Shown: piece by piece, positions 1 through 64,000 of the stretch
Numbering within the stretch: position 1 is the stretch's first letter
Layout of the letters: each line of letters opens with the position of its first letter
Source of the DNA: Candidatus Fermentimicrarchaeum limneticum
GTDB lineage: Archaea > Micrarchaeota > Micrarchaeia > Burarchaeales > Fermentimicrarchaeaceae
DNA: 64,000 bases
Direction: 5' to 3'
Assembly (NCBI GenBank): GCA_013426015.1
Contig: CP058998.1
Span: 124,001-188,000 of the forward strand
Program-made: the position numbers and the translations under genes
Notes under the pieces: generated by a model
What the model saw: only the letters and a program-made list of their open reading frames with translations
Databases searched by the model: none
Told to the model about the DNA's origin: nothing

Positions 1-150
1 GATGGGATAAGCTTGGCTGTGAGAGCTCTGAAGAAAACAACGGATTCAAAACTGAAGGCAGAGAATTTGGACATTGCTGAGGTAGTGAAAGGCAGGAAGC
101 TCAAGCTGCTCTCCGATGAGGAAGTGAACAAGTACCTCTCCAAGGCCTAG
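1..150 (+). CDS. psmA: Proteasome subunit alpha, C-terminal end (partial)
   Basis: This is the last 49 codons of a gene that begins before the window. The frame is open from base 1 and ends KYLSKA-stop. The visible segment (SLAVRALKKTTDSKL, then a charged tail) resembles the C-terminus of the archaeal 20S proteasome alpha subunit, which forms the outer rings of the core particle and docks the unfolding ATPase. It lies directly before SBDS and the exosome genes, which is its usual place in the archaeal exosome superoperon. The catalytic core lies outside the window, so the call rests on a short segment plus gene order. Confidence 0.8.
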   Translation, partial: DGISLAVRALKKTTDSKLKAENLDIAEVVKGRKLKLLSDEEVNKYLSKA

Positions 151-162
151 TTGTGTGTTGTT

Positions 163-855
163 ATGATAAGCCTAGACAAGGCTATAATAGCCCGCTTGGA
201 GACGCATGGAGAGAAATTCGAGATTCTGGTTGACCCGGATCTGGCTTACCTATTCAAAACTGGGAGCAAGAAGGACATAACAAACATGCTTGTTGTTGAG
301 GAGGTATTCACTGATGCAAGAAAGGCTGAACGCCCAACTGCAGAAGCAATGAAAAAAGCGTTTGGCACTACTGACGTTATGAGGATAGTCGAGGTGATTC
401 TGAAGAAAGGTGATGTCCAGCTCACGACAGAGCAGAGAAAGAAGATGGTGGAGGAGAAGAGGAGGAAAATTATAGCAATTCTTGCGAGAGAGTGCGTCGA
501 CCCAAGGACTGGCGCCCCGCACCCCCCGCAGAGGATTGAGAAGGCAATTGATGAGAGCAGGGTGCACATAGACCCCTTCAAGGATGCGGAAGCGCAGCTT
601 GACGAGGTTGTGGATGCGCTGAGACCTGTGCTGCCCATGAAGTTTGAGAAAGTGAGAATTGCAGTACGGGTTCCTGCGGAGTATGCTCCGAGAGCGTTCG
701 GCACTCTTAAGGAGTATAGCATACAGAGAGAGGAATGGCAGGCAAACGGAAGCCTGATAGTCATTATTGAAATGCCAGCCGGCCTTCAGGGTGAATTCTA
801 CGACAAGATAAACAAGATAACTGCTGGCGCGGTTGAGACGAAGATTGTGAAATGA
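163..855 (+). CDS. Ribosome maturation protein SBDS/SDO1
   Basis: A 230-residue protein matching archaeal SBDS in length and in its N-terminal FYSH domain (starts MISLDKAIIARLETHGEKF, then ILVDPDLA). A central helical domain and a C-terminal ferredoxin-like domain follow. In eukaryotes SBDS acts with the GTPase EFL1 to release eIF6 from the large ribosomal subunit. I chose the ATG at 163 rather than the in-frame TTG at 151 because family members begin at this residue. It follows the proteasome gene by 12 bases and precedes Rrp4, so it is probably part of the exosome operon. Confidence 0.95.
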   Translation: MISLDKAIIARLETHGEKFEILVDPDLAYLFKTGSKKDITNMLVVEEVFTDARKAERPTAEAMKKAFGTTDVMRIVEVILKKGDVQLTTEQRKKMVEEKRRKIIAILARECVDPRTGAPHPPQRIEKAIDESRVHIDPFKDAEAQLDEVVDALRPVLPMKFEKVRIAVRVPAEYAPRAFGTLKEYSIQREEWQANGSLIVIIEMPAGLQGEFYDKINKITAGAVETKIVK

Positions 856-866
856 TGGTGAGATAG

Positions 867-1472
867 ATGACAAAAATAGTTGTTCCAGGGGAGTTGCTTG
901 CAAGCACTCCGCAGAGAGTGGAATTTGCATTTGTAGAGGATGGGAAAACCTATTCCTCGGTGGTTGGGCTCTTCGATGAGGCCAACCTAAGGCTGGTTCC
1001 CTTGGAGGGAACATACATGCCGACCCAGTATGACATCATAGTGGGAGTTGTGGATGAGGTGAAGTTTGCCGGCTACAATGTAGACATAAGCTCCCCATAC
1101 AAAGGGTTCATTTCGGCAAGGGACTCCCGTTTCGAGTACGAGCTTGGTGACATCCTATCAGCAAAAGTCAGGGAAGTTGACGAGGTGAAGAACGTCAACC
1201 TTGAGGGCACAAGGAAACTGGATGGGGGCGAGATTGTTGAGATAAGCCCGGCAAAGGTCCCGAGAGTCATAGGAAAAAAGAACTCAATGCTTGACATGAT
1301 AAGAGCCGCTACCAGAACCGAAATCCTTGTTGGAAAAAACGGAAGAATCTGGATAAAAGGAGGGAACACGGCTCTTGCAGCAAGGACGATACTGAAGATT
1401 GAGAAGGAGGCCCATACTACGGGCCTGACCGAGAGAATCAGCACCCTCCTCAAAGAGGAGATTAGTAAGTAG
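867..1472 (+). CDS. rrp4: Exosome RNA-binding subunit Rrp4
   Basis: A 201-residue cap subunit of the archaeal exosome. An N-terminal barrel domain (VVPGELLA) is followed by an S1 domain at about residues 55-125 (GVVDEVKFAGYNVDI) and a C-terminal KH domain with a GKNGRIWIKG motif. The cap binds RNA and threads it into the Rrp41/Rrp42 ring. A GGTGA ribosome-binding site lies just before the ATG. It is followed directly by rrp41 and rrp42, so cap and core are encoded together. Confidence 0.96.
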   Translation: MTKIVVPGELLASTPQRVEFAFVEDGKTYSSVVGLFDEANLRLVPLEGTYMPTQYDIIVGVVDEVKFAGYNVDISSPYKGFISARDSRFEYELGDILSAKVREVDEVKNVNLEGTRKLDGGEIVEISPAKVPRVIGKKNSMLDMIRAATRTEILVGKNGRIWIKGGNTALAARTILKIEKEAHTTGLTERISTLLKEEISK

Positions 1473-1484
1473 TTTGGTGGTGAT

Positions 1485-2225
1485 ATGGAGAAACCAAAGT
1501 TAATTATTGATGGGAAAAGATGCGATGGCAGGGCGATGGATGAGCTCAGGCCTTTGAAAATCCAGGCTGGATTTTTGAACAAGGCGGACGGCTCTGCATA
1601 TGTAGAATGGGGAAACAACAAGATACTCGCAGCAGTCTACGGTCCAAGAGAATGCATCCCAAGGCATGACGCCAGCCCCTACAGGGCGGTTATCCACTGC
1701 AGGTACCTCATGGCTTCTTTCTCAACGCTTGACGAGCACGGGAGGAGCGGCCCTAACAGGAGGTCCATTGAGATATCCAAGGTGCTAAAGGAGATTTTCG
1801 AGAACGTAGTCATAACCGAGAAATTCCCGAAGACTGCGATTGACATCTTCATAGAGGTGTTGCAGGCAGATGGCGGGACTAGGTGTGCTGGCGTAATCGC
1901 TGCGGCTGTTGCGTTGGCTGACGCCGGAATCCCCATGAGGGATCTGCCCTGCGCGGTTGCATCCGGCAAGATAGGCAACGAGGTTGCTGTTGATTTTGGG
2001 AAGCTGGAGGATAATTACGGCGATGGTGACATGCCGATAGCCATCGCTCCCAGGAACGGGGAGATACTCCTGCTCCAACTGGACGGCATGTTCACCAAGG
2101 ATGAGCTGAGGAAGGCTGTTGAACTTGCATACGGCGTGCTACCCAAGATAAATGCGCTTCAGGTAGAAGCTCTCAGGACGCACTATGCAGTGAAAAAGGA
2201 TGAATTAGATTTTAGAGGGGATTGA
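1485..2225 (+). CDS. rrp41: Exosome catalytic subunit Rrp41
   Basis: A 246-residue RNase PH-fold protein, the phosphorolytic subunit of the hexameric exosome ring. It degrades RNA 3'-5' using phosphate. Recognisable segments are RCDGRAMDELRP near the N-terminus, the basic SGPNRRSIEIS region that contacts RNA and phosphate, ADGGTRCAG, and the acidic DNYGDGDMPIA stretch near the active site. It sits between rrp4 and rrp42, ending one base before the rrp42 ATG, which implies coupled translation. Confidence 0.97.
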   Translation: MEKPKLIIDGKRCDGRAMDELRPLKIQAGFLNKADGSAYVEWGNNKILAAVYGPRECIPRHDASPYRAVIHCRYLMASFSTLDEHGRSGPNRRSIEISKVLKEIFENVVITEKFPKTAIDIFIEVLQADGGTRCAGVIAAAVALADAGIPMRDLPCAVASGKIGNEVAVDFGKLEDNYGDGDMPIAIAPRNGEILLLQLDGMFTKDELRKAVELAYGVLPKINALQVEALRTHYAVKKDELDFRGD

Positions 2226-2226
2226 A

Positions 2227-3000
2227 ATGGAGATACTAGATGAGATAAAGAAGGATTATGTCACGGATCTGATGAAGAAGAACAAGAGGCCTGACGACAG
2301 AGAGTTCCTCGAGTACCGGCCATGCACTGTTGAGAAGGGAATCTTCCCCTTTGCGGAGGGCAGTGCCAGGGTCAGGCTTGGTAAAACACAGGTTGTAGCG
2401 GGTGTGAAGATAGACCTAGGTACCCCTTTCAAGGACAGACCTGACGAAGGAGTGCTATCCACCACTGCAGAGCTGCTTCCTCTCGCATCCCCAACCTTCG
2501 AGCCCGGTCCGCCGGATGAAGATGCAATCGAACTTGCCCGGATTGTGGACAGGGGAATAAGGAGCAGCAATGCGATTGACCTCACGTCACTTTTCGTAGA
2601 GCAGGGCAAAGTTCTCATGGTTTTTGTTGACATGTACATCCTGGACCACGACGGCAATTTGATAGACGCGTCAGCGCTGGCTGCGATGGCCGCCCTGCTT
2701 AACACCAGACTTCCAAAAATCGAAGGAGGTCAGCTGATCAGGACAGAATCTACCGAGAAGCTGAAGGTTTCTCAGAAGGTTGTCGCATGCACATTCTCAA
2801 AGATAGACTCCCACATTGTCCTGGATCCTGGGCTTGATGAGGTAAAAGCCACGAGTGCCAGACTGACAATAGCGACGACTCCGGACTATGTCTGCGCTAT
2901 ACAGAAGGGAGGCAGAGGCGCTTTCACGAGGGAAGAGCTTTTCAACCTAGTTGATGTATCATTTGAGAAAGGGAATGAACTCAGAAAGCTTCTGGATTGA
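2227..3000 (+). CDS. rrp42: Exosome ring subunit Rrp42
   Basis: A 257-residue RNase PH-fold protein, the non-catalytic partner that alternates with Rrp41 in the exosome ring and helps form the RNA-binding surface. The RPDDREFLEYRP start and the central LGTPFKDRPDEG and DMYILDHDGNLIDA segments are characteristic. Length is normal for archaeal Rrp42. Its stop lies 14 bases before the start of the eL43 gene. Confidence 0.96.
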   Translation: MEILDEIKKDYVTDLMKKNKRPDDREFLEYRPCTVEKGIFPFAEGSARVRLGKTQVVAGVKIDLGTPFKDRPDEGVLSTTAELLPLASPTFEPGPPDEDAIELARIVDRGIRSSNAIDLTSLFVEQGKVLMVFVDMYILDHDGNLIDASALAAMAALLNTRLPKIEGGQLIRTESTEKLKVSQKVVACTFSKIDSHIVLDPGLDEVKATSARLTIATTPDYVCAIQKGGRGAFTREELFNLVDVSFEKGNELRKLLD

Positions 3001-3014
3001 TGGAGGTTGAGCCA

Positions 3015-3254
3015 ATGGCCAAATGCAAGGTGCGGTACGGGGCTGAGATGAGAAAGAGAGCCGATGCAGTTGACAGGCAGAGGGTTGCCAAGTACGTGTG
3101 CCCAATGTGTGGCAAGAAAAATGTCAAGAGAGCCGGCCATTCACTGTGGAAATGCAGATCATGCGGAGCCACTTTCGCAGGAGGAGCTTACTCGCTTACA
3201 ACCGCAGTTGGAGAAACCGGAAGAAGGATAATCGCTGATGTGAAAAAGAGGTAG
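3015..3254 (+). CDS. rpl37ae: 50S ribosomal protein eL43 (L37Ae)
   Basis: A 79-residue zinc-binding ribosomal protein. After MAKCKVRYGAEMRKRAD come two CxxC pairs (CPMCGKK and CRSCGA) forming the zinc ribbon. I chose the ATG at 3015 because a strong GGAGGT ribosome-binding site ends eight bases before it. The ATG at 3000 would overlap the rrp42 stop and add unrelated residues. L37Ae next to exosome genes and rpoP is the standard archaeal arrangement. Confidence 0.96.
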   Translation: MAKCKVRYGAEMRKRADAVDRQRVAKYVCPMCGKKNVKRAGHSLWKCRSCGATFAGGAYSLTTAVGETGRRIIADVKKR

Positions 3255-3259
3255 TTGCC

Positions 3260-3391
3260 ATGTACATATGCTGGAAGTGTAAAAAAACCATAAAGGAGCT
3301 GGATGAGTCTTTTGTGAGATGCCCGTATTGCGGGTGCAGGGTGCTTTTCAAGGAGAGGCAGCCCATAGCAAAGGAAGTGAAGGCTGACTGA
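3260..3391 (+). CDS. rpoP: DNA-directed RNA polymerase subunit P (Rpb12-like)
   Basis: A 43-residue protein, easily missed because of its size. It has a Cys pair at the N-terminus (YICWKCKKTI) and another in RCPYCGCRVLFKER, giving the single zinc ribbon of archaeal RpoP, which helps hold the D/L platform of RNA polymerase. It begins five bases after the eL43 stop. Its last codons and stop form the first half of a 21-bp tandem duplication that runs into the next gene. Confidence 0.92.
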   Translation: MYICWKCKKTIKELDESFVRCPYCGCRVLFKERQPIAKEVKAD

Positions 3392-3418
3392 ATGGCAGTG
3401 AAGGCTGACTGAATGGCA
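3377..3418. repeat. 21-bp perfect tandem duplication at the rpoP/Brix junction
   Basis: Two exact copies of a 21-bp unit (starting gtgaaggctgac) lie at 3377-3397 and 3398-3418. Each contains the string TGAATG, so each carries an rpoP-type stop overlapped by an ATG. The first ATG (3392) would make only a six-residue peptide before the duplicated TGA. The second (3413) opens the Brix-domain gene. It looks like a recent slippage duplication that kept both flanking reading frames intact. Confidence 0.97.
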
Positions 3419-3865
3419 GTCTACATAACAACAAGCAAGAATCCTTCACAGAAAACCAAAACTCTATGCAAGGCTTTTTCGAAGTTGCTCCCAGGCTCTC
3501 TAAGCGAGAACAGGGGAAGGAAGGGCATAGAGCAGATATTCATGAGGGCGAAACTGCTCGGCAAGAGCCGAGTCATGCTCGTATACGAAACTGACAGTTT
3601 GCCCTCCAGGATATGTTTTATGAAGATCAAGGCACACTCGTGGGAATGGGCTGGTGCCGAGATTGCCATCTCAAAATTCAGAGTTTTTAGGATACCCGCA
3701 GAACTGCCGGATGAAATTGCTGCAAACGGACCAAGAGGTAAGGAATTCGATGTTCTTTTCGATTTTGACAAGCCCGAGGGAGAGGATTTTATCGAACTCA
3801 GATGCGAGAGAAAAAATCTTTCCTTCATCCACCGGGGTAAGAAGCTCATGGAGTTGGTTTTGTGA
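3413..3865 (+). CDS. Brix-domain ribosome biogenesis protein (Imp4-like)
   Basis: A 150-residue single Brix domain. The start (VYITTSKNPSQKTKTLCKAF) followed by RGRKGIEQIFMRAK and GKSRVMLVYE is typical of the short archaeal homologues of eukaryotic Imp4/Brx1, which act in rRNA processing and subunit assembly. The ATG lies in the second copy of a 21-bp duplication and overlaps the duplicated TGA. The gene ends by overlapping the GTG start of pcc1, so translation is probably coupled. Confidence 0.9.
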   Translation: MAVYITTSKNPSQKTKTLCKAFSKLLPGSLSENRGRKGIEQIFMRAKLLGKSRVMLVYETDSLPSRICFMKIKAHSWEWAGAEIAISKFRVFRIPAELPDEIAANGPRGKEFDVLFDFDKPEGEDFIELRCERKNLSFIHRGKKLMELVL

Positions 3866-4104
3866 AAGCAACGCTTGAAATAGGATTTGAAAGTCCATCC
3901 ATAGCGAGAAAGGCTTTAAACTCGCTGAAGCAGGAGGCTAGCTTCAAAAAGAGAAGCAATGCCCATATCAAAATTGAGGGCAGGAAATTGCTCATCAGCA
4001 TTGAGGCAGAGGAATTCCCTGCGCTGAGAGCTACGCTGAGCTCGTACCTAAGGCTTTTAAGCGTAGTCTTCTCTCTTCTAAACCTGACCAAAAAGGAGGT
4101 GTAG
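3862..4104 (+). CDS. pcc1: KEOPS complex subunit Pcc1
   Basis: An 80-residue protein with the Pcc1 pattern: a beta strand (ATLEIGFES), a helix with IARKALNSLKQE, then IKIEGRKLLISIEAEE and a hydrophobic C-terminal helix. Pcc1 dimerises the KEOPS complex that, with Kae1 and Bud32, transfers threonylcarbamoyl to A37 of tRNAs. The start is the GTG at 3862, which overlaps the Brix stop. Kae1, Bud32 and Sua5 genes are elsewhere in this window. Confidence 0.85.
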   Translation: MKATLEIGFESPSIARKALNSLKQEASFKKRSNAHIKIEGRKLLISIEAEEFPALRATLSSYLRLLSVVFSLLNLTKKEV

Positions 4105-4105
4105 C

Positions 4106-4450
4106 ATGGAAGTACCCAAGGAAGTGGCACATGACATAAACGAGTTTCAAACCGCTCAGAACCAACTGCAGATGATCATGGTCCAGAAGCAGCAGATAAA
4201 GATGCAGCTCGAGGAAATAGACGATGCGCTTGAGGAATTGAAAGGCAAGAGCAGCAAGGTGTACAAGTCAATAGGCTCGCTGCTCATAGAATCAAACAGC
4301 GAGGACGTTGTGAAGGAGCTCAACGAGAGCAAGGAAACAATGAAGGTGAGGCTGGGGATGCTGGGCAAGCAGGAGGAGAAGCTGAGGGGCAGGCTTGTCG
4401 AGCTAAAATCCAGGATAGAGAAAGCCGCTGGAGAGATGGGTGCAGCCTAG
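4106..4450 (+). CDS. pfdB: Prefoldin subunit beta
   Basis: A 114-residue protein made of two long coiled-coil helices joined by a short beta hairpin region (SSKVYKSIGSLLIES), the usual prefoldin beta form. Four beta and two alpha subunits form a cytosolic jellyfish-shaped chaperone that hands unfolded proteins to the thermosome. The start ATG has an AGGAGGT ribosome-binding site immediately upstream. The stop abuts the next ATG directly. Confidence 0.95.
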   Translation: MEVPKEVAHDINEFQTAQNQLQMIMVQKQQIKMQLEEIDDALEELKGKSSKVYKSIGSLLIESNSEDVVKELNESKETMKVRLGMLGKQEEKLRGRLVELKSRIEKAAGEMGAA

Positions 4451-5422
4451 ATGCAGTCGATGCTCAATTTCCTGAAAACGGTAAGGAGAAAGAGAGTAGT
4501 CATACTGATTCACTCACTTGCCGATTTGGATGCCGTTGGAAGCGCGCTTGCCCTCCAATCCTTTCTCAGGAACTCTTCAGTTATTGCTTCGGACTTGCCA
4601 ACTGCAAAAGCAAGGAAGCTGCTGAAGTTCCTTAAATCCGAGGTATCCGTCGGCGGACAGCTTGACTGTGACGTGCTGTTCATCCTTGACACAAACTCCT
4701 ACGATATGCTGGGTAACCTGGCAGACGGAGTTAGGAATTTCAAGGGTGAGAAAGTAATCATAGACCACCATTCCATCCACTCCGATTCAATAAAGGCGGA
4801 TCACCTTGTTGTTGATAACAGGTATCTCTCCACTTCCGAGCTAATCTATGAGTTGCTTAAAAAGCTGAAATGCAAAATATTGGAGAGGGAGGCTCTATGC
4901 TTACTGTGCGGAATTATTGATGATTCTGCAGGATTCAGGAATGCAAACAGAAAAACATTCTCTAACATTGCAAATCTGCTCGGGAAAACCAGAATGAGTT
5001 ATGACGATGTGCTCAGGTTTGTCAGGACGGATGCTGATGTGTCGCAGAGGCTAGCCCTGCTCACTGCTTGCAAGCGTGCCGAAGTTGAGAAGGTTGGCGG
5101 CTACCTAGTAGCCAAATCCACTGTTGGCTCTTTTGAATCCAAGGCAGCAGAGGCGCTGGTAGAAATCGGAGCCGATATCTCGTTTGTCGGTTGCAGGGGC
5201 AAGGATGGAGCGAGGATATCTGCAAGAATGAGGGATGACCTTGCGAAGAAACTGCGAATCAACCTTGCAACCCAGGTTATGGAGAAGGTTGGCAGAATTC
5301 TTAACGGCAGCGGTGGCGGCCATGCCTGTGCCGCAGGAGCCGCCGGATCTGACATTGAAAGATTTGACGAGGCAATGAGTGAATGCCTCAGATTGACGAG
5401 GCAGATGCTGGAGAGGAAGTAA
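4451..5422 (+). CDS. DHH-family phosphoesterase (RecJ/NrnA-like)
   Basis: A 323-residue DHH/DHHA1 protein. Metal-binding motifs are visible: HSLADLDAVGSA (H21, D25, D27), an ILDTNS aspartate, and the defining DHH of IIDHHSIHSD. The C-terminal DHHA1 substrate-binding part has the GSGGGHACAAGA glycine-rich motif. Such proteins hydrolyse short oligonucleotides, cyclic dinucleotide products or ssDNA ends, and which of these applies cannot be told from sequence alone. It starts directly after the prefoldin stop and shares one base with the next gene. Confidence 0.88.
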   Translation: MQSMLNFLKTVRRKRVVILIHSLADLDAVGSALALQSFLRNSSVIASDLPTAKARKLLKFLKSEVSVGGQLDCDVLFILDTNSYDMLGNLADGVRNFKGEKVIIDHHSIHSDSIKADHLVVDNRYLSTSELIYELLKKLKCKILEREALCLLCGIIDDSAGFRNANRKTFSNIANLLGKTRMSYDDVLRFVRTDADVSQRLALLTACKRAEVEKVGGYLVAKSTVGSFESKAAEALVEIGADISFVGCRGKDGARISARMRDDLAKKLRINLATQVMEKVGRILNGSGGGHACAAGAAGSDIERFDEAMSECLRLTRQMLERK

Positions 5423-5721
5423 TGTCAACCCCTGAACTTGAGCGAAAGGTCCTGTTTTTTCTCAAAATAATGCCCAAAGGTAAAGTCGCGACTTACAAAA
5501 GTGTTGGGAACAGATTTGGGCTTCACCCCCGAGTAATCGGGCTGATAATGAAGCGGAATAAGCATCCAGAATTATATCCTTGCTTCAAGGTTGTCAAGTC
5601 AGATGGTGAGGTGGGAGGTTACTCCGGTCCAGGCGGAGTTAGAAGGAAGGTTGAACTTCTTAGGAAGGACGGAGTGGAATTCAAAAGAAGGATAAACCTC
5701 AAGAGATATCTCTGGGGCTAG
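5422..5721 (+). CDS. MGMT/alkyltransferase-like protein with altered active-site motif
   Basis: A 99-residue protein covering only the DNA-binding, active-site domain of O6-alkylguanine-DNA alkyltransferases. GKVATYKSVGNRFGLHPRVIG is the winged-helix part, and the GGYSGPGG segment follows the active-site strand. The canonical PCHRV reads PCFKV here: the acceptor cysteine is kept but the histidine that helps activate it is phenylalanine. True ATL proteins usually replace the cysteine instead. It may be a weak alkyltransferase or a lesion-binding protein. The start overlaps the stop of the DHH gene, and its own stop overlaps an opposing frame's stop. Confidence 0.85.
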   Translation: MSTPELERKVLFFLKIMPKGKVATYKSVGNRFGLHPRVIGLIMKRNKHPELYPCFKVVKSDGEVGGYSGPGGVRRKVELLRKDGVEFKRRINLKRYLWG

Positions 5722-5968
5722 ATTCCGTGGAATATCCCACTCACGTTGTCCACTTCCTTCTCAAGGCTGACATAGCCATACCCAACCGCGAAATTCTTAT
5801 GAGCCAGATACCCCACAATGTAGTTTGAATTAATCGTGGCAAGTTTGCCCCCAAATCTCTCGACTCTGCCGGCTTCGACCGGTTCATGGCCGTTTATTAC
5901 GATTGTGACATCGTTCGCCGCCTTTTCCTCGGGAGTCTCTTAAAATAGGCCATGTGTGGTTTACTCAT
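5718..5968 (-). pseudogene. Broken small reading frame, probable frameshift
   Basis: On the minus strand a protein-like frame ends at 5718 and is open back to a stop at 5940-5942. It contains NDVTIVINGHEPVEAGRV and VGYLAHKNFAVGYGYVSLEK but no good start codon. In another frame an ATG at 5968 gives MSKPHMAYFKRLP, and a single-base shift around 5932 would join the two into one protein of about 80 residues. I do not recognise the family; the INGHEP segment is faintly like metallophosphoesterase motifs. It is either a decayed gene or a gene with a sequencing or assembly indel. Confidence 0.45.
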
Positions 5969-5986
5969 CTGAGATATGAAAAATAG

Positions 5987-7189
5987 CTACATTCCCAGAA
6001 TTCCCTTCAGCGCCTTATCCGAGACTCCTTTTCCTTCCTCACTGAGCAGCGCATACAGTGATTCAGCATCCACATTGGACTTGAACCCGTATTGCTTGAG
6101 CTTATCCTTCAGGATTTCGATCCCCATGTCCTTCACCGACATCTTTCCCTCCCTCAAATTTCTGAGCTTCTCTATTTTATCCTTGAGACTTTCGGATTCC
6201 AAATCCTTATCCACCTCAACAACCGCCCTTCCCTCGAATTCCCTTACAAAAGAGCTGGCGTCTAGGTTTGATGGGTTCAAGCCCTTCGCGACAGTGCCCT
6301 TCAGCTTTATTTTTATTACAGGTTTCTCTCCCTCCTTGTCTTTCAGAAGCCTCTCTATGCTGCTCCTAGTCTTTCTTGATATCTCTTCCACTCCTGCATC
6401 CTTGAACTCCAGTTCATCATACAAAAATGGTCTTGTTTGAATCCTGTGGAATGCAGCCTCTCTCTTCTTCATATCAAAAATGAAGAAGCCCTTCCCTTCC
6501 ATATCCTCCTTCCTCATCTGCGTTATAACCGTGCTCCCCGGTATGAGAAGCAACGTCCCACCATCAAGCTTTTCGATCATTTTCGTGTGCATGTGGCCGC
6601 AGAGGTATAAGTCAAACCCCTTTGGTAGGTCTTCCACCCCCATCAGTCCTTCGCCTGGGATGAACTCCTTCATGCTCTGGTGGAAAAGGAATATGTTAAA
6701 CGCGCCTTCAACTGGTTTCAACGACAGGGCCTCAATTGCACTTTTGGCGTACTCTTCTGGGACTCCTCCCATGCCTTGGAAAGCAACCCTCTCGCCGTCT
6801 TTCTCAAAAACTGCAGTTGCCGAGTGGGCGTTTACAACAAACCCCGCCTTCTCAAGCAACTCAACCGGGTTAACAAGCTCCTTAGTCCTTCTTTCGTGCG
6901 TCCCGTGGATTGCGACAACCGGCACCTCCGCATAATTCTTCCTTCCGTCCCTGCTGTCATAACTCACGAGTCTAGCATCCCACTTCTTTTCAAAAGCAAC
7001 CCTGAACAGCTTGAAGGACCTTGCCAGAATCTCCTGCTTCGGAATTCGCGTATCGAATATATCGCCAAGAATCACCACCAAGTCAGCTGCCTTGCATGCC
7101 TGGGAGAATGCATCTCCAGCCTGCTCAAAAGAATCCTCTAGGAATTTTGCGTATCCCAGATGAAAATCCGCAAGAATCGCAATCTTCAA
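5987..7189 (-). CDS. mre11: Mre11/SbcD-like DNA double-strand break repair nuclease
   Basis: A 400-residue calcineurin-fold phosphoesterase. Metal-ligand motifs are ADFHLGY (D8, H10), GDIFD (D43), H98 in HGTHERR, H170 in LFHQS, and CGHMH (H199, H201). Motif III normally reads GNHD/E, but here the asparagine is threonine (T97). A C-terminal region rich in charge suits the capping and Rad50-binding parts of Mre11. No rad50 gene is in the window, although the two are usually adjacent. The gene overlaps the stop of the upstream ThiI-like gene by four bases. Confidence 0.8.
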   Translation of the reverse strand: MKIAILADFHLGYAKFLEDSFEQAGDAFSQACKAADLVVILGDIFDTRIPKQEILARSFKLFRVAFEKKWDARLVSYDSRDGRKNYAEVPVVAIHGTHERRTKELVNPVELLEKAGFVVNAHSATAVFEKDGERVAFQGMGGVPEEYAKSAIEALSLKPVEGAFNIFLFHQSMKEFIPGEGLMGVEDLPKGFDLYLCGHMHTKMIEKLDGGTLLLIPGSTVITQMRKEDMEGKGFFIFDMKKREAAFHRIQTRPFLYDELEFKDAGVEEISRKTRSSIERLLKDKEGEKPVIKIKLKGTVAKGLNPSNLDASSFVREFEGRAVVEVDKDLESESLKDKIEKLRNLREGKMSVKDMGIEILKDKLKQYGFKSNVDAESLYALLSEEGKGVSDKALKGILGM

Positions 7190-8073
7190 GCAACCACCAT
7201 CTCCACTTCCAGCATCGCCAGAGGTCTGTACACGGGAACCTCGGCAACGTCGTCCAACTTTTTGATTTCTTCAAGCTTCTTATCGCTGCAGACAGACCCA
7301 CCGCTAACCACTCCAAGAGCCCCACTTTCCCTTGCGATCCTTCCAGCTTCCATGAGCAGCCTCTTCCCATCCAGTTTGGCATGCTTCTTTCTTAAATCAT
7401 GCATCCCCATGTCCCTCCCGATATGCCATTCCATCAACTTCTCGGCAAGCCCTTCACCCCTCTTGGTGCTGAAAACCGCAATTAACTCACAGCCTCTCCT
7501 CATCATCATCCACGCAGCAAGATATGAATTCCTGTTGTTGATCATTGCAACGACCTTCCCCTGGCTTCCAATCGGCATTCCGCCGTAAGCCTTTACCCTC
7601 CCTCTTGATATGAATGCCCGCCTTTCCCTCACATACACAAAAACCTCCTCGTCCGGCTCCTCCAAGTCCACCTTCAGCTTTCTATTCCTAAGCTCCTCGA
7701 GCATCCTCCGTCCTGTCTCAACGCAGATTTCCGTGCTTGAAAATGGATGTTCGCCAACCCTCCTAGCCCTTATCGCAAATGAAGAACCGCTCCTGAATTC
7801 CCGCCCGATTTCCACGCATTTTTTAGCTATCCCTTCAACCTCTGCCGGGACGACTTCACAGACGGATATGTATGCAACACCAAAAACCTTCCTCAGTCTA
7901 TCAGCGCATTCCTGCTCGTCCTCGGTTTCTATGTAGAAAAGCCCCCCATCCCTCCCCACCTTTAACCTGCGCCTCCCCAGCGCAACCCGTATATTCCTCT
8001 CAAGCATCCTCCCAAGGATGACCCTGGTCATTCTGCTTTTCAGCATTATCTCGGAGTACCTGACAAGAAGCAT
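7186..8073 (-). CDS. ThiI-like THUMP protein lacking the PP-loop (putative pseudoenzyme)
   Basis: A 295-residue homologue of tRNA 4-thiouridine synthase ThiI. The N-terminal ferredoxin-like plus THUMP tRNA-binding region (about residues 1-160) and the GGMPIGSQGKVV lead-in to the catalytic domain are clear. The PP-loop SGGxDS, which binds ATP, reads INNRNS (about 178-183), and the catalytic cysteine normally just before the R-M-M helix is absent around HAKLDGKRLLMEAG. The protein is also shorter than typical ThiI. The tRNA-binding parts are kept while chemistry looks lost. The frame is intact, so I call it a CDS, not a pseudogene. Confidence 0.85.
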   Translation of the reverse strand: MLLVRYSEIMLKSRMTRVILGRMLERNIRVALGRRRLKVGRDGGLFYIETEDEQECADRLRKVFGVAYISVCEVVPAEVEGIAKKCVEIGREFRSGSSFAIRARRVGEHPFSSTEICVETGRRMLEELRNRKLKVDLEEPDEEVFVYVRERRAFISRGRVKAYGGMPIGSQGKVVAMINNRNSYLAAWMMMRRGCELIAVFSTKRGEGLAEKLMEWHIGRDMGMHDLRKKHAKLDGKRLLMEAGRIARESGALGVVSGGSVCSDKKLEEIKKLDDVAEVPVYRPLAMLEVEMVVA

Positions 8074-8110
8074 ACATAACTATTAAAAAACAAAGTATAA
8101 AATTCCTTAT

Positions 8111-8197
8111 ATGGACGGAAGTACGACTTCCACTGTATTCACTGCATTTGTCATGGTGATAGCGACAATAATATTCATCTACCTCATTACTCGGTGA
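8111..8197 (+). CDS. Putative 28-residue single-span membrane peptide
   Basis: A short frame, MDGSTTSTVFTAFVMV followed by IATIIFIYLIT and R-stop, has one predicted hydrophobic span. A T/A-rich box (about 8082-8105) precedes it, so a leaderless transcript starting near the ATG is possible. It is followed one base later by the EamA-like gene, suggesting co-transcription. I do not recognise a family. The evidence is only composition, position and the clean hydrophobic profile. Confidence 0.4.
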   Translation: MDGSTTSTVFTAFVMVIATIIFIYLITR

Positions 8198-8198
8198 T

Positions 8199-8618
8199 TT
8201 GTTGGATTGGAGGACAGCAGCCATTATAACAATGCTTGCGCTTGGAGTCTACAACATCCTCGTCCAGATGTTCGTCAAGGAAGTTGATTGGCGGGTCATG
8301 ATTCCCATAGTCTTTGTGGTCTCACTTGCGCTTCTTATCTATTTTTTCTTTTCTTATCCCTTGTTTATCGACACGGTGACGCCAGGCTCAGTGCTTTTGG
8401 CCTTCTCGCTTGCAATTATCTTTGTCATTTCAACAGTATTCACATACCTATCCTACAAGGAAGGCGGCCCTATCAGTGCTGTTGTGCCAATATTCAGCCT
8501 GAGCATGTTTGTTTCGGTTTTGATATCAGTAGCCTTCCTCAAAGAGGAGATGAACCTCATCACCATAGCCGGAATGCTCTTCAGCTTCATTGGTATGGTT
8601 CTGCTTGTTTATAAGTGA
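8199..8618 (+). CDS. EamA/DMT-like membrane protein, single repeat
   Basis: A 139-residue protein with about five hydrophobic spans. The end, AFLKEEMNLITIAGMLFSFIG with a short tail, is typical of one EamA repeat of drug/metabolite transporters. Full transporters carry two repeats, so this one probably dimerises or is a small regulator-like paralogue. The substrate is unknown. Start is TTG at 8199 or 8202; a GGTGA lies just upstream and overlaps the stop of the 28-residue peptide. Confidence 0.65.
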   Translation: MLDWRTAAIITMLALGVYNILVQMFVKEVDWRVMIPIVFVVSLALLIYFFFSYPLFIDTVTPGSVLLAFSLAIIFVISTVFTYLSYKEGGPISAVVPIFSLSMFVSVLISVAFLKEEMNLITIAGMLFSFIGMVLLVYK

Positions 8619-8734
8619 TTGAAAAGGTATATCGACAAGTGACGAATAAGTTTTTAACAAAGCGAGAGGAGAACCCTCGCACTTTAGAGATGGAGTAAAA
8701 CGAGCCATGCACATAAAATATATCTTACTCTTAT
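8619..8734. other. Gap before the structured repeat
   Basis: This AT-rich stretch is the first part of the 330-bp gap between the EamA-like gene and acs. Apart from the hairpin at 8662-8680 I see no gene or further signal in it; the rest of the gap holds the structured repeat and the acs leader, whose ribosome-binding site is just before 8949. Confidence 0.5.
8662..8680. terminator. GC-rich hairpin after the EamA-like gene
   Basis: GCGAG (8662-8666) pairs with CTCGC (8676-8680), and an inner GG/CC pair closes an AGAA tetraloop, with one unpaired A. It lies 44 bases after the EamA-like stop and has no long T run after it, so it may be a 3'-end structure rather than a classic terminator. Confidence 0.35.
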
Positions 8735-8751
8735 TTTCACTGGAAAGTTAC
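8735..8751 (+). promoter_or_regulatory. 17-nt upstream element, copy 1
   Basis: The string tttcactggaaagttac lies 12 bases before a TATA-like box. The same 17 bases recur at 17743-17759, 14 bases before a TATA box. The third locus (45572-45584, minus strand) has its last 13 bases. The core is a near dyad (CTTTC-actg-GAAAG in the 17.74 kb copy). It could be an activator or initiation-factor site for small RNA promoters. Confidence 0.6.
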
Positions 8752-8763
8752 CCCCCTTCACAT

Positions 8764-8773
8764 TATTTAAATA
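8764..8773 (+). promoter_or_regulatory. TATA-like box of structured repeat, copy 1
   Basis: The AT-rich TATTTAAATA lies inside the 85-nt block shared with the copy near 45.5 kb. If it is a TBP site in this orientation, transcription would start near 8790-8797, at the beginning of the foldable part of the repeat. Confidence 0.5.
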
Positions 8774-8787
8774 CTCTCCTTCCGAGT

Positions 8788-8909
8788 ACATACCACTACC
8801 GAGGGGCACTCGGGAAGTAACGCCTGCAATTCCATAATGGAGAGAGATGTTGCAGAAGCAATGTCTGTGAAGCAGGAAGCCCACACTTATTTATAAATGG
8901 GTATGTCAC
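8788..8909 (+). ncRNA. Putative structured RNA, copy 1
   Basis: This is one of two copies of a dispersed element; bases 8739-8823 are identical to the reverse complement of 45500-45584. Predicted pairings are CCGAG/CTCGG with a GGGCA loop (8799-8813); C23-C27 style stem CCTGC/GCAGG (8823-8827 with 8872-8876), which covaries with copy 2; TCCA/TGGA and TTGC/GCAA hairpins inside it; and possible end pairing ACATACC/GGTATGT (8788-8794 with 8900-8906). The rest of the conserved 3' part is gaagcccacacttatttata. Strand is inferred from the TATA-like box only. A minus-strand transcript from the TTTATAAATA at 8890-8899 is an alternative. It could also form part of the acs leader. Confidence 0.55.
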
Positions 8910-8948
8910 AAATTCTCTAGCATATCTATACCACACGGAGGGAGAATA

Positions 8949-10691
8949 ATGGAAGCGGATTTTGTAAAAGTGTCGAGTAAGAAGTTTAAAGGAAGACCTA
9001 ACATGGGAGCATACGAAAAGGTGTATCCCAGCTTCAAATGGGAGGACGTGCATGATGACGTGGAGTGGTTCGACGGAGGCAAGCTGAACCAGGCATACAA
9101 CACAATAGACAAGCACAGGGACACATGGAGGAAGAACAAGGTTGCCCTCTACTGGGAGGGTGAAGACGGAACCACCGAGAAATTCACTTTCTTGGAGATG
9201 TCCAACCTGTCCAACAAGTTCGCAAACGTGCTGAAGAAACACGGTCTCAAGCGAGGGGACAGAGTGTTCATATTCCTCTCCAGAATCCCTGAGAACTACA
9301 TAAGCTTCCTAGGAATACTGAAAATGGGGGGAATCGCAGGAACGATGTTCGCAGCATTCGGTCCTGAGGCAGTGAGGGACAGGCTGCTTGACAGCGAGGC
9401 AATCGTGCTTGTCACAGATGTGAAGCTGAAGCCTAGGGTCGACCAGATCAGGAAGGAGCTCCCAAACCTAAAGCACGTGTTCGTTGTTGGAGGGAAGGAC
9501 TTGAATGCAGCAGCTGGTGAGCTTAGCTACGAGGATGAGATGGCAAAGGCATCCCGCGATTTCGAAGCAGAAAAGATGAACCCTGATGATGTTGCATTCA
9601 TACAATATACCTCTGGTTCAACCGGCAAGCCGAAGGGGGTTATGCACACCCACGGGGGAATGCTGCAGCAGCACATAACTGCCAAATGGGTATTAGACCT
9701 GAAGGATGAGGATATCTACTGGTGCACCTCTGACCCCGGCTGGATAACCGGGATAGTATACACGATACTCGGCGCATGGTCAAACGGCGCTTCTCAGGTG
9801 GTATTTGACGGCAGGTTCGACCCTGAGAGGTGGTACTCGCTCATAGAGAAATACCAGGTCAATGTCTGGTACACAGCGCCAACTGCTCTGAGAATGCTGA
9901 TGTCCGTTGGGGACGAAATACCAAAGAAGCACAACCTGAAGAGCCTCAGACACATATGCAGCGTTGGCGAGCCGCTCAACCCAGAACCGATAAGGTGGGC
10001 GCACAAGGTGTTCGGTCTGTGGGTGCACGACACATGGTGGCAGACCGAAACCGGAAGCATGCTGATATGCAACTACCCGAAGATGGATATAAAAGTGGGA
10101 TACATGGGCAAGCCGTTCCCAGGCGTAACTGCTGCGGTAGTTGATGAGAATGGCAATGAGGTCAAGCCAGGCGAGGAGGGAGACCTGGCACTGAGGCCGG
10201 GCTGGCCCTCAATGTTCAAGGGAATTTGGAAGAACGAGGAGAAGTACAAATCCTACATTAAGAACGGCTGGTACATCACAGGTGACAAGGGAAAGATGGA
10301 CGCTGATGGCTACTTCATATACGTAGGAAGAGGGGACGATGTTATCAAGACAGCAGGTGAACGAGTCGGTCCCTTCGAGATTGAGAGCGCACTGGTCGAG
10401 CACCCAGCAGTTGCGGAGGCAGGCGTCATAGGCAAGCCAGACCCTGAGGGGATAAGGGGAGACATAATCAAGGCGTTCCTCGTCCTCAGGAAGGGCCACA
10501 CGCCTTCAAAGGAGTTGGAGGATGACATAAGAAAGTTCATAAAGACAAGGCTTGCAGGGCACATGTACCCCAAGGAGATAGAGTTCAGGGACACTCTTCC
10601 AAGGACGCAGAGCGGGAAGATAATGAGAAGAGTGCTGAAAGCACAGGAGCTGGGTCTTCCGACAGGAGACCTGTCAACAATTGAGAAATAA
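8949..10691 (+). CDS. acs: Acetyl-CoA synthetase, AMP-forming
   Basis: A 580-residue ANL-superfamily enzyme that activates acetate with ATP and CoA through an acetyl-adenylate. The P-loop-like YTSGSTGKPKGVMHTHGG motif, the DTWWQTETG adenine-binding segment, the hinge GRGDDVIKTAGERVGPFEIE and the catalytic lysine in PRTQSGKIMRR are all intact. It is somewhat shorter than the ~640-residue bacterial Acs, as in many archaeal forms. The GGAGGGAGA ribosome-binding site precedes the ATG. It converges on the ADP-forming acetyl-CoA synthetase genes, leaving 14 T-rich bases between the stops. Confidence 0.93.
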   Translation: MEADFVKVSSKKFKGRPNMGAYEKVYPSFKWEDVHDDVEWFDGGKLNQAYNTIDKHRDTWRKNKVALYWEGEDGTTEKFTFLEMSNLSNKFANVLKKHGLKRGDRVFIFLSRIPENYISFLGILKMGGIAGTMFAAFGPEAVRDRLLDSEAIVLVTDVKLKPRVDQIRKELPNLKHVFVVGGKDLNAAAGELSYEDEMAKASRDFEAEKMNPDDVAFIQYTSGSTGKPKGVMHTHGGMLQQHITAKWVLDLKDEDIYWCTSDPGWITGIVYTILGAWSNGASQVVFDGRFDPERWYSLIEKYQVNVWYTAPTALRMLMSVGDEIPKKHNLKSLRHICSVGEPLNPEPIRWAHKVFGLWVHDTWWQTETGSMLICNYPKMDIKVGYMGKPFPGVTAAVVDENGNEVKPGEEGDLALRPGWPSMFKGIWKNEEKYKSYIKNGWYITGDKGKMDADGYFIYVGRGDDVIKTAGERVGPFEIESALVEHPAVAEAGVIGKPDPEGIRGDIIKAFLVLRKGHTPSKELEDDIRKFIKTRLAGHMYPKEIEFRDTLPRTQSGKIMRRVLKAQELGLPTGDLSTIEK

Positions 10692-10705
10692 GCTCCCTTT
10701 CTTTT

Positions 10706-12076
10706 CTATTTTTTACCCATGAATTTCGAGTAGTCCACAAGCTTTCTCAGAGACCTCACCGCCGATGCTGAAGAAGTGTAAGTAGGAACCCCGCAGTTCT
10801 CCAGTATCCTGCCGTGGACTTCCGCGTATTCGCCGCCAGGGCACACAACAAGCAGAGGCTTCTTCTTCAGGTTTGACGCCTCTACAAGCATGCTCACAAC
10901 CCTTGAATCGATGCTCTCTGTCTGGAACAGCACTCCAACAAGTAGGGCGTCCACATTGGAATCCTCAAGCATTGCCTGCACTGCAACTTCGAACCTGTCG
11001 GCTCCTGCATCTCCGCTCAGGTCAAGCGGGTTCCTGACATTAACATATGCAGGAACTTTCTCGTTTATCCTCCTCCTACTTTCCTCGCTGAGAGAAGCAA
11101 TCTTCAATCCATTCTCCTCAACGCTGTCTGAAGCGATGACCGCCAAGCCTCCTCCATTTGTTATTATCCCTACCCTCTCACCGTTGCAGAACGGCTGGGA
11201 TTCGAATAGCTTTGAAAAGTTGAAAATTTCATCCAAATTCCTGGCTTCAGTTGCCTTGCACTGCTTGAATACTGCATCGTAGACTGCTGCGTTTCCCGCC
11301 AGAGAGCCTGTGTGGGACTTGGTTGCTGCAGCCCCGACAGCCGTCTTGCCTCCCTTAAGCACAACCACAGGCTTCCTTTTCGTAACTCCTTTCAGTGTTT
11401 CAAAGAACTCCCTGCCTCTCCTCACTCCCTCGATGTAAAGCACTATTATCCTTGTCCTCTCGTCATCCGCCATGTACCTAAGCAAATCGGTCTCGTCAAG
11501 CACTGCGCCGTTGCCGTATGAAACGAATTTCGACATTCCAAAGCCCTGCCTTGCCATCAAATCAAGCACGGCGCCTCCAATAGCTCCGCTCTGGCTTATG
11601 AAGCTCACACCCCCGAGCTTCGGCCTTCCCATTTTGTAGGTTGGTATGAAAACGCTGTCAACTCTTGTCAAAGGGTTTATCACTCCCATGCAGTTAGGCC
11701 CAAGGCACGCAATATCATACTTGGCGCATACCTCCTTGAGCTCGTTCTCCAGCTCGACATTTCCGACTTCGGAGAAACCGCCGCTTATGACTATCGCACC
11801 CTTAACTCCTTTCTCACCACATTCCCTTAAAGCATCTGGAACAAAGTTTGCGGGTATGGCTATGACCGCAAGGTCGACATCGCCTTTGATATTGTTGACA
11901 CTCAGGTAGCACTTCAGGCCAAGAATTTCATCCGATTTGGGGTTTATCGGGTAGATCTGCCCCCTGAAGCCGCCCTCAATGAAATTCCTCAGCAGCACAT
12001 GCCCTATCTTGCCAGGGTCTCTGGAAGCGCCTATTACCGCAACGCTGTTCGGGTTGAAGAGCACGTCTATATTCAA
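10706..12076 (-). CDS. Acetate-CoA ligase (ADP-forming), alpha subunit
   Basis: About 456 residues with the CoA-binding Rossmann domain (SVAVIGASRDPGKIGH) followed by the succinyl-CoA ligase-like domains with SQSGAIGGAVLDLMA and the KSHTGSLAG segment carrying the phosphorylated histidine. With the beta subunit it converts acetyl-CoA, ADP and Pi to acetate, CoA and ATP. I prefer the TTG at 12076, which overlaps the beta stop (TTGA) and has a GAGGGTG ribosome-binding site; an upstream TTG at 12103 would add nine residues from the beta overlap. Confidence 0.92.
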   Translation of the reverse strand: MNIDVLFNPNSVAVIGASRDPGKIGHVLLRNFIEGGFRGQIYPINPKSDEILGLKCYLSVNNIKGDVDLAVIAIPANFVPDALRECGEKGVKGAIVISGGFSEVGNVELENELKEVCAKYDIACLGPNCMGVINPLTRVDSVFIPTYKMGRPKLGGVSFISQSGAIGGAVLDLMARQGFGMSKFVSYGNGAVLDETDLLRYMADDERTRIIVLYIEGVRRGREFFETLKGVTKRKPVVVLKGGKTAVGAAATKSHTGSLAGNAAVYDAVFKQCKATEARNLDEIFNFSKLFESQPFCNGERVGIITNGGGLAVIASDSVEENGLKIASLSEESRRRINEKVPAYVNVRNPLDLSGDAGADRFEVAVQAMLEDSNVDALLVGVLFQTESIDSRVVSMLVEASNLKKKPLLVVCPGGEYAEVHGRILENCGVPTYTSSASAVRSLRKLVDYSKFMGKK

Positions 12077-12690
12077 GGCAACACCCTCACGTCCACAGCA
12101 CAATAGCCCTTCTCATATGCTATAACCGGATTCAGGTCCATCTCATTTATCTGCTTGTTCTCGTAAAGGAGCTTGGAAGCTTTCTGCAGCAAATCCACAA
12201 TCGCTTCAATATCCACTGGTTTTGTTCCCCTCGCTCCTGTGAGAAGTTGATAAGCCTTCATCTCGCTTATCATCTCCAAAGCATCGTTCCTGTCTATCGG
12301 ACATACTCTCAGCGAGAAGTCCTTGAAAACCTCCACGAATATCCCCCCGAGCCCGAATAGGACAACCGGGCCGAACTGCTTGTCCCTCCGCCCCCCGACA
12401 ATGAGCTCCAAACCAGGCTTTGCCATGCGCTGGACAAGCACGCCGTCAACTTTCGCGCTGCCTACGTTAGACATGATTTCTGAATATGCTTTTCTGAGCG
12501 AGTCCTCATCCTTCACGTTCAGCTTCACGCATCCCTTATCCGACTTGTGGCTTATCTCGTCGGACATTATTTTCAGCGCAACGGGATATTCTGCAGCTTT
12601 CAAAGCTTCGTCAACGCTTCTAACAATGCTGCCCTCCGCGAAATCAATATCATATTTTTTAATCAAGGCAACAGCATCGACGTATTCCAT
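12073..12690 (-). CDS. Acetate-CoA ligase (ADP-forming), beta subunit
   Basis: A 205-residue ATP-grasp subunit. YPVALKIMSDEISHKSDKG is the ATP-grasp N-terminal signature of this family, and FGLGGIFVEVFKD and EMDLNPV are typical later motifs. It carries the nucleotide site and transfers phosphate via the alpha histidine. It precedes and overlaps the alpha gene by four bases, so the pair is translationally coupled. Confidence 0.92.
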   Translation of the reverse strand: MEYVDAVALIKKYDIDFAEGSIVRSVDEALKAAEYPVALKIMSDEISHKSDKGCVKLNVKDEDSLRKAYSEIMSNVGSAKVDGVLVQRMAKPGLELIVGGRRDKQFGPVVLFGLGGIFVEVFKDFSLRVCPIDRNDALEMISEMKAYQLLTGARGTKPVDIEAIVDLLQKASKLLYENKQINEMDLNPVIAYEKGYCAVDVRVLP

Positions 12691-12700
12691 TTCAACTACC

Positions 12701-13381
12701 TTATCTCAAAAATAGTAGATACAGCGCAATAAGTATTATCAGAATCAATGCAGCTGCATAAATAATCGGCTGGGTGGGGTTCTTCTTCCATTTCTCCATA
12801 TAATACTCCATCTTGGCCTTCATTCTCATCTGCGAATCAAGCTTTACTGGTCCTGCAGGTGCCTGAGGCTCTGCCGGTGCAGCCTCCCCTGTCACCACTA
12901 TCTCCTCCTCAGCCGGCTTCTCCTTCTTCGGCATTGCGCTGACCTTCTTGAAACCATCCTCTGTTATGCTCAACCTTATGTTCTTGCCCTTTATCGAATA
13001 GCTTATCAAATCCTGCTTCACCAGCTTGTGCAGATGCACAGCCAAATCTCCGCTTCTGATGTTGAGAGCATTCTTTATTTCGTCCGGCTCCTTGTAGCCA
13101 GCAACCACGTTCTGCAAGACGGCCAAATCCAGCTCGTCCACTGCCTCCTTTGCCTTTTCATCCGCAACCTCAAGCATCCTGGCCCCAACCTGACTGACCT
13201 CTATCTCGCTGGAGCTGGGGTAGTTGGTTTTGAAGTCAATATACCCCTTCTGCTTGAGCGTTCCAACGATGTTTGAACCCTCAAAGAAATCCGTGTTTAG
13301 CTTGGAACCGACTTTGTCAACTACCAGCCCTGGTTCCATCCTTTGTAGGACCACCAAGTCAAGAAAAGTTAGCTCTTCCAC
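12701..13381 (-). CDS. Tail-anchored protein with winged-helix-like domains
   Basis: A 226-residue protein of unknown specific role. Residues about 1-160 look like two winged-helix units (LTFLDLVVLQRMEPG and ELDLAVLQNVVAGYKEPDEI, each followed by a turn and a strand pair). An Ala/Pro/Glu-rich linker follows (EEEIVVTGEAAPAEPQAPAG), then a basic stretch and a single C-terminal membrane span (YAAALILIILIALYLLFLR). It could be a membrane-tethered DNA-binding protein. It is transcribed divergently from the beta-CASP nuclease over a 38-bp AT-rich gap. Confidence 0.6.
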   Translation of the reverse strand: MEELTFLDLVVLQRMEPGLVVDKVGSKLNTDFFEGSNIVGTLKQKGYIDFKTNYPSSSEIEVSQVGARMLEVADEKAKEAVDELDLAVLQNVVAGYKEPDEIKNALNIRSGDLAVHLHKLVKQDLISYSIKGKNIRLSITEDGFKKVSAMPKKEKPAEEEIVVTGEAAPAEPQAPAGPVKLDSQMRMKAKMEYYMEKWKKNPTQPIIYAAALILIILIALYLLFLR

Positions 13382-13419
13382 GATAAGCTTTTTTTAATTA
13401 ACCTTTAAATAGTTAATTG

Positions 13420-14661
13420 ATGAGGTTCACTTTTCTTGGGGGAAGCCGCGAAGTCGGGCGATCCGCCTTCGTTCTTGAGGATGAAAAGAGGCTGCTTCTC
13501 GAATATGGGATAAAGCTGCACCAGAGAACCGAGTATCCCATCCCATTCCAGGGTTTTGTTGACTACGTCATCCTGTCGCATGCTCATCTTGACCACTCAG
13601 GATACATACCTGCAGTTTATGAAACATGCTCCCCTCTGTGCATCGCCACATATCCGACGCAGGCATTAAGCGCGCTGCTTGTCAAGGATTCAATGAAGGT
13701 ACAGAAACTGAAGAAGCAGAAAGTGAACTTCTCATCGGCAAGTTTCAAGAAGATGTTGACCAATTTTATACCGTTGCCATACGACCAGCAGTTCTCTATC
13801 TCAAAGAACATGTCACTGACTTTCACCGATGCAGGGCATATACCCGGGAGTGCGATAAGCACGATTAATACCAGAAGCAAGAAGGTTGTTTACACGGGGG
13901 ATTTCAAGCTTGGGGAGACATGGATGCATAAAGGAGCCGAGTTTGTTGATGAATGTGACGTCCTGCTCATAGAAAGCACCTATGCCGAGAGGGAGCATCC
14001 CGATAGGAGGAAGCTCGAGGAGCAGCTTTACTCAGACATAGCTGCAGTACTGGAGAGGGACGGAAACGCCCTGCTGCCTTGCTTTGCAGTGGGAAGAAGC
14101 CAGGAAGTTATTCAGATGCTGAGGTATTTTGACGGTGACGTGAAGATATTTTTTGATGGAATGGCAAAGACTGCATCAGAGATAATGCTGGATTACCCGA
14201 GCTACCTGAAGAATGCAAAATATCTGAGAAACTGCCTGAGGAGTCTGGAGTGGGTTAACAGTCCAGTTCAGAGAAAGAAGGCATTGTCCAAGCCAAGCGT
14301 AATCGTCTCACCTGCAGGCATGCTGGATGGAGGACCTTCGCTCGGATATGCTCTCGGTCTGAATGAAGAATCCGAAATAATCCTGACAGGCTTCCAGGTT
14401 CCGGGAACAAACGGCAGGATGCTGCTCGAGGAGAAAAAGATGAGGGTCAATGGAATAATCCAGGATGTGAAGACACCCGTGAAATACTATGACTTCAGTG
14501 CCCACGCATCGCGGTCAGATTTGTTTGAATTCGTCGACAGAGCATCGCCAGAAAGAATATTCTGCATACATGGGGACAGTTGCGAGAGTTTTGCGGAGCA
14601 GCTGCGCTCAAAAGGATACGACGCGGTCGCTCCAAAGAACGGAGAATCGTTTGAGGTGTAG
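13420..14661 (+). CDS. Beta-CASP metallo-beta-lactamase ribonuclease
   Basis: A 413-residue nuclease with the metal-binding SHAHLDHSG motif, an intact MBL core (TDAGHIPGSA and YTGDFKLGE) and beta-CASP motifs: LIESTYAERE, LPCFAVGRSQEV, SPAGMLDGG and a C-terminal FSAHASRSDL histidine. It lacks the N-terminal KH domains of aCPSF1, so it is aCPSF2-like or RNase J-like. These enzymes cut or trim RNA 3'-UTRs and 5' ends. I use the ATG at 13420, not the TTG just before it. The upstream gap is only 38 bp and includes TTTAAATAG. Confidence 0.9.
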   Translation: MRFTFLGGSREVGRSAFVLEDEKRLLLEYGIKLHQRTEYPIPFQGFVDYVILSHAHLDHSGYIPAVYETCSPLCIATYPTQALSALLVKDSMKVQKLKKQKVNFSSASFKKMLTNFIPLPYDQQFSISKNMSLTFTDAGHIPGSAISTINTRSKKVVYTGDFKLGETWMHKGAEFVDECDVLLIESTYAEREHPDRRKLEEQLYSDIAAVLERDGNALLPCFAVGRSQEVIQMLRYFDGDVKIFFDGMAKTASEIMLDYPSYLKNAKYLRNCLRSLEWVNSPVQRKKALSKPSVIVSPAGMLDGGPSLGYALGLNEESEIILTGFQVPGTNGRMLLEEKKMRVNGIIQDVKTPVKYYDFSAHASRSDLFEFVDRASPERIFCIHGDSCESFAEQLRSKGYDAVAPKNGESFEV

Positions 14662-14669
14662 GTGGTTGA

Positions 14670-15818
14670 ATGGAAATATGCATGCTCGACCCGCTCTTCT
14701 ACCCCTACTTTGGCGGCACTGAGAAGGTTGTATACGAGTTCGGCAAGAGGCTTGCGAAGAAGCACGGCATAAGCGTGCTAACGTCGCAGATACCCGGCAC
14801 GTCACCTTACGAGGAGATTGAAGGGATGAAGGTGTACCGAACCCCCTGCATCTACCTGAAGAATCTGCCTTCTTTCATGCCGCCGCCCTACACAATCTCG
14901 CCACTCTTCGTCAGAGACCTGCTGAAGAGGGCGGATGCAGACATCTTTCATATACACTGCAGGTATTTCTACTATCTCGGGACTCTGCTCTCAATAAAAT
15001 ATCTCATGAGGAAAAGGCTCATGCTCACACTGCATAACGCAAAGCCTGAGGGCATATCTTTCATGACGGATAAGTCCGCTGCCCTGTATGATGGAGTATG
15101 GGGGCACCGCATAATGGAGAATTGCAACAGGATAGTTGCTGTGAGCAGATACACAAAGGAGGTCACAGTCCCGCACTACCTCCAGCATAATGCAGAGGTG
15201 GTGTACAACGGAGTTGATGAGAAGCGCTTCAGACCGAGGAAGGACAGTTCCATCAGGGAGAAATTGGGGATTGGTGATGCGCCCCTTCTGCTCACAAACG
15301 GAAGGCTGGTCACGCAGAAAGGCATGTGCTACCTGATAGAGGCTTTCTACATGCTTAAGAAAGATTTCAGGGACGCAAAGCTCATAGTGATAGGGAAAGG
15401 CCCTCTCAGGGATGAGCTGGGCAGCCAGTGCTTCAGGTTAGGGATACAGGATTCTGTCTATTTTGTTACTGGAATACCAGAGGACGAGCTGCCTCTCTAT
15501 TACAACGCTGCGACGCTCTTTGTACTCCCGACTCTGTGGGAGCCCTCAGCTGTTGTCTTATACGAGGCTCTTGCCTCAGGCAAGGCGATAGTCACTACAA
15601 GGGCTGGCGGCAACCCCGAGATAGTCAGCAGCGACTGCGGCATACTGGTACCACCGCGCAACCCCCAGGAGCTATACGACAAGATGAAATTGCTGCTTGA
15701 TGACGGGAGGCTCAGAAGAAGGATGGAGGGCAGTTCAAGAAAGAGGGCGGTGGGGAATTTCACCTGGGATATCGCTGCAAAAAGATATGAGAGTATCTAC
15801 AAGAAAGTCCTTTCATAA
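14670..15818 (+). CDS. GT4-family glycosyltransferase
   Basis: A 382-residue GT-B enzyme. FYPYFGGTEKVVYEFGKRL is the N-terminal glycine loop, VVYNGVDEKRF the interdomain segment, and EPSAVVLYEALASGKAIV the EX7E nucleotide-sugar motif. It probably adds a sugar to a lipid or glycan on the inner face of the membrane; donor and acceptor cannot be read. It follows the beta-CASP gene by eight bases and converges with two further glycosyltransferases. Confidence 0.88.
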   Translation: MEICMLDPLFYPYFGGTEKVVYEFGKRLAKKHGISVLTSQIPGTSPYEEIEGMKVYRTPCIYLKNLPSFMPPPYTISPLFVRDLLKRADADIFHIHCRYFYYLGTLLSIKYLMRKRLMLTLHNAKPEGISFMTDKSAALYDGVWGHRIMENCNRIVAVSRYTKEVTVPHYLQHNAEVVYNGVDEKRFRPRKDSSIREKLGIGDAPLLLTNGRLVTQKGMCYLIEAFYMLKKDFRDAKLIVIGKGPLRDELGSQCFRLGIQDSVYFVTGIPEDELPLYYNAATLFVLPTLWEPSAVVLYEALASGKAIVTTRAGGNPEIVSSDCGILVPPRNPQELYDKMKLLLDDGRLRRRMEGSSRKRAVGNFTWDIAAKRYESIYKKVLS

Positions 15819-16517
15819 TTACTTGTAGAACTTGTATTCGTCTGTTCGACCTTTCTTCAGAATGTAGAGGTCAACATATGCCTTCCAGTAGTGAAGCGTT
15901 TCCCTCACATAGCCCGCTTTCTCGAATCTCCTAGTTGATGTTTTAATCACCACTGACGGGTCGAAAACCACCTTGCCGAGTTTCTTGATCCTGTTTGGGA
16001 ATTCGTTGTCATCCAAAGTCCTAATCCCCTCGTTATACCCCCCCGACTTGATGTATGCATCTTTCCTGAAAGATGAGTTGCATCCATGAAACACTATGAA
16101 GCCAAACAGCTTTGCAAATCTGGCGAAGTAGTCCGTAGTAACCTTGAATATCAATCGGTGTTTCAGTCTACCATCGGATGGGGCGACCGGTCCGCCGACT
16201 GCGATAACCTCCTTATCCTCGAAATGCCTGGCTATTCTTTCAAGCCACTCTGGTGGATAGACTGCATCCCCGTCTGTGCACACAACTATCTCGCCCTTTG
16301 CCTCCTTAGCCCCCCGGTTCCTGGCAAGCGGAACCCCCCGCCTCGGCTCGTCAATAATCCTGCTCTTGTACTTTCTAGCTATCCTCAGGGTACCATCCTT
16401 GCTTCCAGAGTCGACAATCACTATCTCAAAATCCTTGTATGTCTGCTTGCTCAGCGACTTCAGGCATCTTTCTATTACAAGCCCCTCATTCAAGGTTGGT
16501 ATAACGACAGATATCAT
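15819..16517 (-). CDS. GT2-family glycosyltransferase
   Basis: A 232-residue GT-A enzyme. It opens ISVVIPTLNEGLVIERCL, then has IVIVDSGSKDGT and the metal-binding VVCTDGDAVYPPEWL, and a later LDDNEFPNRIKK acidic segment probably holding the catalytic base. There is no clear membrane span. It overlaps the upstream GT4 gene (ATGA) by four bases, so both are expressed together, probably for glycolipid or surface glycan synthesis. Confidence 0.86.
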   Translation of the reverse strand: MISVVIPTLNEGLVIERCLKSLSKQTYKDFEIVIVDSGSKDGTLRIARKYKSRIIDEPRRGVPLARNRGAKEAKGEIVVCTDGDAVYPPEWLERIARHFEDKEVIAVGGPVAPSDGRLKHRLIFKVTTDYFARFAKLFGFIVFHGCNSSFRKDAYIKSGGYNEGIRTLDDNEFPNRIKKLGKVVFDPSVVIKTSTRRFEKAGYVRETLHYWKAYVDLYILKKGRTDEYKFYK

Positions 16518-17656
16518 AGAACCATCTTTTCATACAGTTTCGCCATTTTCATCGCACAGTTCTCATCCGAGAATTCCTCCGCGCTCTTCCTGGCGTTTTC
16601 CTTCATCTCGCCGCCTTTCTTCAGTGCCTTTATAATCTTCTCCGCGCACTCCTCAGGGTCATCAGCGTTGAACTTATAACCGTTGTAACCCTCCCTTATA
16701 ATCTCCTTAAGGGCAAGATAATCGGCTCCCACGACGGGTTTGCCTGCAGCCATCGCCTCCTGGACGACAATCCCCTGTGTCTCGAATTTAGATGGGATGA
16801 CAAAAACATCAGCAGCAGCATAGACAAGCGGCATCCTATCCAGCGGGATCACCTGATTTATGAAGTAGAACCACTTCCCTACGCCTGTCTTGCTGACAAG
16901 CTTCTTGTAATAGTCAAGAGCCGGACCCTCCCCAACAATAACAAATCTGGCGTCAGAGAACTCCTCCAGCACAAGAAGGGATGATTTTATCAGCACATCC
17001 AAGTTCTTCTCAAGGACCAGCCTGCCGACATTCAGAATTACTCTGTTCTTCTCCATGCCCCATTCTTTTTTCATAAAGCTTCCGTCATTATTCGGGTTTA
17101 ACTTCTTTGTATCAATCCCTGTTGGAATTACGTATATCCCAGTGAGACCTCTCTCCTCAAGCATCTCCTTTATAACCACGCTGGGTGTCACAACCGCATC
17201 GCATTGCTTGTAATACCACTCCAGATACCTCCAGGCGAACCTTTCCATCATGTCCTTGACAACCTTGGAGTTGGATATGTAGTGGGTTGCCTGAGTAACA
17301 AGAGTATGAAACGTGCTAATGAGAGGTAACTTGTTGGCCTTCGCGGCCTCAACAGCAGCAAGCCCCATAGTAGCCATGCCGTGTGAATGAATAAGCTGTA
17401 TCCCCAGCTCCTTCACCTTTGTCTGCGAAGTGAAGGGGAACAGGGCTATCCTGTACATGGGGTACGGCTTGAACGGAGTGGAGGTATAATAGAAGACCTT
17501 TGGATCCCTGTTCTCCCTCTTGGTCTTCCTATCCCCGGCGGCGAAGATGTATATCTCATGTCCCATATCCTCAAGAGCCCTCTTGAAGGTGAGGATTGAG
17601 GTGACCACGCCGTCCTTGTTGGGCAGGTACGTCTCGGTATAATACGCAATCTTCAT
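16514..17656 (-). CDS. GT4-family glycosyltransferase, diacylglycerol-glycosyltransferase-like
   Basis: A 380-residue GT-B protein. IAYYTETYLPNKDGVVTSIL and IHSHGMATMGLAAVEAAK are typical of the branch that includes 1,2-diacylglycerol 3-glucosyltransferases, and PSKFETQGIVVQEAMAAGKPV is the EX7E motif. It may glycosylate an archaeal membrane lipid, but that is inference from subfamily resemblance. First gene of a two-gene minus-strand operon with the GT2 gene. Confidence 0.85.
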   Translation of the reverse strand: MKIAYYTETYLPNKDGVVTSILTFKRALEDMGHEIYIFAAGDRKTKRENRDPKVFYYTSTPFKPYPMYRIALFPFTSQTKVKELGIQLIHSHGMATMGLAAVEAAKANKLPLISTFHTLVTQATHYISNSKVVKDMMERFAWRYLEWYYKQCDAVVTPSVVIKEMLEERGLTGIYVIPTGIDTKKLNPNNDGSFMKKEWGMEKNRVILNVGRLVLEKNLDVLIKSSLLVLEEFSDARFVIVGEGPALDYYKKLVSKTGVGKWFYFINQVIPLDRMPLVYAAADVFVIPSKFETQGIVVQEAMAAGKPVVGADYLALKEIIREGYNGYKFNADDPEECAEKIIKALKKGGEMKENARKSAEEFSDENCAMKMAKLYEKMVL

Positions 17657-17704
17657 ATTCTGCAGTATTACCTTTTGGGGTATTTATTCGTTTCACTCCC
17701 GCTG

Positions 17705-17720
17705 GCTTTGCACATAAATT
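17705..17720 (+). repeat. Left arm of perfect 16-nt inverted repeat
   Basis: gctttgcacataaatt here is the exact reverse complement of 17885-17900. The arms enclose 164 bp that hold the third copy of the 17-nt element, a TATA box and a GC hairpin. The right arm overlaps the first possible start codon of the next gene. Confidence 0.9.
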
Positions 17721-17742
17721 CGTAAAATCTAGTTTTTATAAC

Positions 17743-17759
17743 TTTCACTGGAAAGTTAC
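17743..17759 (+). promoter_or_regulatory. 17-nt upstream element, copy 3
   Basis: Identical to 8735-8751 (tttcactggaaagttac). Here the flanks extend it to a perfect dyad, AACTTTC-actg-GAAAGTT (17740-17757). It lies 14 bases before TTTATAAA, close to the 12-base spacing at 8.74 kb, which suggests a functional promoter element rather than a chance match. Confidence 0.6.
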
Positions 17760-17773
17760 TCCCATTACAGAGG

Positions 17774-17781
17774 TTTATAAA
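17774..17781 (+). promoter_or_regulatory. TATA box after upstream element
   Basis: TTTATAAA within aggtttataaagag is a good archaeal TATA box. It predicts a start near 17803, giving either a leader of about 90 nt for the next CDS or a separate small RNA. Confidence 0.5.
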
Positions 17782-17847
17782 GAGAAAAATCGACGGTTTA
17801 TCATGCTTATTTCAAAGACTCTTAAATGTAAGGTTTTCAGCCCAGAA

Positions 17848-17875
17848 CCGCCGATGACTGAGCAGATGAGGGCGG
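17848..17875 (+). other. Hairpin with duplicated GATGA loop
   Basis: CCGCC (17848-17852) pairs perfectly with GGCGG (17871-17875). The 18-nt loop contains GATGA twice with CTGA between them, resembling D'/C' boxes of C/D RNAs, but I cannot place outer C and D boxes. It is either part of a small RNA or a 5'-leader structure for the following gene. Confidence 0.35.
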
Positions 17876-17884
17876 AAGCACGTT

Positions 17885-17900
17885 AATTTATGTGCAAAGC
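17885..17900 (-). repeat. Right arm of perfect 16-nt inverted repeat
   Basis: aatttatgtgcaaagc, the reverse complement of 17705-17720. It contains the ATG at 17890. Confidence 0.9.
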
Positions 17901-19353
17901 AACTCCCGCTTCAAGAAGGATTTTAAACTCCAAAATGCAGAATTTAAGCATGCCAGTAACCAAAAGGGCTGAGACTGAATCTGGATTTATGGCGCCGGTA
18001 GTGGAGCCGTTTTCAAAGGTTGCCAAAAGGGTTGACGAGAAGCAGACCTTCGCTGACATCGCTTTATCGCTTGTAAGAATAACCGACCTGAATAACGACT
18101 TGGGCAAGCTGAAAGAGGTTAGGGACAAAGAGCTTCAGAATATTGCCAAACAACTGCGCGAAGCTGCAAAAAAGGTCGGCACTCCTGAGTTCCAGAGAGA
18201 TATCGACATTTTCACTGAACATCTGAAAGAGAACAACCCTCTCCTCAAAAGCTTTGTGAGTGGAAACTTGGAATCAATACAGAACTTCCTCAGAAAGAAC
18301 GGCTATTTCTTCGAGGCTTTCCCTCTGGAATCCAATAAAGACGGATATGTGAAATTCGCCTATGCACACGGAGAGGAGAATGATAAGCTTAGGGAAGTGA
18401 CCAATGAGGCAGGCGTTAGGGTAACGAAGAGAGTCTACGATATATACGGAACGACTTTCCCATCCTCGTATCTCGCAATAATACCACACCTGATAAGGAA
18501 GGATGAGCATGAAGTAGTCTCACTCATCCACCAGCAGGAGCTGGATGTTCTCAAGGATAAGCTCACCCATGTGAAGAAAGTAAGCGAGGGCGGAAAACCG
18601 GATTACGAAAAGCTGTTCTCCGGCCACTTCTTCACAGATGGGCGCGACGTGCTTCCCAAAGAAGTCTACAAAAAACTTGATTCCAAACTCGTTGAGGAGG
18701 GCTTGAAGAACCTCTTTGCCAGCAATGAGAATTACAGTGAGCAGAAGGTTATAGACTTTGCGAATAAAATAAGGGAGACAACCGGGCATGACGACAAGTT
18801 CCTTGAAGTGAAACTCCTGACGCTGAGAATGCTCTTCAAAGCATCCCAAACATACGATTTCAACTCGCAGGAATCCGTAGACTCATTCAAAAATGCATTT
18901 ACGGAAATGCACAAGGTTCATGAGGGAAGACACTCCAAGAATAAGGCATGGGGCATAGAGATAAGTGCAGCAGATGACGAGAGAACGGCATATCTTGATA
19001 TGATAAACAGCAACCAGCATAAACTGACCGGGATACCTTTCCTCACGCTTTCAATGAATCTAACTGGATACGCAAGCGCAATGGAGGAAAAACCCCAGAG
19101 ACAGACCTACGCTCATCCATCTATTGCAGAGTCAAAGAATTTCATAGAATGCCATCAGAAAGCAGGCTGGGATATAACTGTGGACATGGCGAGACAGGCA
19201 GCGGAGATGTGCGGGATAAAGGGGTATCCTGAAAAATATCTGACCGACGGAGACAAGCAGTCAATCCTTTCTCTTGGAAGGCTTGATGAGGGTGAGATAA
19301 AGGGCATTGCCCTCTCGCTTGAATCATCCCTCCTATACTCGCATAAGCTCTAA
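17890..19353 (+). CDS. Unknown protein with HExxH motif (putative metallopeptidase)
   Basis: A 487-residue, mostly helical, soluble protein that I cannot assign to a family. It carries one HExxH motif, VHEGRHSKNK (H344, E345, H348), followed 16 residues later by DDERTAYLDM, whose E364 could be a third zinc ligand as in gluzincins. There is no signal peptide or membrane span. The start is uncertain: the ATG at 17890 lies inside an inverted-repeat arm, and ATGs at 17935 and 17950 are alternatives. Its last four bases overlap the stop of the convergent DUF2070 gene. Confidence 0.6.
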   Translation: MCKATPASRRILNSKMQNLSMPVTKRAETESGFMAPVVEPFSKVAKRVDEKQTFADIALSLVRITDLNNDLGKLKEVRDKELQNIAKQLREAAKKVGTPEFQRDIDIFTEHLKENNPLLKSFVSGNLESIQNFLRKNGYFFEAFPLESNKDGYVKFAYAHGEENDKLREVTNEAGVRVTKRVYDIYGTTFPSSYLAIIPHLIRKDEHEVVSLIHQQELDVLKDKLTHVKKVSEGGKPDYEKLFSGHFFTDGRDVLPKEVYKKLDSKLVEEGLKNLFASNENYSEQKVIDFANKIRETTGHDDKFLEVKLLTLRMLFKASQTYDFNSQESVDSFKNAFTEMHKVHEGRHSKNKAWGIEISAADDERTAYLDMINSNQHKLTGIPFLTLSMNLTGYASAMEEKPQRQTYAHPSIAESKNFIECHQKAGWDITVDMARQAAEMCGIKGYPEKYLTDGDKQSILSLGRLDEGEIKGIALSLESSLLYSHKL

Positions 19354-21215
19354 ATTTTGGTTATCGCCCACAGCGCAAACAAAGCAGCACTGAGGAACAG
19401 CAGGGGGGCGATTATCCTCATAACAGCAACAATCGAGTTTACAGTCCCTATGAGCTGCTGGGACTGGCTCACACCGAAAACCCTGACCCCCTCGACCTTT
19501 TCAACTTTCATATCCGCCTCAACTGCCTCCACGTTCTTGGCTGCCCTCGCCACGCATTGGCATGCCCTTCTTAGAATCTCGTTGCTGTTCTTTCTCCCGA
19601 TTGGGTTTAAGACTCCCCCAACAACATTGGTGCTGTGCGAGTCGGTGGTCATGACCTCGCACCTTACTCCCATTTCCTTCACTGCGCTTATCAAATCCTT
19701 CCTGGTGCTCGGCAGTATGCCGTTGCCGTCAAACAGTATGAACGCAAATTTATCTCCGTTAAACTCAAACAGTGCAACCTTCATCCCGTCCCTGCCTACT
19801 CCGGACTCCTTCCCCAAATCGATTAGTGAGTCGACTGCTACGCCAAGCTTAATCGGCTTATCCTTCTTCCTTTTCTCAGCAGCTTTCCTCACAGCTTCCA
19901 TGTACTCGAAGCTGATAGGATCGCCTGCCTCCACCCTAGTTATCTCCCCTGTCTCTGCGTTATGCGCGTCTGCAATCATCGCCTCCTCAAGTCCGCTTGC
20001 TATTGCTTGATTCCTGTAAGCAAGCCCAAGGGAGAAGTCCACGTCCTCAGTAGTCCTGGGTGCCCTCGTCAAAGCCAGAAATCCCTTGTTGTTCACCACC
20101 AGGCTGTGCACCTTGCAGGTCTCGTGCTTCGCAAGCGTTATGCTTCCAACTGCTTTGCTGAAGCGCATCTCCTTCAACATGTCGCGAGTCCTCTCTATGA
20201 ACTTCACAACCTCTTCAGATGAGACGGGATTGAAGTCGTGCGTCGCAGTCCCGTGGAAAACCATGACTTCGGCATCCGTTGCCTCATTCACCGCATTAGA
20301 GAGCAGGTAGGGGAACTCGCTTCCACCCAGATTGCCGAAAGGACCGAAATGGATGTAGGGTATCAGGAAGATGCATTTCAGCTTTCCTTTTGCCTTGAAA
20401 GCCATCACGCCTAGCAGAGTGTCGATGTTCACGCCGACTTCCTCAAGCAGGTCCTCAATCTTCTTTGACCTCTCAAACCACTGCGCGAGGAACAAACTTA
20501 CAGCCTCAATGCTCGAAACGCCAAATGCTCTCTTCATAGGTGCGTTCACGAGCCAGAACATCACGTACACGGCAACCAAGAAGATCGAGGATGCAAAGTA
20601 CAGCTTCAGGAGAACCAGCTCAGGCGCCGCTTGAGCGGATATCGGGCCGTAGGCGAGGAAGAAAACTATGTTCAGCGTTGGCTGGACAACCCCGAAGAGC
20701 AGTGAGCTCCTTCTTATGCTGAAAAGTATGTACGCAACCGAAAACCACAGCGCGAAGACCAGCGCGTTTCCGACAAGAATAACATTGAAGCTGTTCACAA
20801 TTGTAACGCCGCTGGTCTGAATCAGCCTTGCAGCAATGTAGAAGATTGAGTAGATGATCGATGATATGAAGGAGAGGAAAAGTGTCTTCTTGAGGCTTAT
20901 CCTCCTCTTCATGAGGACGCATATTGCTGATGAGAGAACCGCAGGCACCCCCACGATGAATATCCCCTCTCCTCCGCCCCTGGCTATCGAAGAAACAAGC
21001 TCGCCCCCTGTGACAAGATTCGCCAAGGTTCCAATTAAAAATGATAAGACCACGATAAAGATGAATATCCTGAACGATGAAGGTAAGCTTCCTGAGAGAA
21101 AGCGAGTTAGCTCTACTGCCTTCCCGGTAGAGTCCTGCAACACTTCACCTGCTTGTCCTCGCCCTGCCGTTCCGGTGAGCGATGGAATGGCTTCTGACTG
21201 CACCCTTAACTCCAC
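19350..21215 (-). CDS. DUF2070 family membrane protein
   Basis: A 621-residue archaeal membrane protein. About seven spans lie between residues 50 and 235, then a soluble region with IPYIHFGPFGNLGGSEFP and a VFHGTATHDFNPVS segment characteristic of the family, and a final C-terminal span (IIAPLLFLSAALFALWAI). The family is conserved in archaea but has no established function. The N-terminus may be shorter: the first residues overlap a small upstream frame, and a GTG about 25 codons downstream is a possible start. Confidence 0.8.
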   Translation of the reverse strand: MELRVQSEAIPSLTGTAGRGQAGEVLQDSTGKAVELTRFLSGSLPSSFRIFIFIVVLSFLIGTLANLVTGGELVSSIARGGGEGIFIVGVPAVLSSAICVLMKRRISLKKTLFLSFISSIIYSIFYIAARLIQTSGVTIVNSFNVILVGNALVFALWFSVAYILFSIRRSSLLFGVVQPTLNIVFFLAYGPISAQAAPELVLLKLYFASSIFLVAVYVMFWLVNAPMKRAFGVSSIEAVSLFLAQWFERSKKIEDLLEEVGVNIDTLLGVMAFKAKGKLKCIFLIPYIHFGPFGNLGGSEFPYLLSNAVNEATDAEVMVFHGTATHDFNPVSSEEVVKFIERTRDMLKEMRFSKAVGSITLAKHETCKVHSLVVNNKGFLALTRAPRTTEDVDFSLGLAYRNQAIASGLEEAMIADAHNAETGEITRVEAGDPISFEYMEAVRKAAEKRKKDKPIKLGVAVDSLIDLGKESGVGRDGMKVALFEFNGDKFAFILFDGNGILPSTRKDLISAVKEMGVRCEVMTTDSHSTNVVGGVLNPIGRKNSNEILRRACQCVARAAKNVEAVEADMKVEKVEGVRVFGVSQSQQLIGTVNSIVAVMRIIAPLLFLSAALFALWAITKI

Positions 21216-21369
21216 TCTCCTTTACCGTCCTGTCAAGGCAGTAGACATTCGAGATGAATTCCCTGGCAACCTCCTTGAAGCTCTTCTTCCTCTCCTGTGC
21301 TATCTTCATCAGCTCCAGAGTTATGAATCTCATCTCGGAGTTTATGGATGCTATCTCTTCATCATGCAT
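21145..21369 (-). CDS. Small helical protein upstream of DUF2070
   Basis: A 74-residue frame starting MHDEEIASINSEMRFITLE, with a regular amphipathic pattern (LMKIAQERKKSFKEVAREFI) for its first 50 residues that looks like a genuine protein. The last 20 residues are irregular and overlap the annotated N-terminus of the DUF2070 gene by 71 bases, so either this gene or the DUF2070 start needs trimming. It is divergent from NMD3. No family recognised. Confidence 0.5.
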   Translation of the reverse strand: MHDEEIASINSEMRFITLELMKIAQERKKSFKEVAREFISNVYCLDRTVKESGVKGAVRSHSIAHRNGRARTSR

Positions 21370-21422
21370 GATTCCCTTTTATCTACTAAAAATTATAAGC
21401 TTTCTCCTGCATCAATTCTCGC

Positions 21423-22052
21423 ATGGAGAAAATATGCCCTAGATGCGGTGTTCTAAGCGGCAGGAAGAGGTTCATAGGTGACTTCTGCGAGGATTGCTAC
21501 TTGGAGATGATAGGAATTGATCTCCCCGCGCAGATAGAGCTGCCCTTCTGCGAGGTGTGCGACAGGGTTAAGCTTGCAAAATGGCAGAAGCTTGACAAAA
21601 ATGCTCTTGAGAAGTTTGTCAAAAAGAATGTTAAAGGCAGATACGACAGCTTTCATATAACTCACCTCGAAGACAATGCATACGAAGTTGTTTTTCTTCT
21701 GAGCAAAGATTCAAACTACTTAGAAGTGAGAAGAAAGTTCTCCCTTAAGAAGGTGAAAACAAAATGCGACGACTGTCGCAGGGCAACCTCCGGCTATTAT
21801 GAAGCAATACTCCAGATACGCGGGAAGAAAGCGGAGAGATGGTCCCAAAAGATTCTGAAGGAGCTTCAGCACAGGACGTTCGTGAGCAAATACGCCGAGC
21901 TCGCTGAGGGAATCGACATGTACGTCGGTTCAAAAAAAGCAGTTTCAGAAACTCTTGGAATCCTGAAACTCACGCCCAAGGTGTCGGATAAGCTGTACGG
22001 AGTGAAGGATGGGAAGAGAGTGTACAGAACGACATACTGCGTGAGGGTCTGA
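21423..22052 (+). CDS. nmd3: NMD3-like ribosome/RNA-binding protein
   Basis: A 209-residue archaeal homologue of the N-terminal half of eukaryotic NMD3, the 60S export adaptor. Cysteine pairs at CPRCG, FCEDC, FCEVC and CDDC form the zinc-binding part, and YYEAILQIRGKKAERW with the YVGSKKAVSETLGIL segment is characteristic. In archaea, without a nucleus, it presumably acts in late large-subunit maturation. Start ATG at 21423. Confidence 0.88.
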   Translation: MEKICPRCGVLSGRKRFIGDFCEDCYLEMIGIDLPAQIELPFCEVCDRVKLAKWQKLDKNALEKFVKKNVKGRYDSFHITHLEDNAYEVVFLLSKDSNYLEVRRKFSLKKVKTKCDDCRRATSGYYEAILQIRGKKAERWSQKILKELQHRTFVSKYAELAEGIDMYVGSKKAVSETLGILKLTPKVSDKLYGVKDGKRVYRTTYCVRV

Positions 22053-22053
22053 A

Positions 22054-22464
22054 CTACTTTACAACGCTGAACTTGAAACCGTAGTGTATCAACCCCTCCT
22101 TTCCGTCTTCCTGAATCTTCCTGAAAACCATCTGGACCAGAGTGCCTATCTTCACATCAGTTATGTCCGAGTCCACTATCTGGGCAGTCAGCCTCGGCCC
22201 TTCCTCAAGCTCAACAATCGCCATGGTATAAGGAGTTTCAAGCTCAAAACCACTGGGGGGTGAATGTATAACTGTATAGGAATACACCTTTCCCCTCCCG
22301 CAGAATTTCAGATCCCTCATCTTGCCTCTTCTCCTGCACTTGGGGCATATCTTCCTGACTGGGAAATACTTAGTCTTGCAGCTCTCGCATTCGCTTCCGA
22401 TCAAACCGTACCTCTCTGGAATCCTTCTCCACGTCATTGGCAGACCCATGGTAACTGACGACAT
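22054..22464 (-). CDS. DUF35 OB-fold zinc-ribbon protein of the HMG-CoA synthase/thiolase complex
   Basis: A 136-residue acyl-CoA-associated scaffold. Zinc ribbon cysteines are CESCKTKYFPVRKICPKC, followed by an OB fold (KVYSYTVIHSPPSGFELE). In methanogenic archaea a DUF35 protein holds thiolase and HMG-CoA synthase together and channels acetoacetyl-CoA. Here it is the last gene of the operon that encodes exactly those two enzymes, which strongly supports the same role. Confidence 0.9.
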   Translation of the reverse strand: MSSVTMGLPMTWRRIPERYGLIGSECESCKTKYFPVRKICPKCRRRGKMRDLKFCGRGKVYSYTVIHSPPSGFELETPYTMAIVELEEGPRLTAQIVDSDITDVKIGTLVQMVFRKIQEDGKEGLIHYGFKFSVVK

Positions 22465-22476
22465 AATCTCACCTAT

Positions 22477-23640
22477 CTAATCCGCCCTCTTCATTATGTG
22501 GATTACGCATGTGGCGCCACTTCCTCCAACATTGTGCGTCATACCAATCTCCGCTCCCTTAACCTGCCTCTCCTTCGCCTCTCCCCTAAGCTGCCAGGTT
22601 ATCTCAACAGCCTGCTTCACCCCTGTTGCACCGACAGGATGCCCGCATCCCTTCAATCCACCGCTGGTGTTTATCGGTATCCTGCCGTCAAGCGCAGTCT
22701 CCCCATCCTCTATGGCTTTCCCTCCTTTCCCCTTCTTGAAAAATCCCAAATCCTCATATGCGATTATTTCTGCTATTGTGAAGCAATCATGAACCTCGCA
22801 GACATCGATGTCATTAGGCTTCACCTTTGCCATGCCATACGCATTCCTAGCTGCCACAACCGTTGCATTGAGTGTTGTGAGGGATTTTCTGTGGTGAAGC
22901 GCAAGGGTGTCGCTTGCTTGGCTGCTGGCAACTATCTCAACCGGCACGTCCGTGTACTCCCTGGCTTTATCGAGCGGCGCGAGTATTATCGCCGCAGCCC
23001 CGTCGGTTATCGGGCTGCAGTCGTACAGCTTCAGAGGGTCCGCCACCTTCTTCGACTTCATGACATCCCTCAGAGTTATCTGGTTCTGGAAGTGAGCATA
23101 CGGGTTCTTGGACGCGTTTGCATGGTTCTTAACTGCAACCATCGCCATCTGCTCCTCTGTTGTCCCGAACTCGTGCATGTGCCTCCTAGCCATAAAAGCA
23201 TACAAGGCAGGGAATGTCGCCCCCATGAAAAGCTCCCACTCCTGGTCGCCTGCCCCTCCCAGAGCAACAGCGGCTTCTCCCACGGGAACGTCAGTCATCT
23301 TCTCCACACCGCCAACCACTACGTTACTGTGCAACCCGCTTGCAACTGCCAGATATCCTGTCCTGAGCGCGACTCCACCTGATGCGCACGCAGCCTCGAC
23401 TCTTGTGGCAGGGATGGGGTTTAGGCCCATGTAGTCCGCGATAAGCGCAGTTATGTGCTCCTGTCCTATCAGCCTGCCGGCAGCCATAGTCCCTCCGTAT
23501 ATTGCGTCTATCTCCTTCCCCGACATGTTGGCATCGTCAATTGCCTTGACTCCTGCCTCAGCTATCATATCCCTGAAACCTCTCTCCCACTCCTCCCCGA
23601 ACTTCGTCATTGCCGCTCCAACTATCGCAACCCTCCTCAT
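22477..23640 (-). CDS. Archaeal acetyl-CoA C-acetyltransferase (thiolase)
   Basis: A 387-residue thiolase. The nucleophilic cysteine is in [15 protein letters not shown], later motifs are [11 protein letters not shown] and [13 protein letters not shown]. It condenses two acetyl-CoA to acetoacetyl-CoA, the first step of the mevalonate pathway. I chose the ATG at 23640, which has a GGTGA eight bases upstream, over the GTG at 23649. It sits between HMG-CoA synthase and the DUF35 scaffold in one minus-strand operon. Confidence 0.92.
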
Positions 23641-23649
23641 GAGACTCAC

Positions 23650-24702
23650 CTAAAGTGTTTTCAGCGTCCTCCTCTGCTTTACGTACATTCCGTAATCCAA
23701 ATATTCTTTATCCCCAATATACTGGATGACGTTCCTGTTCTTCCCCCTTCTTTCAAGAATTCTGTCAGTGACTGTTATGCAGAACGAATCGCTTCCTGCC
23801 CCGCTACCGAAGGACGTCACAAGTATCCTGTTGCCTGGCTTAGCAACGTCAAGCACAGACGCAAGCCCTATCAGCGATGCGGCGGAATAGGTGTTGCCTA
23901 TAAGAGGTGCCAGCAAGCCCTGCTTCACCTTCCCCACTTCTATCTTCAGCATCTTCGCTACCTGGATTGGGAACTTCCCGTTTGGCTGGTGGAATACCGC
24001 ATAATCGAAATCGCTGGGCTTCAAGCCTAGCTTCTCCATCAAGCCTTTTGACGCATTCACTGTATGCTTGAAATATGCGGGCTCCCCTGTGAACCTGCCG
24101 CCATGGCTGGGGAAATCCATGCCGGGTCTCCTCCAGAAGTCTGGAGTGTCTGTTGTATATGAATACGTCCCATCAATCTCAGCAACCACACCATCGTTGC
24201 CAATGATGAATGCCGCAGAACCGGCACCTGCGCTGTACTCCAGTGCGTCTCCGGGTCTGCCCTGCGATACGTCTGTACCGATTCCCAACCCGTATTCAAT
24301 CATCCCAGAAGTGCACATCCCCATGCAGCACTGTATTGCCGTTGTGCCGGCCTTGCAGGCGAACTGCATGTCTGCCGCTGTCAGATGGGGAGTTGCGCCA
24401 ACAGCTTCTGCAACTATTGTTGCGGTAGGTTTGACTGCGTATGGATGTGATTCTGAGCCTACAAAAATCGCGTTTATGCGCTTCGGGTTGATGTTGCAGT
24501 ACCTCACTGCATTACGGCTTGCCTCAACAGCCATTGTTGCCGCATCCTCGTCCATCCCCGGGACGCTCTTCTCCATTATCCCGAGCCCATCCTTAACGCC
24601 CCCTCCTTCGTCACCCCATATCCTGGCTATCTCCTCAGACTTAATCCTGTACCTCGGTATGTGAACCCCATATCCAACTATCCCAACCATATAATCACTC
24701 AT
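23650..24702 (-). CDS. Hydroxymethylglutaryl-CoA synthase
   Basis: A 350-residue archaeal HMG-CoA synthase. [21 protein letters not shown] opens the protein, the nucleophile is in [12 protein letters not shown], and [13 protein letters not shown] holds the catalytic histidine. It joins acetyl-CoA to acetoacetyl-CoA to make HMG-CoA, the precursor of archaeal isoprenoid lipids. The ATG overlaps the stop of the upstream regulator gene by four bases. Confidence 0.95.
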
Positions 24703-25379
24703 AGTTTTTTGAGCTTCTCAAGCAGGTCGTTTATGCTCAGTTTTGTTGTCACTATGGGAATCCTCTCCTTCTGTGCTATCTTCACAGCGATCTTGTCCAC
24801 GGTGTCAATCCTGTGCAGCACAACCACGCTTGGCTTCATCTGGCTCACCCTCACCACAACCATGGGCGACCTGCCAGTGCTGACTTTTGTGAATATGAAC
24901 GCCCTCTCAGGGCTCGCCCCGAAAAGCTTCGGGAATTCGCTGTACGGCATCTCCACAATCACCTTGATGCTGTCCAGCAGGGTGAATCCGTATAATTTCT
25001 TCTCAGGCATTATATCATCGTTGACAACCACCTTTCCCTCGATTATCTTTGTGAAGCTGTCCCCTGTTATGCTTGTCGCAAATTCATGGGTTTCGTAGAA
25101 CACCCCTCCCTCGGTATCCTCCCTGAATCGCTGGCCTATCTGCCCCCCTCTTGTCGAGTCGATTTCGATGAGGGCGTCAACAAATCTCTTTACCACCTTT
25201 ATTCCGGGCGACTCTCTCCTGTCCGCCTCATAATCGCTTATTGTCGAGGGCGATATCTCCAGATGCTTCCCAAGCTCTGCCTGTGTTATCTCGAATATCT
25301 CCCTCCACTTCTTCATGGTCTTGCCCGGCGTATCGGATAGGGATATCTCACCTGCTATCTTCACGGCGAACTTTTCCAT
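24699..25379 (-). CDS. Archaeal HTH (XRE-type) regulator, first gene of the HMG-CoA operon
   Basis: A 226-residue protein with an XRE-like helix-turn-helix at about residues 20-65 ([21 protein letters not shown]) and a large C-terminal ligand-like domain ([20 protein letters not shown], then a segment with [19 protein letters not shown]). It is translationally coupled to HMG-CoA synthase. Position suggests it controls isoprenoid precursor synthesis or senses a related metabolite; that is inference. Confidence 0.82.
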
Positions 25380-25481
25380 ACCTACGCATTGTGAAAAATA
25401 AGCTATTTAAGCTTATCGAACATATGTTCGTTGGATAACGTTGAAAGCAGGTTTTTATAGAGAGTTTTACATAAAATATGC

Positions 25482-26564
25482 ATGCAGAAGGAACTCCATC
25501 CGAAGGGAATCCAGTCAGATAACGAATTGACGTGGGAACGGACGGCTTTCTCCAAAACTAGTGATGCAGTTAAATACATAGGTAATTTCGTATCCTCATA
25601 TAAGGAGAAACCTTCCACAGTTGTAGTCGAACTTACACTTAAACAACCCGAGAGCGAGCGTACCTTGACAACAGAAATCAGACTATCCGGCTACAAGGGA
25701 GTTTCAACGATAAAAACCTCGGAATTCATTGTCCATGTGGTCGATAAAGAGTACGAACGTGGCTTCACTACAGGGTTTGCAAAAGAAATGTGCATAGAGG
25801 CAAACCGCATACTCAAAAAGAAATGCAGCAGTTTTTTTGATGTGAGTCTGATCAACGAGCTTGTTGCATCCAAAGGCAATCTAAAGAAGATGAAAGACCA
25901 GAAATCTACTGGGCTGGTTGCAGTTTTCTCGGCTCTGGATGAAAAAAGAATTCGTCTTAAACCGAGTCAGACTCTGGAACTGAGGATGGATGGCGACTCT
26001 CTGAAAGCATCCGGAGAGACATACTCCGCCCAGCTTGAGGCAATAGCGCTGTTGAACAAACTTGAGGGAGAAGGGTTGAAACCAAAGAAAGCAGTCTACG
26101 AAGTTCTTAGGACCATAAACACTAATGGATTCTTGAAAGCATGCGCCGAGTACGGCTTTGGCAAGGTCGAGCATTCAATCGCCTCTTCCGTGCTCATGCA
26201 GGAGCATACGTTCAAGGGCGCATTATCCGAATTTGTCCATAAATGGGAAAAAACTGAAGACCCTCAAAGGCTTTCTGGGCAATTAAAACTGGAACTTGAT
26301 AGGATGGGTGCTGGCATCTGTCAACTGGCTATACAAAGAACAATATTCAAATACGATAGAAGCATATCAGAAAGCGAGGAAAGAATACAATCTGATGAAA
26401 AGTATGTTAAAACAATAACCAACGAACTCATGAGGCAGGATTACCAGCGCAGAATAAACGAACAGAAAGCGGAGTACTCCCGGGAGAGGGTAATGCGCAG
26501 CAATTTTGAAAAAACATTAAAGTTGATAGAGCAGATGATTGGCAATGAACCTAATAAATCTTGA
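25482..26564 (+). CDS. Unknown 360-residue soluble protein
   Basis: I do not recognise this protein. It has no signal peptide, membrane span or clear catalytic motif. Residues about 30-200 are mixed alpha/beta (STVVVELTLKQPESERTL, FIVHVVDKEYERGF) and two similar short strands occur around residue 170. The C-terminal 80 residues (RSISESEERIQSDEKYV onward) look like a charged coiled coil. It overlaps the Sua5 gene by 20 bases. It is divergent from the HTH regulator, with a 102-bp gap. Confidence 0.55.
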   Translation: MQKELHPKGIQSDNELTWERTAFSKTSDAVKYIGNFVSSYKEKPSTVVVELTLKQPESERTLTTEIRLSGYKGVSTIKTSEFIVHVVDKEYERGFTTGFAKEMCIEANRILKKKCSSFFDVSLINELVASKGNLKKMKDQKSTGLVAVFSALDEKRIRLKPSQTLELRMDGDSLKASGETYSAQLEAIALLNKLEGEGLKPKKAVYEVLRTINTNGFLKACAEYGFGKVEHSIASSVLMQEHTFKGALSEFVHKWEKTEDPQRLSGQLKLELDRMGAGICQLAIQRTIFKYDRSISESEERIQSDEKYVKTITNELMRQDYQRRINEQKAEYSRERVMRSNFEKTLKLIEQMIGNEPNKS

Positions 26565-27171
26565 CACGTGGAACAGCTACAGCAGGGCGTTTGAGGAAGC
26601 CGCCAAGGCAGTCCTAGCAGGAGAGATTGTGGTATACCCTACCGACACGATATACAAGATTGGCGCAAAAGCAACTGACAAGGATGCGGTAAGCAAACTC
26701 AGGAGGATTAGGGAAGAAGACAGCCCCCTCCCAATAGTAGTTTCAGACCTCAACATGATGAGAAAATACTGCAGAACTGACGCTGTTCCATTCGTGCTTC
26801 TTCAGCAGCTCTTCCCAGGTCCGGTTACCGGCATATTCCCCAAAATTTACGATTTTCCCGAGGGAATAACAGCGGATGAGAACGTAAGAATCCGCATACC
26901 AGAGCACAATTTCATCGTGTCGCTTGTAAGGAAGTTTGATTTCCCAGTAACGTCCGCACGGGCAAATCTCCCAGTTGGCAGGTCTCCGAAAACTGTTGAG
27001 GAGATTCCTACGGAACTTAAGAAGATTGCAAAGGTTGTTGTCGACGGCGGAAGATGTCGTTATGGCGTGGATTCAACAGTAATCGATTTCACGACCAAGC
27101 CGGCAGAGATAGTCAGGGAAGGTGCAGCCTCCAAAAGCATAGCCGACATTATAAAAAACTGTCCTGAATAA
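26545..27171 (+). CDS. sua5: Threonylcarbamoyl-AMP synthase (Sua5/YrdC)
   Basis: A 208-residue YrdC domain without the extra Sua5 C-terminal domain. VVYPTDTIYKIGAKAT, LRRIREEDSPLPIVV (the KR-rich substrate loop), LLQQLFPGPVTGIFP and TSARANLPVG are family segments. It makes threonylcarbamoyl-AMP from threonine, bicarbonate and ATP, the substrate used by KEOPS for tRNA t6A37. The ATG at 26545 is preferred to the TTG at 26539. The KEOPS genes pcc1, bud32 and kae1 lie elsewhere in the window. Confidence 0.9.
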   Translation: MNLINLDTWNSYSRAFEEAAKAVLAGEIVVYPTDTIYKIGAKATDKDAVSKLRRIREEDSPLPIVVSDLNMMRKYCRTDAVPFVLLQQLFPGPVTGIFPKIYDFPEGITADENVRIRIPEHNFIVSLVRKFDFPVTSARANLPVGRSPKTVEEIPTELKKIAKVVVDGGRCRYGVDSTVIDFTTKPAEIVREGAASKSIADIIKNCPE

Positions 27172-27271
27172 CTATAGTTATTAAATTGTCTTTATAACAG
27201 AATCTCTAGAGCTGGGCGCATAACCAGCCACTACGCCGTTCACTAATCAAAGACTGAAAAAGGGGAGCCAT

Positions 27272-28003
27272 ATGGCAAAGCGGAAGACTGGTGGGCACCA
27301 CCAGACAGTAAGGATAGTCCTCGTTGAGCCCGAATACGAGATAAACATAGGGCATGTTGCCCGTGCGATGGCGAACTTCGGGTTTGATGAGCTCTGCATA
27401 GTCAACCCGAAGGTTGAGATAGGCTTCAATGCAAGGATGTTCGCAAAGCATGCTTCCCACATCCTGAAGAAAGCGAGGATAGTCGGAAGCATTAATGACG
27501 CTGTGAGGGGCTGCAATTTCGTGGTTGGGACGACGGGCATAGTGGGGAGGAGCAGGAACGTGATACGCAATCCAGTCACCCCCTCAAAATTCGCAAGGGA
27601 GATGAAAAAACTGGAGGGGAAGTTCGCCCTGCTCTTCGGAAGGGAGGGTACAGGCCTGAGCAAAGAGGAGATCAAGAAGTGCGATTTCCTCATCACAATC
27701 CCAGCAGACAAGAAATACCCCATCCTGAACCTGTCACATGCGCTTGCAGTAGTGCTTTACGAGATATCCTCCAGCAAAAACAAGGACATGATAATCAGGG
27801 CAAGCGGTGAGGAGAAGGAGATGCTCATCCGCTGCTTCAACAGCATCGTCGACCACTTCGCCAGCAGGCTGAGGAGCCCTGATAAGATAAAACAGTCCTT
27901 CAGAAGGGTTATCGGGCGATCCATGATATCGGATGTTGAAGCTGCAGCTATTCTATGTGCTTTTCAAAGAGTAAGAAAGAAATTGAAAATAAAAAAGATA
28001 TGA
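27272..28003 (+). CDS. SPOUT RNA 2'-O-methyltransferase (TrmJ-like)
   Basis: A 243-residue SPOUT enzyme. VRIVLVEPEYEINIGHVARA is the N-terminal motif 1, LLFGREGTGLSKEEIKKC and ILNLSHALAVVLYEI form the knotted SAM site. The TrmJ group methylates the ribose at position 32 of tRNA. A short basic N-terminal tail (MAKRKTGGHH) precedes the domain. Its GGGGAG ribosome-binding site follows a 100-bp gap that contains CTTTATAAC, a TATA candidate. Confidence 0.85.
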   Translation: MAKRKTGGHHQTVRIVLVEPEYEINIGHVARAMANFGFDELCIVNPKVEIGFNARMFAKHASHILKKARIVGSINDAVRGCNFVVGTTGIVGRSRNVIRNPVTPSKFAREMKKLEGKFALLFGREGTGLSKEEIKKCDFLITIPADKKYPILNLSHALAVVLYEISSSKNKDMIIRASGEEKEMLIRCFNSIVDHFASRLRSPDKIKQSFRRVIGRSMISDVEAAAILCAFQRVRKKLKIKKI

Positions 28004-28005
28004 TC

Positions 28006-28374
28006 CTAGACCTTCTTCCTCGACTTTACAATCTTCACTTTTGTCGGAGTAAGGAGAATCTTGTCATTGTCTATCCTCGCGATATCCCCGTCAATTTTCA
28101 TACTGAAGTTCTTCAGGTTCGATACTATGGTTTTCAGCTTCGCGGTGTTCCTAGACATCGGGGACACGTTGAGCAGTATTATGTTCCTCTGCCTCAGCTC
28201 GTTCTCTATTACCTTCACATCCTCCTCGCTCTCAAGGGCGACTGGCTTCACGTAGGAATCTGCAGCCTCGTGTAGCACGTCCACGTTCTCAAGCTCATCG
28301 GTGCCTATGTATTCATCAATGTCCATATCCTTGCTTACACCCAGCGCCTTTGACAACCTTTGAAGAATCCCCAT
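28006..28374 (-). CDS. sepF: Cell division protein SepF
   Basis: A 122-residue archaeal SepF. The first residues (MGILQRLSKALGVSK) form an amphipathic membrane-binding helix. The globular domain has VKPVALESEEDVKVIENEL, IILLNVSPMS and the final KILLTPTKVKIV strand. SepF anchors FtsZ filaments to the membrane in archaea that divide with FtsZ and lack FtsA. The upstream gap shared with orc1/cdc6 contains GTATTTAAACC on the minus strand, a likely TATA box. Confidence 0.88.
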   Translation of the reverse strand: MGILQRLSKALGVSKDMDIDEYIGTDELENVDVLHEAADSYVKPVALESEEDVKVIENELRQRNIILLNVSPMSRNTAKLKTIVSNLKNFSMKIDGDIARIDNDKILLTPTKVKIVKSRKKV

Positions 28375-28536
28375 TTTTTCACCCCTTTTGAATACAACAG
28401 TTTACTTTTGAAGAGGTGGTTTAAATACTTTTCTTCTCCCGCACCACACCTACACCACCCGACGGTTCGAAAACCTTAATAATCTTTTCACATAAAACTA
28501 GTATTCCTTCGTGGTGAACTTACTGTCGGTGGTTAT

Positions 28537-29727
28537 TTGTTAAGCTCCTTCCAGGATATACTCTCGCGGAGCAGCATCTTCCGAGACAGGAATGTGCTCT
28601 CGCTGCACTATATACCTTCCACGCTGCCGCACAGGGAGAAGGAGATAAACAACATAATGTCTGCGATCTCGCCTGCACTGAAGGGGGAGAAACCGCGAAG
28701 TATCTTTATATACGGCAAGACCGGCACAGGCAAAACTTCCTCTGTAAAATACGTGATGGAAAGATTCGAGGAGATGAAGAGTGAAAGGGCAAGGATGTGC
28801 TACGTGAACTGCAGGATGTACAACACGCGCTACAGGGTTTTCCACAAGCTCATGAAGGACAGCATCCCGGAGTATGCCAAGACTGGCTACGGGCTTTCCT
28901 TCTTCTATGAGAAGCTGATTGATTTGCTGGATTCGGGGGGGACTAACCTCATAATCGTATTGGATGAGGTTGATATGGTCAAGGACCTGGATGACTTGAT
29001 ATACACCCTGACAAGAGCGAATGACGATCTTAAGAAAGGAGGCAGCTCCATAATCGGGATATCCAACAGGCTTTCATTCAAGGACAATCTCGACCCAAGG
29101 AGCAAGAGCACTCTATACGAGACGGAAATGGTCTTCCCGCCGTATACATCCAACCAGCTGAAATCAATTCTTGACCAAAGAGTGAAGCTGGGATTCTCCG
29201 AAGCTGCGGTTGACGAATCCGCAATAAATCTCGCGGCAGCCATAGCCGCACAGGATAACGGAGATGCGCGTTATGCGCTCAAGCTAATCCTCAGAGCAGG
29301 TGAAATAGTCGACGAGGAGGGAGCGGGGGTTGTTTCCGAGAAGCACGTCAACGCAGCCAGGAGGTCAGTTGACGAGGACGTGTCAATAGAGGCAATAAGC
29401 ACCCTCCCCCAGCACCAGCAGATAGTCCTCTATTCAATAGCAACCCTCTCGATGGACGGGGGACGGTATTCAAAGCTCACCGGCAATACGGACAACTACC
29501 TCCTATCCGGAGAGGTTTACGAGAACTACCTAAAGAACGCAAGGAATCTAAGGAAGGAGCCGCGAAGCTCCCGCTGGTACAGGGAATACCTTAATGAGTT
29601 GGAGATGCTTGGGCTCATAAACACGGTAGAATCCGGAAAGGGCATGAGGGGTCACACCCGACTGATAAAAATCGCCTACTCTCCAACAAAAGTCAGAAGC
29701 ATAATAGAGCGAATCATGCTGGAGTAA
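28537..29727 (+). CDS. cdc6: Orc1/Cdc6 replication initiator
   Basis: A 396-residue AAA+ ATPase that marks replication origins and loads MCM. Walker A is IYGKTGTGKTSSVKY, Walker B is LIIVLDEVDMVKD, sensor region IIGISNRLSFKD. The C-terminal winged helix is at about 300-390 (YSIATLSMDGGRYSK). The start is TTG at 28537; no ATG exists near it. In many archaea an origin lies beside this gene, but the 162-bp upstream gap shows no clear set of origin boxes. Confidence 0.92.
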   Translation: MLSSFQDILSRSSIFRDRNVLSLHYIPSTLPHREKEINNIMSAISPALKGEKPRSIFIYGKTGTGKTSSVKYVMERFEEMKSERARMCYVNCRMYNTRYRVFHKLMKDSIPEYAKTGYGLSFFYEKLIDLLDSGGTNLIIVLDEVDMVKDLDDLIYTLTRANDDLKKGGSSIIGISNRLSFKDNLDPRSKSTLYETEMVFPPYTSNQLKSILDQRVKLGFSEAAVDESAINLAAAIAAQDNGDARYALKLILRAGEIVDEEGAGVVSEKHVNAARRSVDEDVSIEAISTLPQHQQIVLYSIATLSMDGGRYSKLTGNTDNYLLSGEVYENYLKNARNLRKEPRSSRWYREYLNELEMLGLINTVESGKGMRGHTRLIKIAYSPTKVRSIIERIMLE

Positions 29728-30306
29728 CTACCACCCAAGAAGCTCTCTCCTGCTGCTTAGTATCGAAATGAAAAGTATGAAAGAACCGAAGACCATTATT
29801 ATGAAGAACGCACCAGCCTCGCTTTGGGGGCTGTTGAGTATCGCTTCTAATCCACCAGGAGCTTTCAGGGTTATAAAAACTTCAACTACAAAGGCCACTA
29901 CGCTTATCGCTATCCCGTACCTGTAAGTCCATTTCCTTGTTGACGCAAGCCCCACGCTCAGCACTAGGAACGCAATTCCTATTAGCAGCCAGAGGATGGG
30001 GTATACAAGCGCACCGCTGACAGGCTCATAAGTACCTGTCGAGTTTTTGTATATATACTCCAGAATCGGGACGGATTTATCAAAGCTCACAATTGCCATA
30101 AGCAGAGATACGAGGCTGCTGATTCCAACCTTCAGTGTTAAAGATTTTTTTACGTTCTCCCTGCTCTCCTTGACTATCTCCTTCAGGCATTCATAACAGT
30201 AAGCCCTGTCGCCTATCAGCTCAACGCATACCGGGCAGAAATACTTCCGGCACCTAGAGCACCTGTACACCCCTTCCTTTCCGGGATGGTTTACGCACTC
30301 CGACAT
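29728..30306 (-). CDS. Membrane protein with B-box-like zinc finger
   Basis: A 192-residue protein. The N-terminus holds a Cys/His zinc finger (CVNHPGKEGVYRCSRC, then FCPVC and YCYEC) of the B-box-like kind. Four hydrophobic spans follow (for example SSLVSLLMAIVSF and LVYPILWLLIGIAFLVLSVG). Function unknown. I chose the ATG at 30306, which has GGTGA eight bases upstream, over the GTG at 30318. It converges with orc1/cdc6, the stops meeting with no gap. Confidence 0.65.
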   Translation of the reverse strand: MSECVNHPGKEGVYRCSRCRKYFCPVCVELIGDRAYCYECLKEIVKESRENVKKSLTLKVGISSLVSLLMAIVSFDKSVPILEYIYKNSTGTYEPVSGALVYPILWLLIGIAFLVLSVGLASTRKWTYRYGIAISVVAFVVEVFITLKAPGGLEAILNSPQSEAGAFFIIMVFGSFILFISILSSRRELLGW

Positions 30307-30314
30307 AGAGTCAA

Positions 30315-30524
30315 TCACCTGTTATATTTTGCCATCGCTCTTCTCTTCTTTTTCTCATATATCCCAAGGCTCTTTCCGCAGCTTGGGCAGTAGTAGGACT
30401 TCCTCCTCTCAATTAACTTCACGTCATCAGCAGTTTTCAAATCAGTGCTGAAAATTATGGATCTCTCGTACGTGACTGCTTTGCCTCGCGGCAGCCTTCT
30501 TCCGCAAGCCACGCATATCACCAT
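30315..30524 (-). CDS. Small zinc-ribbon protein, possibly eS26-like
   Basis: About 69 residues with two Cys pairs, ICVACGRRLPRGKAV near the start and SYYCPSCGKSLGIYEKKKRR near the end. The spacing and the PRGKAV and YCPSCGKSLGI segments recall archaeal eS26-type ribosomal proteins, but similarity is short. The ATG at 30524 has an excellent GGGAGG site five bases upstream; ATG 30542 or a start at 30578 would add residues from the overlap with the upstream phosphoesterase gene. Confidence 0.5.
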   Translation of the reverse strand: MVICVACGRRLPRGKAVTYERSIIFSTDLKTADDVKLIERRKSYYCPSCGKSLGIYEKKKRRAMAKYNR

Positions 30525-30546
30525 GTGGTCCCTCCCTCTCATCAAC

Positions 30547-31296
30547 TCACCTCTGTTTGATATCCTTGAGCCTACCAAGGTTTATTCCATTAAGCAGAAA
30601 TGTTTCTGCATCATCCAATTTAAACATTTCATTTCTGAAGAAGGGCCCGAGCAGTTCCCTCCCCTTGACACTGTTGAAAACCATCCCGCCGACAAGCTCG
30701 CTGAATGCCGGCATAACAACTATTCTCATCCCCTTATTAAAACTCTTATATCTCCTTCTAACCTTCCTAGCGTCAATCTCCCCGACAATCCAGACCTTCT
30801 CAATGCTCCTGTAGCCAAGCCTGTCCCTGAACTCAATGCACGGATGGTTGTGCGCCAGAACGAGCCAGTCCGCCCCCATCATCCTCTCCGATGGCCATGC
30901 ATGCCCATGGCTGAAAGACACGTTTCCGACAGTCATTCCGGCTGCGCCGTGCACCTCAATTCCCCCCGCAAGCTCCCTTATCCCGCCGTCGTGGTTTCCC
31001 ACCACTACGGAGAGGTGGACTCTGTCGTCTAATTCCTTCAGGAATTTACTAAGTCTCTCCCTGTCAGGGAAAGGCATGTTTGGTATGTCGTGCTTCACAT
31101 CGCCGAGTAGGGCAAGCCCTTCGCAGCCGCTTTCATAAATCAATCTGAGCAGCCTTTCCCTGGCCCTGCTAAAAAAATCCAACTCCACAGCTCCGCCGAA
31201 TATGCTCCTCTCCACCCCAAGATGCAGGTCTGCGACAACCAGCATATCTCCGTAGGTAAGAGCCGGCTCGTTGCAGATGAATTTTAAACCCTCCAC
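30547..31296 (-). CDS. ICC-like metallophosphoesterase
   Basis: A 249-residue calcineurin-fold protein with all metal motifs: VADLHLG (D and H), LALLGDVKHD, VVGNHDGG, SHGHAWP and LAHNHP. It belongs to the archaeal branch often found near DNA helicase Lhr, though no such gene is here. Substrate unknown. Distinct from the Mre11-like protein at 6-7.2 kb, which has a divergent third motif. Confidence 0.85.
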   Translation of the reverse strand: MEGLKFICNEPALTYGDMLVVADLHLGVERSIFGGAVELDFFSRARERLLRLIYESGCEGLALLGDVKHDIPNMPFPDRERLSKFLKELDDRVHLSVVVGNHDGGIRELAGGIEVHGAAGMTVGNVSFSHGHAWPSERMMGADWLVLAHNHPCIEFRDRLGYRSIEKVWIVGEIDARKVRRRYKSFNKGMRIVVMPAFSELVGGMVFNSVKGRELLGPFFRNEMFKLDDAETFLLNGINLGRLKDIKQR

Positions 31297-31345
31297 GCTA
31301 ATACTATAACGAAACGAAAATAAATCAATAGTGGTCTAGTAAACT

Positions 31346-31367
31346 GCCACTCAATAAATTGGGTGGC
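31346..31367. repeat. Hairpin at right end of tnpB element
   Basis: GCCACTCAAT pairs with ATTGGGTGGC through ten base pairs (one G-T) around an AA loop. It overlaps the tnpB stop codon (31351-31353). In IS200/IS605 elements a right-end hairpin is recognised by TnpA and its transcript forms part of the TnpB guide RNA scaffold. A terminator role is also possible. Confidence 0.6.
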
Positions 31368-32604
31368 TTTCCATAGGTTGATTTGTATGTTGCACAGCAA
31401 CGTTGGACAAACCAACTGCATCTGGACGCAGAAGCCCGTTTACAGGGACTCGCCTGTTGGAAATCTGGGCAAAATCAGGAATAGTGAGTTCGTGATTCTC
31501 CCGCTCCAACAGAGATTTTATAGCAATAGCAAGGGATGCCTTTCTATCGCTATTCACAACCTTACCGCATACCTTACATTTATACAAGGCATAGTTTCCA
31601 GAGTAGTGCCCGTTATTCACTGCACCGCAGGCAGAACACCACTTGGAGGTATGGTAAGCATTAACTTCTCTGAGAGGGATACCAAACATTTCAGCATTAG
31701 AGCAAAGGAATTCCTTGAACTTGCCGTACGGAATTCTATTGATTTTTCTATTGGCTTCTTTTCTAAATCTTCCTCTTCTGCCTCTGGTATTCTTGAGTTT
31801 CTCAATGGATATGTATGCATCATATCTCTTGGCAAGATTGACAATCTCCTTGGCAACCTGACCGCTTCTTGTCTTGACAAAATTGAATTGTTTATGCTTA
31901 AGGTTTCTAAGGCTCTTCTTTGCCCTTCCAGAACCATTATCAGCAAGGCTTCGGAGTTTGGCTTTTCTTTCAAGATATTTTCTCTGCCGTTCAGCAACAT
32001 CCCTTCCAAAGTAGAGTTGTTTAACAATTTTGGAAGTCTTGATGTCAAAGATAGAAACAGCGGCAAGAGTGGAACTGCCAACATCAACACCAATAACATA
32101 TCGCTTGGAATCCACAGTGGGTTCTTCAAATTCCTTTTCAAGAACAACGGAGATTCTGCCGTCTTTCAGAAGGGAGACATTATCAAACAACCAGCCGTCA
32201 TCAAGGAAGGATTTGAACCGTTGGAATTGCCTGTCCAAAGCAACAGGGATGAGCAGTTTCTTCTTGGGGGAGTAAGTAATGCTGAAGACGGGATTATTCC
32301 TCTTGGAAGCAGTGAACTTGAACCATCTCTTGTTCAATCTAATGGAGCAGTTCTTAAACCCATTCCTGAGTTTTTTTCTGCTCTTCCAAACATCTTTTCT
32401 GGCTTCCTGAACAATATCACTTGGGAGAAAAGAGGTCTTGCGTATGCCTGAATATGTTTTGTGGTGCAACTCAGTAGAGGATTTTGCAGGCAGATGTCCA
32501 GCAGTTGCATTCAACACCCGCAGGTATTCCGAAATAACAGTATCCAGAGTTTTGGATTTCTTCCTTGTCAACTCACGGCAGTTCAATACGATGCACTTTC
32601 TCAC
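31351..32604 (-). CDS. tnpB: TnpB RNA-guided nuclease of an IS200/IS605-type element
   Basis: A 417-residue TnpB with an intact split RuvC active site: D174 in IGVDVGSS, E268 in ISIEKLKN and D353 in NSDRKAS. The zinc finger cysteines are C323, C326, C343 and C346. The start is GTG (32604). No tnpA is present, so the copy cannot move without a transposase supplied in trans. Hairpins lie at both ends (31346-31367 and 32659-32678). TnpB cuts DNA specified by a guide RNA transcribed from the element's right end, which helps retain the element. Confidence 0.92.
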   Translation of the reverse strand: MRKCIVLNCRELTRKKSKTLDTVISEYLRVLNATAGHLPAKSSTELHHKTYSGIRKTSFLPSDIVQEARKDVWKSRKKLRNGFKNCSIRLNKRWFKFTASKRNNPVFSITYSPKKKLLIPVALDRQFQRFKSFLDDGWLFDNVSLLKDGRISVVLEKEFEEPTVDSKRYVIGVDVGSSTLAAVSIFDIKTSKIVKQLYFGRDVAERQRKYLERKAKLRSLADNGSGRAKKSLRNLKHKQFNFVKTRSGQVAKEIVNLAKRYDAYISIEKLKNTRGRRGRFRKEANRKINRIPYGKFKEFLCSNAEMFGIPLREVNAYHTSKWCSACGAVNNGHYSGNYALYKCKVCGKVVNSDRKASLAIAIKSLLERENHELTIPDFAQISNRRVPVNGLLRPDAVGLSNVAVQHTNQPMESHPIY

Positions 32605-32658
32605 GAACTCACTAATATTGTTATGTTTGCAGGGATTTAAAAGGATTTCACAATTCCT

Positions 32659-32678
32659 CCCCTGTTTGAAAGCAGGGG
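32659..32678. repeat. Hairpin at left end of tnpB element
   Basis: CCCCTG (32659-32664) and CAGGGG (32673-32678) form a perfect stem with an 8-nt loop, followed on the element's strand by aggaattg. This form is common at left ends of archaeal IS200/IS605 elements. It lies only 19 bases before the next gene's ATG. Confidence 0.65.
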
Positions 32679-32697
32679 TCTCCTTGCGAGGGATATT

Positions 32698-33402
32698 ATG
32701 AAAACGTATCTCTCCATAATCGTGCCGGTGTACAACGACGCTCGAATGCTTGCAAACTCAATCCCTTTGATAGCGAAGTCTGCTTCTAATGTAACTCCTT
32801 CCTACGAGATAATCATCGCTGAGGATGGAAGCACGGATGAAACTTATAAAATTGCAAAGAAGCTTGCTGAATCCAACCCTGTGATAAGAGTACTGCACAG
32901 CAAACGAAGGCTGGGAAGGGGCGGAGCTCTCAGGAGAGCATTGAGAGAAGCCAGAGGCAGCATTGCGGTTTACATGGATGTCGATTTGTCATCCGATCTT
33001 GAATACCTCAAGCCGCTTGTAAGAAGGATTGAGGATGGAGCGTCAATAGCGACGGGCTCACGGCTTATGAAAGATTCGAAGACAAGCAGGCCTGCAAAGA
33101 GGGATGTTACCAGCAGGGGCTTCAACACCTTGGTGAGGATACTCCTAGGCTCGAAGCTGATGGACCATCAATGCGGCTTCAAAGCATTCAAAAGAGGAGA
33201 TGTCCTGCCTCTGCTCAAGAGAGTTGAGGACGACTACTGGTTCTGGGATACCGAGATACTCGTGAGGGCGCAGAGAGCAGGTATGAGAGTGGATGAAATG
33301 CCGATACGCTGGTCGCATGGAAGATTCACAAAGGTGAGCTTCACGAAGGATATCCTCTACATGATGGGCAAGATACTCTGGCTGAGGAAGGAGCTTGGGT
33401 AA
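32698..33402 (+). CDS. GT2-family dolichyl-phosphate sugar transferase-like protein
   Basis: A 234-residue GT-A enzyme of the DPM1/ALG5 type. LSIIVPVYNDARML, IIIAEDGSTDETYK, VYMDVDLSSDLEYL (metal-binding DxD) and a DHQCGFKAFKR loop are visible. There is no C-terminal membrane span. It probably charges a polyprenyl phosphate with hexose for protein glycosylation or glycolipids. The gene starts at the edge of the tnpB element, so its promoter region may have been replaced. Confidence 0.85.
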   Translation: MKTYLSIIVPVYNDARMLANSIPLIAKSASNVTPSYEIIIAEDGSTDETYKIAKKLAESNPVIRVLHSKRRLGRGGALRRALREARGSIAVYMDVDLSSDLEYLKPLVRRIEDGASIATGSRLMKDSKTSRPAKRDVTSRGFNTLVRILLGSKLMDHQCGFKAFKRGDVLPLLKRVEDDYWFWDTEILVRAQRAGMRVDEMPIRWSHGRFTKVSFTKDILYMMGKILWLRKELG

Positions 33403-33442
33403 CCTCACTCAACTTTTTATTAACTCTGCTCCAAAAAAAATC

Positions 33443-34486
33443 ATGGCCTTTTCAATAAATTTCAAATTAATCGGCATAGAGATAGAGCTGCACTGGAGTT
33501 TTCTGCTTTTGCTGTTACTCATATTCCTATCCGCTGGAATTGACGCGGTGCTATCAATATCAATCCTTTTCACTTTTGTCGTTCTTCATGAACTTTCTCA
33601 CTCCTATGTTGCCATGAGAAATGGTGTCGAGGTTAGGAAGATAACATTATTCCCAATAGGGGGAATGGCGATGATAGATGATGTATCCATCCCGCCAGAG
33701 GTTGAGTTCAGGATGGCCATAGCCGGGCCGCTTTTCAATTTTGTCGTAGTTGCAGCCGCTTTGCTTGTAAGCCTTTTCATAAATGTGGAGCCTGTTAAGT
33801 CCCTCCTCTCCCTAGTCATAGAAGCAAACCTCGTGCTGGGGCTTTTCAACCTCCTTCCGGCAATACCTCTTGATGGGGGGAGAGTCTGGCGTAGCTTGAG
33901 AGAAAGAAAGGTGGGCCACCTGCGAGCAACGATTGATGCCGTAAAACTTAGCAGATTCATTATTGCAATGCTACTGCTTGCGTCTGCGATAATAGCATTT
34001 GTGTACGACGCTTTCGGTTTTCTGATATGGAACTCGATAATAGCGGCAGTGATATACATAGGCTCCGGATCGGAGCTGAACGTTGCTGTGATAAAGTCAT
34101 CCGCCAAGGGCTTATCCGTAAGGGATGCTGCCAACTTCTCAGTTGTGCTGCTGGAACCGCACCTGACCCTGAAGGACGCATTCTCCGTAATGCAACTGAA
34201 CAAACTAACGGCTCTTGTTGTGTCCAGCAACCCACTCCGGATACTCAACTACAGGCAGCTATCAACAATTGAGAAAGGAAGATGGGGTAAAATCCGGGTT
34301 GTTGACGTCGCCCAGCCATCCCCGGCATGCGCAATTGATGAGCCTCTGCTGGATGCGTGGAAGAAGATGAGGTCTGCGGAGTTATCACTGCTGCCCGTTG
34401 TATCTAATGGAGCGATTGTCGGAACAATAGAAGAGATGGATATAGAGAAGCTAATTGTACTAAACAGACTTCTGCGGTGGGAATAA
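33443..34486 (+). CDS. Site-2 protease family (M50) with CBS-like C-terminus
   Basis: About 347 residues. Membrane spans include HWSFLLLLLLIFLSAG; the zinc site is FVVLHELSHSYVA (HExxH) and the third ligand lies in LLPAIPLDGGRVW. The C-terminal ~130 residues resemble a CBS pair (FSVVLLEPHLTLKDAFSVM and GTIEEMDIEKL). These proteases cut within membranes. I prefer the ATG at 33443: TTTTTATTA is centred 25 bases upstream and there is no ribosome-binding site, fitting a leaderless mRNA. A TTG at 33395 overlaps the previous gene. Confidence 0.88.
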   Translation: MAFSINFKLIGIEIELHWSFLLLLLLIFLSAGIDAVLSISILFTFVVLHELSHSYVAMRNGVEVRKITLFPIGGMAMIDDVSIPPEVEFRMAIAGPLFNFVVVAAALLVSLFINVEPVKSLLSLVIEANLVLGLFNLLPAIPLDGGRVWRSLRERKVGHLRATIDAVKLSRFIIAMLLLASAIIAFVYDAFGFLIWNSIIAAVIYIGSGSELNVAVIKSSAKGLSVRDAANFSVVLLEPHLTLKDAFSVMQLNKLTALVVSSNPLRILNYRQLSTIEKGRWGKIRVVDVAQPSPACAIDEPLLDAWKKMRSAELSLLPVVSNGAIVGTIEEMDIEKLIVLNRLLRWE

Positions 34487-34684
34487 TCAGCCCTTTATTC
34501 TCAATGCATACTTGCCGGGCAGCTTCGCCTCTATCTTCTTGGCAAGCTCCGACTTCTCAGCATCAAAAACTATAAGGTAGCTGCTCCACTTGTCCGTGAG
34601 CTCTGTCCCTCCGCAGTTGGGGCATTTGCTGCCCTCGCTCACAACGAACCTGCATTTCTTGCATGCTTTCTCGACCATACTCAT
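34487..34684 (-). CDS. spt4: Transcription elongation factor Spt4
   Basis: A 65-residue zinc-ribbon protein (CKKCRFVV and CPNCGG) with the DKWSSYLIVFDAEKSELAKKI segment of archaeal Spt4/RpoE''. It binds Spt5 and increases RNA polymerase processivity. The ATG overlaps the rpoE stop (ATGA), and a second ATG at 34678 is an alternative start. Order rpoE-spt4 is the usual archaeal one. Confidence 0.93.
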   Translation of the reverse strand: MSMVEKACKKCRFVVSEGSKCPNCGGTELTDKWSSYLIVFDAEKSELAKKIEAKLPGKYALRIKG

Positions 34685-35238
34685 CCCTTCTTTTTAGGTG
34701 CCGGCTCCTCCCTTATCCAGTCCAGCTTCCCCAGCCCCTCCGGCCTCATCGTCAAGCCAATCTTTGTTTCTGGTATGCTGTTCTTCATGCTGACCGTGGA
34801 AATCTTCGCCAGCACGTCGTCACCCTTCCTGATAACCTTCTTGCTCTCCCTGCCTATGAAGGCGGGTATCTTCTTGTCGTATGAAAGGAAGTCGTTCGTT
34901 ATCTGCGAGAGGTGCACCAGGCCGTCAATCGGGCCCATCCTTACGAATGCACCGAATTCGACTATCTCTGTTACCTCGCCTTCAAAAACCTCATTCAGCT
35001 CCGGCTTGTATGCAAGGATGTCAAAAGTCACATCGTGGTAAGAAGCACCATCGCCAGGTATGACCCTGCCCCTGCTTATCTCCCTTGGGTTCCAGACGCA
35101 GAGAACTATCCCAAAATCCTTGTCCACCTTCCTCTCGTATCTCTCCCTGACTATCTGGCGTATAGCCTCCTCTAGCTTTGCCGAGAAGTACTTCGGTTCT
35201 ACTCTAACCGTGTTCCTGACAGTTGTTATGTTGTACAT
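34681..35238 (-). CDS. rpoE: DNA-directed RNA polymerase subunit E (Rpb7-like)
   Basis: A 185-residue stalk subunit of archaeal RNA polymerase. N-terminal RNP-like domain (TTVRNTVRVEPKYF) and C-terminal S1/OB domain (GEVTEIVEFGAFVRMGPIDG). It forms the stalk with subunit F, helps open promoters and binds emerging RNA. It is followed by spt4 with a four-base overlap and preceded by a PIN-domain gene. Confidence 0.95.
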   Translation of the reverse strand: MYNITTVRNTVRVEPKYFSAKLEEAIRQIVRERYERKVDKDFGIVLCVWNPREISRGRVIPGDGASYHDVTFDILAYKPELNEVFEGEVTEIVEFGAFVRMGPIDGLVHLSQITNDFLSYDKKIPAFIGRESKKVIRKGDDVLAKISTVSMKNSIPETKIGLTMRPEGLGKLDWIREEPAPKKKG

Positions 35239-35270
35239 CCTATCACCATTTGTTGCGAAAAGTTAATATA

Positions 35271-35645
35271 TTATGCGAGTTGCAAGCGTGATTTCCCTCT
35301 CAATACTACAACTCTCACTCCCTCCTTTTTAAGTTTCTCCACCAGCTCCTTATCGACGGTGCAGGCAACCGCGCCCTTCTTAGCGCAGTATTCCAATATC
35401 CATTCATCCACCTCACCTGCGTTGCTTTTCACTTCCACCTCACGCATTTTCAGCATCTTGAGCGCGTACCTCGCAGCTGCTGAGTCGTCTCCTTTCTCCA
35501 AGCTCAGCCTCTGCAGCTCCCTGATAACTCCCTCGCAGGTAACTGCTTTGTAACCTCCAAGCAGTTCTCTTAGCTCTCCGAATATGTCAACATGGAATTG
35601 ATGAGCAAGCATCAGGAAGTTTGTGTCAAGAACCGCTTCAAGCAT
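35271..35645 (-). CDS. PIN-domain protein (FCF1/VapC9-like)
   Basis: A 124-residue PIN ribonuclease domain. Acidic residues in AVLDTNFLML, in the CEGVIRELQ segment and in AVACTVDKELVEKLK would form the metal site. In archaea this small protein sits next to rpoE and translation genes and is related to Fcf1/Utp24 rRNA nucleases rather than to toxin VapCs. No antitoxin gene adjoins it, which favours an rRNA-processing role. Confidence 0.85.
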   Translation of the reverse strand: MLEAVLDTNFLMLAHQFHVDIFGELRELLGGYKAVTCEGVIRELQRLSLEKGDDSAAARYALKMLKMREVEVKSNAGEVDEWILEYCAKKGAVACTVDKELVEKLKKEGVRVVVLRGKSRLQLA

Positions 35646-35683
35646 TCAATAATTTTGTAGTATAACAATTTTAAATCCACCGC

Positions 35684-36775
35684 CTATCTAGTCACTTCGC
35701 CCTCTTTGAATACATCCAGCAGCTCCTCATGCTTCTTGAAATACTCCCTGCTCGGCTTCAGGATGTTGGAAAGCTCTCTAGCAACCGCATTCTTCAAATC
35801 CGTCGGATGCAGCTCTCCCTTCTGATACGCTGCCTTCAGCTCCTCGAATTTCAGGTAATCTGCATCCCCCCCGTATTTCTTGTCGCGCTCTATGTGCAGC
35901 GGCTTGTCTCTCATAATGACGTACTCGCAAAGCTCCAGCACGGGGTTTTCCTCCGCCTGCTTCTCAGGGCAGTATGCCTTGCTTATCTTGTTTTTTATCT
36001 CATCTTCTGAGTCGTGTATGTAAACGGAGCTCGAAGGAATGCTCTTGCTCATCTTTGAGGATACCTCAACGTCAAGTTTCTCGTTGTTCTCAAAACCCAT
36101 CTTCTGCGGTCCCTGCAGCCCCATAAGCAGGTGGGTGTGCAATGCAACCGGCTTGGGCCACTTCATTTTCTCGGCAACCTCCCTTGCTAGCACATGCACC
36201 TTCCTCTGGTCCATCCCTCCGTGCATTATGTTCACTTTCAGGTGGAATATGTCCGCAGCCTGCATTGCTGGGTAGAGCACGGCGGTTGATTCCGTCACCT
36301 CGCCCTCCTTCCTGCCCATTATCGTAACGCACCTCAGAATTCTGTCTATGCTGGCGTTCTTCATCACCTCAATTACCTTCACCCAGTACCACTGGTCGTA
36401 ATGCTCGCTTGCCAGCTCATACCTCACCTTTGACTCATCCAATCCTAGCGAGACGAAGCCAGCTTTGAAGTATCCCCTCGCAACCTCCCTTATCATCCCC
36501 AAATCCCCGCCAAGCTTCTTGTTTATCCACGAGTGGTAATCGGCAAGCCATATTATTGGCCTTACACCGGCCTTTACCAAATCGTCAATCTTCATTGCCG
36601 TGATAAGACCCGAGCCGATGTGCAACATGCCGCTTATCTCAAATCCGATATAATGCTCCGGGTGCTCGTTCTCTTCAAAAAGCTTCTGCAGCTCGCTCTC
36701 TGTGAGCACCTCCTCCGTGGGCTTTCTTTTCACAAGAAACATCTTGTCCTCTATGTTCAAAGCATCACCTTCCAA
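35684..36775 (-). CDS. tyrS: Tyrosyl-tRNA synthetase
   Basis: A 363-residue class I synthetase of the archaeal/eukaryotic type. The HIGH motif reads HIGSG (ISGMLHIGSGL), KMSKS is intact (VSSKMSKSIPSSS), and the tyrosine pocket residues are around WLADYHSW and AMQAADIFHL. It lacks the bacterial S4 C-terminal domain. The first 15 residues overlap the NadE 3' end by 11 bases. Confidence 0.94.
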   Translation of the reverse strand: MEGDALNIEDKMFLVKRKPTEEVLTESELQKLFEENEHPEHYIGFEISGMLHIGSGLITAMKIDDLVKAGVRPIIWLADYHSWINKKLGGDLGMIREVARGYFKAGFVSLGLDESKVRYELASEHYDQWYWVKVIEVMKNASIDRILRCVTIMGRKEGEVTESTAVLYPAMQAADIFHLKVNIMHGGMDQRKVHVLAREVAEKMKWPKPVALHTHLLMGLQGPQKMGFENNEKLDVEVSSKMSKSIPSSSVYIHDSEDEIKNKISKAYCPEKQAEENPVLELCEYVIMRDKPLHIERDKKYGGDADYLKFEELKAAYQKGELHPTDLKNAVARELSNILKPSREYFKKHEELLDVFKEGEVTR

Positions 36776-37520
36776 CTTCTGGCATTTCGCATTTGAATCT
36801 CATCAATTTTATCCTTTCTCTAATCCCACTTATAGCCTTTTCCTTCAGTCCCATCTCCTCTGCCAGCCTTGCGTCGCTTTTCCTCCCGATTCCAGCCAGA
36901 ATCTTATCGAGCTTCTTATAATCTATCCCCAGCTCCTCCTCTGCTGTCTGACCTCTCCACAGACCTGGGGAGGGTTTCTTGTCAATTATCCATCTGGGAA
37001 TGCCAAGCTGCTGTGCCAGCCTTTTCACTTCCGTTTTATACAATCCCCCAATTGGAAGAAAATCGACTCCGCCATCGCCGTAGCGCGTGAAATAACCCAT
37101 CATGATTTCGCTCCTGTTGCCCGTGCCGGCCACGAGCAGTTTTCTCCTGTTCGCGAAATAGTACAGGATACACATCCTTATCCTAGCCTTAAGATTGCCG
37201 TTAGGAATGAGAGCTCTTTCGCTGAAAGGAGGAAGGATTTTCCTAAACTCATCGTAAACGGGGCTGAAATCTACTCTGTTGCATCTTATCCCGAGAGACT
37301 TCGCTAGTTTTTTTGCGTCATCAATATTCCTCCTGCTTGCAGTCTCGCTCTCGGGCAATATAAGAGCGGTAACCTTACTCCTCCCAAGGGCTCTGGTGCA
37401 TACGGCAGCGACAACTGCAGAATCCACTCCTCCGCTCAGCCCGACAACTACGCCCCGCGCACCAGCTTCTCTGACTTTTCTTCTTATGAAACTTTCTATC
37501 CTCTCAATTCGCATATACAT
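36765..37520 (-). CDS. nadE: NAD+ synthase, ammonia-dependent
   Basis: A 251-residue N-type ATP pyrophosphatase: VVGLSGGVDSAVVAAV is the PP-loop, GTGNRSEIMMGYFTRYGDGGVD the deamido-NAD site. It makes NAD+ from deamido-NAD+, ATP and ammonia; there is no glutaminase domain. A second in-frame ATG lies two codons after the first. It is followed by tyrS with an 11-base overlap. Confidence 0.93.
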   Translation of the reverse strand: MYMRIERIESFIRRKVREAGARGVVVGLSGGVDSAVVAAVCTRALGRSKVTALILPESETASRRNIDDAKKLAKSLGIRCNRVDFSPVYDEFRKILPPFSERALIPNGNLKARIRMCILYYFANRRKLLVAGTGNRSEIMMGYFTRYGDGGVDFLPIGGLYKTEVKRLAQQLGIPRWIIDKKPSPGLWRGQTAEEELGIDYKKLDKILAGIGRKSDARLAEEMGLKEKAISGIRERIKLMRFKCEMPEVGR

Positions 37521-37572
37521 TTTTTCTCAGGACATCCTTTTTATTGTTTATCACAACCGCCAACCAAAAGCA

Positions 37573-37581
37573 ATATAAAAA
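37573..37581 (+). promoter_or_regulatory. TATA box for the eL41 gene
   Basis: ATATAAAAA is centred about 24 bases before the ATG at 37600, so transcription is predicted to begin at or next to that start codon. Confidence 0.55.
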
Positions 37582-37599
37582 CGCGTTGGCTAACTATCC

Positions 37600-37734
37600 A
37601 TGCAAAGATGGGGTGAGATTTTGGGTTCTATCCCAAGGAAATGGAAAAAAGCAGGAAGAATGCGCTGGAAATGGCTTAAGAAAAGAAGGAAGAAGATGAA
37701 AAGGAAGCTCAAGAGAAGGGTTGGAGAGCTTTAG
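37600..37734 (+). CDS. rpl41e: Ribosomal protein eL41 with possible N-terminal extension
   Basis: A very small basic protein. From the internal ATG at 37660 it reads MRWKWLKKRRKKMKRKLKRR plus VGEL, which matches the 24-25-residue Arg/Lys-rich helix of eL41, a bridge between ribosomal subunits. The frame is open from an upstream ATG at 37600, and the TATA box points to that ATG as the 5' end of the mRNA, giving a 44-residue form beginning MQRWGEILGSIPRKW. Which start is used cannot be decided here. Its last four bases overlap the stop of the opposing bud32 gene. Confidence 0.78.
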   Translation: MQRWGEILGSIPRKWKKAGRMRWKWLKKRRKKMKRKLKRRVGEL

Positions 37735-38342
37735 GCACCTGCCCAGCTCCTCACAACATACCTGCCCCTTTTCTCTATTTCTGCAAGCTGCGACATTACC
37801 CTAGGATATCCCTTGTAGCTTCTGTAGCCCGAGAGGAACAGTTTGTATGCTGCGTTGTTGCCAAGGGATTTCTTCATGAGCAGCACATCCACCGCCTTCT
37901 CTTCTGCATCCTTGGAAAAGCCTCCGAGGCCGAAATCTATGAAGAAAACTTTCCCCTCACTAACCATCACGTTTGCGGTAGTGAAATCCCCATGGACAAT
38001 ATCCGCTTCGTGCAGCCTAGCCAGTCCCATCCCGACTTCTCTCAGCATCTTTCTTAGCTGCGCTCTGCTGCTCTTTCTCACCAAATCTCTTAGCATGACT
38101 CCGTCTATGAAACCAAGCTTCAGCTCAAAATCCCCTATCTCGTAGACAGTTGGGCAAGCAACGCATGCTTCTTTTGCCGAGTGAAGCAGCGATGCCTCGC
38201 CCCTTGTCCGGCTCCTCCTCAGCGGCAGATCTATTTCCTGTATCCTGTACTTTTTCTTTATCCTAATCTTTTCGGCCACTGCCCTGTCGTGAAGTCTATC
38301 CCTATAAAGTTCCGCCTCTGCACCTCTAGCAAGAAATTTCAT
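37731..38342 (-). CDS. bud32: KEOPS kinase/ATPase Bud32
   Basis: A 203-residue PRPK-type small kinase. FLARGAEAELYRD is the nucleotide loop, the catalytic segment is DIVHGDFTTANVMV (HGDxxxxN) and metal-binding FFIDFGLGG follows. Bud32 regulates Kae1 in KEOPS during tRNA t6A synthesis. In many euryarchaea it is fused to Kae1; here they are separate genes 3.2 kb apart. I chose the ATG at 38342; the frame extends upstream to a TTG at 38375. Confidence 0.9.
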   Translation of the reverse strand: MKFLARGAEAELYRDRLHDRAVAEKIRIKKKYRIQEIDLPLRRSRTRGEASLLHSAKEACVACPTVYEIGDFELKLGFIDGVMLRDLVRKSSRAQLRKMLREVGMGLARLHEADIVHGDFTTANVMVSEGKVFFIDFGLGGFSKDAEEKAVDVLLMKKSLGNNAAYKLFLSGYRSYKGYPRVMSQLAEIEKRGRYVVRSWAGA

Positions 38343-38378
38343 CGTTGCGCCTACCTGATGGTAATAAGATTCCAACTG

Positions 38379-38699
38379 CTACCTTATCTCTTTCATGGCG
38401 GCATAGAATATGAGCATTATCACATATGCTATGAACGCCCAGAAGGCTATGTTCACTATGCCACCAATCCAGACTATCGTCCCTCTCTGCCATCCTTCGT
38501 AAGTATTATAGCTGAACCAAGCATAGGGATAGCCATTGACTATGCTCTCACCAAGGCAATTGCTTACGCATGGGGTGCTGTTGTAATACAATCCCGATAT
38601 TAAAGTGACAACAAGACCTATAAGGATGGCGTAGAAAACACCATCGCTCACCTTTGGTTCCGCAATCTTCTTGGTTACGGGTGCTTTCTTCCTCGGCAT
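38379..38699 (-). CDS. Small two-span membrane protein
   Basis: A 106-residue protein with a basic N-terminus (MPRKKAPVTKKIAEP) and two hydrophobic spans (FYAILIGLVVTLISGLYY; VNIAFWAFIAYVIMLIFY) separated by a Cys/Tyr-rich external loop (STPCVSNCLGESIVNG). Function unknown. It precedes bud32 on the same strand and is divergent from the vWA surface gene. Confidence 0.6.
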   Translation of the reverse strand: MPRKKAPVTKKIAEPKVSDGVFYAILIGLVVTLISGLYYNSTPCVSNCLGESIVNGYPYAWFSYNTYEGWQRGTIVWIGGIVNIAFWAFIAYVIMLIFYAAMKEIR

Positions 38700-38780
38700 A
38701 TGGCATCACCAATATGGTTATTCCAAGCTCATTAATAAAGATAACTATTCCCGTAAGGACTTCTGCAATTGACAATAAGG

Positions 38781-38788
38781 GTTATATA
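38781..38788 (+). promoter_or_regulatory. TATA box for vWA surface gene
   Basis: TTATATATG in the divergent gap is about 26 bases before the ATG at 38812, favouring that ATG (leaderless) over the ATG at 38788, which is inside the box. Confidence 0.45.
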
Positions 38789-38811
38789 TGCGGCTAAGCA
38801 ATAAGAGTTTC

Positions 38812-40221
38812 ATGAGGCTCAGAAAAGCCCAGATATCCGGTTTGGATTTGATACTTGCGATGATGCTTTTTTTCATGGTGCTGATACTCTTTGCAATTTT
38901 GTGGGAGCTGGTTCACTACAACATACGCACTACTGCAGATGCAGACCTCATAGCAATAGAGGTTGCAAACAAGCTCCTGGGCAGTCCGGGTTATCCGTAT
39001 GACTGGAATGCGTCCAACGTCGAACTCATAGGTCTGTCCTCAGAAAGAGGAGTGATGGACCAAGTCAAGTTTGAAAATCTGCTTGAGCTGCTCACCCTTG
39101 ATTACGATAAGGTCAGGGAGCTTCTTGGGTTAGGGCCGTACCAGTTATACATCAACATGACATATGTGGATGGCAGTCTGGTTATAATCGATGGCCAGCC
39201 CGCTGAGGGCGGCATACCGCCAGACAACGCCACCACAGTCAGCAGTGTAAGAAGAACCGCAATATACGGCGAGATAACTGTGCATAATAACTCAATAACG
39301 TTTGTTTTTGACTCCTCTGGAAGCATGCAATGGTTCTCCACATCGATGGGGCACACCAATGGTGTTCTAACGGATGCATGGGTAAACGTATACAATGTGA
39401 CATTCCCTGCCTCGCCCACGGATAAGTTCGATTTCGTTCTTGAATTCAACGACACCGCCGGCTCATACGGAAGGGTTAATGTCACAAGTCCCTCTGGGAT
39501 AAAGTATGGGTGCTCCGATAGCAATCCGAGTTGCACCAACTGCGGCACTGAATGCACAGCCACTCACTACAGCGGTGCGGATTACATTAACTTTACCAGC
39601 GCCAGATGGCAAGAAGGAGTTTGGAAAGTTTATGCAAGAAAGAGAAGCCATCCAAACCCACTCTCGTTTGATTTGATGGCCCAAACCCCTGCGATTAGGG
39701 TAGATGCAGCGAAGAGTGCAACAAAGAACTTCGTTGACGTCATCTCAAACGAGTCAGAGGGCATTGACGAAATGTCGCTTTACAGGTTCAACGGCTGCAA
39801 CAGTTGGAGGATAAGAGATTTCACAACCAACTACCCATCCATAAAAACGGCGGTAGACAGCATAACTGCATCGGGTTCCACCCCCATCGCTCAAAGTATA
39901 ATCAACGCTGCGGACTACACCAACACAAGCGCAACGAGGAAACACACAATGATAGTCCTTGTCTCTGATGGAAGCGAGACTTGCGGTGGGGATGTAGTTG
40001 CTGCAGCAACATACGCCGCAAATAGAGTGGGGAGGATATGCACAGTTGGATTCGCGCAAGGATCTACAGGCGAGGCGCAGCTTAAGGAGGCAGCCAGTAT
40101 CGGCAGATGTCAATATTATTCAGCAAGGAACGAGGCGGAACTTGAGATTGCGCTGAGGCAGATATACTTCGGGCAGCTTGAGAAGCAGAAGGTCCTCCTC
40201 AACATCGTGGTGTGGAGATGA
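38812..40221 (+). CDS. Surface protein: pilin-like N-terminus plus von Willebrand A domain
   Basis: About 469 residues. The N-terminus (MRLRKAQISGLDLILAMMLF) is a short basic leader and a hydrophobic helix like class III (pilin-type) signals. A vWA domain follows at about 165-450, with the MIDAS motif FVFDSSGSMQ, interrupted by a Cys-containing insertion (NPSCTNCGTECT), and a later VLVSDGSETCGG. It is probably an exposed, metal-dependent adhesion or pilus-tip component. An ATG at 38788 would add eight residues. It starts a three-gene operon of pilin-like proteins. Confidence 0.75.
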   Translation: MRLRKAQISGLDLILAMMLFFMVLILFAILWELVHYNIRTTADADLIAIEVANKLLGSPGYPYDWNASNVELIGLSSERGVMDQVKFENLLELLTLDYDKVRELLGLGPYQLYINMTYVDGSLVIIDGQPAEGGIPPDNATTVSSVRRTAIYGEITVHNNSITFVFDSSGSMQWFSTSMGHTNGVLTDAWVNVYNVTFPASPTDKFDFVLEFNDTAGSYGRVNVTSPSGIKYGCSDSNPSCTNCGTECTATHYSGADYINFTSARWQEGVWKVYARKRSHPNPLSFDLMAQTPAIRVDAAKSATKNFVDVISNESEGIDEMSLYRFNGCNSWRIRDFTTNYPSIKTAVDSITASGSTPIAQSIINAADYTNTSATRKHTMIVLVSDGSETCGGDVVAAATYAANRVGRICTVGFAQGSTGEAQLKEAASIGRCQYYSARNEAELEIALRQIYFGQLEKQKVLLNIVVWR

Positions 40222-40649
40222 GAAGGGGAATTGTCTTCATGCTTGATGCACTTGTTGCAGTAGTCCTTGCAGTAATGGCCCTTGCAGTCGTAGCACAGCT
40301 CCTCAGCCTCAGGACGGGGGAGTGGTACAAGGAAATCGCGCTGTACAACTATGCCCAGGATTTTATGACTTCCAGAGACAAGGATGGAACGCTAAAGGGG
40401 ACATTCGACCAGACTGATGCTGATGCCCAAATAACTCTCAATAACCTAATGGCAATCCAGATTCCCCCGAATATGGTCGCCCGCATAAATGTCACGGTAT
40501 GCAGATACCAGAGCGGTTTTGTGTGCGATAGAAACTTCACTGCAGGGCAGAGCAGCAGCTCGCGAACAAAGAGCGTGGTGAGGAGGATATTTACCGACAC
40601 GAATAACAGCAAATACGGGGTTGCGGTAATGGAGGTCTGGTACAAGTGA
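40218..40649 (+). CDS. Pilin-like protein
   Basis: A 143-residue protein with a short leader and one N-terminal hydrophobic helix (GIVFMLDALVAVVLAVMAL), followed by an extracellular-looking domain with N-glycosylation sequons and a Cys pair (VCRYQSGFVC). The start ATG overlaps the vWA stop (ATGA). It is probably a minor pilin partnering the vWA protein. Confidence 0.65.
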   Translation: MRRGIVFMLDALVAVVLAVMALAVVAQLLSLRTGEWYKEIALYNYAQDFMTSRDKDGTLKGTFDQTDADAQITLNNLMAIQIPPNMVARINVTVCRYQSGFVCDRNFTAGQSSSSRTKSVVRRIFTDTNNSKYGVAVMEVWYK

Positions 40650-41560
40650 AAAGAGGCTTCATGCTCACTGCAGTTGCCACGATCCTGTTCATGGTACTGA
40701 TAGAAACAACTCTCGACTACTCCAAGAGTTCCTCATCCTATTCAAAGAGGGTTTCGGATATGCTCGTTTCTGAGAAGCTGGGTTATACCTTTGACGACAT
40801 AACAGAAGACATAACGAACATAACTGGCCTCAGCATAACCCAGCAGCAGGCCGACTTGATATTCAGGGATTCCTTCCCCGGCGCAGGCATAACGGATAGG
40901 CTGGCCCATTACGAGGATTTCATGAGGGCGCGTTATCTCACTCCTGACATGGAGGTGACATTCCTGAACCCCGCGGACCAGCCGATAAGTCTGAACAGCC
41001 TCTCAAGCCAGATAACCGTGCAGCCGTTCAACATGACTTACAAGTACACGGATTTTGCGAAGACGGATCTTTTCGTACAGATTCCATACGACAAATCGAA
41101 TGCAATTCAGTTTGTGTGGTACAATATGACAATAACTAATGGAAATTTCTCGAAAGACGTTTCCCAGATAGACTGGAGTCCAAAACCTTGGCCTACCTGC
41201 GAATGCACTCCGGGTACTCCGGGTTGCATACGCTTCTACCTAAGAGTAAATGACAGTGCTGGGAATGAATATATATCACCTTATGACACCTTTAGTGTAG
41301 ATTGTAGACACTCTGATTTGAAAATCGATTTCGTCAACCAAACATGCTGGATTGCGATGTGGGTTGGTGAAAGCGTTGGGGAGCAGTATATACTAAACCT
41401 CAAGACACAGAACTGCCAGATCGAAAGCGAAATAGGGTTCACCTTCAACACCACAAACTTCTGGCTGGACTTCCCAACCAAGCTTAAGGTAAGGGATGTA
41501 AACTACAACACCTCGAGGAAGGATAGCATAAGTCTGGTTATCACAAGACTGCTGAAATGA
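40646..41560 (+). CDS. Pilin-like secreted protein with Cys-rich segment
   Basis: A 304-residue protein with an N-terminal hydrophobic helix (MLTAVATILFMVLIETT), several Asn-linked glycosylation sequons and cysteines clustered in CECTPGTPGC plus three more. Starts at GTG overlapping the previous stop. Third gene of the vWA operon. The C-terminal region looks beta-rich. No named family recognised. Confidence 0.6.
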   Translation: MKRGFMLTAVATILFMVLIETTLDYSKSSSSYSKRVSDMLVSEKLGYTFDDITEDITNITGLSITQQQADLIFRDSFPGAGITDRLAHYEDFMRARYLTPDMEVTFLNPADQPISLNSLSSQITVQPFNMTYKYTDFAKTDLFVQIPYDKSNAIQFVWYNMTITNGNFSKDVSQIDWSPKPWPTCECTPGTPGCIRFYLRVNDSAGNEYISPYDTFSVDCRHSDLKIDFVNQTCWIAMWVGESVGEQYILNLKTQNCQIESEIGFTFNTTNFWLDFPTKLKVRDVNYNTSRKDSISLVITRLLK

Positions 41561-41576
41561 TAGAAAATGATGTCTT

Positions 41577-42545
41577 CTACCACTTCACCTCTACTTCGTC
41601 AACTCTCATCTTCTGCACCGCCTTGCATTCGCTCAGCTTCATCCTCACACCAGCTTCATACATGAGGTTTGCGGTCAGCGCTATCATCGCCCCGTTGTCC
41701 GCGTTGAACTGCCCCTCTGTCACAAACAGCTTGCAGCCGTGGGGCTTCGCCATAACTCTAAGCATCACCTGCAGCCTTCTGTTCTGCGCAACCCCTCCGC
41801 ACAGTACCATCTCCTTCCTTTTCGTCAAGGCAAGCGCTCTCTCAGTTGCCTCTACAAGCATCGAGAAAGCAGTCTCCTGCAGCGAGTAGCAAACATCCTC
41901 CCTCCTGTGGTTCTCCAGCTTGCTCTGCGCCTCTGTCAGAAGGCCGGTGAAAACCAGATCCATCCCCTTCACGGAGTAGGGAAGCGGGATGTACCTCCCC
42001 TTCTTCGCAATTTCTTCGATGACAGAGCCATGCGCGTGCTTCAAGCCCATGCTTCTTCCGACAGAATCTATCAGGTTTCCCAAGCCAATGTCAAGCGTCT
42101 CGCCCATCACGCGGTATCTGTCCTTCTCCAAGACGATTATCTGCGTGTTGCCCCCGCTTACGTAAACAACAAGCGGGTTTTTGCACTCGTTCAGAGTTCT
42201 GGCAATCTCGATGTGCGCCAAAGCATGGTTCACGCCCAGTATCGGCACGTCAAGCATCTGCGCAAGCATTTTTGCCCCAATCAGGCCGACTTTGAGGCAT
42301 GCTCCCAAGCCCGGTCCCATGGTGAATGAAACAAGCTCAATGTCCTCCAGCTCCAAACCGCTTTTCCCAACGGCTTTCTTAAGGACTGGCTCAAATTCCC
42401 TCGACAGGAAATCCGCGGCCTTTCTCGGATGGATGCCGGAGTATCTGGGCTTGTAGGTGCTCCTCTCATTGGAAAGCACCCTCCTTCCGTCAACTACCCC
42501 AACTCCCATGGTATGCGCGCTGCTCTCTATTCCGATGCACTTCAT
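41577..42545 (-). CDS. kae1: tRNA threonylcarbamoyltransferase Kae1
   Basis: A 322-residue ASKHA-fold enzyme, the catalytic subunit of KEOPS. MKCIGIESSAHTMGVGVV opens the fold, the metal ligands are H107 and H111 in NHALAHIE, and VVYVSGGNTQI binds phosphate. It transfers the threonylcarbamoyl group from the Sua5 product to A37 of ANN-decoding tRNAs. It is unfused here. It shares four bases with the upstream CPBP protease gene. Confidence 0.95.
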   Translation of the reverse strand: MKCIGIESSAHTMGVGVVDGRRVLSNERSTYKPRYSGIHPRKAADFLSREFEPVLKKAVGKSGLELEDIELVSFTMGPGLGACLKVGLIGAKMLAQMLDVPILGVNHALAHIEIARTLNECKNPLVVYVSGGNTQIIVLEKDRYRVMGETLDIGLGNLIDSVGRSMGLKHAHGSVIEEIAKKGRYIPLPYSVKGMDLVFTGLLTEAQSKLENHRREDVCYSLQETAFSMLVEATERALALTKRKEMVLCGGVAQNRRLQVMLRVMAKPHGCKLFVTEGQFNADNGAMIALTANLMYEAGVRMKLSECKAVQKMRVDEVEVKW

Positions 42546-43315
42546 TTTCTCACATAGTAAACGTACGCGAACACAAGCAGCATGTTTATGAAGTTGAAGG
42601 CCGCATGGGCGACTATGGACGGGATTACTGACTTGCTCCTCCTGCGCATCAATGCAAACACCAGACCCGCCGTGAAAGCACCTACAAACTCCGCTATCGA
42701 ACCATAGGAGAAATGAGCCAAGGCGAAGAGCAGCGTTGAAAGCAGTATCCCTATCTTTGGGAGCAGGAACCCCCGGAAGAAAATCTCCTCAGCAATCGGC
42801 GTTACGGTGAATGCGAAAATGAGTATGTAGAGAGGGAGGCCTATCGCAATCATGCCGACCTTCCCGGCCTCCTCAATGTGGAGTCCGTAGATAAGAAGAG
42901 ATTCCGAGATGGTCAGAATGAAGACTAGGGGGGTGACCCAGATCCCGAAGAACACGTTCCTCATAAACCCCTCCCTGCTCATCCCCAGCTGTCTCATGCT
43001 CCTCAGCAAGTTATTCCCTTTCATCTCGATGCTCCATAAAAATGGGAAGAAAAGCATGGCTATCCCCAGGACTAGGGTTGGTGAATAAGCAATGTTCAGC
43101 AATAGAATGACAAAGGCCAGATACGAGAGGGCAGCAACAAAACTAACAGCCTTTCCGTAGTCCCTGCCAATCCTTGCTATGCATGCTATGAATGCAATGA
43201 ACAGGACTGGGGCGAATACGAACCAGGGAAGGAAACTTCTCATAATAAACGTTGCAAGCGAGGCTATCGAGCCGAAGGATATTACCAGAATCAGTATCCG
43301 GAGGGCTCTCTCCAT
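42542..43315 (-). CDS. CPBP-family intramembrane metalloprotease
   Basis: A 257-residue protein with about eight spans and the CPBP motifs: EEIFFRGFLLP (EExxxR), LLFALAHFSYG and SIVAHAAFNFINM. The family includes Rce1, which trims prenylated proteins; in archaea it is often tied to membrane or bacteriocin-like functions. Substrate unknown. Confidence 0.85.
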   Translation of the reverse strand: MERALRILILVISFGSIASLATFIMRSFLPWFVFAPVLFIAFIACIARIGRDYGKAVSFVAALSYLAFVILLLNIAYSPTLVLGIAMLFFPFLWSIEMKGNNLLRSMRQLGMSREGFMRNVFFGIWVTPLVFILTISESLLIYGLHIEEAGKVGMIAIGLPLYILIFAFTVTPIAEEIFFRGFLLPKIGILLSTLLFALAHFSYGSIAEFVGAFTAGLVFALMRRRSKSVIPSIVAHAAFNFINMLLVFAYVYYVRK

Positions 43316-43325
43316 GCGCAGTATA

Positions 43326-43463
43326 TCACCCTTTCATTTCCAGATAGCCGCATCTCCCGCATGAGAGTCTGTCCTTATGCTCTGCCAGGTGCACTCCGCT
43401 GCCGCACTTGGGGCACGAGCGTCTGGGCTTGTATGTTTTGATCTCCTTCTTTTTCTCAGCCAC
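43326..43463 (-). CDS. rps27ae: 30S ribosomal protein eS31 (S27Ae)
   Basis: A 45-residue zinc-ribbon protein missed by long-ORF searches. Start is GTG with GGTGA six bases upstream. It begins (V/M)[20 protein letters not shown] and ends [12 protein letters not shown], with two Cys pairs. It overlaps the end of eS24. The eS24-eS31 pair is standard in archaea. Confidence 0.9.
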
Positions 43464-43794
43464 TCTTCTCACCTTTTTCCTCTTTTGCCGGTGCCTTTGC
43501 CTCGGCTGGTTTCTCCTTCTTCACTCCGGAGTCCCTCTCAAGCTTGTACTTGTTCTCTATCCTCATGGCCTCCTTCTCCTCGTATACCTTTGCATACCCG
43601 CTGATTTCCTGGCTGCCGTAACCCTGCTTTAGGACGTCAATCACAAGGAGCGAGCTGTCGACACCGAGCTTTGAGCCCAGCGACTCCTTAATCTCCTTCC
43701 TGCTTGGAGTCGGGCCGGTGAAACCCACTTTGAACCTGACCTCTTTCCTTTTAAGAAGCGGGTTATCCTTCTGTTCAAGTATCCTCATATCCAT
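43456..43794 (-). CDS. rps24e: 30S ribosomal protein eS24
   Basis: A 112-residue protein. [19 protein letters not shown] (from the third residue) and [15 protein letters not shown] are conserved eS24 segments, [15 protein letters not shown] follows. The last 20 residues are a Lys/Glu/Ala tail ([16 protein letters not shown]). It lies directly downstream of aIF5A and overlaps eS31. Confidence 0.94.
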
Positions 43795-43795
43795 C

Positions 43796-44191
43796 CTATC
43801 CCCTCACTCTCATTATTATCTTCTTGCCCATACTCTCCATGTACTCCACCTCCTTTCCGGCAGCCACCTCATTCTTCATATCCTGCGGAATTGTGATCTC
43901 AAACGTGCTGTAATCAGCAAGATCCATTATCTGCGCATTATCCCCGCTGATTGAGACGACCTGTCCGGTCTTCCTCTCGATTATAGGGATTTCGGCATCA
44001 GCATCGGCCGGTTTCAGGAGGGTCCTCTTCTGGCTGTCAAAGATCCCCATAGCAGTGACCCTCATCTTTGCTGCGCCATGCTTCCCAGGTGCGGAGCTTT
44101 CAATCCCCACAATCCTGCACGGCACGTCGTCTATGAGCACATACTTGCCAACTTTCAGATCCTTCATCACTCCGAACACTTTTTCAGTCAT
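43796..44191 (-). CDS. Translation factor aIF5A
   Basis: A 131-residue IF5A with the hypusine loop SSAPGKHGAAK; K37 is the residue modified by deoxyhypusine synthase. SH3-like N-domain and OB-fold C-domain are complete. It rescues ribosomes stalled at poly-proline. First gene of the aIF5A-eS24-eS31 minus-strand operon and divergent from the TatD gene. Confidence 0.96.
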   Translation of the reverse strand: MTEKVFGVMKDLKVGKYVLIDDVPCRIVGIESSAPGKHGAAKMRVTAMGIFDSQKRTLLKPADADAEIPIIERKTGQVVSISGDNAQIMDLADYSTFEITIPQDMKNEVAAGKEVEYMESMGKKIIMRVRG

Positions 44192-44240
44192 TGCAACACC
44201 TACCTATCCATTTTTAACTTCTGTTTTTTTAAACATTCTT

Positions 44241-44987
44241 ATGCAACTCATCGATTCCCACTGCCATCTGGATTCTTTCAAGAACTATGATGACGTCATC
44301 TCCAGGGCTTTGAAAGCCGGTGTGAGGGCGATGATAACGTCTGGCTGTTCGGGAAAGAACAATGAAACAACCCTGGAGATAGCGCAGAAGCACGCAGGCT
44401 GCGTCTTCCCTGTAATAGGAGTTGCGCCGCAGGAGGCAATGGACATGGAAAATTTCGATTCCCAGCTCTCGTTCATCAAAGAGAACAGAAGCAAGATTAT
44501 CGGAGTTGGCGAGGTAGGTCTGGACTTCCACTGGGCAAACACGCCTGAACAAAAAGCAAGGCAGCAGGAGTGTTTCGAACGGTTCCTCGAATACGCTGTT
44601 TCCGAGAAGCTTCCTATCGTAGTGCATTCCAGGGATGCCGAGAAGGAGGTGCTTGACGCAGTAATGAAAAAAGGGGTTGAGCGGGTTCTGCTGCACTGCT
44701 TCTCAGGGCAGTTGTCAATTGCCGAAAGCGCGGCAGAGCACGGCTTCCTGATATCCGTGCCGCCTGTTCCATCGAGGACAAGGGAAAAGATAATTAAGTA
44801 CATCCCACTAGAAAATCTATTGCTGGAAACTGATGCTCCTTATCTGGGAGGTGAGCCTGCGGACATCAAAAGTTCTGCAGAGTTGGTTGCATCGATAAAG
44901 GGGGCGGAATTGGGGGAGGTTTGCAGCGTAACCACAACGAGTTGCATAAGGTTGTTTGGTCTGGAGGGTTTACATGGCAGTGATTGA
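44241..44987 (+). CDS. TatD-family metal-dependent hydrolase
   Basis: A 248-residue TIM-barrel amidohydrolase. Metal motifs are LIDSHCHLDSF (HxH), GEVGLDFHW (E), IVVHSRDA (H), LLHCFSG (H) and LLETDAPYL (D). TatD proteins act as 3'-5' deoxyribonucleases or related hydrolases. I chose the ATG at 44241; the frame continues upstream into the aIF5A gene in antisense. The end overlaps the NYN-domain start by 14 bases. Confidence 0.88.
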   Translation: MQLIDSHCHLDSFKNYDDVISRALKAGVRAMITSGCSGKNNETTLEIAQKHAGCVFPVIGVAPQEAMDMENFDSQLSFIKENRSKIIGVGEVGLDFHWANTPEQKARQQECFERFLEYAVSEKLPIVVHSRDAEKEVLDAVMKKGVERVLLHCFSGQLSIAESAAEHGFLISVPPVPSRTREKIIKYIPLENLLLETDAPYLGGEPADIKSSAELVASIKGAELGEVCSVTTTSCIRLFGLEGLHGSD

Positions 44988-45432
44988 CAAGCTCAAATCT
45001 CTGATGAAGCAGAGGGAGGAGAAGAATATTGCTCTGCTAGTTGACGGTCCGAATGTCATAAGGAAGGATGTGAATGTAGACCTGGAGGGAGTGAAGAGGA
45101 AGGTTGAGAAGTACGGCAGGATAAAGATATGCAAAGTATTCCTGGACCAGTACGCTTCTGACAAGCTCATAGAAGCAGTGACGAATCAGGGATACGAACC
45201 TGTCATAACAACCGGCGATGTTGACGTCACAATGGCCGTCTATGCTGTCGAGCAGGTTTTCAATCCCAACATCCAGATAATCGCCCTGATGACTAGGGAC
45301 ATTGACTTCAGGCCGGTCATAGTGAAAGCAAAGGAAAAGGGGAAGGAGACGATTGTCATAGGGGCGGACCCAGGCTTCAGCGTCGCATTGAAAAAGACTG
45401 CGGACATTGTAATATTTGCAGACACACGGTGA
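44974..45432 (+). CDS. NYN-domain (LabA/PIN-like) nuclease
   Basis: A 152-residue NYN domain. ALLVDGPNVIRKDV carries the first acidic residue, TTGDVDVTMAVYAVEQ the second, and LMTRDIDFRPVIVKAKEKG the third, giving a PIN-like metal site. The family processes or degrades RNA. The ATG at 44974 lies inside the end of the TatD gene. Its stop codon coincides with the edge of the second structured repeat. Confidence 0.85.
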   Translation: MAVIDKLKSLMKQREEKNIALLVDGPNVIRKDVNVDLEGVKRKVEKYGRIKICKVFLDQYASDKLIEAVTNQGYEPVITTGDVDVTMAVYAVEQVFNPNIQIIALMTRDIDFRPVIVKAKEKGKETIVIGADPGFSVALKKTADIVIFADTR

Positions 45433-45535
45433 CATACCCACCTATAAATAAGTGTGGGCTTCTTCTTTCACAGACGCAACTATTGTTGCATTTCCAGAAG
45501 CGTTACTTCCCGAGTGCCCCTCGGTAGTGGTATGT
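45429..45535 (-). ncRNA. Putative structured RNA, copy 2
   Basis: Inverted second copy of the element at 8.8 kb. The block 45500-45584 is identical (85 nt) to 8739-8823. The variable part keeps the stem AGAAG/CTTCT (45496-45500 with 45462-45466), where copy 1 has CCTGC/GCAGG: three pairs changed on both sides. An inner hairpin GCAAC-TATT-GTTGC (45476-45489) replaces the two small hairpins of copy 1. Strand is inferred from the TATA-like box on the minus strand; the plus-strand TATAAATA at 45443-45450 would support the opposite direction. The element reaches the NYN stop codon. Confidence 0.55.
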
Positions 45536-45549
45536 ACTCGGAAGGAGAG

Positions 45550-45559
45550 TATTTAAATA
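45550..45559 (-). promoter_or_regulatory. TATA-like box of structured repeat, copy 2
   Basis: TATTTAAATA, identical in position within the repeat to 8764-8773. Confidence 0.5.
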
Positions 45560-45571
45560 ATGTGAAGGGGG

Positions 45572-45584
45572 GTAACTTTCCAGT
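45572..45584 (-). promoter_or_regulatory. Upstream element, copy 2 (13 of 17 nt)
   Basis: Minus-strand actggaaagttac matches the last 13 bases of the 17-nt element at 8735-8751 and 17743-17759. The four bases before it differ, so 13 bases may be the real core. Confidence 0.55.
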
Positions 45585-45639
45585 AATAGCTTGATATATT
45601 TTTCTGTTTGCATATCTGCTTTTTTACTCGCCATGCTAA

Positions 45640-45652
45640 GCTTTATAAACTG
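45640..45652 (+). promoter_or_regulatory. TATA box region of LSm gene
   Basis: gctttataaactg is a good TATA box about 45 bases before the LSm ATG, leaving a short leader that contains the GAGGTG ribosome-binding site. Confidence 0.5.
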
Positions 45653-45691
45653 CGGAAGAAATAGATATTTGTTGTTTTTTAGAGGTGAACT

Positions 45692-45916
45692 ATGACAGAA
45701 AAAAGACCTTTTGACGTTTTGAATGGAGCCCTTGGAGGCGCTGTGCTTCTGAAGCTGAAGGGAGGGGTTGAGGTAAGAGGCACAATGGCATCATATGATG
45801 TTCATATGAACATTGTCCTTGAGAGCGCCGAGCAGCTTGAGAACGGAGAGGTGAAGAGGAAGCTCGGCACCATGCTGGTCAGAGGGGACAACATAGTCTT
45901 CATATCTCCCGCCTGA
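45692..45916 (+). CDS. Sm-like (LSm) RNA-binding protein
   Basis: A 74-residue archaeal Sm protein. Sm1 motif GGAVLLKLKGGVEVRGTMASYDVHMNIVL is read in pieces (VLLKLKGG, YDVHMNIVLE) and Sm2 is LVRGDNIVFISPA. It forms heptameric rings that bind U-rich RNA. It is a single-gene unit next to the second structured repeat. The eL37 gene that often follows archaeal LSm is not seen. Confidence 0.94.
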   Translation: MTEKRPFDVLNGALGGAVLLKLKGGVEVRGTMASYDVHMNIVLESAEQLENGEVKRKLGTMLVRGDNIVFISPA

Positions 45917-45966
45917 ACTAGAATCTAGTCAGTCTAATCCTGCGCTACGTTGCATGCTGCCTAACT

Positions 45967-46416
45967 TTACAGCCTGAAGTCCCTGCCTATCGCGTCGTAT
46001 GCCTTCTTGCAGTCATCCCAGTTCAGCACGAAGACTGCAGAGTCGAAGCTGGTTGAGATGCTGATTATGTTTATGTTCTTGCTGGCGAGCACTTCGGCAA
46101 GCTTTGCTATGACGCCAGGTTTGCTTATGAATTCCATACCTGTGACAGTCACAATTCCAAGGTTTCTTGTTATCGAAAGTGCTCCGAACGATGCGGTCTT
46201 TGCGACTATCTCCTCCAGCGCATCCCTTGCCTTCGCCATGTCGACATCATCCACGAAGAAGCTGATGGAGTACTCCCCCATGGAGATGCAGTAGATGTTG
46301 ATCATCTTTGCAGAAAGAGCTGAGGAGAACTTGGCTATGACTTCTGGAGTCACTCTGACTCTCTCTCCAGTTATGGACAAGGAGCTTACGGGCCGCTTGT
46401 ATAGTTTCAGGTCCAT
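45967..46416 (-). CDS. Tandem ACT-domain protein
   Basis: A 149-residue protein made of two ACT-like halves (INIYCISMGEYSISFFV and INIISISTSFDSAVFVL), similar to the regulatory part of aspartokinase. Such free ACT proteins may bind amino acids and control an enzyme or regulator in trans. No aspartokinase gene is nearby, so its partner is unknown. Confidence 0.7.
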   Translation of the reverse strand: MDLKLYKRPVSSLSITGERVRVTPEVIAKFSSALSAKMINIYCISMGEYSISFFVDDVDMAKARDALEEIVAKTASFGALSITRNLGIVTVTGMEFISKPGVIAKLAEVLASKNINIISISTSFDSAVFVLNWDDCKKAYDAIGRDFRL

Positions 46417-46444
46417 CCTTCCACGGATTAATATTAAATAATGA

Positions 46445-46455
46445 TATATTTAAAA
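46445..46455 (+). promoter_or_regulatory. TATA box of tRNA-Ala gene
   Basis: TATATTTAAAA is centred about 29 bases before the tRNA 5' end. Confidence 0.55.
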
Positions 46456-46478
46456 TTACTCACTGGACTCGCTAGAAA

Positions 46479-46564
46479 GGGCTCGTAGCTCAGTAGCAGA
46501 GCGTTCGCTTGGCGAATTATCTCCAAAATGCGAAAGGCCGCGGGTGCGACTCCCGCCGAGTCCA
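46479..46564 (+). tRNA. tRNA-Ala (anticodon GGC) with 14-nt intron
   Basis: All arms fold. Acceptor GGGCTCG pairs with CGAGTCC, including the G3-U70 wobble that defines alanine tRNAs, with A73 as discriminator. D stem is GCTC/GAGC, anticodon stem TTCGC/GCGAA, T stem GCGGG/CCCGC. The anticodon GGC is at 46511-46513. The loop is interrupted at position 37/38 by an intron (46515-46528). CCA is not encoded. Confidence 0.95.
46515..46528 (+). other. tRNA-Ala intron (14 nt, canonical position 37/38)
   Basis: The intron is aattatctccaaaa. TTGG (46509-46512) pairs with CCAA (46523-46526), with 3-nt bulges CGA and AAT on either side. This is the bulge-helix-bulge motif cut by the archaeal splicing endonuclease, and cutting after the second base of each bulge gives exactly these ends. 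Mature loop: TTGGCGT. Confidence 0.9.
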
Positions 46565-46587
46565 TCTATTCCCTGCTTTCAGAATAA

Positions 46588-46597
46588 ACTTAAATAC
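46588..46597 (+). promoter_or_regulatory. TATA box of Cys-rich pilin-like gene
   Basis: ACTTAAATAC is centred about 28 bases before the ATG at 46621, which lacks a ribosome-binding site, so the mRNA is probably leaderless. Confidence 0.5.
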
Positions 46598-46620
46598 TGC
46601 AGAACATAATCTTTTACTCA

Positions 46621-47706
46621 ATGCCATCCCGAGGTCAGGCTTGGGCGGAATACATAATCGTTCTCGCAGTGGTAGTCATAATGGCCGGAGTTGCCATGTA
46701 TCTGGCTGGAGGTTTCGCCGGTGGCAGCGGGCAGATTGAGGAGAGGGAAAGTGCGGCATACTGGCTCTCTGCTGATGTTGCGATCATACGCTATTATCTG
46801 AACTCCTCCATGGCGCAGCTTGTCATAAAGAACAACCGGAATTTCAAGATACGGGTGGATAACATAACTTGGAATGACCACGGCGAGCTTGTTGCTGGGG
46901 GAGGGAGCAGCGTAATCCTCGAGCCAGGCCAAAATGCGCAGGTCAACGTGACCGGTTTGAACTGCTCCTCAAGCACATACAGAATGCAGTTGCTGGTGCG
47001 CTATACAGATACCCTCTATGGTACGACATACTCATTCTACGGTGAAAAGCCGCTTGTCGGTCAATGCATGGGTTCGTCTCCCATTTCAACACCGGAATGC
47101 TCGTCAGACCCAGAATGCGGAGCAAACAGCACTACGTGCGATTCATACTGCAACGGAAACCAGAACTGCACCTATCCCTCCGATCCTGCAACCTGTCAAA
47201 GAACATGCTCCGGAGGCAAATGCATTGACTGCCTACCTTCGTGCGGAAGCGCAACCTGCACGAGCTGCGGCACAATGAGCATAGGTTGTCCGGCAGCATA
47301 CTGCGATGGCAACCAGAGCTGCACATACCCGCCAAGTGCTTCCTGCGACATCCCATGTTCTGGAGGCGCGTGCACAAGCTGCACTCCGAATTGTTCAGCC
47401 ACATGCACTACCTGTCCATCCGGGACAGTATGCCAAAATGGTCAGTGTTTAACATGCTTGTCAAACTGCACATGGGGCGATAGTACATGTCATTCCCAAT
47501 GCTCTGGGCTTAATGGTTGCACCACATTCCGTGCTGCCTGCGATGGCCAGCTCCGTAATGCGCGGAGATGCTCCAATTCCACAGGAGGGATATTAGGCAG
47601 CCCCCTCAGGTACTATATAAATGGATGTTGTGGGGGGCAGATAAGATACTGTGGAGGCAGTAGAGTTTGCACCCAGACTACCCCAACAACTATAACATGC
47701 GTATGA
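46621..47706 (+). CDS. Cysteine-rich protein with class III (pilin) signal peptide
   Basis: A 361-residue surface protein. The start, MPSRGQAWAEYIIVLAVVVI, is a textbook archaeal class III signal: basic leader, cleavage before the Gln-Ala segment, and Glu at +5 of the helix. Residues 40-140 look like a beta-rich domain. After residue about 150 there are some 40 cysteines in repeats of the type CxGNQxCTYP and CSGGxCxxC, resembling small disulphide knots. Probably an extracellular filament-associated or adhesive protein. Single-gene unit. Confidence 0.75.
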   Translation: MPSRGQAWAEYIIVLAVVVIMAGVAMYLAGGFAGGSGQIEERESAAYWLSADVAIIRYYLNSSMAQLVIKNNRNFKIRVDNITWNDHGELVAGGGSSVILEPGQNAQVNVTGLNCSSSTYRMQLLVRYTDTLYGTTYSFYGEKPLVGQCMGSSPISTPECSSDPECGANSTTCDSYCNGNQNCTYPSDPATCQRTCSGGKCIDCLPSCGSATCTSCGTMSIGCPAAYCDGNQSCTYPPSASCDIPCSGGACTSCTPNCSATCTTCPSGTVCQNGQCLTCLSNCTWGDSTCHSQCSGLNGCTTFRAACDGQLRNARRCSNSTGGILGSPLRYYINGCCGGQIRYCGGSRVCTQTTPTTITCV

Positions 47707-47787
47707 CAGGACTATGCCGAACAAGGAGACAACTCAAACATAAGATATAATAATACGCTTTCCGTTAATACAATGGTGATGGTGATG

Positions 47788-48045
47788 ATGGATATCGGAG
47801 GTAAGGGCTACAAAAGCGAATGGTGGAGCAAGAAAATGAGGAAGAAATTCCTGCTGTGGGCAAGCTACTTCATAGTCACCGTATACCTCCTGATTCTGGC
47901 GGTCTTCATAATCCTCTCAGTCTCCCTACCCCAGGCCGCTGATTCTGCGCACATCAGCTTCCTGAGAGAGTCCATACTCAATTTCAGTTCACCGGTAATA
48001 CTGTTTGCAATACTGCTTGTGCTGTGGAGCAGGGAGCCGCAGTAA
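47788..48045 (+). CDS. Small two-span membrane protein
   Basis: About 85 residues with a basic cytoplasmic start (KGYKSEWWSKKMRKKF) and two hydrophobic spans (LLWASYFIVTVYLLILAVFI and SSPVILFAILLVLW). The frame opens at 47773; I prefer the ATG at 47788, which has GGTGATGAT before it. Unknown function. Confidence 0.5.
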   Translation: MDIGGKGYKSEWWSKKMRKKFLLWASYFIVTVYLLILAVFIILSVSLPQAADSAHISFLRESILNFSSPVILFAILLVLWSREPQ

Positions 48046-48124
48046 TTTCGTTAGCCGGTGATGCCGACTCTTGCGAAACCTTAAAAATGTTTACAACTAT
48101 AAATTTTAAACTAGGTGTTTTTTT

Positions 48125-48466
48125 ATGGAAGAGGATGCAAAGCAAAAATGCAAAACAATGGACTACATGCTCGATGTGTTCGGGAAGAAATGGGCAACGA
48201 GGATTTTTCTGAGGCTTCTTTATGCTGAAAAGAAGATGGGTTTCAACGAAATCCTGAGGGCAACTCCGGGCATAAACCCGAAGATGCTTTCTGACAGGCT
48301 GAAAAGCTTGGAGAAGCATGGCCTGATAAAGAGAGAGGTTGAGACAAGCCCCATCAGGACTTACTACTCCCTAACTGAGGCCGGCCGTGACTTCAGAGGT
48401 GCAATAGAAGCAATGCTTGCGTGGAATAAAAAGTGGGATGTAATAACGCACAGTAAAAATCCATGA
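48125..48466 (+). CDS. HxlR/PadR-like winged-helix transcriptional regulator
   Basis: A 113-residue HxlR-type regulator. CKTMDYMLDVFGKKWATRIF is the usual N-terminal helix (with the conserved Cys), GFNEILRATPGINPKMLSDRL the recognition region and YYSLTEAGRDF the wing. A single conserved N-terminal cysteine is often redox-active in this family. Target genes unknown; purH lies 75 bases downstream on the same strand. Confidence 0.88.
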   Translation: MEEDAKQKCKTMDYMLDVFGKKWATRIFLRLLYAEKKMGFNEILRATPGINPKMLSDRLKSLEKHGLIKREVETSPIRTYYSLTEAGRDFRGAIEAMLAWNKKWDVITHSKNP

Positions 48467-48541
48467 CCAAAACCATTTTAATCCCCGCTGTGTAATATTC
48501 GTAACTGGTTCTGATGTTTTGAGAGGAGGTGAGCCTGACCT

Positions 48542-50086
48542 ATGCCTGAGCTTACGAGAGCACTGATAAGCGTCTCAGATAAGAGCGGCATTGTGGAGCT
48601 CGCAAGGGCACTTGCCAAGATTGGAGTCGAGATTATATCCACGGGCGGAACCGCCAAGCTACTTAGAGAGAATGGAATACAGGTGAAGGAGGTCTCTGAA
48701 GTAACCGGTTTCCCAGAGATGCTGGACGGAAGGGTCAAGACGCTGCACCCGAAGATACATGGCGGGATACTGGCTGTGAGGGGCAACAGGGAGCATATGA
48801 GACAACTGAGCGAGAAAGGTATGGGGAGGATAGACCTGGTAATCGTAAATCTGTATCCTTTCGAGCAGACGATTTCCAATAAGGATGTGAAGCATGAGGA
48901 TGCAATAGAGAACATAGACATAGGCGGGCTGACACTCATAAGAGCGGCCGCGAAGAACTATGAAAGTGTCGGAGTTGTCGTAGATCCCTCTGACTATGCA
49001 GCCATAATGGAGAAGCTTAGAAGAAGCAAATCTCTGTCAGATGAAACCAGGAAGAAGCTTGCGCTTAAGGCATTCCAGCATACTGCTAGATACGATTCGA
49101 TAATATCGGATTACCTGGAGAAGAAATTCGGGGGCGACCTCTTCCCGCACTTCCTGAACCTCACTTTTGAGAAGCAGATGGAGCTGCGCTACGGAGAGAA
49201 TCCGCACCAAAGGGGGGCGTTCTACAGGAGTTTGGACAGTGATGAAACCTCCGTCTCCAGAGCCAGAAAGTTGCAGGGAAAGGATTTGTCATACAACAAC
49301 ATGCTTGATGCCGACTCGGCGCTTGATCTCCTCAAGGAGTTTGACGAGCCTGCGGCGGTAATAGTAAAGCACAACAACCCATGCGGCGTTGCGGTAAACA
49401 AGAACATGAAGGATGCTTACCTAAAAGCCAGAGCAACAGACCCCGAGGCAGCGTTTGGAGGCGTTGTCGCCCTCAACAGGAAGGTGGATGCCGATACGGC
49501 AAGCCAGATAACAACAATACTGACAGATGTCATGTTAGCGCCAGAATACTCAAAAGAAGCGCTTGAAATCTTCAGCAAGAAGAAAAACATGCGGGTTCTC
49601 GAACTCGGGAAGTTCTCTACAAAAAAGGAAGACAGAAGGGAGTCCAGAAGCATAAACGGCGGGCTCCTTGTAGAGGAGAGGAACACCAAGCTTCTCATGG
49701 GGGAGCCGAAAGTGGTTACAAAGAGGAAGCCCACCGAGAAGGAGATGAAGGCCCTTCTTTTTGCATGGAAGGTATGCAAGCACGTTAAATCCAATGCGAT
49801 AGTTTACGCTTTCGAAGACAGGACTGTGGGGATAGGAGCTGGGCAGATGAAGAGGTCCGATGCATCAAAGCTTGGCGCAATGAAAGCAGTGGAATCCCTC
49901 AAGGGGGCCGTGCTTGCATCAGATGCATTCTTCCCGTTCAGGGATTCAGTTGACGTCGCTGCAAAGGCAGGAGTCACCGCAATAATACAGCCCGGAGGCT
50001 CGATAAACGACAAGGAATCGATCGATGCATGCAACGAGCACAACATTGCGATGGTTTTCACTGGAGTGAGGCATTTCAAGCACTAG
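48542..50086 (+). CDS. purH: Bifunctional AICAR transformylase/IMP cyclohydrolase
   Basis: A 514-residue PurH that performs the last two steps of IMP synthesis using 10-formyl-tetrahydrofolate. The N-terminal MGS-like cyclohydrolase domain has ISVSDKSGIVELARAL and FPEMLDGRVKTLHPKIHGG; the transformylase has the catalytic IVKHNNPCGVAV and ELRYGENPHQ segments. Many archaea use PurP and PurO instead, so this bacterial-type enzyme implies folate-dependent purine synthesis. No other pur gene is beside it. An AGGAGGTGAG site lies a few bases before the ATG. Confidence 0.96.
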   Translation: MPELTRALISVSDKSGIVELARALAKIGVEIISTGGTAKLLRENGIQVKEVSEVTGFPEMLDGRVKTLHPKIHGGILAVRGNREHMRQLSEKGMGRIDLVIVNLYPFEQTISNKDVKHEDAIENIDIGGLTLIRAAAKNYESVGVVVDPSDYAAIMEKLRRSKSLSDETRKKLALKAFQHTARYDSIISDYLEKKFGGDLFPHFLNLTFEKQMELRYGENPHQRGAFYRSLDSDETSVSRARKLQGKDLSYNNMLDADSALDLLKEFDEPAAVIVKHNNPCGVAVNKNMKDAYLKARATDPEAAFGGVVALNRKVDADTASQITTILTDVMLAPEYSKEALEIFSKKKNMRVLELGKFSTKKEDRRESRSINGGLLVEERNTKLLMGEPKVVTKRKPTEKEMKALLFAWKVCKHVKSNAIVYAFEDRTVGIGAGQMKRSDASKLGAMKAVESLKGAVLASDAFFPFRDSVDVAAKAGVTAIIQPGGSINDKESIDACNEHNIAMVFTGVRHFKH

Positions 50087-50109
50087 CTGGCAGCCCCTAT
50101 CGAAGTATT

Positions 50110-50979
50110 CTACTTCCTATCGCTCCAGACCGTAATTACAAGCAGTGAGAGGAGAATTGCAAAAGGCATGCATCCTTTCATAAGCGCCGTTGTGATGTCA
50201 GTAACATTCTCCTCAATCTTCGGAGTATGCGATGTCCCATTCTCAGGCGGAGTCTCATTCGCCGGAGGCGTGTTGTTCTGCGGCGGCGGCTCCGGCGGAG
50301 TGTTATTCTCGGGCGGAGGATTCCCGTCGCACGAGACAGGCTTTAGGTATCCCTCAGCCTCGCGGATTTTATTTATTGCATCGCTTGTCAGGTTCTGGGT
50401 TGCTGACAGATCGCAGATCAGGAGCTTGTTGTCCGCCTCGGCAATCTCGGAATTAGCATTCTCCATCAATGTCAGTCCGGAAGCATTGTAGCAGCCGGTG
50501 TAAATCTGGATAACCCTATCGTACTCACTCCTTGCAGTTTCAATCTTTCCCAGCATGTTCTGCTCGTAAGCGCTTGTATAGTGATCTACTGTTACTTGAA
50601 GTTCCTTCTCATACTTCGTAGCGAATTCCCCAACCTGGCCCGTTATCCTGAATGGGATAACATCCGTTGCATTGCGCCCTCCTGTAATCGTGTAAATCCT
50701 GAAGCTGCATGGTTCTGTCATCCCTGACCTTACGTCACATGCTTTCCCGCCGTTTTCATATCCGCCGGACGAGGAGTTGTAATACATGTACGTGACTCTC
50801 ATCGTGGTGTCTGCTGACGGATTCGTTACTGCAACGGACACCTCATAGAAGTTGGCACTTCCTCTCTCCCTGCAGTTCGGCCCTGCGAAGGGGCTTGAAT
50901 CAGTGAGAACTGCATTAAGCACATAAGCTGCCTCCGCAATCCCCGTCATCAGCAATATCGCCAGTATGCAACGCTTCAT
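50110..50979 (-). CDS. Secreted, C-terminally anchored surface protein
   Basis: A 289-residue protein. Signal peptide MKRCILAILLMTGIAEA, an external domain with several glycosylation sequons and Cys pairs, a helical region around 135-215, a Pro/Asn-rich stalk (PPPENNTPPEPPPQNN) and a C-terminal membrane anchor (GCMPFAILLSLLVITVW). The layout suits an S-layer-associated or receptor protein. No named family recognised. Confidence 0.65.
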   Translation of the reverse strand: MKRCILAILLMTGIAEAAYVLNAVLTDSSPFAGPNCRERGSANFYEVSVAVTNPSADTTMRVTYMYYNSSSGGYENGGKACDVRSGMTEPCSFRIYTITGGRNATDVIPFRITGQVGEFATKYEKELQVTVDHYTSAYEQNMLGKIETARSEYDRVIQIYTGCYNASGLTLMENANSEIAEADNKLLICDLSATQNLTSDAINKIREAEGYLKPVSCDGNPPPENNTPPEPPPQNNTPPANETPPENGTSHTPKIEENVTDITTALMKGCMPFAILLSLLVITVWSDRK

Positions 50980-50991
50980 ATAATCACCAAC

Positions 50992-51339
50992 CTATTTTCT
51001 CCTTTTTAATATATCCCTTTTCCTTGTGTTGAACTCTATTGCAAGCAGGTACTGCATAACATTCAGCGTTGAGAGCCCTATCACGCACATGAGCAGCATA
51101 ATCCCGAATTTAACCATCCACAGCAGCTCCCTTGCGATGAGCGTCAGCACGAGAAAAACCAGCACAAAAAACGACAGAATAAAGTTGAACAGCTCAATCG
51201 CTACCAGCCAAGCTCGCAGGGTTTCCTCGTCCTTTGGAAGAATCCATTTCAGTATAAAATCCCTGAAACCCATCCATCCACCAATCCTATTCTGTCTTGC
51301 CTCCTTTTTATCCTTATCTGCTCCTAAACTCTTACTCAT
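50992..51339 (-). CDS. Small membrane protein
   Basis: A 115-residue protein with a charged N-terminus, two strong spans (LFNFILSFFVLVFLVLTLIA and FGIMLLMCVIGLSTLN) and a basic tail. Lies 12 bases upstream of the secreted-protein gene on the same strand, so they are probably co-expressed. Function unknown. Confidence 0.55.
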   Translation of the reverse strand: MSKSLGADKDKKEARQNRIGGWMGFRDFILKWILPKDEETLRAWLVAIELFNFILSFFVLVFLVLTLIARELLWMVKFGIMLLMCVIGLSTLNVMQYLLAIEFNTRKRDILKRRK

Positions 51340-51472
51340 GCTCCTAAAGTCGGGTTTCGGGGGGACTTAAGGAGCAAAGCTGACTTGACAGAAAGCTTTT
51401 TAAGGTTCAATCTCATATATCTTCCACCCGTTTTTTAACGTGTATCGATGACCAAATGTGAGGTGTTTGAAG

Positions 51473-52051
51473 ATGAAGAGTTACGTGAAATTTGAAACTC
51501 CGAAAGAAGTTGCCGAAAAAGCCTACGAGGCGGTCCAGATTGCAAAGGACACTGGAAGAGTTAGGAAAGGTACTAATGAGGCGACAAAGGTTATAGAGAA
51601 GGGAGAGGCAGCCCTGATCGTCATAGCGGAGGATGTTGACCCCGAAGAGGTTGTCATCCACCTCCCAATGCTTTGCGACGAGAAGAGCATCCCTTATGTC
51701 TACGTGCCTTCAAAGAAGGATTTGGGCAAGTCCGCAGGCCTTGAGGTTGGCTGCGCTGCTGTCGGGATAGAGAAGGCAGGCAATGCCTCCGAGTTGATAA
51801 ACGAGATAGTGGCAAAGCTGAAGAGACCGAAGCCAGAGGCAAAGGAAGAGCCGGCAAAGGTCGAAGAGAAGCCGAAGAGAGTGAGGAAGCCCAGGAAGAA
51901 GGAGCCGGAGGCAGAGGAGAAGCCCCCAGAGAAGGCTGAGAAGAAGCCCGAGGAGAAGAAGCCCGCGGAGAAGGCCGAGGAGAAGAAGCCCGAGGAGAAG
52001 AAGCCCGCGGAGAAGGCCGAGGAGAAGAAGCCCGCGGAGAAGAAAGAGTGA
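51473..52051 (+). CDS. rpl7ae: Ribosomal protein eL8 (L7Ae) with long charged C-terminal tail
   Basis: A 192-residue protein. Residues 1-117 are a complete L7Ae: [20 protein letters not shown] is the RNA-binding helix, and [20 protein letters not shown] completes the kink-turn binding fold. It binds kink-turns in 23S rRNA, C/D and H/ACA RNAs and RNase P. Unusually, a tail of about 75 residues of Lys/Glu/Pro/Ala repeats follows. The ATG at 51473 has a GAGGTG site; the ATG at 51458 is less likely. First gene of the eL8-eS28-eL24-ndk operon. Confidence 0.93.
51941..52050 (+). repeat. 42-bp tandem repeats encoding the eL8 tail
   Basis: Two 42-bp units (51941-51982, 51983-52024), each encoding [14 protein letters not shown], are followed by a partial third (KKPAEKKE). 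The units are identical or nearly so at DNA level, suggesting recent expansion. Confidence 0.9.
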
Positions 52052-52059
52052 GTGATTGA

Positions 52060-52266
52060 ATGTTGGAACCAGCAGCAGCCGAAGTCGTAGAGGTGCTCGG
52101 CAAGACAGGCATCTACGGAGAGGTCTACCAGGCAATGTGCAAGATACTCGAGGGAAAGGACAAGGGCAGGGTGATAAGGAGGAACATCAAAGGGCCTGTG
52201 AAAAGAGGGGACATCATAGCGCTGCTGGAAACAGAAAGAGAGGCAAAGCCGATAAAGGCGAAGTAG
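52060..52266 (+). CDS. rps28e: 30S ribosomal protein eS28
   Basis: A 68-residue OB-fold protein. [20 protein letters not shown] and [21 protein letters not shown] are the conserved eS28 segments. Starts eight bases after the eL8 stop, and is followed by eL24 and ndk, the usual archaeal order. Confidence 0.95.
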
Positions 52267-52276
52267 AGGTAATCGC

Positions 52277-52444
52277 ATGAAATGCTCGTTCTGTGGCGAG
52301 GAGATGGAGAGGGGAACAGGAGTAATATTCGTGAAAAGAGACGGGACAACATTCAGCTTCTGCTCCTCAAAGTGCAGGAGGAACATGCTCAAGCTGAAGA
52401 GGAACCCCAGGAAGCTCAAGTGGACCACGAAATACAAGGCGTAG
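52277..52444 (+). CDS. rpl24e: 50S ribosomal protein eL24
   Basis: A 55-residue protein too short for most gene callers. MKCSFCGEEMERGTGVIFV opens the zinc ribbon, FSFCSSKCRRNMLKLKRNPR closes it, giving four cysteines, and KLKWTTKYKA ends it. It fills the gap between eS28 and ndk. Ten bases after the eS28 stop. Confidence 0.95.
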   Translation: MKCSFCGEEMERGTGVIFVKRDGTTFSFCSSKCRRNMLKLKRNPRKLKWTTKYKA

Positions 52445-52452
52445 GTGCTTGC

Positions 52453-52872
52453 ATGGAAAGGACCTTTGTAATGCTGAAGCCTGACGCAATCAAAAAGGAT
52501 GTCGCCGGCGAGGTCATATCACGCTTAGAGAAGGCTGGTTTGGAAATAATCGGGATGAAAATGATTAAGCTTGACGAGAAAATCTGCAGGGAGCACTACG
52601 CCCACCATGTTGATAAGCCTTTCTTCAAAGGACTGGTTGAATTCATGTGCTCCACTCCCGTAATCTGCATGGTTCTGGAGGGAGAGAACGCTGTTGAAGT
52701 GGTGAGAAGTCTTGCCGGTCCCACCGACTCCAAGAAGGCACCTAAAGGGACAATACGCGGTGACTTCGGCACCGACGTGCAGGCAAACATAATCCACGCT
52801 TCTGATTCCCGGGAGACCGCAGAGAGCGAGATAAAAAGGTTTTTCAAAAAGAGCGAACTCTTTTCCCAATAA
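52453..52872 (+). CDS. ndk: Nucleoside diphosphate kinase
   Basis: A 139-residue Ndk that balances NTP pools through a phosphohistidine. ERTFVMLKPDAIKKD opens the fold and the active His is in ANIIHASDS. The ATG at 52453 follows the eL24 stop by eight bases; the longer frame upstream is the eL24 region in another frame. Archaeal order eL24-ndk supports the call. Confidence 0.96.
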   Translation: MERTFVMLKPDAIKKDVAGEVISRLEKAGLEIIGMKMIKLDEKICREHYAHHVDKPFFKGLVEFMCSTPVICMVLEGENAVEVVRSLAGPTDSKKAPKGTIRGDFGTDVQANIIHASDSRETAESEIKRFFKKSELFSQ

Positions 52873-52887
52873 ACATCGGAGATTTAC

Positions 52888-53400
52888 ATGGGAGTCCTGA
52901 GCGATGTTGAAATAAGCGATTTGGTTAAGGGGACTCCTCCGCTGATTGAAAATCTTGTCGATGCAAAGGTTCAGTTCCAGCCGGCCGGGGTCGACCTGAC
53001 TCTTGCGGAGATTTTTGAATTCACAACTCCCGGTGCGATAGACTTCACGAATGAGGAGAGAGTCCTCTCGGAATGCAGGAAGATTGACTTCAAATCCGGA
53101 TGGGTTCAGCTCAAAACAGGAGCGTACAAGGTAATCTACAACGAGACAGTCCGCATACCGAAGGACTGCATAGCCCTGGCGTTTCCGCGCTCCTCGCTCC
53201 TGAGATGCGGCGCTTTCCTCCACTGCGCGGTGTGGGATCCCGGTTACGAGGGGAGAAGCGAGTCCCTTCTCATAGTTTCAAACAGCCGCGGGATAAAGCT
53301 CAGGAAGAATGCCCGCTTGGCGCAGCTCATACTCATAAAGCTGTCAAAGGAGTCCAAAGCGAAGTACAGCGGCAAATACCTGGCAGAGAATCTCGGCTGA
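52888..53400 (+). CDS. dCTP deaminase/dUTPase-family enzyme
   Basis: A 170-residue trimeric dUTPase-fold protein. AFPRSSLLRCGAFLHCAVWDPG includes the RSS nucleotide motif and the segment that shapes the pyrimidine site, followed by YEGRSESLLIV and the NARLAQLIL strand. Whether it deaminates dCTP, hydrolyses dUTP or both is not clear; SLLRCG in place of the usual SLARxG is a small deviation. It follows ndk by 15 bases. Confidence 0.85.
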   Translation: MGVLSDVEISDLVKGTPPLIENLVDAKVQFQPAGVDLTLAEIFEFTTPGAIDFTNEERVLSECRKIDFKSGWVQLKTGAYKVIYNETVRIPKDCIALAFPRSSLLRCGAFLHCAVWDPGYEGRSESLLIVSNSRGIKLRKNARLAQLILIKLSKESKAKYSGKYLAENLG

Positions 53401-53898
53401 TCAGGAATACTTCGCTGTTATAGTCCCGTTAACCAACTTCATGTTCCAGGTCTTTACTTCGATATACGTGATGTAGAGCCTCCCCTCGTATACGTTTCCT
53501 AAAGAGGCGTCTGGTATGCTTTTCCCGTCAGTGTCGGTGCATACAACCTCGTTCCCGGTTGTGCTGCCAGAGACATACTCCTTGCTGCCTGATGCTATGA
53601 GAATGCTGTTGTTCAGCGGCACCATTATGGGAATCCCCCTCCTCTTGGTGCAGACGACAGACGTTATGTTTATCGGCTTGCCAGTGTTCCGCGATATTGC
53701 AAGCTCCAGCTTGCTGCTGCCCCTCCTGAGGAAAACCGAGGAGGAGCATGCCAGCTCAGAATCGAACCTGCACTCCTCCTTGACTGGCGGGTTGGGGTTC
53801 GGGATGTTCGGCACGCTGAAGTAGAGGTATACCAACAAAGCAACCATTATCAATGCAGCCAGCCCTATTTCTCTCATAGTGGCCTGCGCTTTCATCAC
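53401..53898 (-). CDS. Pilin-like secreted protein
   Basis: A 165-residue protein with a short leader and one N-terminal span (REIGLAALIMVALLVYLYFSV), a Pro/Asn spacer, and a beta-rich domain with two Cys pairs (EECRFDSELACSS, later VVCTK and VVCTD). Third gene of a pilin-like operon. It converges on the dUTPase-family gene with abutting stops. Confidence 0.6.
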   Translation of the reverse strand: MMKAQATMREIGLAALIMVALLVYLYFSVPNIPNPNPPVKEECRFDSELACSSSVFLRRGSSKLELAISRNTGKPINITSVVCTKRRGIPIMVPLNNSILIASGSKEYVSGSTTGNEVVCTDTDGKSIPDASLGNVYEGRLYITYIEVKTWNMKLVNGTITAKYS

Positions 53899-53906
53899 AT
53901 GCTCAC

Positions 53907-54689
53907 CTAACTAACAAAACTCACGTACTTCGTAGCCCTTATTCCTGAAACATTCGCGCTAACCGTTGCGATCCCGCTGCTGACCCCGCTTACAAGGGTG
54001 GCCTTTGCAGTTCCGTTGACTGTTGGCACGAAATCGTCAATCATGCCAAGATTGGTTTGAAAGCGGACAAGCATCCCATCCCGCACAGGGTTTCCAAACT
54101 GGTCAAGCACCAATGCAGTTATGTTGGACGTGTTCATCCAGATTCCTATCTGGTTTGGAGAGACGTTCAGCTCTATGCTGTAGGGAGACGATTTGAAGTA
54201 CATCACAGTGCTTATGAACAGGATGCCGTTTATGTTCTGGATGTACATGTCGCCCCTCGCAAAGCTGAAATTGCTGGAGTAGAGCACATACCCGTAAGCG
54301 ACACCGCTGGGCAGCCTTGCAACTATCTCCGGATACACCCTTGCATTGGTGTTTATCACCGGGAAGGAATGGGAGTAGTCCAACGTTCCGCTGGAGAACT
54401 GGATGTCAATGCTTTTTGAGATGTTGTTCAGCGTTATGCTGTAGGGGGTTACCCCGTCAAGCTTGAGAGGGTAGATAACCTTCCTCGAATAGCCGTCGCC
54501 GGACCTGACAGCCAGGTTCAGCTCGGAGGCGAACTGCTCCCCGATGCTGTCCGCCAGACTCACCCTTGCCCCCTGCATTTCAATGGAACGCTGCTGTGCG
54601 AAAGTAGCTACGAAAAGCGTGAATATCAGCATGACGAACATGTATATGACTAGCAACTCATTAGCGCTCTGACCTTTTGAGCTGGCCAC
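53907..54689 (-). CDS. Pilin-like protein with Ig-like (Big_1-type) C-terminal domain
   Basis: About 260 residues. The leader (V/M)ASSKGQSANELLVIYMF is a class III signal with Glu at +5. The middle is beta-rich, with several Asn glycosylation sequons. The last 85 residues (ITALVLDQFGNPVRDGMLV, GTAKATLVSGVSSGIATVSA) resemble the Ig-like repeats of invasins and intimins. The GTG at 54689 with AGGTGA four bases upstream is preferred to 54722, which overlaps the previous gene further. Confidence 0.7.
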   Translation of the reverse strand: MASSKGQSANELLVIYMFVMLIFTLFVATFAQQRSIEMQGARVSLADSIGEQFASELNLAVRSGDGYSRKVIYPLKLDGVTPYSITLNNISKSIDIQFSSGTLDYSHSFPVINTNARVYPEIVARLPSGVAYGYVLYSSNFSFARGDMYIQNINGILFISTVMYFKSSPYSIELNVSPNQIGIWMNTSNITALVLDQFGNPVRDGMLVRFQTNLGMIDDFVPTVNGTAKATLVSGVSSGIATVSANVSGIRATKYVSFVS

Positions 54690-54697
54690 GTTTTCAC

Positions 54698-55159
54698 CTA
54701 TACTCTCTCGATATACACGCAATCCTGCAACGGGTCAACCTGGGTGCAGTTATCCTCGGCGTATATCTTTATGAAATATGTTCCCGGCCTTGCAATGGTG
54801 GACAGGTCGCCTGCAACCTTTGTCAATGTCAACCCGACCACCTGCGTGACCCCGGAGGTTGTCCTGAGGTTTATTATCAGCTCGTGGCCAACGCCGTTGC
54901 TTGAGTTTCCCACAGTTATGTTCTCGATGTTCGGCGGCATGAATACCTGGATGCTTATCCTGCTCGGGTAACCCTGCGCCCCCACAACGTCGGCGTAGTT
55001 TGCTATCTTGGTCACGGTCTGCTGGGCCTGCTGCACGCCCAACTGGTCTGACACATTGGTGCTCTGCAGGTAGGCAATTAGAAGCAGGGGGAACATTATT
55101 GTCACGACAAATGCCACCGTTATCATTATCTCGGTGCTTGCCTGACCTCTCCATCTCAT
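54698..55159 (-). CDS. Pilin-like protein with class III signal peptide
   Basis: A 153-residue protein. MRWRGQASTEIMITVAFVVT is a clear class III signal (cleavage before QAS, Glu at +5). The rest is an extracellular domain with sequons and a C-terminal Cys pair (DNCTQVDPLQDC). First gene of a three-gene operon of archaeal pilin-like proteins; no assembly ATPase or prepilin peptidase is in the window. Confidence 0.75.
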   Translation of the reverse strand: MRWRGQASTEIMITVAFVVTIMFPLLLIAYLQSTNVSDQLGVQQAQQTVTKIANYADVVGAQGYPSRISIQVFMPPNIENITVGNSSNGVGHELIINLRTTSGVTQVVGLTLTKVAGDLSTIARPGTYFIKIYAEDNCTQVDPLQDCVYIERV

Positions 55160-55186
55160 ATGTTGATTAATGTGAAGGACTGAATA

Positions 55187-56530
55187 TTAACCTTTTGGTG
55201 GGGCAAGTTTCAGCGCAAGCCTCACAACGTTCTTGGCGTCCTTTCCGAATATCACGAGCGACGGCTCCCTCCCCACGCCACCTTGGTGGTACACGGCATC
55301 CGGGATCCTCCTGCTTCTTCTGACTGCATACCCAATCCCCCATGGGATCGTGGCCCCCTCCTTCTCTCTGATCCCCTTGGGCTCCTTCGCCCTGTCGTAG
55401 TTAGATATGACCAAACCCATTTTCCTGCACTTCTGCAGGTTTTCCTCAGTAAGTTTCACGTTCACAGCAGCCCTTTTTGAGCTGTCAAACTCCATCATCT
55501 TCAGCACTGCTCTTGCCAGATGGGAGGAAGCTCCGAAACTCACCTCTCCTATAGAGCGGGGTTGGCCCATTGCATCCCTGATCCTGCCAACCACACCTGC
55601 GACATCCTCGGTTCCTCTTGCCTCCGGGATAGCGCACACAACATTTGTCCCCACCTCAGGTATGAGAGATGAGGCCCCTCTGCAGCTTTCAAGCTCTCTC
55701 AGTGCCGATTTAACGTCCTCTGCAACCGCCCACTTCCACGCCTTCCTCCTAAGAGTGGCCAGCGGCTCTACCGCCTCGACTCCGTCTCCAAGTTTGACGC
55801 TGTTCCGTATCGCACTGCTCGTAAACTTCTCAGCAACCTCGACTGCATCGTCAATCCCAAGCCCCTTGGCAAGGGCGGCAGCAATTGCGGATGAGAAGCA
55901 GCAACCCCCGCCGTGCGTTCCGGTCCTGACTATCTCCTTGCTGAAAATCCTGAGGTCCTTGTGCAGTATTACGTCATTTATCCTGCCACCCTGCTTGACT
56001 CCCTTTATCACAACCGCCTCTGCCCCATAGGCTTTCAGAGCCACCGCAGCTCTGCTCGCGTCATCAATGTTCTTTACTTTTATCCCAGTCAGCTTCTCGG
56101 CTTCAAATGCGTTTGGTGAAACTACCGTGGAGCGTCTGATCAGCTTCTTCATTTCTTTCAAGCTGTTCTTGCTGACAAGCCAGCTTCCGTCAGACTGGGC
56201 GGTCATGACGGTGTCCAATACTACGTTCCCGCACTTTCGTTTCTCAAGCGCATCCAGAACAGCTTGGATTATGTCATTATTGCCCAGCATTCCTATCTTC
56301 ACAGCCCTTATCTTCATGTCGGAGAAAACGGAATCAAGCTGCTGCGAGACGACATCCCTTGGCAGGTAGAAGATATCCTGAACTCCTTTCGTGTTCTGGG
56401 ATGCTATCGCGGTTACGACAACTGCCGCATGCACGCCCAGAGCTGCAAATGTCTTCAAATCAGCCTCCACCCCCGCAGCTCCTGTGGTGGACGAGCCGCC
56501 TATGGCCAAAGCATTGATTGAATTCGGCAT
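55187..56530 (-). CDS. thiD: Hydroxymethylpyrimidine (phosphate) kinase fused to ThiN
   Basis: A 447-residue fusion. The ribokinase-like ThiD half (about 1-260) has ALAIGGSSTTGAAGVEADL, DTVMTAQSDGSWL and the anion-hole GTHGGGCCFSSAIAA. The C-terminal half is ThiN, the archaeal thiamine-phosphate synthase (VGTNVVCAIPEARGTEDVAG, FGASSHLARAVL, DAVYHQGGVGREP). Together they make thiamine phosphate; ThiL (57.7 kb) completes the pathway. The ATG at 56530 overlaps the CBS gene's TAA and has a GGTGG site. Confidence 0.92.
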   Translation of the reverse strand: MPNSINALAIGGSSTTGAAGVEADLKTFAALGVHAAVVVTAIASQNTKGVQDIFYLPRDVVSQQLDSVFSDMKIRAVKIGMLGNNDIIQAVLDALEKRKCGNVVLDTVMTAQSDGSWLVSKNSLKEMKKLIRRSTVVSPNAFEAEKLTGIKVKNIDDASRAAVALKAYGAEAVVIKGVKQGGRINDVILHKDLRIFSKEIVRTGTHGGGCCFSSAIAAALAKGLGIDDAVEVAEKFTSSAIRNSVKLGDGVEAVEPLATLRRKAWKWAVAEDVKSALRELESCRGASSLIPEVGTNVVCAIPEARGTEDVAGVVGRIRDAMGQPRSIGEVSFGASSHLARAVLKMMEFDSSKRAAVNVKLTEENLQKCRKMGLVISNYDRAKEPKGIREKEGATIPWGIGYAVRRSRRIPDAVYHQGGVGREPSLVIFGKDAKNVVRLALKLAPPKG

Positions 56531-57630
56531 TACTCGACCCACCTCTCGCTTTTTCTAGCTCTCGTCTTCTTCCTGTGTAGCATGCCCTGCTTCCCCTTGT
56601 TGGCAATCTTCTCCATCTCATCCAGTAAGGACTTCAGCGCCTCCCTTAAATCCCATCCGAAAGAGCTTGCCGTATAAGTAATTCTCCTCAGCCTCAGCTT
56701 GCCGTGAACTGAGTACTTCTTCCCATATTTCTTGAAGTGAAGGAACATGTGCTCAATATCGAAGCTTTTCTGGAGTTTGTTGATGAACTTCCTGCAGTCC
56801 TCCCTTATATCCCCAGCGAACATCCTGTCCTTCTCATCAAGCCCCGATATCTCAAGCCCCACCTCCTCCGGCTCCACGACACAGCTGAACAGGTCCCTCG
56901 CACTTATTATCCCAACAGGCTTGCTGCCGCTCTCGACTATAAGAGCTGCCACGTCCTTATCGATCATCTCCCTTGCGCTCTCCTTGAGGGATGCATCCGG
57001 CTTTATGGTATAAACATCCTCCCTCATTATTGAGGATACCTCGATTTCCTCTGGCCTCACCTTTGCCTTCCTGAACGGAAGCTTGTCCCTAGGTCTTGTC
57101 AGGAATGCAGCAAAATCGTACGCTGTGAGAACCCCTGCGAGTTTGCCCTCCTCGGTCACTGCCAGTTTTCCGTAGTAGTTGCCCTGCATTCTTTGTTTGG
57201 CCTTCCCCAGGTGATCCTTCACCTCTATTCGGGGGAACTGTCTCTCCATAACCTCCTCAACCTTCCTCTTGTCCAGCAGCCCCTCCCCCACCATAACAGT
57301 TAAAACCTCGTTTCTCGGAAGAACCCCGATGAGCCTGTCCTCCTCCATCACAGGCAGAGCCCGGTACGGACCGCTTGCGAAAAGTCTGCATATATTGAGT
57401 AGGCTTGTCTTCTTTGTAATGAGCGAGGCACGAACCGCCACTGCTCCTACCTTCGCAGCGTGCTCTGCTGCTGCGGTGGTTATGGTCCAGTCATCCACTA
57501 TCCCTACGTAACTCTTGTTCTTCATAACAACAAGGCATGTCTTGTACTTTGAGAGCTCGCCTATCGCTTTTGTTAGAGGCTCCTCAGGGTCAATAGTAAC
57601 CGCTTCCCTCATCCTATCAAAGAGCTCCAT
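56530..57630 (-). CDS. Four-CBS protein with ribosome-hibernation-like C-terminal domain
   Basis: A 366-residue protein with four CBS motifs in two pairs (about 1-110 and 125-275), which usually bind adenine nucleotides. The C-terminal ~90 residues (FLHFKKYGKKYSVHGKLRLR, SSFGWDLREALKSLLDEME) resemble the S30AE/HPF fold that sits on the small ribosomal subunit. It may sense energy state and act on ribosomes. It is transcribed with thiD-thiN, with a one-base overlap. Confidence 0.7.
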   Translation of the reverse strand: MELFDRMREAVTIDPEEPLTKAIGELSKYKTCLVVMKNKSYVGIVDDWTITTAAAEHAAKVGAVAVRASLITKKTSLLNICRLFASGPYRALPVMEEDRLIGVLPRNEVLTVMVGEGLLDKRKVEEVMERQFPRIEVKDHLGKAKQRMQGNYYGKLAVTEEGKLAGVLTAYDFAAFLTRPRDKLPFRKAKVRPEEIEVSSIMREDVYTIKPDASLKESAREMIDKDVAALIVESGSKPVGIISARDLFSCVVEPEEVGLEISGLDEKDRMFAGDIREDCRKFINKLQKSFDIEHMFLHFKKYGKKYSVHGKLRLRRITYTASSFGWDLREALKSLLDEMEKIANKGKQGMLHRKKTRARKSERWVE

Positions 57631-57684
57631 TGCTCCACCTCCATCCTCTATTATTTAAAACAGCAATAAATTAATAGTGGTTGT

Positions 57685-58665
57685 ATGAGGGCAGGAGAAC
57701 TTGGAGAAAGAAGGCTTATTGAGCTCCTCGTAAGGGGACTCTACAGAAACAGCAGAGTTGTTGCAGGAGCGGGCGAGGATGACGCAGCCCTGCTCAGTTT
57801 CGGAGACAGGCAGCTTGTTGCCGCTTCCGACATAATGTTTGCCTCAACCCACTTCCCGACCGGAATGAAGCCGGAGCATATCGGCAGGAAGGTTGCAGTT
57901 GCGAACCTGAGCGACCTGGCTGCGATGGGTGCATTCCCAGTTGCGATGCTATTTTCTTTTGGGATTCCAACCGTTTTTGAAGTTGCCGAACTCAGGGGGA
58001 TAATCAAAGGGATAAATGCGGCATGCTCGGAGTATGACGCACCCTTTGTCGGAGGGGATACGAAAAAGGCAAGGGAGCTGACAATATGCGGAGTCGCTCT
58101 GGGAGAAGTCAGAAAGGGTGGGGCATTGACGAGATGCAATGCGAAGGCAGGAGATGTTGTTGCCGTGACAGGTGAGATAGGAAACGCAGCTCTTGGCCTG
58201 AAGATACTTCTTGAGCGAATGAAAACTGCAGGCTATTCAAAACTTACCAATGCATTCCTGCTCCCAAGAGCAAGAATCGAAGAGGGGAGAGCCATAGCGG
58301 AATGCAGGGTGAGTGCCGCAGGGATGGATATAACTGACGGTCTGCTCTTCTCCGCGGGTGAAATAGCACGCATGAGCGGTGTCTGCCTCTCTCTTGAGAA
58401 AGATAGAATCCCCATATCTGAAGAGGCAAGAAAATTTGCAAGAAAGTATGGAATCAGCGAGGATTTCCTTCTCAACAACGGGGAGGATTACGAGCTTCTT
58501 GTGACAGTAAGAAAAAATAAGTTTAGCCAGGTAAGACGAAAAGTCGAGACTATTGGAGGCAGTCTAGTAAAAATCGGACACGTTGTGGAAGGGAGAGGTG
58601 TTCTCCTTGATGGGCGGAAACTGAAAATAACCGGTTACGACTCATTAAAATCCCGCCAACCGTAA
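57685..58665 (+). CDS. thiL: Thiamine-monophosphate kinase
   Basis: A 326-residue PurM-fold kinase. GAGEDDAALLSFG and AASDIMFASTHF carry the ATP and metal residues, VGGDTKKARELTICGVALG and GMDITDGLLFSAGEIA are characteristic. It phosphorylates thiamine phosphate to thiamine pyrophosphate. It is divergent from the thiD-thiN/CBS operon over 54 bp, consistent with a thiamine locus. No TPP riboswitch was recognised. Confidence 0.92.
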   Translation: MRAGELGERRLIELLVRGLYRNSRVVAGAGEDDAALLSFGDRQLVAASDIMFASTHFPTGMKPEHIGRKVAVANLSDLAAMGAFPVAMLFSFGIPTVFEVAELRGIIKGINAACSEYDAPFVGGDTKKARELTICGVALGEVRKGGALTRCNAKAGDVVAVTGEIGNAALGLKILLERMKTAGYSKLTNAFLLPRARIEEGRAIAECRVSAAGMDITDGLLFSAGEIARMSGVCLSLEKDRIPISEEARKFARKYGISEDFLLNNGEDYELLVTVRKNKFSQVRRKVETIGGSLVKIGHVVEGRGVLLDGRKLKITGYDSLKSRQP

Positions 58666-58666
58666 G

Positions 58667-58676
58667 TGTTTTTAAT
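58667..58676 (+). promoter_or_regulatory. TATA-like region of tRNA-Val gene
   Basis: AGTGTTTTTAATCC contains a T/A-rich box about 30 bases before the tRNA 5' end, right after the thiL stop. Confidence 0.4.
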
Positions 58677-58702
58677 CCATAAAACGAAAACTTACTCTGC
58701 AT

Positions 58703-58806
58703 GGGCCCGTAGTCGAATGGTAAGACGTCAAGGAAGTTTGTTTGATTCAAACTTTCGCGTAACCCTGACACGGTGAAAACTCCCGGTTCGATCCCGGGCG
58801 GGCCCA
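58703..58806 (+). tRNA. tRNA-Val (anticodon GAC) with 32-nt intron in the anticodon stem
   Basis: Acceptor GGGCCCG/CGGGCCC with A73, D stem GTC/GAC, T stem CCCGG/CCGGG with loop TTCGATC. Reading straight through gives no anticodon stem. Removing 58731-58762 restores TCACC/GGTGA with loop CTGACAC: U33, anticodon GAC (58767-58769), A37. This is a standard archaeal valine tRNA. CCA is not encoded. The macro-domain gene on the other strand stops one base after it. Confidence 0.93.
58731..58762 (+). other. tRNA-Val intron (32 nt) at noncanonical position 29/30
   Basis: The intron begins aggaag and ends gcgtaa. ACGT (58725-58728) pairs with GCGT (58757-58760). The flanking 3-nt bulges CAA and AAC give a bulge-helix-bulge whose cuts after the second bulge base produce exactly the exon ends TCA and CCC. 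Inside, GGAAGTTTG pairs with CAAACTTTC as a 9-bp hairpin. Confidence 0.88.
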
Positions 58807-59331
58807 CTAATCCTTCAATGCATTCACAAAGCAGTCTGCTAATTCTCTTCCGTAACCAATGAGAATTATTTCCTTTACGGTTTTGCTCTTCCTAGAGAAT
58901 TCCTTGATAGACTCCGCCATTGCCTCAGCTGCAGCTTCATATGACAAACCGCCAACCCCAGTCCCCATCCCAGGAAAAGCAACTGATTTTGCACGGTTCT
59001 CCTCAGCACACCTAAGAGCCGCTATAGTTGCCTCTTTCACCTTCTCCACATCAGTTTCTCCTGCAGGGCTGGTCATGGTAGGGGCATGGATTACAAATTT
59101 CGCATTCAGCTTTCCAGCAGTGGTTGCAACAGCCTTTCCGATTGCAATAGGGGCTTTCCCGACCGCTTCCTTCTCTATTTCATCCCCGCCTGCCCTTTTT
59201 ATGGCAAGCGCAACCCCGCCTCCCATAAAACCAAAAGAATTGGCAGGATTGACTATCGCATCAGCTTCAATCTTGGTTATATCCCCCTTCACAACCCTTA
59301 TTACGACTCCTTTGTATTCAATTTGAAACAT
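58807..59331 (-). CDS. Macro-domain protein (ADP-ribose hydrolase-like)
   Basis: A 174-residue macro domain. GDITKIEADAIVNPANSFGFMGGG is the ADP-ribose-binding and catalytic loop (read in two parts: GDITKIEADAIVNPAN, SFGFMGGGVALA), and VAFPGMGTGVGGLSYEAA binds the diphosphate. Such proteins bind or remove ADP-ribose or hydrolyse O-acetyl-ADP-ribose. It is followed upstream by the adenosine-specific kinase gene on the same strand. Confidence 0.93.
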   Translation of the reverse strand: MFQIEYKGVVIRVVKGDITKIEADAIVNPANSFGFMGGGVALAIKRAGGDEIEKEAVGKAPIAIGKAVATTAGKLNAKFVIHAPTMTSPAGETDVEKVKEATIAALRCAEENRAKSVAFPGMGTGVGGLSYEAAAEAMAESIKEFSRKSKTVKEIILIGYGRELADCFVNALKD

Positions 59332-59339
59332 CTCATCAA

Positions 59340-59822
59340 CTAGAGCTTGTAGCCTATCTCCCTCAGGAACTCCTTCCTATCCTTTACGTCCTTTGCAGTC
59401 TCAATCCCCTTGCTCTTCAAACCGTCTATCACTCCAAGGATGCCTCTGCCATGCTCGCTCTCCGCCACTATAACCTCGACGTCATTTGCTGTCGCGCAGT
59501 AGATGGAGCACACTTCCTGAGTATCCTTGATGGCATTAAGGACGTTTATGGGATAAGCGTTCTTCATCACGATTATGAAGGAATGCCCTGCTGCGAGATT
59601 GGACGCATTCTTCGATGCAACCTTCTGGAGCTCTTCGTCATTGCCGCTTACTCTGATGAGGCAAGGGCCTGAGCTCTCGCAGAAGGCAACGCCGAATTTC
59701 ACGGATGGACAGTTGCTTACCATCACCTCATACAGGTCCTCAATCGTTTTTATGAAGTGCGACTGCCCGATGATGACGTTGCAGTCGGCAGGCTTCTCAA
59801 CCTTAACAAGCTTCAGCTCCAT
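59340..59822 (-). CDS. Adenosine-specific kinase (COG1839 family)
   Basis: A 160-residue protein of a compact archaeal/bacterial family. VKFGVAFCESSGPCLIRVSG, GHSFIIVMKNAYPINVLN and AESEHGRGILGVIDG are its signature segments. A Pyrobaculum homologue was described as phosphorylating adenosine; the physiological role is not settled. It sits between the macro-domain and KH-domain genes, nine bases apart. Confidence 0.9.
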   Translation of the reverse strand: MELKLVKVEKPADCNVIIGQSHFIKTIEDLYEVMVSNCPSVKFGVAFCESSGPCLIRVSGNDEELQKVASKNASNLAAGHSFIIVMKNAYPINVLNAIKDTQEVCSIYCATANDVEVIVAESEHGRGILGVIDGLKSKGIETAKDVKDRKEFLREIGYKL

Positions 59823-59830
59823 GCCATCAC

Positions 59831-60328
59831 CTACTCAAATACTATCATCACCTCAGACTCGAGAAGAGATTTCAGCGCCTTCTCAAGCGAGTTTATGTCA
59901 ACAGGAAGCTGTTTTATCTCCTTCCGTGAGAATCTCACCTTGTACAGATTTCCATCCTTCCTGTAAACCTTGTTTATCCCAAGTATCTTCACAGGGGCGA
60001 CAACATCCGATATTGTCTTTTTGATGTCACCACCAATCTCTGCTATCCTCACCTTCTTTCCGACCGTCTGCGATATATCCGAGACAACCTTACCCTCCCT
60101 CCCTATAAGAGGACCAACATCCTTCTTTGTGAGGACAAGCACCACCCTTCCCAAATCCACAGCTTTTGTGAAGTCGATGTTCTCCAGGTTGTATCTATCC
60201 TTCATTTTGTAAAGCAGCCTGCTTATCTTGACATCTAGCTCTGAAATCTTCCCTCTCTTGACTTTCTCACTGCAACCCGAGCAAAGCACCTTGCTTTTCA
60301 TGCACAGGTCGCATATTGGCACGTTCAT
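59831..60328 (-). CDS. KH-domain RNA-binding protein with N-terminal zinc knuckle
   Basis: A 165-residue archaeal protein. The N-terminus has two Cys pairs (ICDLCMKSKVLCSGC), and a KH-like domain follows with GPLIGREGKVVSDISQTVG as the GxxG RNA-binding loop. The family is related to NusA-type KH domains and may act in translation or RNA processing; no specific function known. Confidence 0.8.
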   Translation of the reverse strand: MNVPICDLCMKSKVLCSGCSEKVKRGKISELDVKISRLLYKMKDRYNLENIDFTKAVDLGRVVLVLTKKDVGPLIGREGKVVSDISQTVGKKVRIAEIGGDIKKTISDVVAPVKILGINKVYRKDGNLYKVRFSRKEIKQLPVDINSLEKALKSLLESEVMIVFE

Positions 60329-60371
60329 CTGGCTTCACCGTTAAAAGGAAAAAATGATAAAAAACCAAAGA

Positions 60372-60665
60372 CTATTTCGCCAGGGTTATCTCTATTGCGG
60401 ATACTTTGGCTTTGGTGCCGTCTTCCGAGGTTAGCTCCTCAGTCTTTATCACTATGCCCTTTAACTTTGCATCCGGCATGAATCTGTTCCTCACTATTTC
60501 GGCAACGTCTACCGCCCTGGAAATCACTTTCCCTCTAGCCTTTATACCTACCTCAGCTGCTCCGTTGTTGAACTGAGTTATCACGGCGAGAACGTAGGCC
60601 ATCACGCTCTTCTTTCCTATGTAGACCACGTTCTCGTCTTTTCTTATTGCTGTTTCCTCTGCCAT
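60372..60665 (-). CDS. alba: Alba-family DNA/RNA-binding protein
   Basis: A 97-residue Alba. [20 protein letters not shown] carries the conserved lysine of the nucleic-acid surface, and [20 protein letters not shown] is the second family motif. Alba coats DNA and binds RNA. The ATG at 60665 gives the canonical [11 protein letters not shown] start; the frame also has an ATG three codons upstream. Confidence 0.95.
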
Positions 60666-60721
60666 TCCATGCACCTCCGTTGTTGTTTATTGAAATGCTT
60701 GAGTACTATTTCTCGAGCGAA

Positions 60722-61603
60722 TTATAAATGTTTATGCTTCCCTCTGTACTCCTCAACAATCCCCTCGATGTCCAGCTCTCCCTCCTCACTTTTACTCTCT
60801 TCCCTCACTTCCTTCTTCCTGCTCTTCTTATCCTTAAGCCTCATAATCTCTATTTCCTTCTTCCTGAATTCCCTGTCCCTAGCAAGCCTCTCGAAAACAC
60901 CCCTCTCAAGGAGCTTCAGCTTCTCCTTAAGCGCAGCATTCTCATCCTCCAGAATATCCAAAGCCTTCCTAAGCTCGGCATTTGAAACAAGCAGTTCCTT
61001 CAGCTGCTTATTCTTCTTGTCAAGGTTGATCACGGCTTCCTCCCTGCTCTTCACCTTCGGCATCTCAATTTCCCTCTCTATGTCGATCATGAGCAGGGCG
61101 TTGCTCAGTGAAGTGTTGTTCAGGACAAGGTGCTTTACCTCATCTGCTTTGTCAGTCAGGTTTCGCTCCTTGAGGATTCTGTCTATCTGCCTCAGCTTGT
61201 TCTCGTAGAACCTGAAGGCCCTTATTGCAGCAGCCGCAGCATCCCTCTCGTGCTCGTTTGAGAAGCGCATGCCTTTAACAAGTCCGCTCTTCTCCCTGTC
61301 CCCCATGTCCCTGTCAGGAACAGATAGTCTTGCGTTGAAATACGATGCAAGCTTTATGAGCATGTCCGGTGCGGGGTTCACATCGCACGCGAGGAGGGAC
61401 GGCGTCCCCTCCCTGCTTATGACATCAGCAAGCCCCTCCCTCCCCATCTCACGCCTGCTCCCGATGCTGAGTTTCCTCATTTCCAAGTCGAATATCGCGT
61501 ATCCTGTCGTGGTTCCGGGGTCAATGCCAACTATGAGTCGCTTCAGCTCATCACCGTTGTTTCCTGATAAGCAGCTCCTGCTTGAGGAAAACCTCCGTTG
61601 CAC
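60722..61603 (-). CDS. Short DUF460-type protein (RNase H-fold plus coiled coil)
   Basis: The RNase H/RuvC-like fold starts at LIVGIDPGTTTGYAIFD, with later acidic residues in LLACDVNPAPD and NEHERDAAAAAIRAF. The C-terminal half is a long charged coiled coil (about 180-270). DUF460 proteins usually exceed 600 residues; this is under 300, with the central part missing. The start is unclear: the GTG at 61603 overlaps the upstream glmU-like gene by 53 bases, and no ATG exists closer to the conserved domain (about 61540). Confidence 0.7.
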   Translation of the reverse strand: MQRRFSSSRSCLSGNNGDELKRLIVGIDPGTTTGYAIFDLEMRKLSIGSRREMGREGLADVISREGTPSLLACDVNPAPDMLIKLASYFNARLSVPDRDMGDREKSGLVKGMRFSNEHERDAAAAAIRAFRFYENKLRQIDRILKERNLTDKADEVKHLVLNNTSLSNALLMIDIEREIEMPKVKSREEAVINLDKKNKQLKELLVSNAELRKALDILEDENAALKEKLKLLERGVFERLARDREFRKKEIEIMRLKDKKSRKKEVREESKSEEGELDIEGIVEEYRGKHKHL

Positions 61604-62798
61604 GGGGGATGTCCCGGTCTATCTGGACGTTGGCACCAATCCAGCAGTTGTCGCCTATAGTCTTGCCGGGCATGACAGAGGCCAGCACGCCTGTTTTTGT
61701 GTTGTCACCAATCACGACGCCGAGCTTGCTCCTCTTTGTATCAACTTCCTTCTTCAGTACCTCCATCTTTATCGTGCCGGCATCGAATCTCCAGTTTGCT
61801 ATCTGGGTGCCTGCGCCGAAGTTGCAGTTCTCGCCCACTATGCTGTCGCCTATGTAACTCAGATGCTTGGCGTTCACTCCATTCATTATGATGCTGTTCT
61901 TCACCGTCGTGGAGTCGCCTATGCCGCAGTTATCACCTATGCTGGTGTTGCCCCTCAGGAAGGAATACGGGCCGATCTCGGTATTCTTCCCTATGAAAAC
62001 AGGCCCTTCTACGAAGCTGTTGAATACCCTGGCGCCTTTCTCAATTATGACCTTGCCCTTCACCTTGCAGTCCTCCAGCTCTCCCTCCCTCCTTTCGGGC
62101 ATTCTGTTGAGCAGGAACTCGTTTGCATCAAACAGCTCCCATGGCATTCCCAGATCACGCCAGAATTCCTTGAGCTCAACCCCCCTGACCCCCTTCTTCT
62201 TGGCAAGCATCCTTATCAGGTCGGTTACCTCGTATTCCCTCCTCTTGGAGGGTTCTATAGACCTTAGCTTTGAGAATACAGTATCCTCCATCACATACAT
62301 ACTGCAGTTGACAAGCCCACTCCTGCGCACCTTGGGCTTCTCCTCAAATTTTACAATCCTCCCCTTCTCAACCTCCGCAGTACCGTACTCGCTTACGTCA
62401 TCAACCCTCTTCAATCCTACTGTCATCTCGGAGTCATGCAGCCTTATGAGCTTTTTTATCGCGCTGCCCTCGGTGATTATGTCGCTCGCAATCCCGACAA
62501 AAGGGCCGTCAACCATTCCTTCAGCGGCAAGGAACGCATCTGCAGTTCCTCTCATTTTCTTCTGCTGTGCGTATCTGATCCTAACGCCAAAGTTTCTGCC
62601 ATCGCCGAATTCATCTATTATCCTGTCCTTGAGGTAATTGACAACAATCACCAGGTCCTTTACCCCCGCATCCTTCAGCGCTTCAATCACGTGAGTCAGT
62701 ATTGGTTTTCCAGCGACAGGTATCATGCACTTAGGCTTGGTATGGGTAAGGGGCTTCAGCCTCTTTCCCTCCCCGCCGGCTATTATGACTCCTTTCAT
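61551..62798 (-). CDS. Sugar nucleotidyltransferase/acetyltransferase (GlmU-like)
   Basis: About 415 residues. The N-terminal nucleotidyltransferase has IIAGGEGKRLKPLTHTKPK with the catalytic Arg/Lys, and EYGTAEVEKGRIVKFEEKP. The C-terminal part is a left-handed beta helix of hexapeptides (IGDNCGIGDSTTVKNSII). This layout fits archaeal enzymes that acetylate glucosamine-1-phosphate and make UDP-GlcNAc or dTDP-glucose; which one is unsure. The ATG at 62798 overlaps the stop of the glmM-like gene (ATGA). Confidence 0.88.
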   Translation of the reverse strand: MKGVIIAGGEGKRLKPLTHTKPKCMIPVAGKPILTHVIEALKDAGVKDLVIVVNYLKDRIIDEFGDGRNFGVRIRYAQQKKMRGTADAFLAAEGMVDGPFVGIASDIITEGSAIKKLIRLHDSEMTVGLKRVDDVSEYGTAEVEKGRIVKFEEKPKVRRSGLVNCSMYVMEDTVFSKLRSIEPSKRREYEVTDLIRMLAKKKGVRGVELKEFWRDLGMPWELFDANEFLLNRMPERREGELEDCKVKGKVIIEKGARVFNSFVEGPVFIGKNTEIGPYSFLRGNTSIGDNCGIGDSTTVKNSIIMNGVNAKHLSYIGDSIVGENCNFGAGTQIANWRFDAGTIKMEVLKKEVDTKRSKLGVVIGDNTKTGVLASVMPGKTIGDNCWIGANVQIDRDIPRATEVFLKQELLIRKQR

Positions 62799-64000
62799 TG
62801 CAATCCCCCCCTCACGATATTCTCTGCCCTCCTGAAAACTTTCTCCAGTTCTCCTGCGTTCCTGTGCTCGCACGTCAGCCTTATGACAGGCTCTGTCCCT
62901 GATGCTCTCACAAGTATCCATCCTCCAGTGAAATCCACCCTGACGCCATCCCTCTCATTCACCTCTCCCCTGAATTCCTTTTCTATCCTCTCCTTTATCC
63001 GCTCCATGGACCCTTTCCTGTCACTGCAGCTGAACTTCATCCTCTTCATCGGGTATTTCCTGACATTCTTCCTCAGCTTGCTTAGCCTGCCTTCGCTGCA
63101 CATGAACTCCACGAATTTTAGTGATGCAAGCATGCCGTCAGGAGACATAACCTCTTCGGGAAATATGTACTCCCCGCACGGCTCCCCGCCAAAAACAGCG
63201 CCGTTTGCCCTGATTAGGTCAGCCACATTCCTGCTCCCAACCTCTGTTATCAGAAGCTTACCGCCCTTCTTTTCAACAGCCTCTCTGACTGCCAGGGATG
63301 CCTCGAATGTTGAGACAACTGTTCCGCCATCCTTGGCGATGTAACCGGACAGCATTGCCAGCTGTTCGTCAAGGCCAAGCACCTCCCCCTTCTCATCTAT
63401 GACAACTGCCCTGTCGCCGTCACCATCATAGCCTACGCCAATATCCGCGCCTGTGCTTCTCACTACCGAGCAAGCATCCTGCAAGCTCTCGCTGTTCGGC
63501 TCAAGACTTCTTGAGAAAATTCCGCTTGGCTCGGAGTTCACGGTGATTACACGGCAGCCTGCCTCCCTGAGCAGGAACGGCGCAATGGATGATGCCGCGC
63601 CGTTACCACAGTCAACAACAACCTTCGGCTTCTTTCTCTCGATGATCCTTCCATCAACAAGAGAAAGTGCAAGCTTTATATGTCTCTCCACCGCATCGTG
63701 CACCTCATAGGACTCACCAGCCTGCCCTACCTCACTATGCTGCACCTTCCTTGCTCTGATCATGTTCTCTATCTCCCTCTCCTCGTCCCTGCCTATCTCC
63801 TCACCGAACCTGTTGTAGAACTTGAATCCGTTGTACTGCGGCGGGTTGTGCGATGCAGTTATGATCACTCCGCTGTCTCCCCTCTCCCTTGTCGCTATTG
63901 CGGTGGTGGGAGTTGAAACAACGCCAAGCCTCAGAGCGCTTCCGCCAAGGAAATTTATCCCAGAAATGAGCGCTCCCTCAAGCACGGCTCCCGACGTTCT
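62795..64000 (-). CDS. glmM: Phosphoglucosamine/phosphohexomutase (partial, N-terminus beyond window)
   Basis: About 400 residues of an alpha-D-phosphohexomutase; the frame is open to base 64000, so the start lies outside. The phosphoserine loop IITASHNPPQYNGFK, the metal loop VGYDGDGDRAVV, the sugar loop FGGEPCGEY and the C-terminal phosphate loop RASGTEPVIRL are all intact. It interconverts hexose 6- and 1-phosphates and is coupled to the GlmU-like gene, so the pair probably makes UDP-GlcNAc for glycans. Confidence 0.9.
   Translation of the reverse strand, partial: RTSGAVLEGALISGINFLGGSALRLGVVSTPTTAIATRERGDSGVIITASHNPPQYNGFKFYNRFGEEIGRDEEREIENMIRARKVQHSEVGQAGESYEVHDAVERHIKLALSLVDGRIIERKKPKVVVDCGNGAASSIAPFLLREAGCRVITVNSEPSGIFSRSLEPNSESLQDACSVVRSTGADIGVGYDGDGDRAVVIDEKGEVLGLDEQLAMLSGYIAKDGGTVVSTFEASLAVREAVEKKGGKLLITEVGSRNVADLIRANGAVFGGEPCGEYIFPEEVMSPDGMLASLKFVEFMCSEGRLSKLRKNVRKYPMKRMKFSCSDRKGSMERIKERIEKEFRGEVNERDGVRVDFTGGWILVRASGTEPVIRLTCEHRNAGELEKVFRRAENIVRGGLQ

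Follow-up and report, generated by a model that had tools for sequence, protein, structure and literature searches.

What is the structured sequence that occurs twice, in inverted orientation, in a 64,000-nt stretch of the genome of Candidatus Fermentimicrarchaeum limneticum (contig CP058998.1, positions 124,001–188,000; the whole stretch is called the window below)? The original prediction had taken positions 8739–8909 for a candidate new small RNA family with a selected fold. A repeat search confirmed that bases 8739–8823 match the reverse complement of 45500–45584 at 85 of 85 positions (100% identity); this repeat is far beyond chance. The conserved sequence resumes past the divergence that follows, in a second inverted pair (8863–8909 and 45429–45475, 89% identity) containing gaagcccacacttatttata. 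The 5-bp stem was also found in both copies: in copy 1, CCTGC (8823–8827) pairs with GCAGG (8872–8876), and in copy 2, CTTCT (45500–45496) pairs with AGAAG (45466–45462).

The genome to which the window belongs (1.2 Mb, two contigs) was searched with positions 8730–8925 using BLAST. Matches occurred throughout it (best non-self E 1e-60): about ten were long copies, and a further 20–30 or so were short, most of them to the first 30 nt. The covariance model search that had been proposed for the repeat gave 22 matches in this genome at E ≤ 0.01. Several of the long copies run upstream into an open frame ending in ..CPECGLSTDRDLNAARNILTRATPGQGGSNACNSLLERDAAEAASMKQEAH.., which is the zinc-ribbon and RuvC-III end of TnpB; the rough, structure-free alignment of mixed strands used here served solely for spotting tnpB. 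In the tnpB-bearing copies of this genome and its congeners, the conserved block straddles the tnpB 3' end and the element's right end, a linkage seen in about 30 copies in the genus. The own genome encodes 14 TnpB C-terminal domains above the Pfam cut-off. One of its TnpB proteins (L031) matches the structurally solved TnpB of ISDra2 at E 4.5e-45, contains the OrfB_IS605 and Cas12f1-like_TNB domains, and has close relatives in records named Candidatus Micrarchaeota. A divergent TnpB-like gene with its own right-end-like hairpin and without the TGGAAAG promoter motif lies in the window itself (31351–32604, minus strand; 56 bits to PF07282); a possible remnant of its subfamily is located at L023.

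The element almost certainly derives from an IS200/IS605-type transposon of an uncultured Micrarchaeota archaeon and is non-autonomous, and this identity taken together with a structured omegaRNA is very probably the correct explanation. An omegaRNA is composed of the tnpB 3' end, the right end of the element and a guide derived from the flank (PMC8612924), and it carries a 3' hairpin near the scaffold end (PMC10278001). The RNA studied here lies across the tnpB 3' end and the transposon right end, has a conserved, covarying secondary structure, and contains a hairpin within ~10 nt of the scaffold 3' end. Read by eye, this hairpin, CCCAC...GTGGG, is followed by AGCATGTCAC in most copies and is weaker in copy 1. 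The folded RNA is thus the omegaRNA (reRNA) of a TnpB nuclease. The idea of a new small RNA family was right insofar as Rfam lacks the sequence, but the RNA belongs to a known class. The repeat sequence in the window gave no match to any Rfam model at the gathering threshold, and positions 8600–8960 gave none at E ≤ 1, which ruled out the known Rfam RNA classes considered. Elsewhere in the window (46479–46564, plus strand), Rfam identified an 86-nt tRNA (56 bits) that was missed by ARAGORN and in which there may be an intron or an unusual arm.

The window copies are TnpB-less, PATE-like insertions that retain the guide-RNA scaffold directly behind a promoter. Their features are as follows.

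8659–8909, plus strand: copy 1, a TnpB-less IS200/IS605-type (PATE-like) element of 251 bp (empty sites in congeners).
8659–8680, plus strand: degenerate left end of copy 1, a short hairpin GCGAG..CTCGC (position and spacing as in the left-end hairpins of sister copies).
8736–8754, plus strand: promoter motif TTCACTGGAAAGTTACCCC of copy 1 (31 sites in the genome with ≤3 mismatches).
8766–8773, plus strand: TATA box TTTAAATA of copy 1, 29 nt before the first omegaRNA base.
8795–8909, plus strand: omegaRNA (reRNA) scaffold of copy 1 (alignment, fold and covariance model of 35 copies; tnpB homology).
8823–8876, plus strand: stem B, CCTGC/GCAGG, the stem of the original prediction (28 copies of this type, 7 of the CTTCT type).
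45429–45637, minus strand: copy 2, TnpB-less, with a short 3' module and a mostly lost left end (empty sites in congeners; insertion boundary uncertain by a few bases).
45550–45557, minus strand: TATA box TTTAAATA of copy 2 (survey of TATA spacing).
45429–45528, minus strand: omegaRNA scaffold of copy 2, CTTCT/AGAAG type (alignment, fold and covariance model).
17744–17899, plus strand: third TnpB-less remnant, right boundary approximate (matches to the tnpB start and tail in L033/L034/L044).

The unit 8739–8909 proved to be part of a real element, but a larger one, which starts at ~8659 immediately 3' of the target TTAAC (8654–8658) and ends with ATGTCAC. Copy 1 separates the promoter region of an acyl-CoA synthetase-like gene (8949–10691) from its start codon, and the orthologous upstream region is an empty site in three congeners. 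The gene adjoining copy 2 is likewise present without the insert in congeneric genomes. The alignment of the empty sites placed the copy 1 insertion 3' of TTTTTAA(C) and showed copy 2 as an insertion of ~209 bp, both without target duplication. Insertion 3' of a short fixed target with no duplication is the behaviour of IS200/IS605-type, PATE-like elements. The statement that the repeat fits no transposon or coding gene therefore fails on two grounds: in the sister copies the sequence forms the tnpB 3' end and an IS200/IS605-type right end, and comparison with the congeners shows a clean insertion at both window copies. A mobile-element origin had been regarded beforehand as fatal to the RNA; the origin is indeed such, and the RNA stands nonetheless, because omegaRNAs belong to these elements.

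The full copies target TTAAC or close variants, behind which a left-end hairpin of the TCCCACACGCTTTAGCGGTGGGA type follows at near-constant spacing. Subterminal palindromes are clear in the sister copies. In copy 1, the left end is degenerate, its short hairpin matching the intact sister hairpins in position and in distance from TTAAC, and in copy 2 the left end is mostly lost; judging from these ends, the two copies may no longer move. The junction of TTCAC and TGGAAAGTTACCCC was rejected as the transposon left end, because the full copies have their hairpin left end ~80 nt further upstream after TTAAC and because the motif, a promoter element, also precedes ordinary ORFs. In the third remnant, which derives from another TnpB subfamily, the promoter and the first codons of tnpB are joined to the 3' tail and the right end; a 487-aa ORF (17890–19353) has its ATG inside the right-end hairpin of this remnant. 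At L006 (own genome, G000) and L082 (G003), an omegaRNA without a left end has entered a native TATA box TTTAAATA or the sequence immediately behind it; L224 and L229 of G001 show the empty site, and by this comparison the TATA box was retained after the insertion.

No match to the Y1 transposase TnpA (PF01797) was found in the own genome or in the four congeners (G001–G004), these genomes being 89–97% complete, so that a missed or extrachromosomal gene is possible. Mobility therefore relies on a transposase from elsewhere, or has ceased. Mobilisation by a serine resolvase (IS607-type) was also considered and rejected, as there was one partial resolvase match in the own genome and none in the four congeners. 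The genus genomes (G000–G004) thus hold many tnpB copies, yet they are without Y1 TnpA and almost without serine resolvase.

For the analysis of the fold, an alignment was made of 35 omegaRNA copies, taken from the own genome and from four congeners. RNAalifold, supplied with no structure, returned stems A, B, and D with two-sided changes in 10 of 21 pairs, and after the addition of stem C, 97.7% of the stem cells in the 35 copies were paired. The two-sided cells numbered 87, compared with 24.4 ± 3.4 in shuffles and ≤19 in slid versions; it should be noted that these statistics lean in favour of the structure, which was partly derived from the same, related sequences. Stem A occurs in CG, GC, AU, and UA forms: one position alone shows four pair types, and the combinations are many. 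Meanwhile, stem B has just two states (28 copies against 7) and may therefore reflect a single change. The three two-sided changes between the window copies are present (alignment columns 30/91, 32/89, and 33/88), but they are not independent. Three copies of the own genome (L001, L002, and L003) have a common 5' block and three different 3' modules, which indicates that the modules recombine. The divergence after the 85-nt block is such a module swap, and the three double changes are therefore one event. The fold is nevertheless real: its support comes from the other copies, not from the window pair, and the selected RNA fold is borne out more strongly than two copies had allowed.

The motif TTCACTGGAAAGTTACYCC followed by a TATA box is found upstream of tnpB and of TnpB-less copies alike, and the reversed pattern had no site in the genome, compared with the 31 of the promoter motif. 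As TTCACTGGAAAGTTACYCC also precedes ordinary ORFs, we conclude that it is a promoter element and not a transposon end. The survey of TnpB-less copies comprised 23 entries. Three were set aside as not genuine copies of the genus: L031 held a spurious match, L079 came from another genome, and L091 was a piece of tnpB at the edge of a contig. A TATA box was present in 16 of the remaining 20. Its distance to the first omegaRNA base was 27–30 nt in 14 of the 16 promoter-bearing copies and 37 nt in the other two, a regularity seen in about five junction types, some of which share descent, so that the number of independent origins is small. About the same spacing was seen in L079, from a distant genome of the same class (G035), and, read by eye, in L081 from another genus of the family. 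Archaeal TATA boxes stand ~26–27 nt before the transcription start, and the predicted start therefore lies close to the first omegaRNA base.

The motif TTCACTGGAAAGYTACCCC is located at a fixed distance before a TATA box and is common to tnpB elements and ordinary genes (window position 17744; L011, L018, L019, L027, L030, L074, L105, L114, L115, and L118). Among the ordinary genes are a small family of paralogues (MKMDISKLKDEEIDQLISFLDRR...) and a PIN-domain-like gene. This motif is possibly a transcription-factor binding site or an upstream promoter element. Three identical sites of it (L019–L021; G000:C1 342817, 368806, and 394795) are spaced by exactly 25,989 bp. They mark a segment of 26 kb that is present three times in tandem; it could be an artefact of the assembly, or else an integrated or circular element.

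The TnpB-less copies differ from the tnpB-bearing ones in further respects. The 3' module GGAACTACACGCCATGAAACAGGGGCTG...GTGTGAGGATGTCAC was present in 8 of the 23 TnpB-less entries and in none of 30 tnpB copies (Fisher P 5.5e-4, the copies not being independent). At four TnpB-less loci, the RNA occupies the same place in two species in spite of flanks that are only 76–85% identical. Among the tnpB copies retrieved, no such sharing between species was found, and in a direct test of four tnpB loci, all the orthologous sites that could be located in relatives were empty. The pair L105/L114 was left out of the shared loci, as its omegaRNA types differ and its flanks resemble a repeated segment. 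No single tree accommodates the four sharing patterns, and some of the orthologous sites of these loci are empty or hold a remnant, so that loss or homing must play a part. The predicted guide is the local flank in every copy. The TATA spacing, the 3' module confined to TnpB-less copies and the loci common to species look unusual, and the promoter-fused TnpB-less layout with its own 3' module and interspecies loci may be the new part.

The known systems were compared with this layout. As in the omegaRNA (reRNA) of ISDra2 and other TnpB systems (PMC8612924, PMC10278001), the RNA spans the tnpB 3' end and the right end, has a subterminal 3' hairpin, and terminates at the right end so that the guide derives from the flank; unlike there, the window copies lack tnpB, have a promoter directly before the RNA and match no Rfam model. 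The palindrome-associated transposable elements (PATEs) of Haloquadratum (PMC3119063) and Halanaerobium (PMC7290912) are likewise Tnp-less IS605-type deletion derivatives with subterminal palindromes and no target duplication, and the Halanaerobium PATE-like element also retains the tnpB tail and right end (PMC7290912). In contrast to PATEs, a promoter at near-constant spacing precedes the omegaRNA here, one 3' module is limited to TnpB-less copies, and the left-end hairpin is missing from some copies. The sotRNAs of archaeal IS1341-type tnpB (RF02656, RF02657; PMC12558985) are similar as sense RNAs overlapping the tnpB 3' end, but the window copies do not match these curated haloarchaeal models. 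Our literature search found no report of TnpB-less omegaRNAs acting in trans, though earlier reports may exist.

On sequence grounds, we consider it reasonably probable that the TnpB-less omegaRNAs are promoter-driven guides used in trans by the TnpB of sister copies. What remained after the loss of tnpB were the left end, promoter, omegaRNA (reRNA) scaffold, and right end. The promoter would drive an omegaRNA from near 8795 to ~16 nt past 8909, the expected guide of copy 1 being those following ~16 nt (8910–8925). This RNA would be loaded into TnpB from an intact sister copy, and the complex would cut element-free versions of the same site beside a TTAAC-like TAM. Such cutting of empty sites could favour retention or homing of the element. 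Empty-site cleavage that keeps an element in the population has been proposed for TnpB in general (PMC8612924, PMC10278001). More tentatively, and with considerable doubt, the TnpB-less omegaRNAs of the genus might be stand-alone guide-RNA genes with a fixed-spacing promoter, some with their own 3' module, kept or re-homed across species and used in trans by TnpB.

The most serious alternative, which we regard as a real though lesser possibility, is pure decay: the TnpB-less copies would be deletion relics, with stems persisting through youth or reseeding from tnpB copies, and no RNA would be made or used. The free recombination of modules, the degenerate left ends, the missing TATA box in L101, L105, L097, and L114, and the broken stems of a few TnpB-less copies are consistent with it. 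Pairing in stem A, however, is retained without coding constraint: all five pairs are intact in 19 of the 23 TnpB-less entries, including a CGCTG/CAGCG form absent from tnpB copies. The near-constant TATA spacing and the four loci common to species with such diverged flanks also argue against decay.

It is rather unlikely that the TnpB-less omegaRNAs have been domesticated to serve the host, e.g., by steering TnpB elsewhere or affecting the downstream gene. The promoter layout, the 3' module restricted to TnpB-less copies and the loci common to different species would suit such a role, but the sharing patterns follow no single tree, several orthologous sites are empty and flank-derived guides drift along with the flank. 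Selection on pairing in single-stranded DNA as a transposase substrate, instead of in RNA, is highly improbable: the left- and right-end hairpins are known TnpA substrates in this family (PMC10278001), but stems A, B, and D lie inside the right end, apart from the subterminal hairpin and within the sister tnpB frame, and no TnpA gene was found in the genus genomes searched. An independent small RNA family unrelated to transposons, as first proposed from a sequence that has no Rfam match, can practically be dismissed, since the same RNA forms the tnpB 3' end in ~30 genus copies and is inserted at sites that are empty in congeners.

With promoter-driven guides used in trans by sister-copy TnpB as the preferred reading, an unexplained repeat becomes a testable case of guide RNAs that have parted from their nuclease; the archaeal lineage concerned has dozens of TnpB copies but no visible transposase. 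For the TnpB of Micrarchaeota, a covariance model is now at hand, together with many naturally occurring omegaRNA variants. Should the TnpB-less copies indeed be expressed and put to use in trans, a single TnpB could sustain a large number of tiny elements, and the arrangement of promoter and RNA would amount to a natural single-guide cassette.
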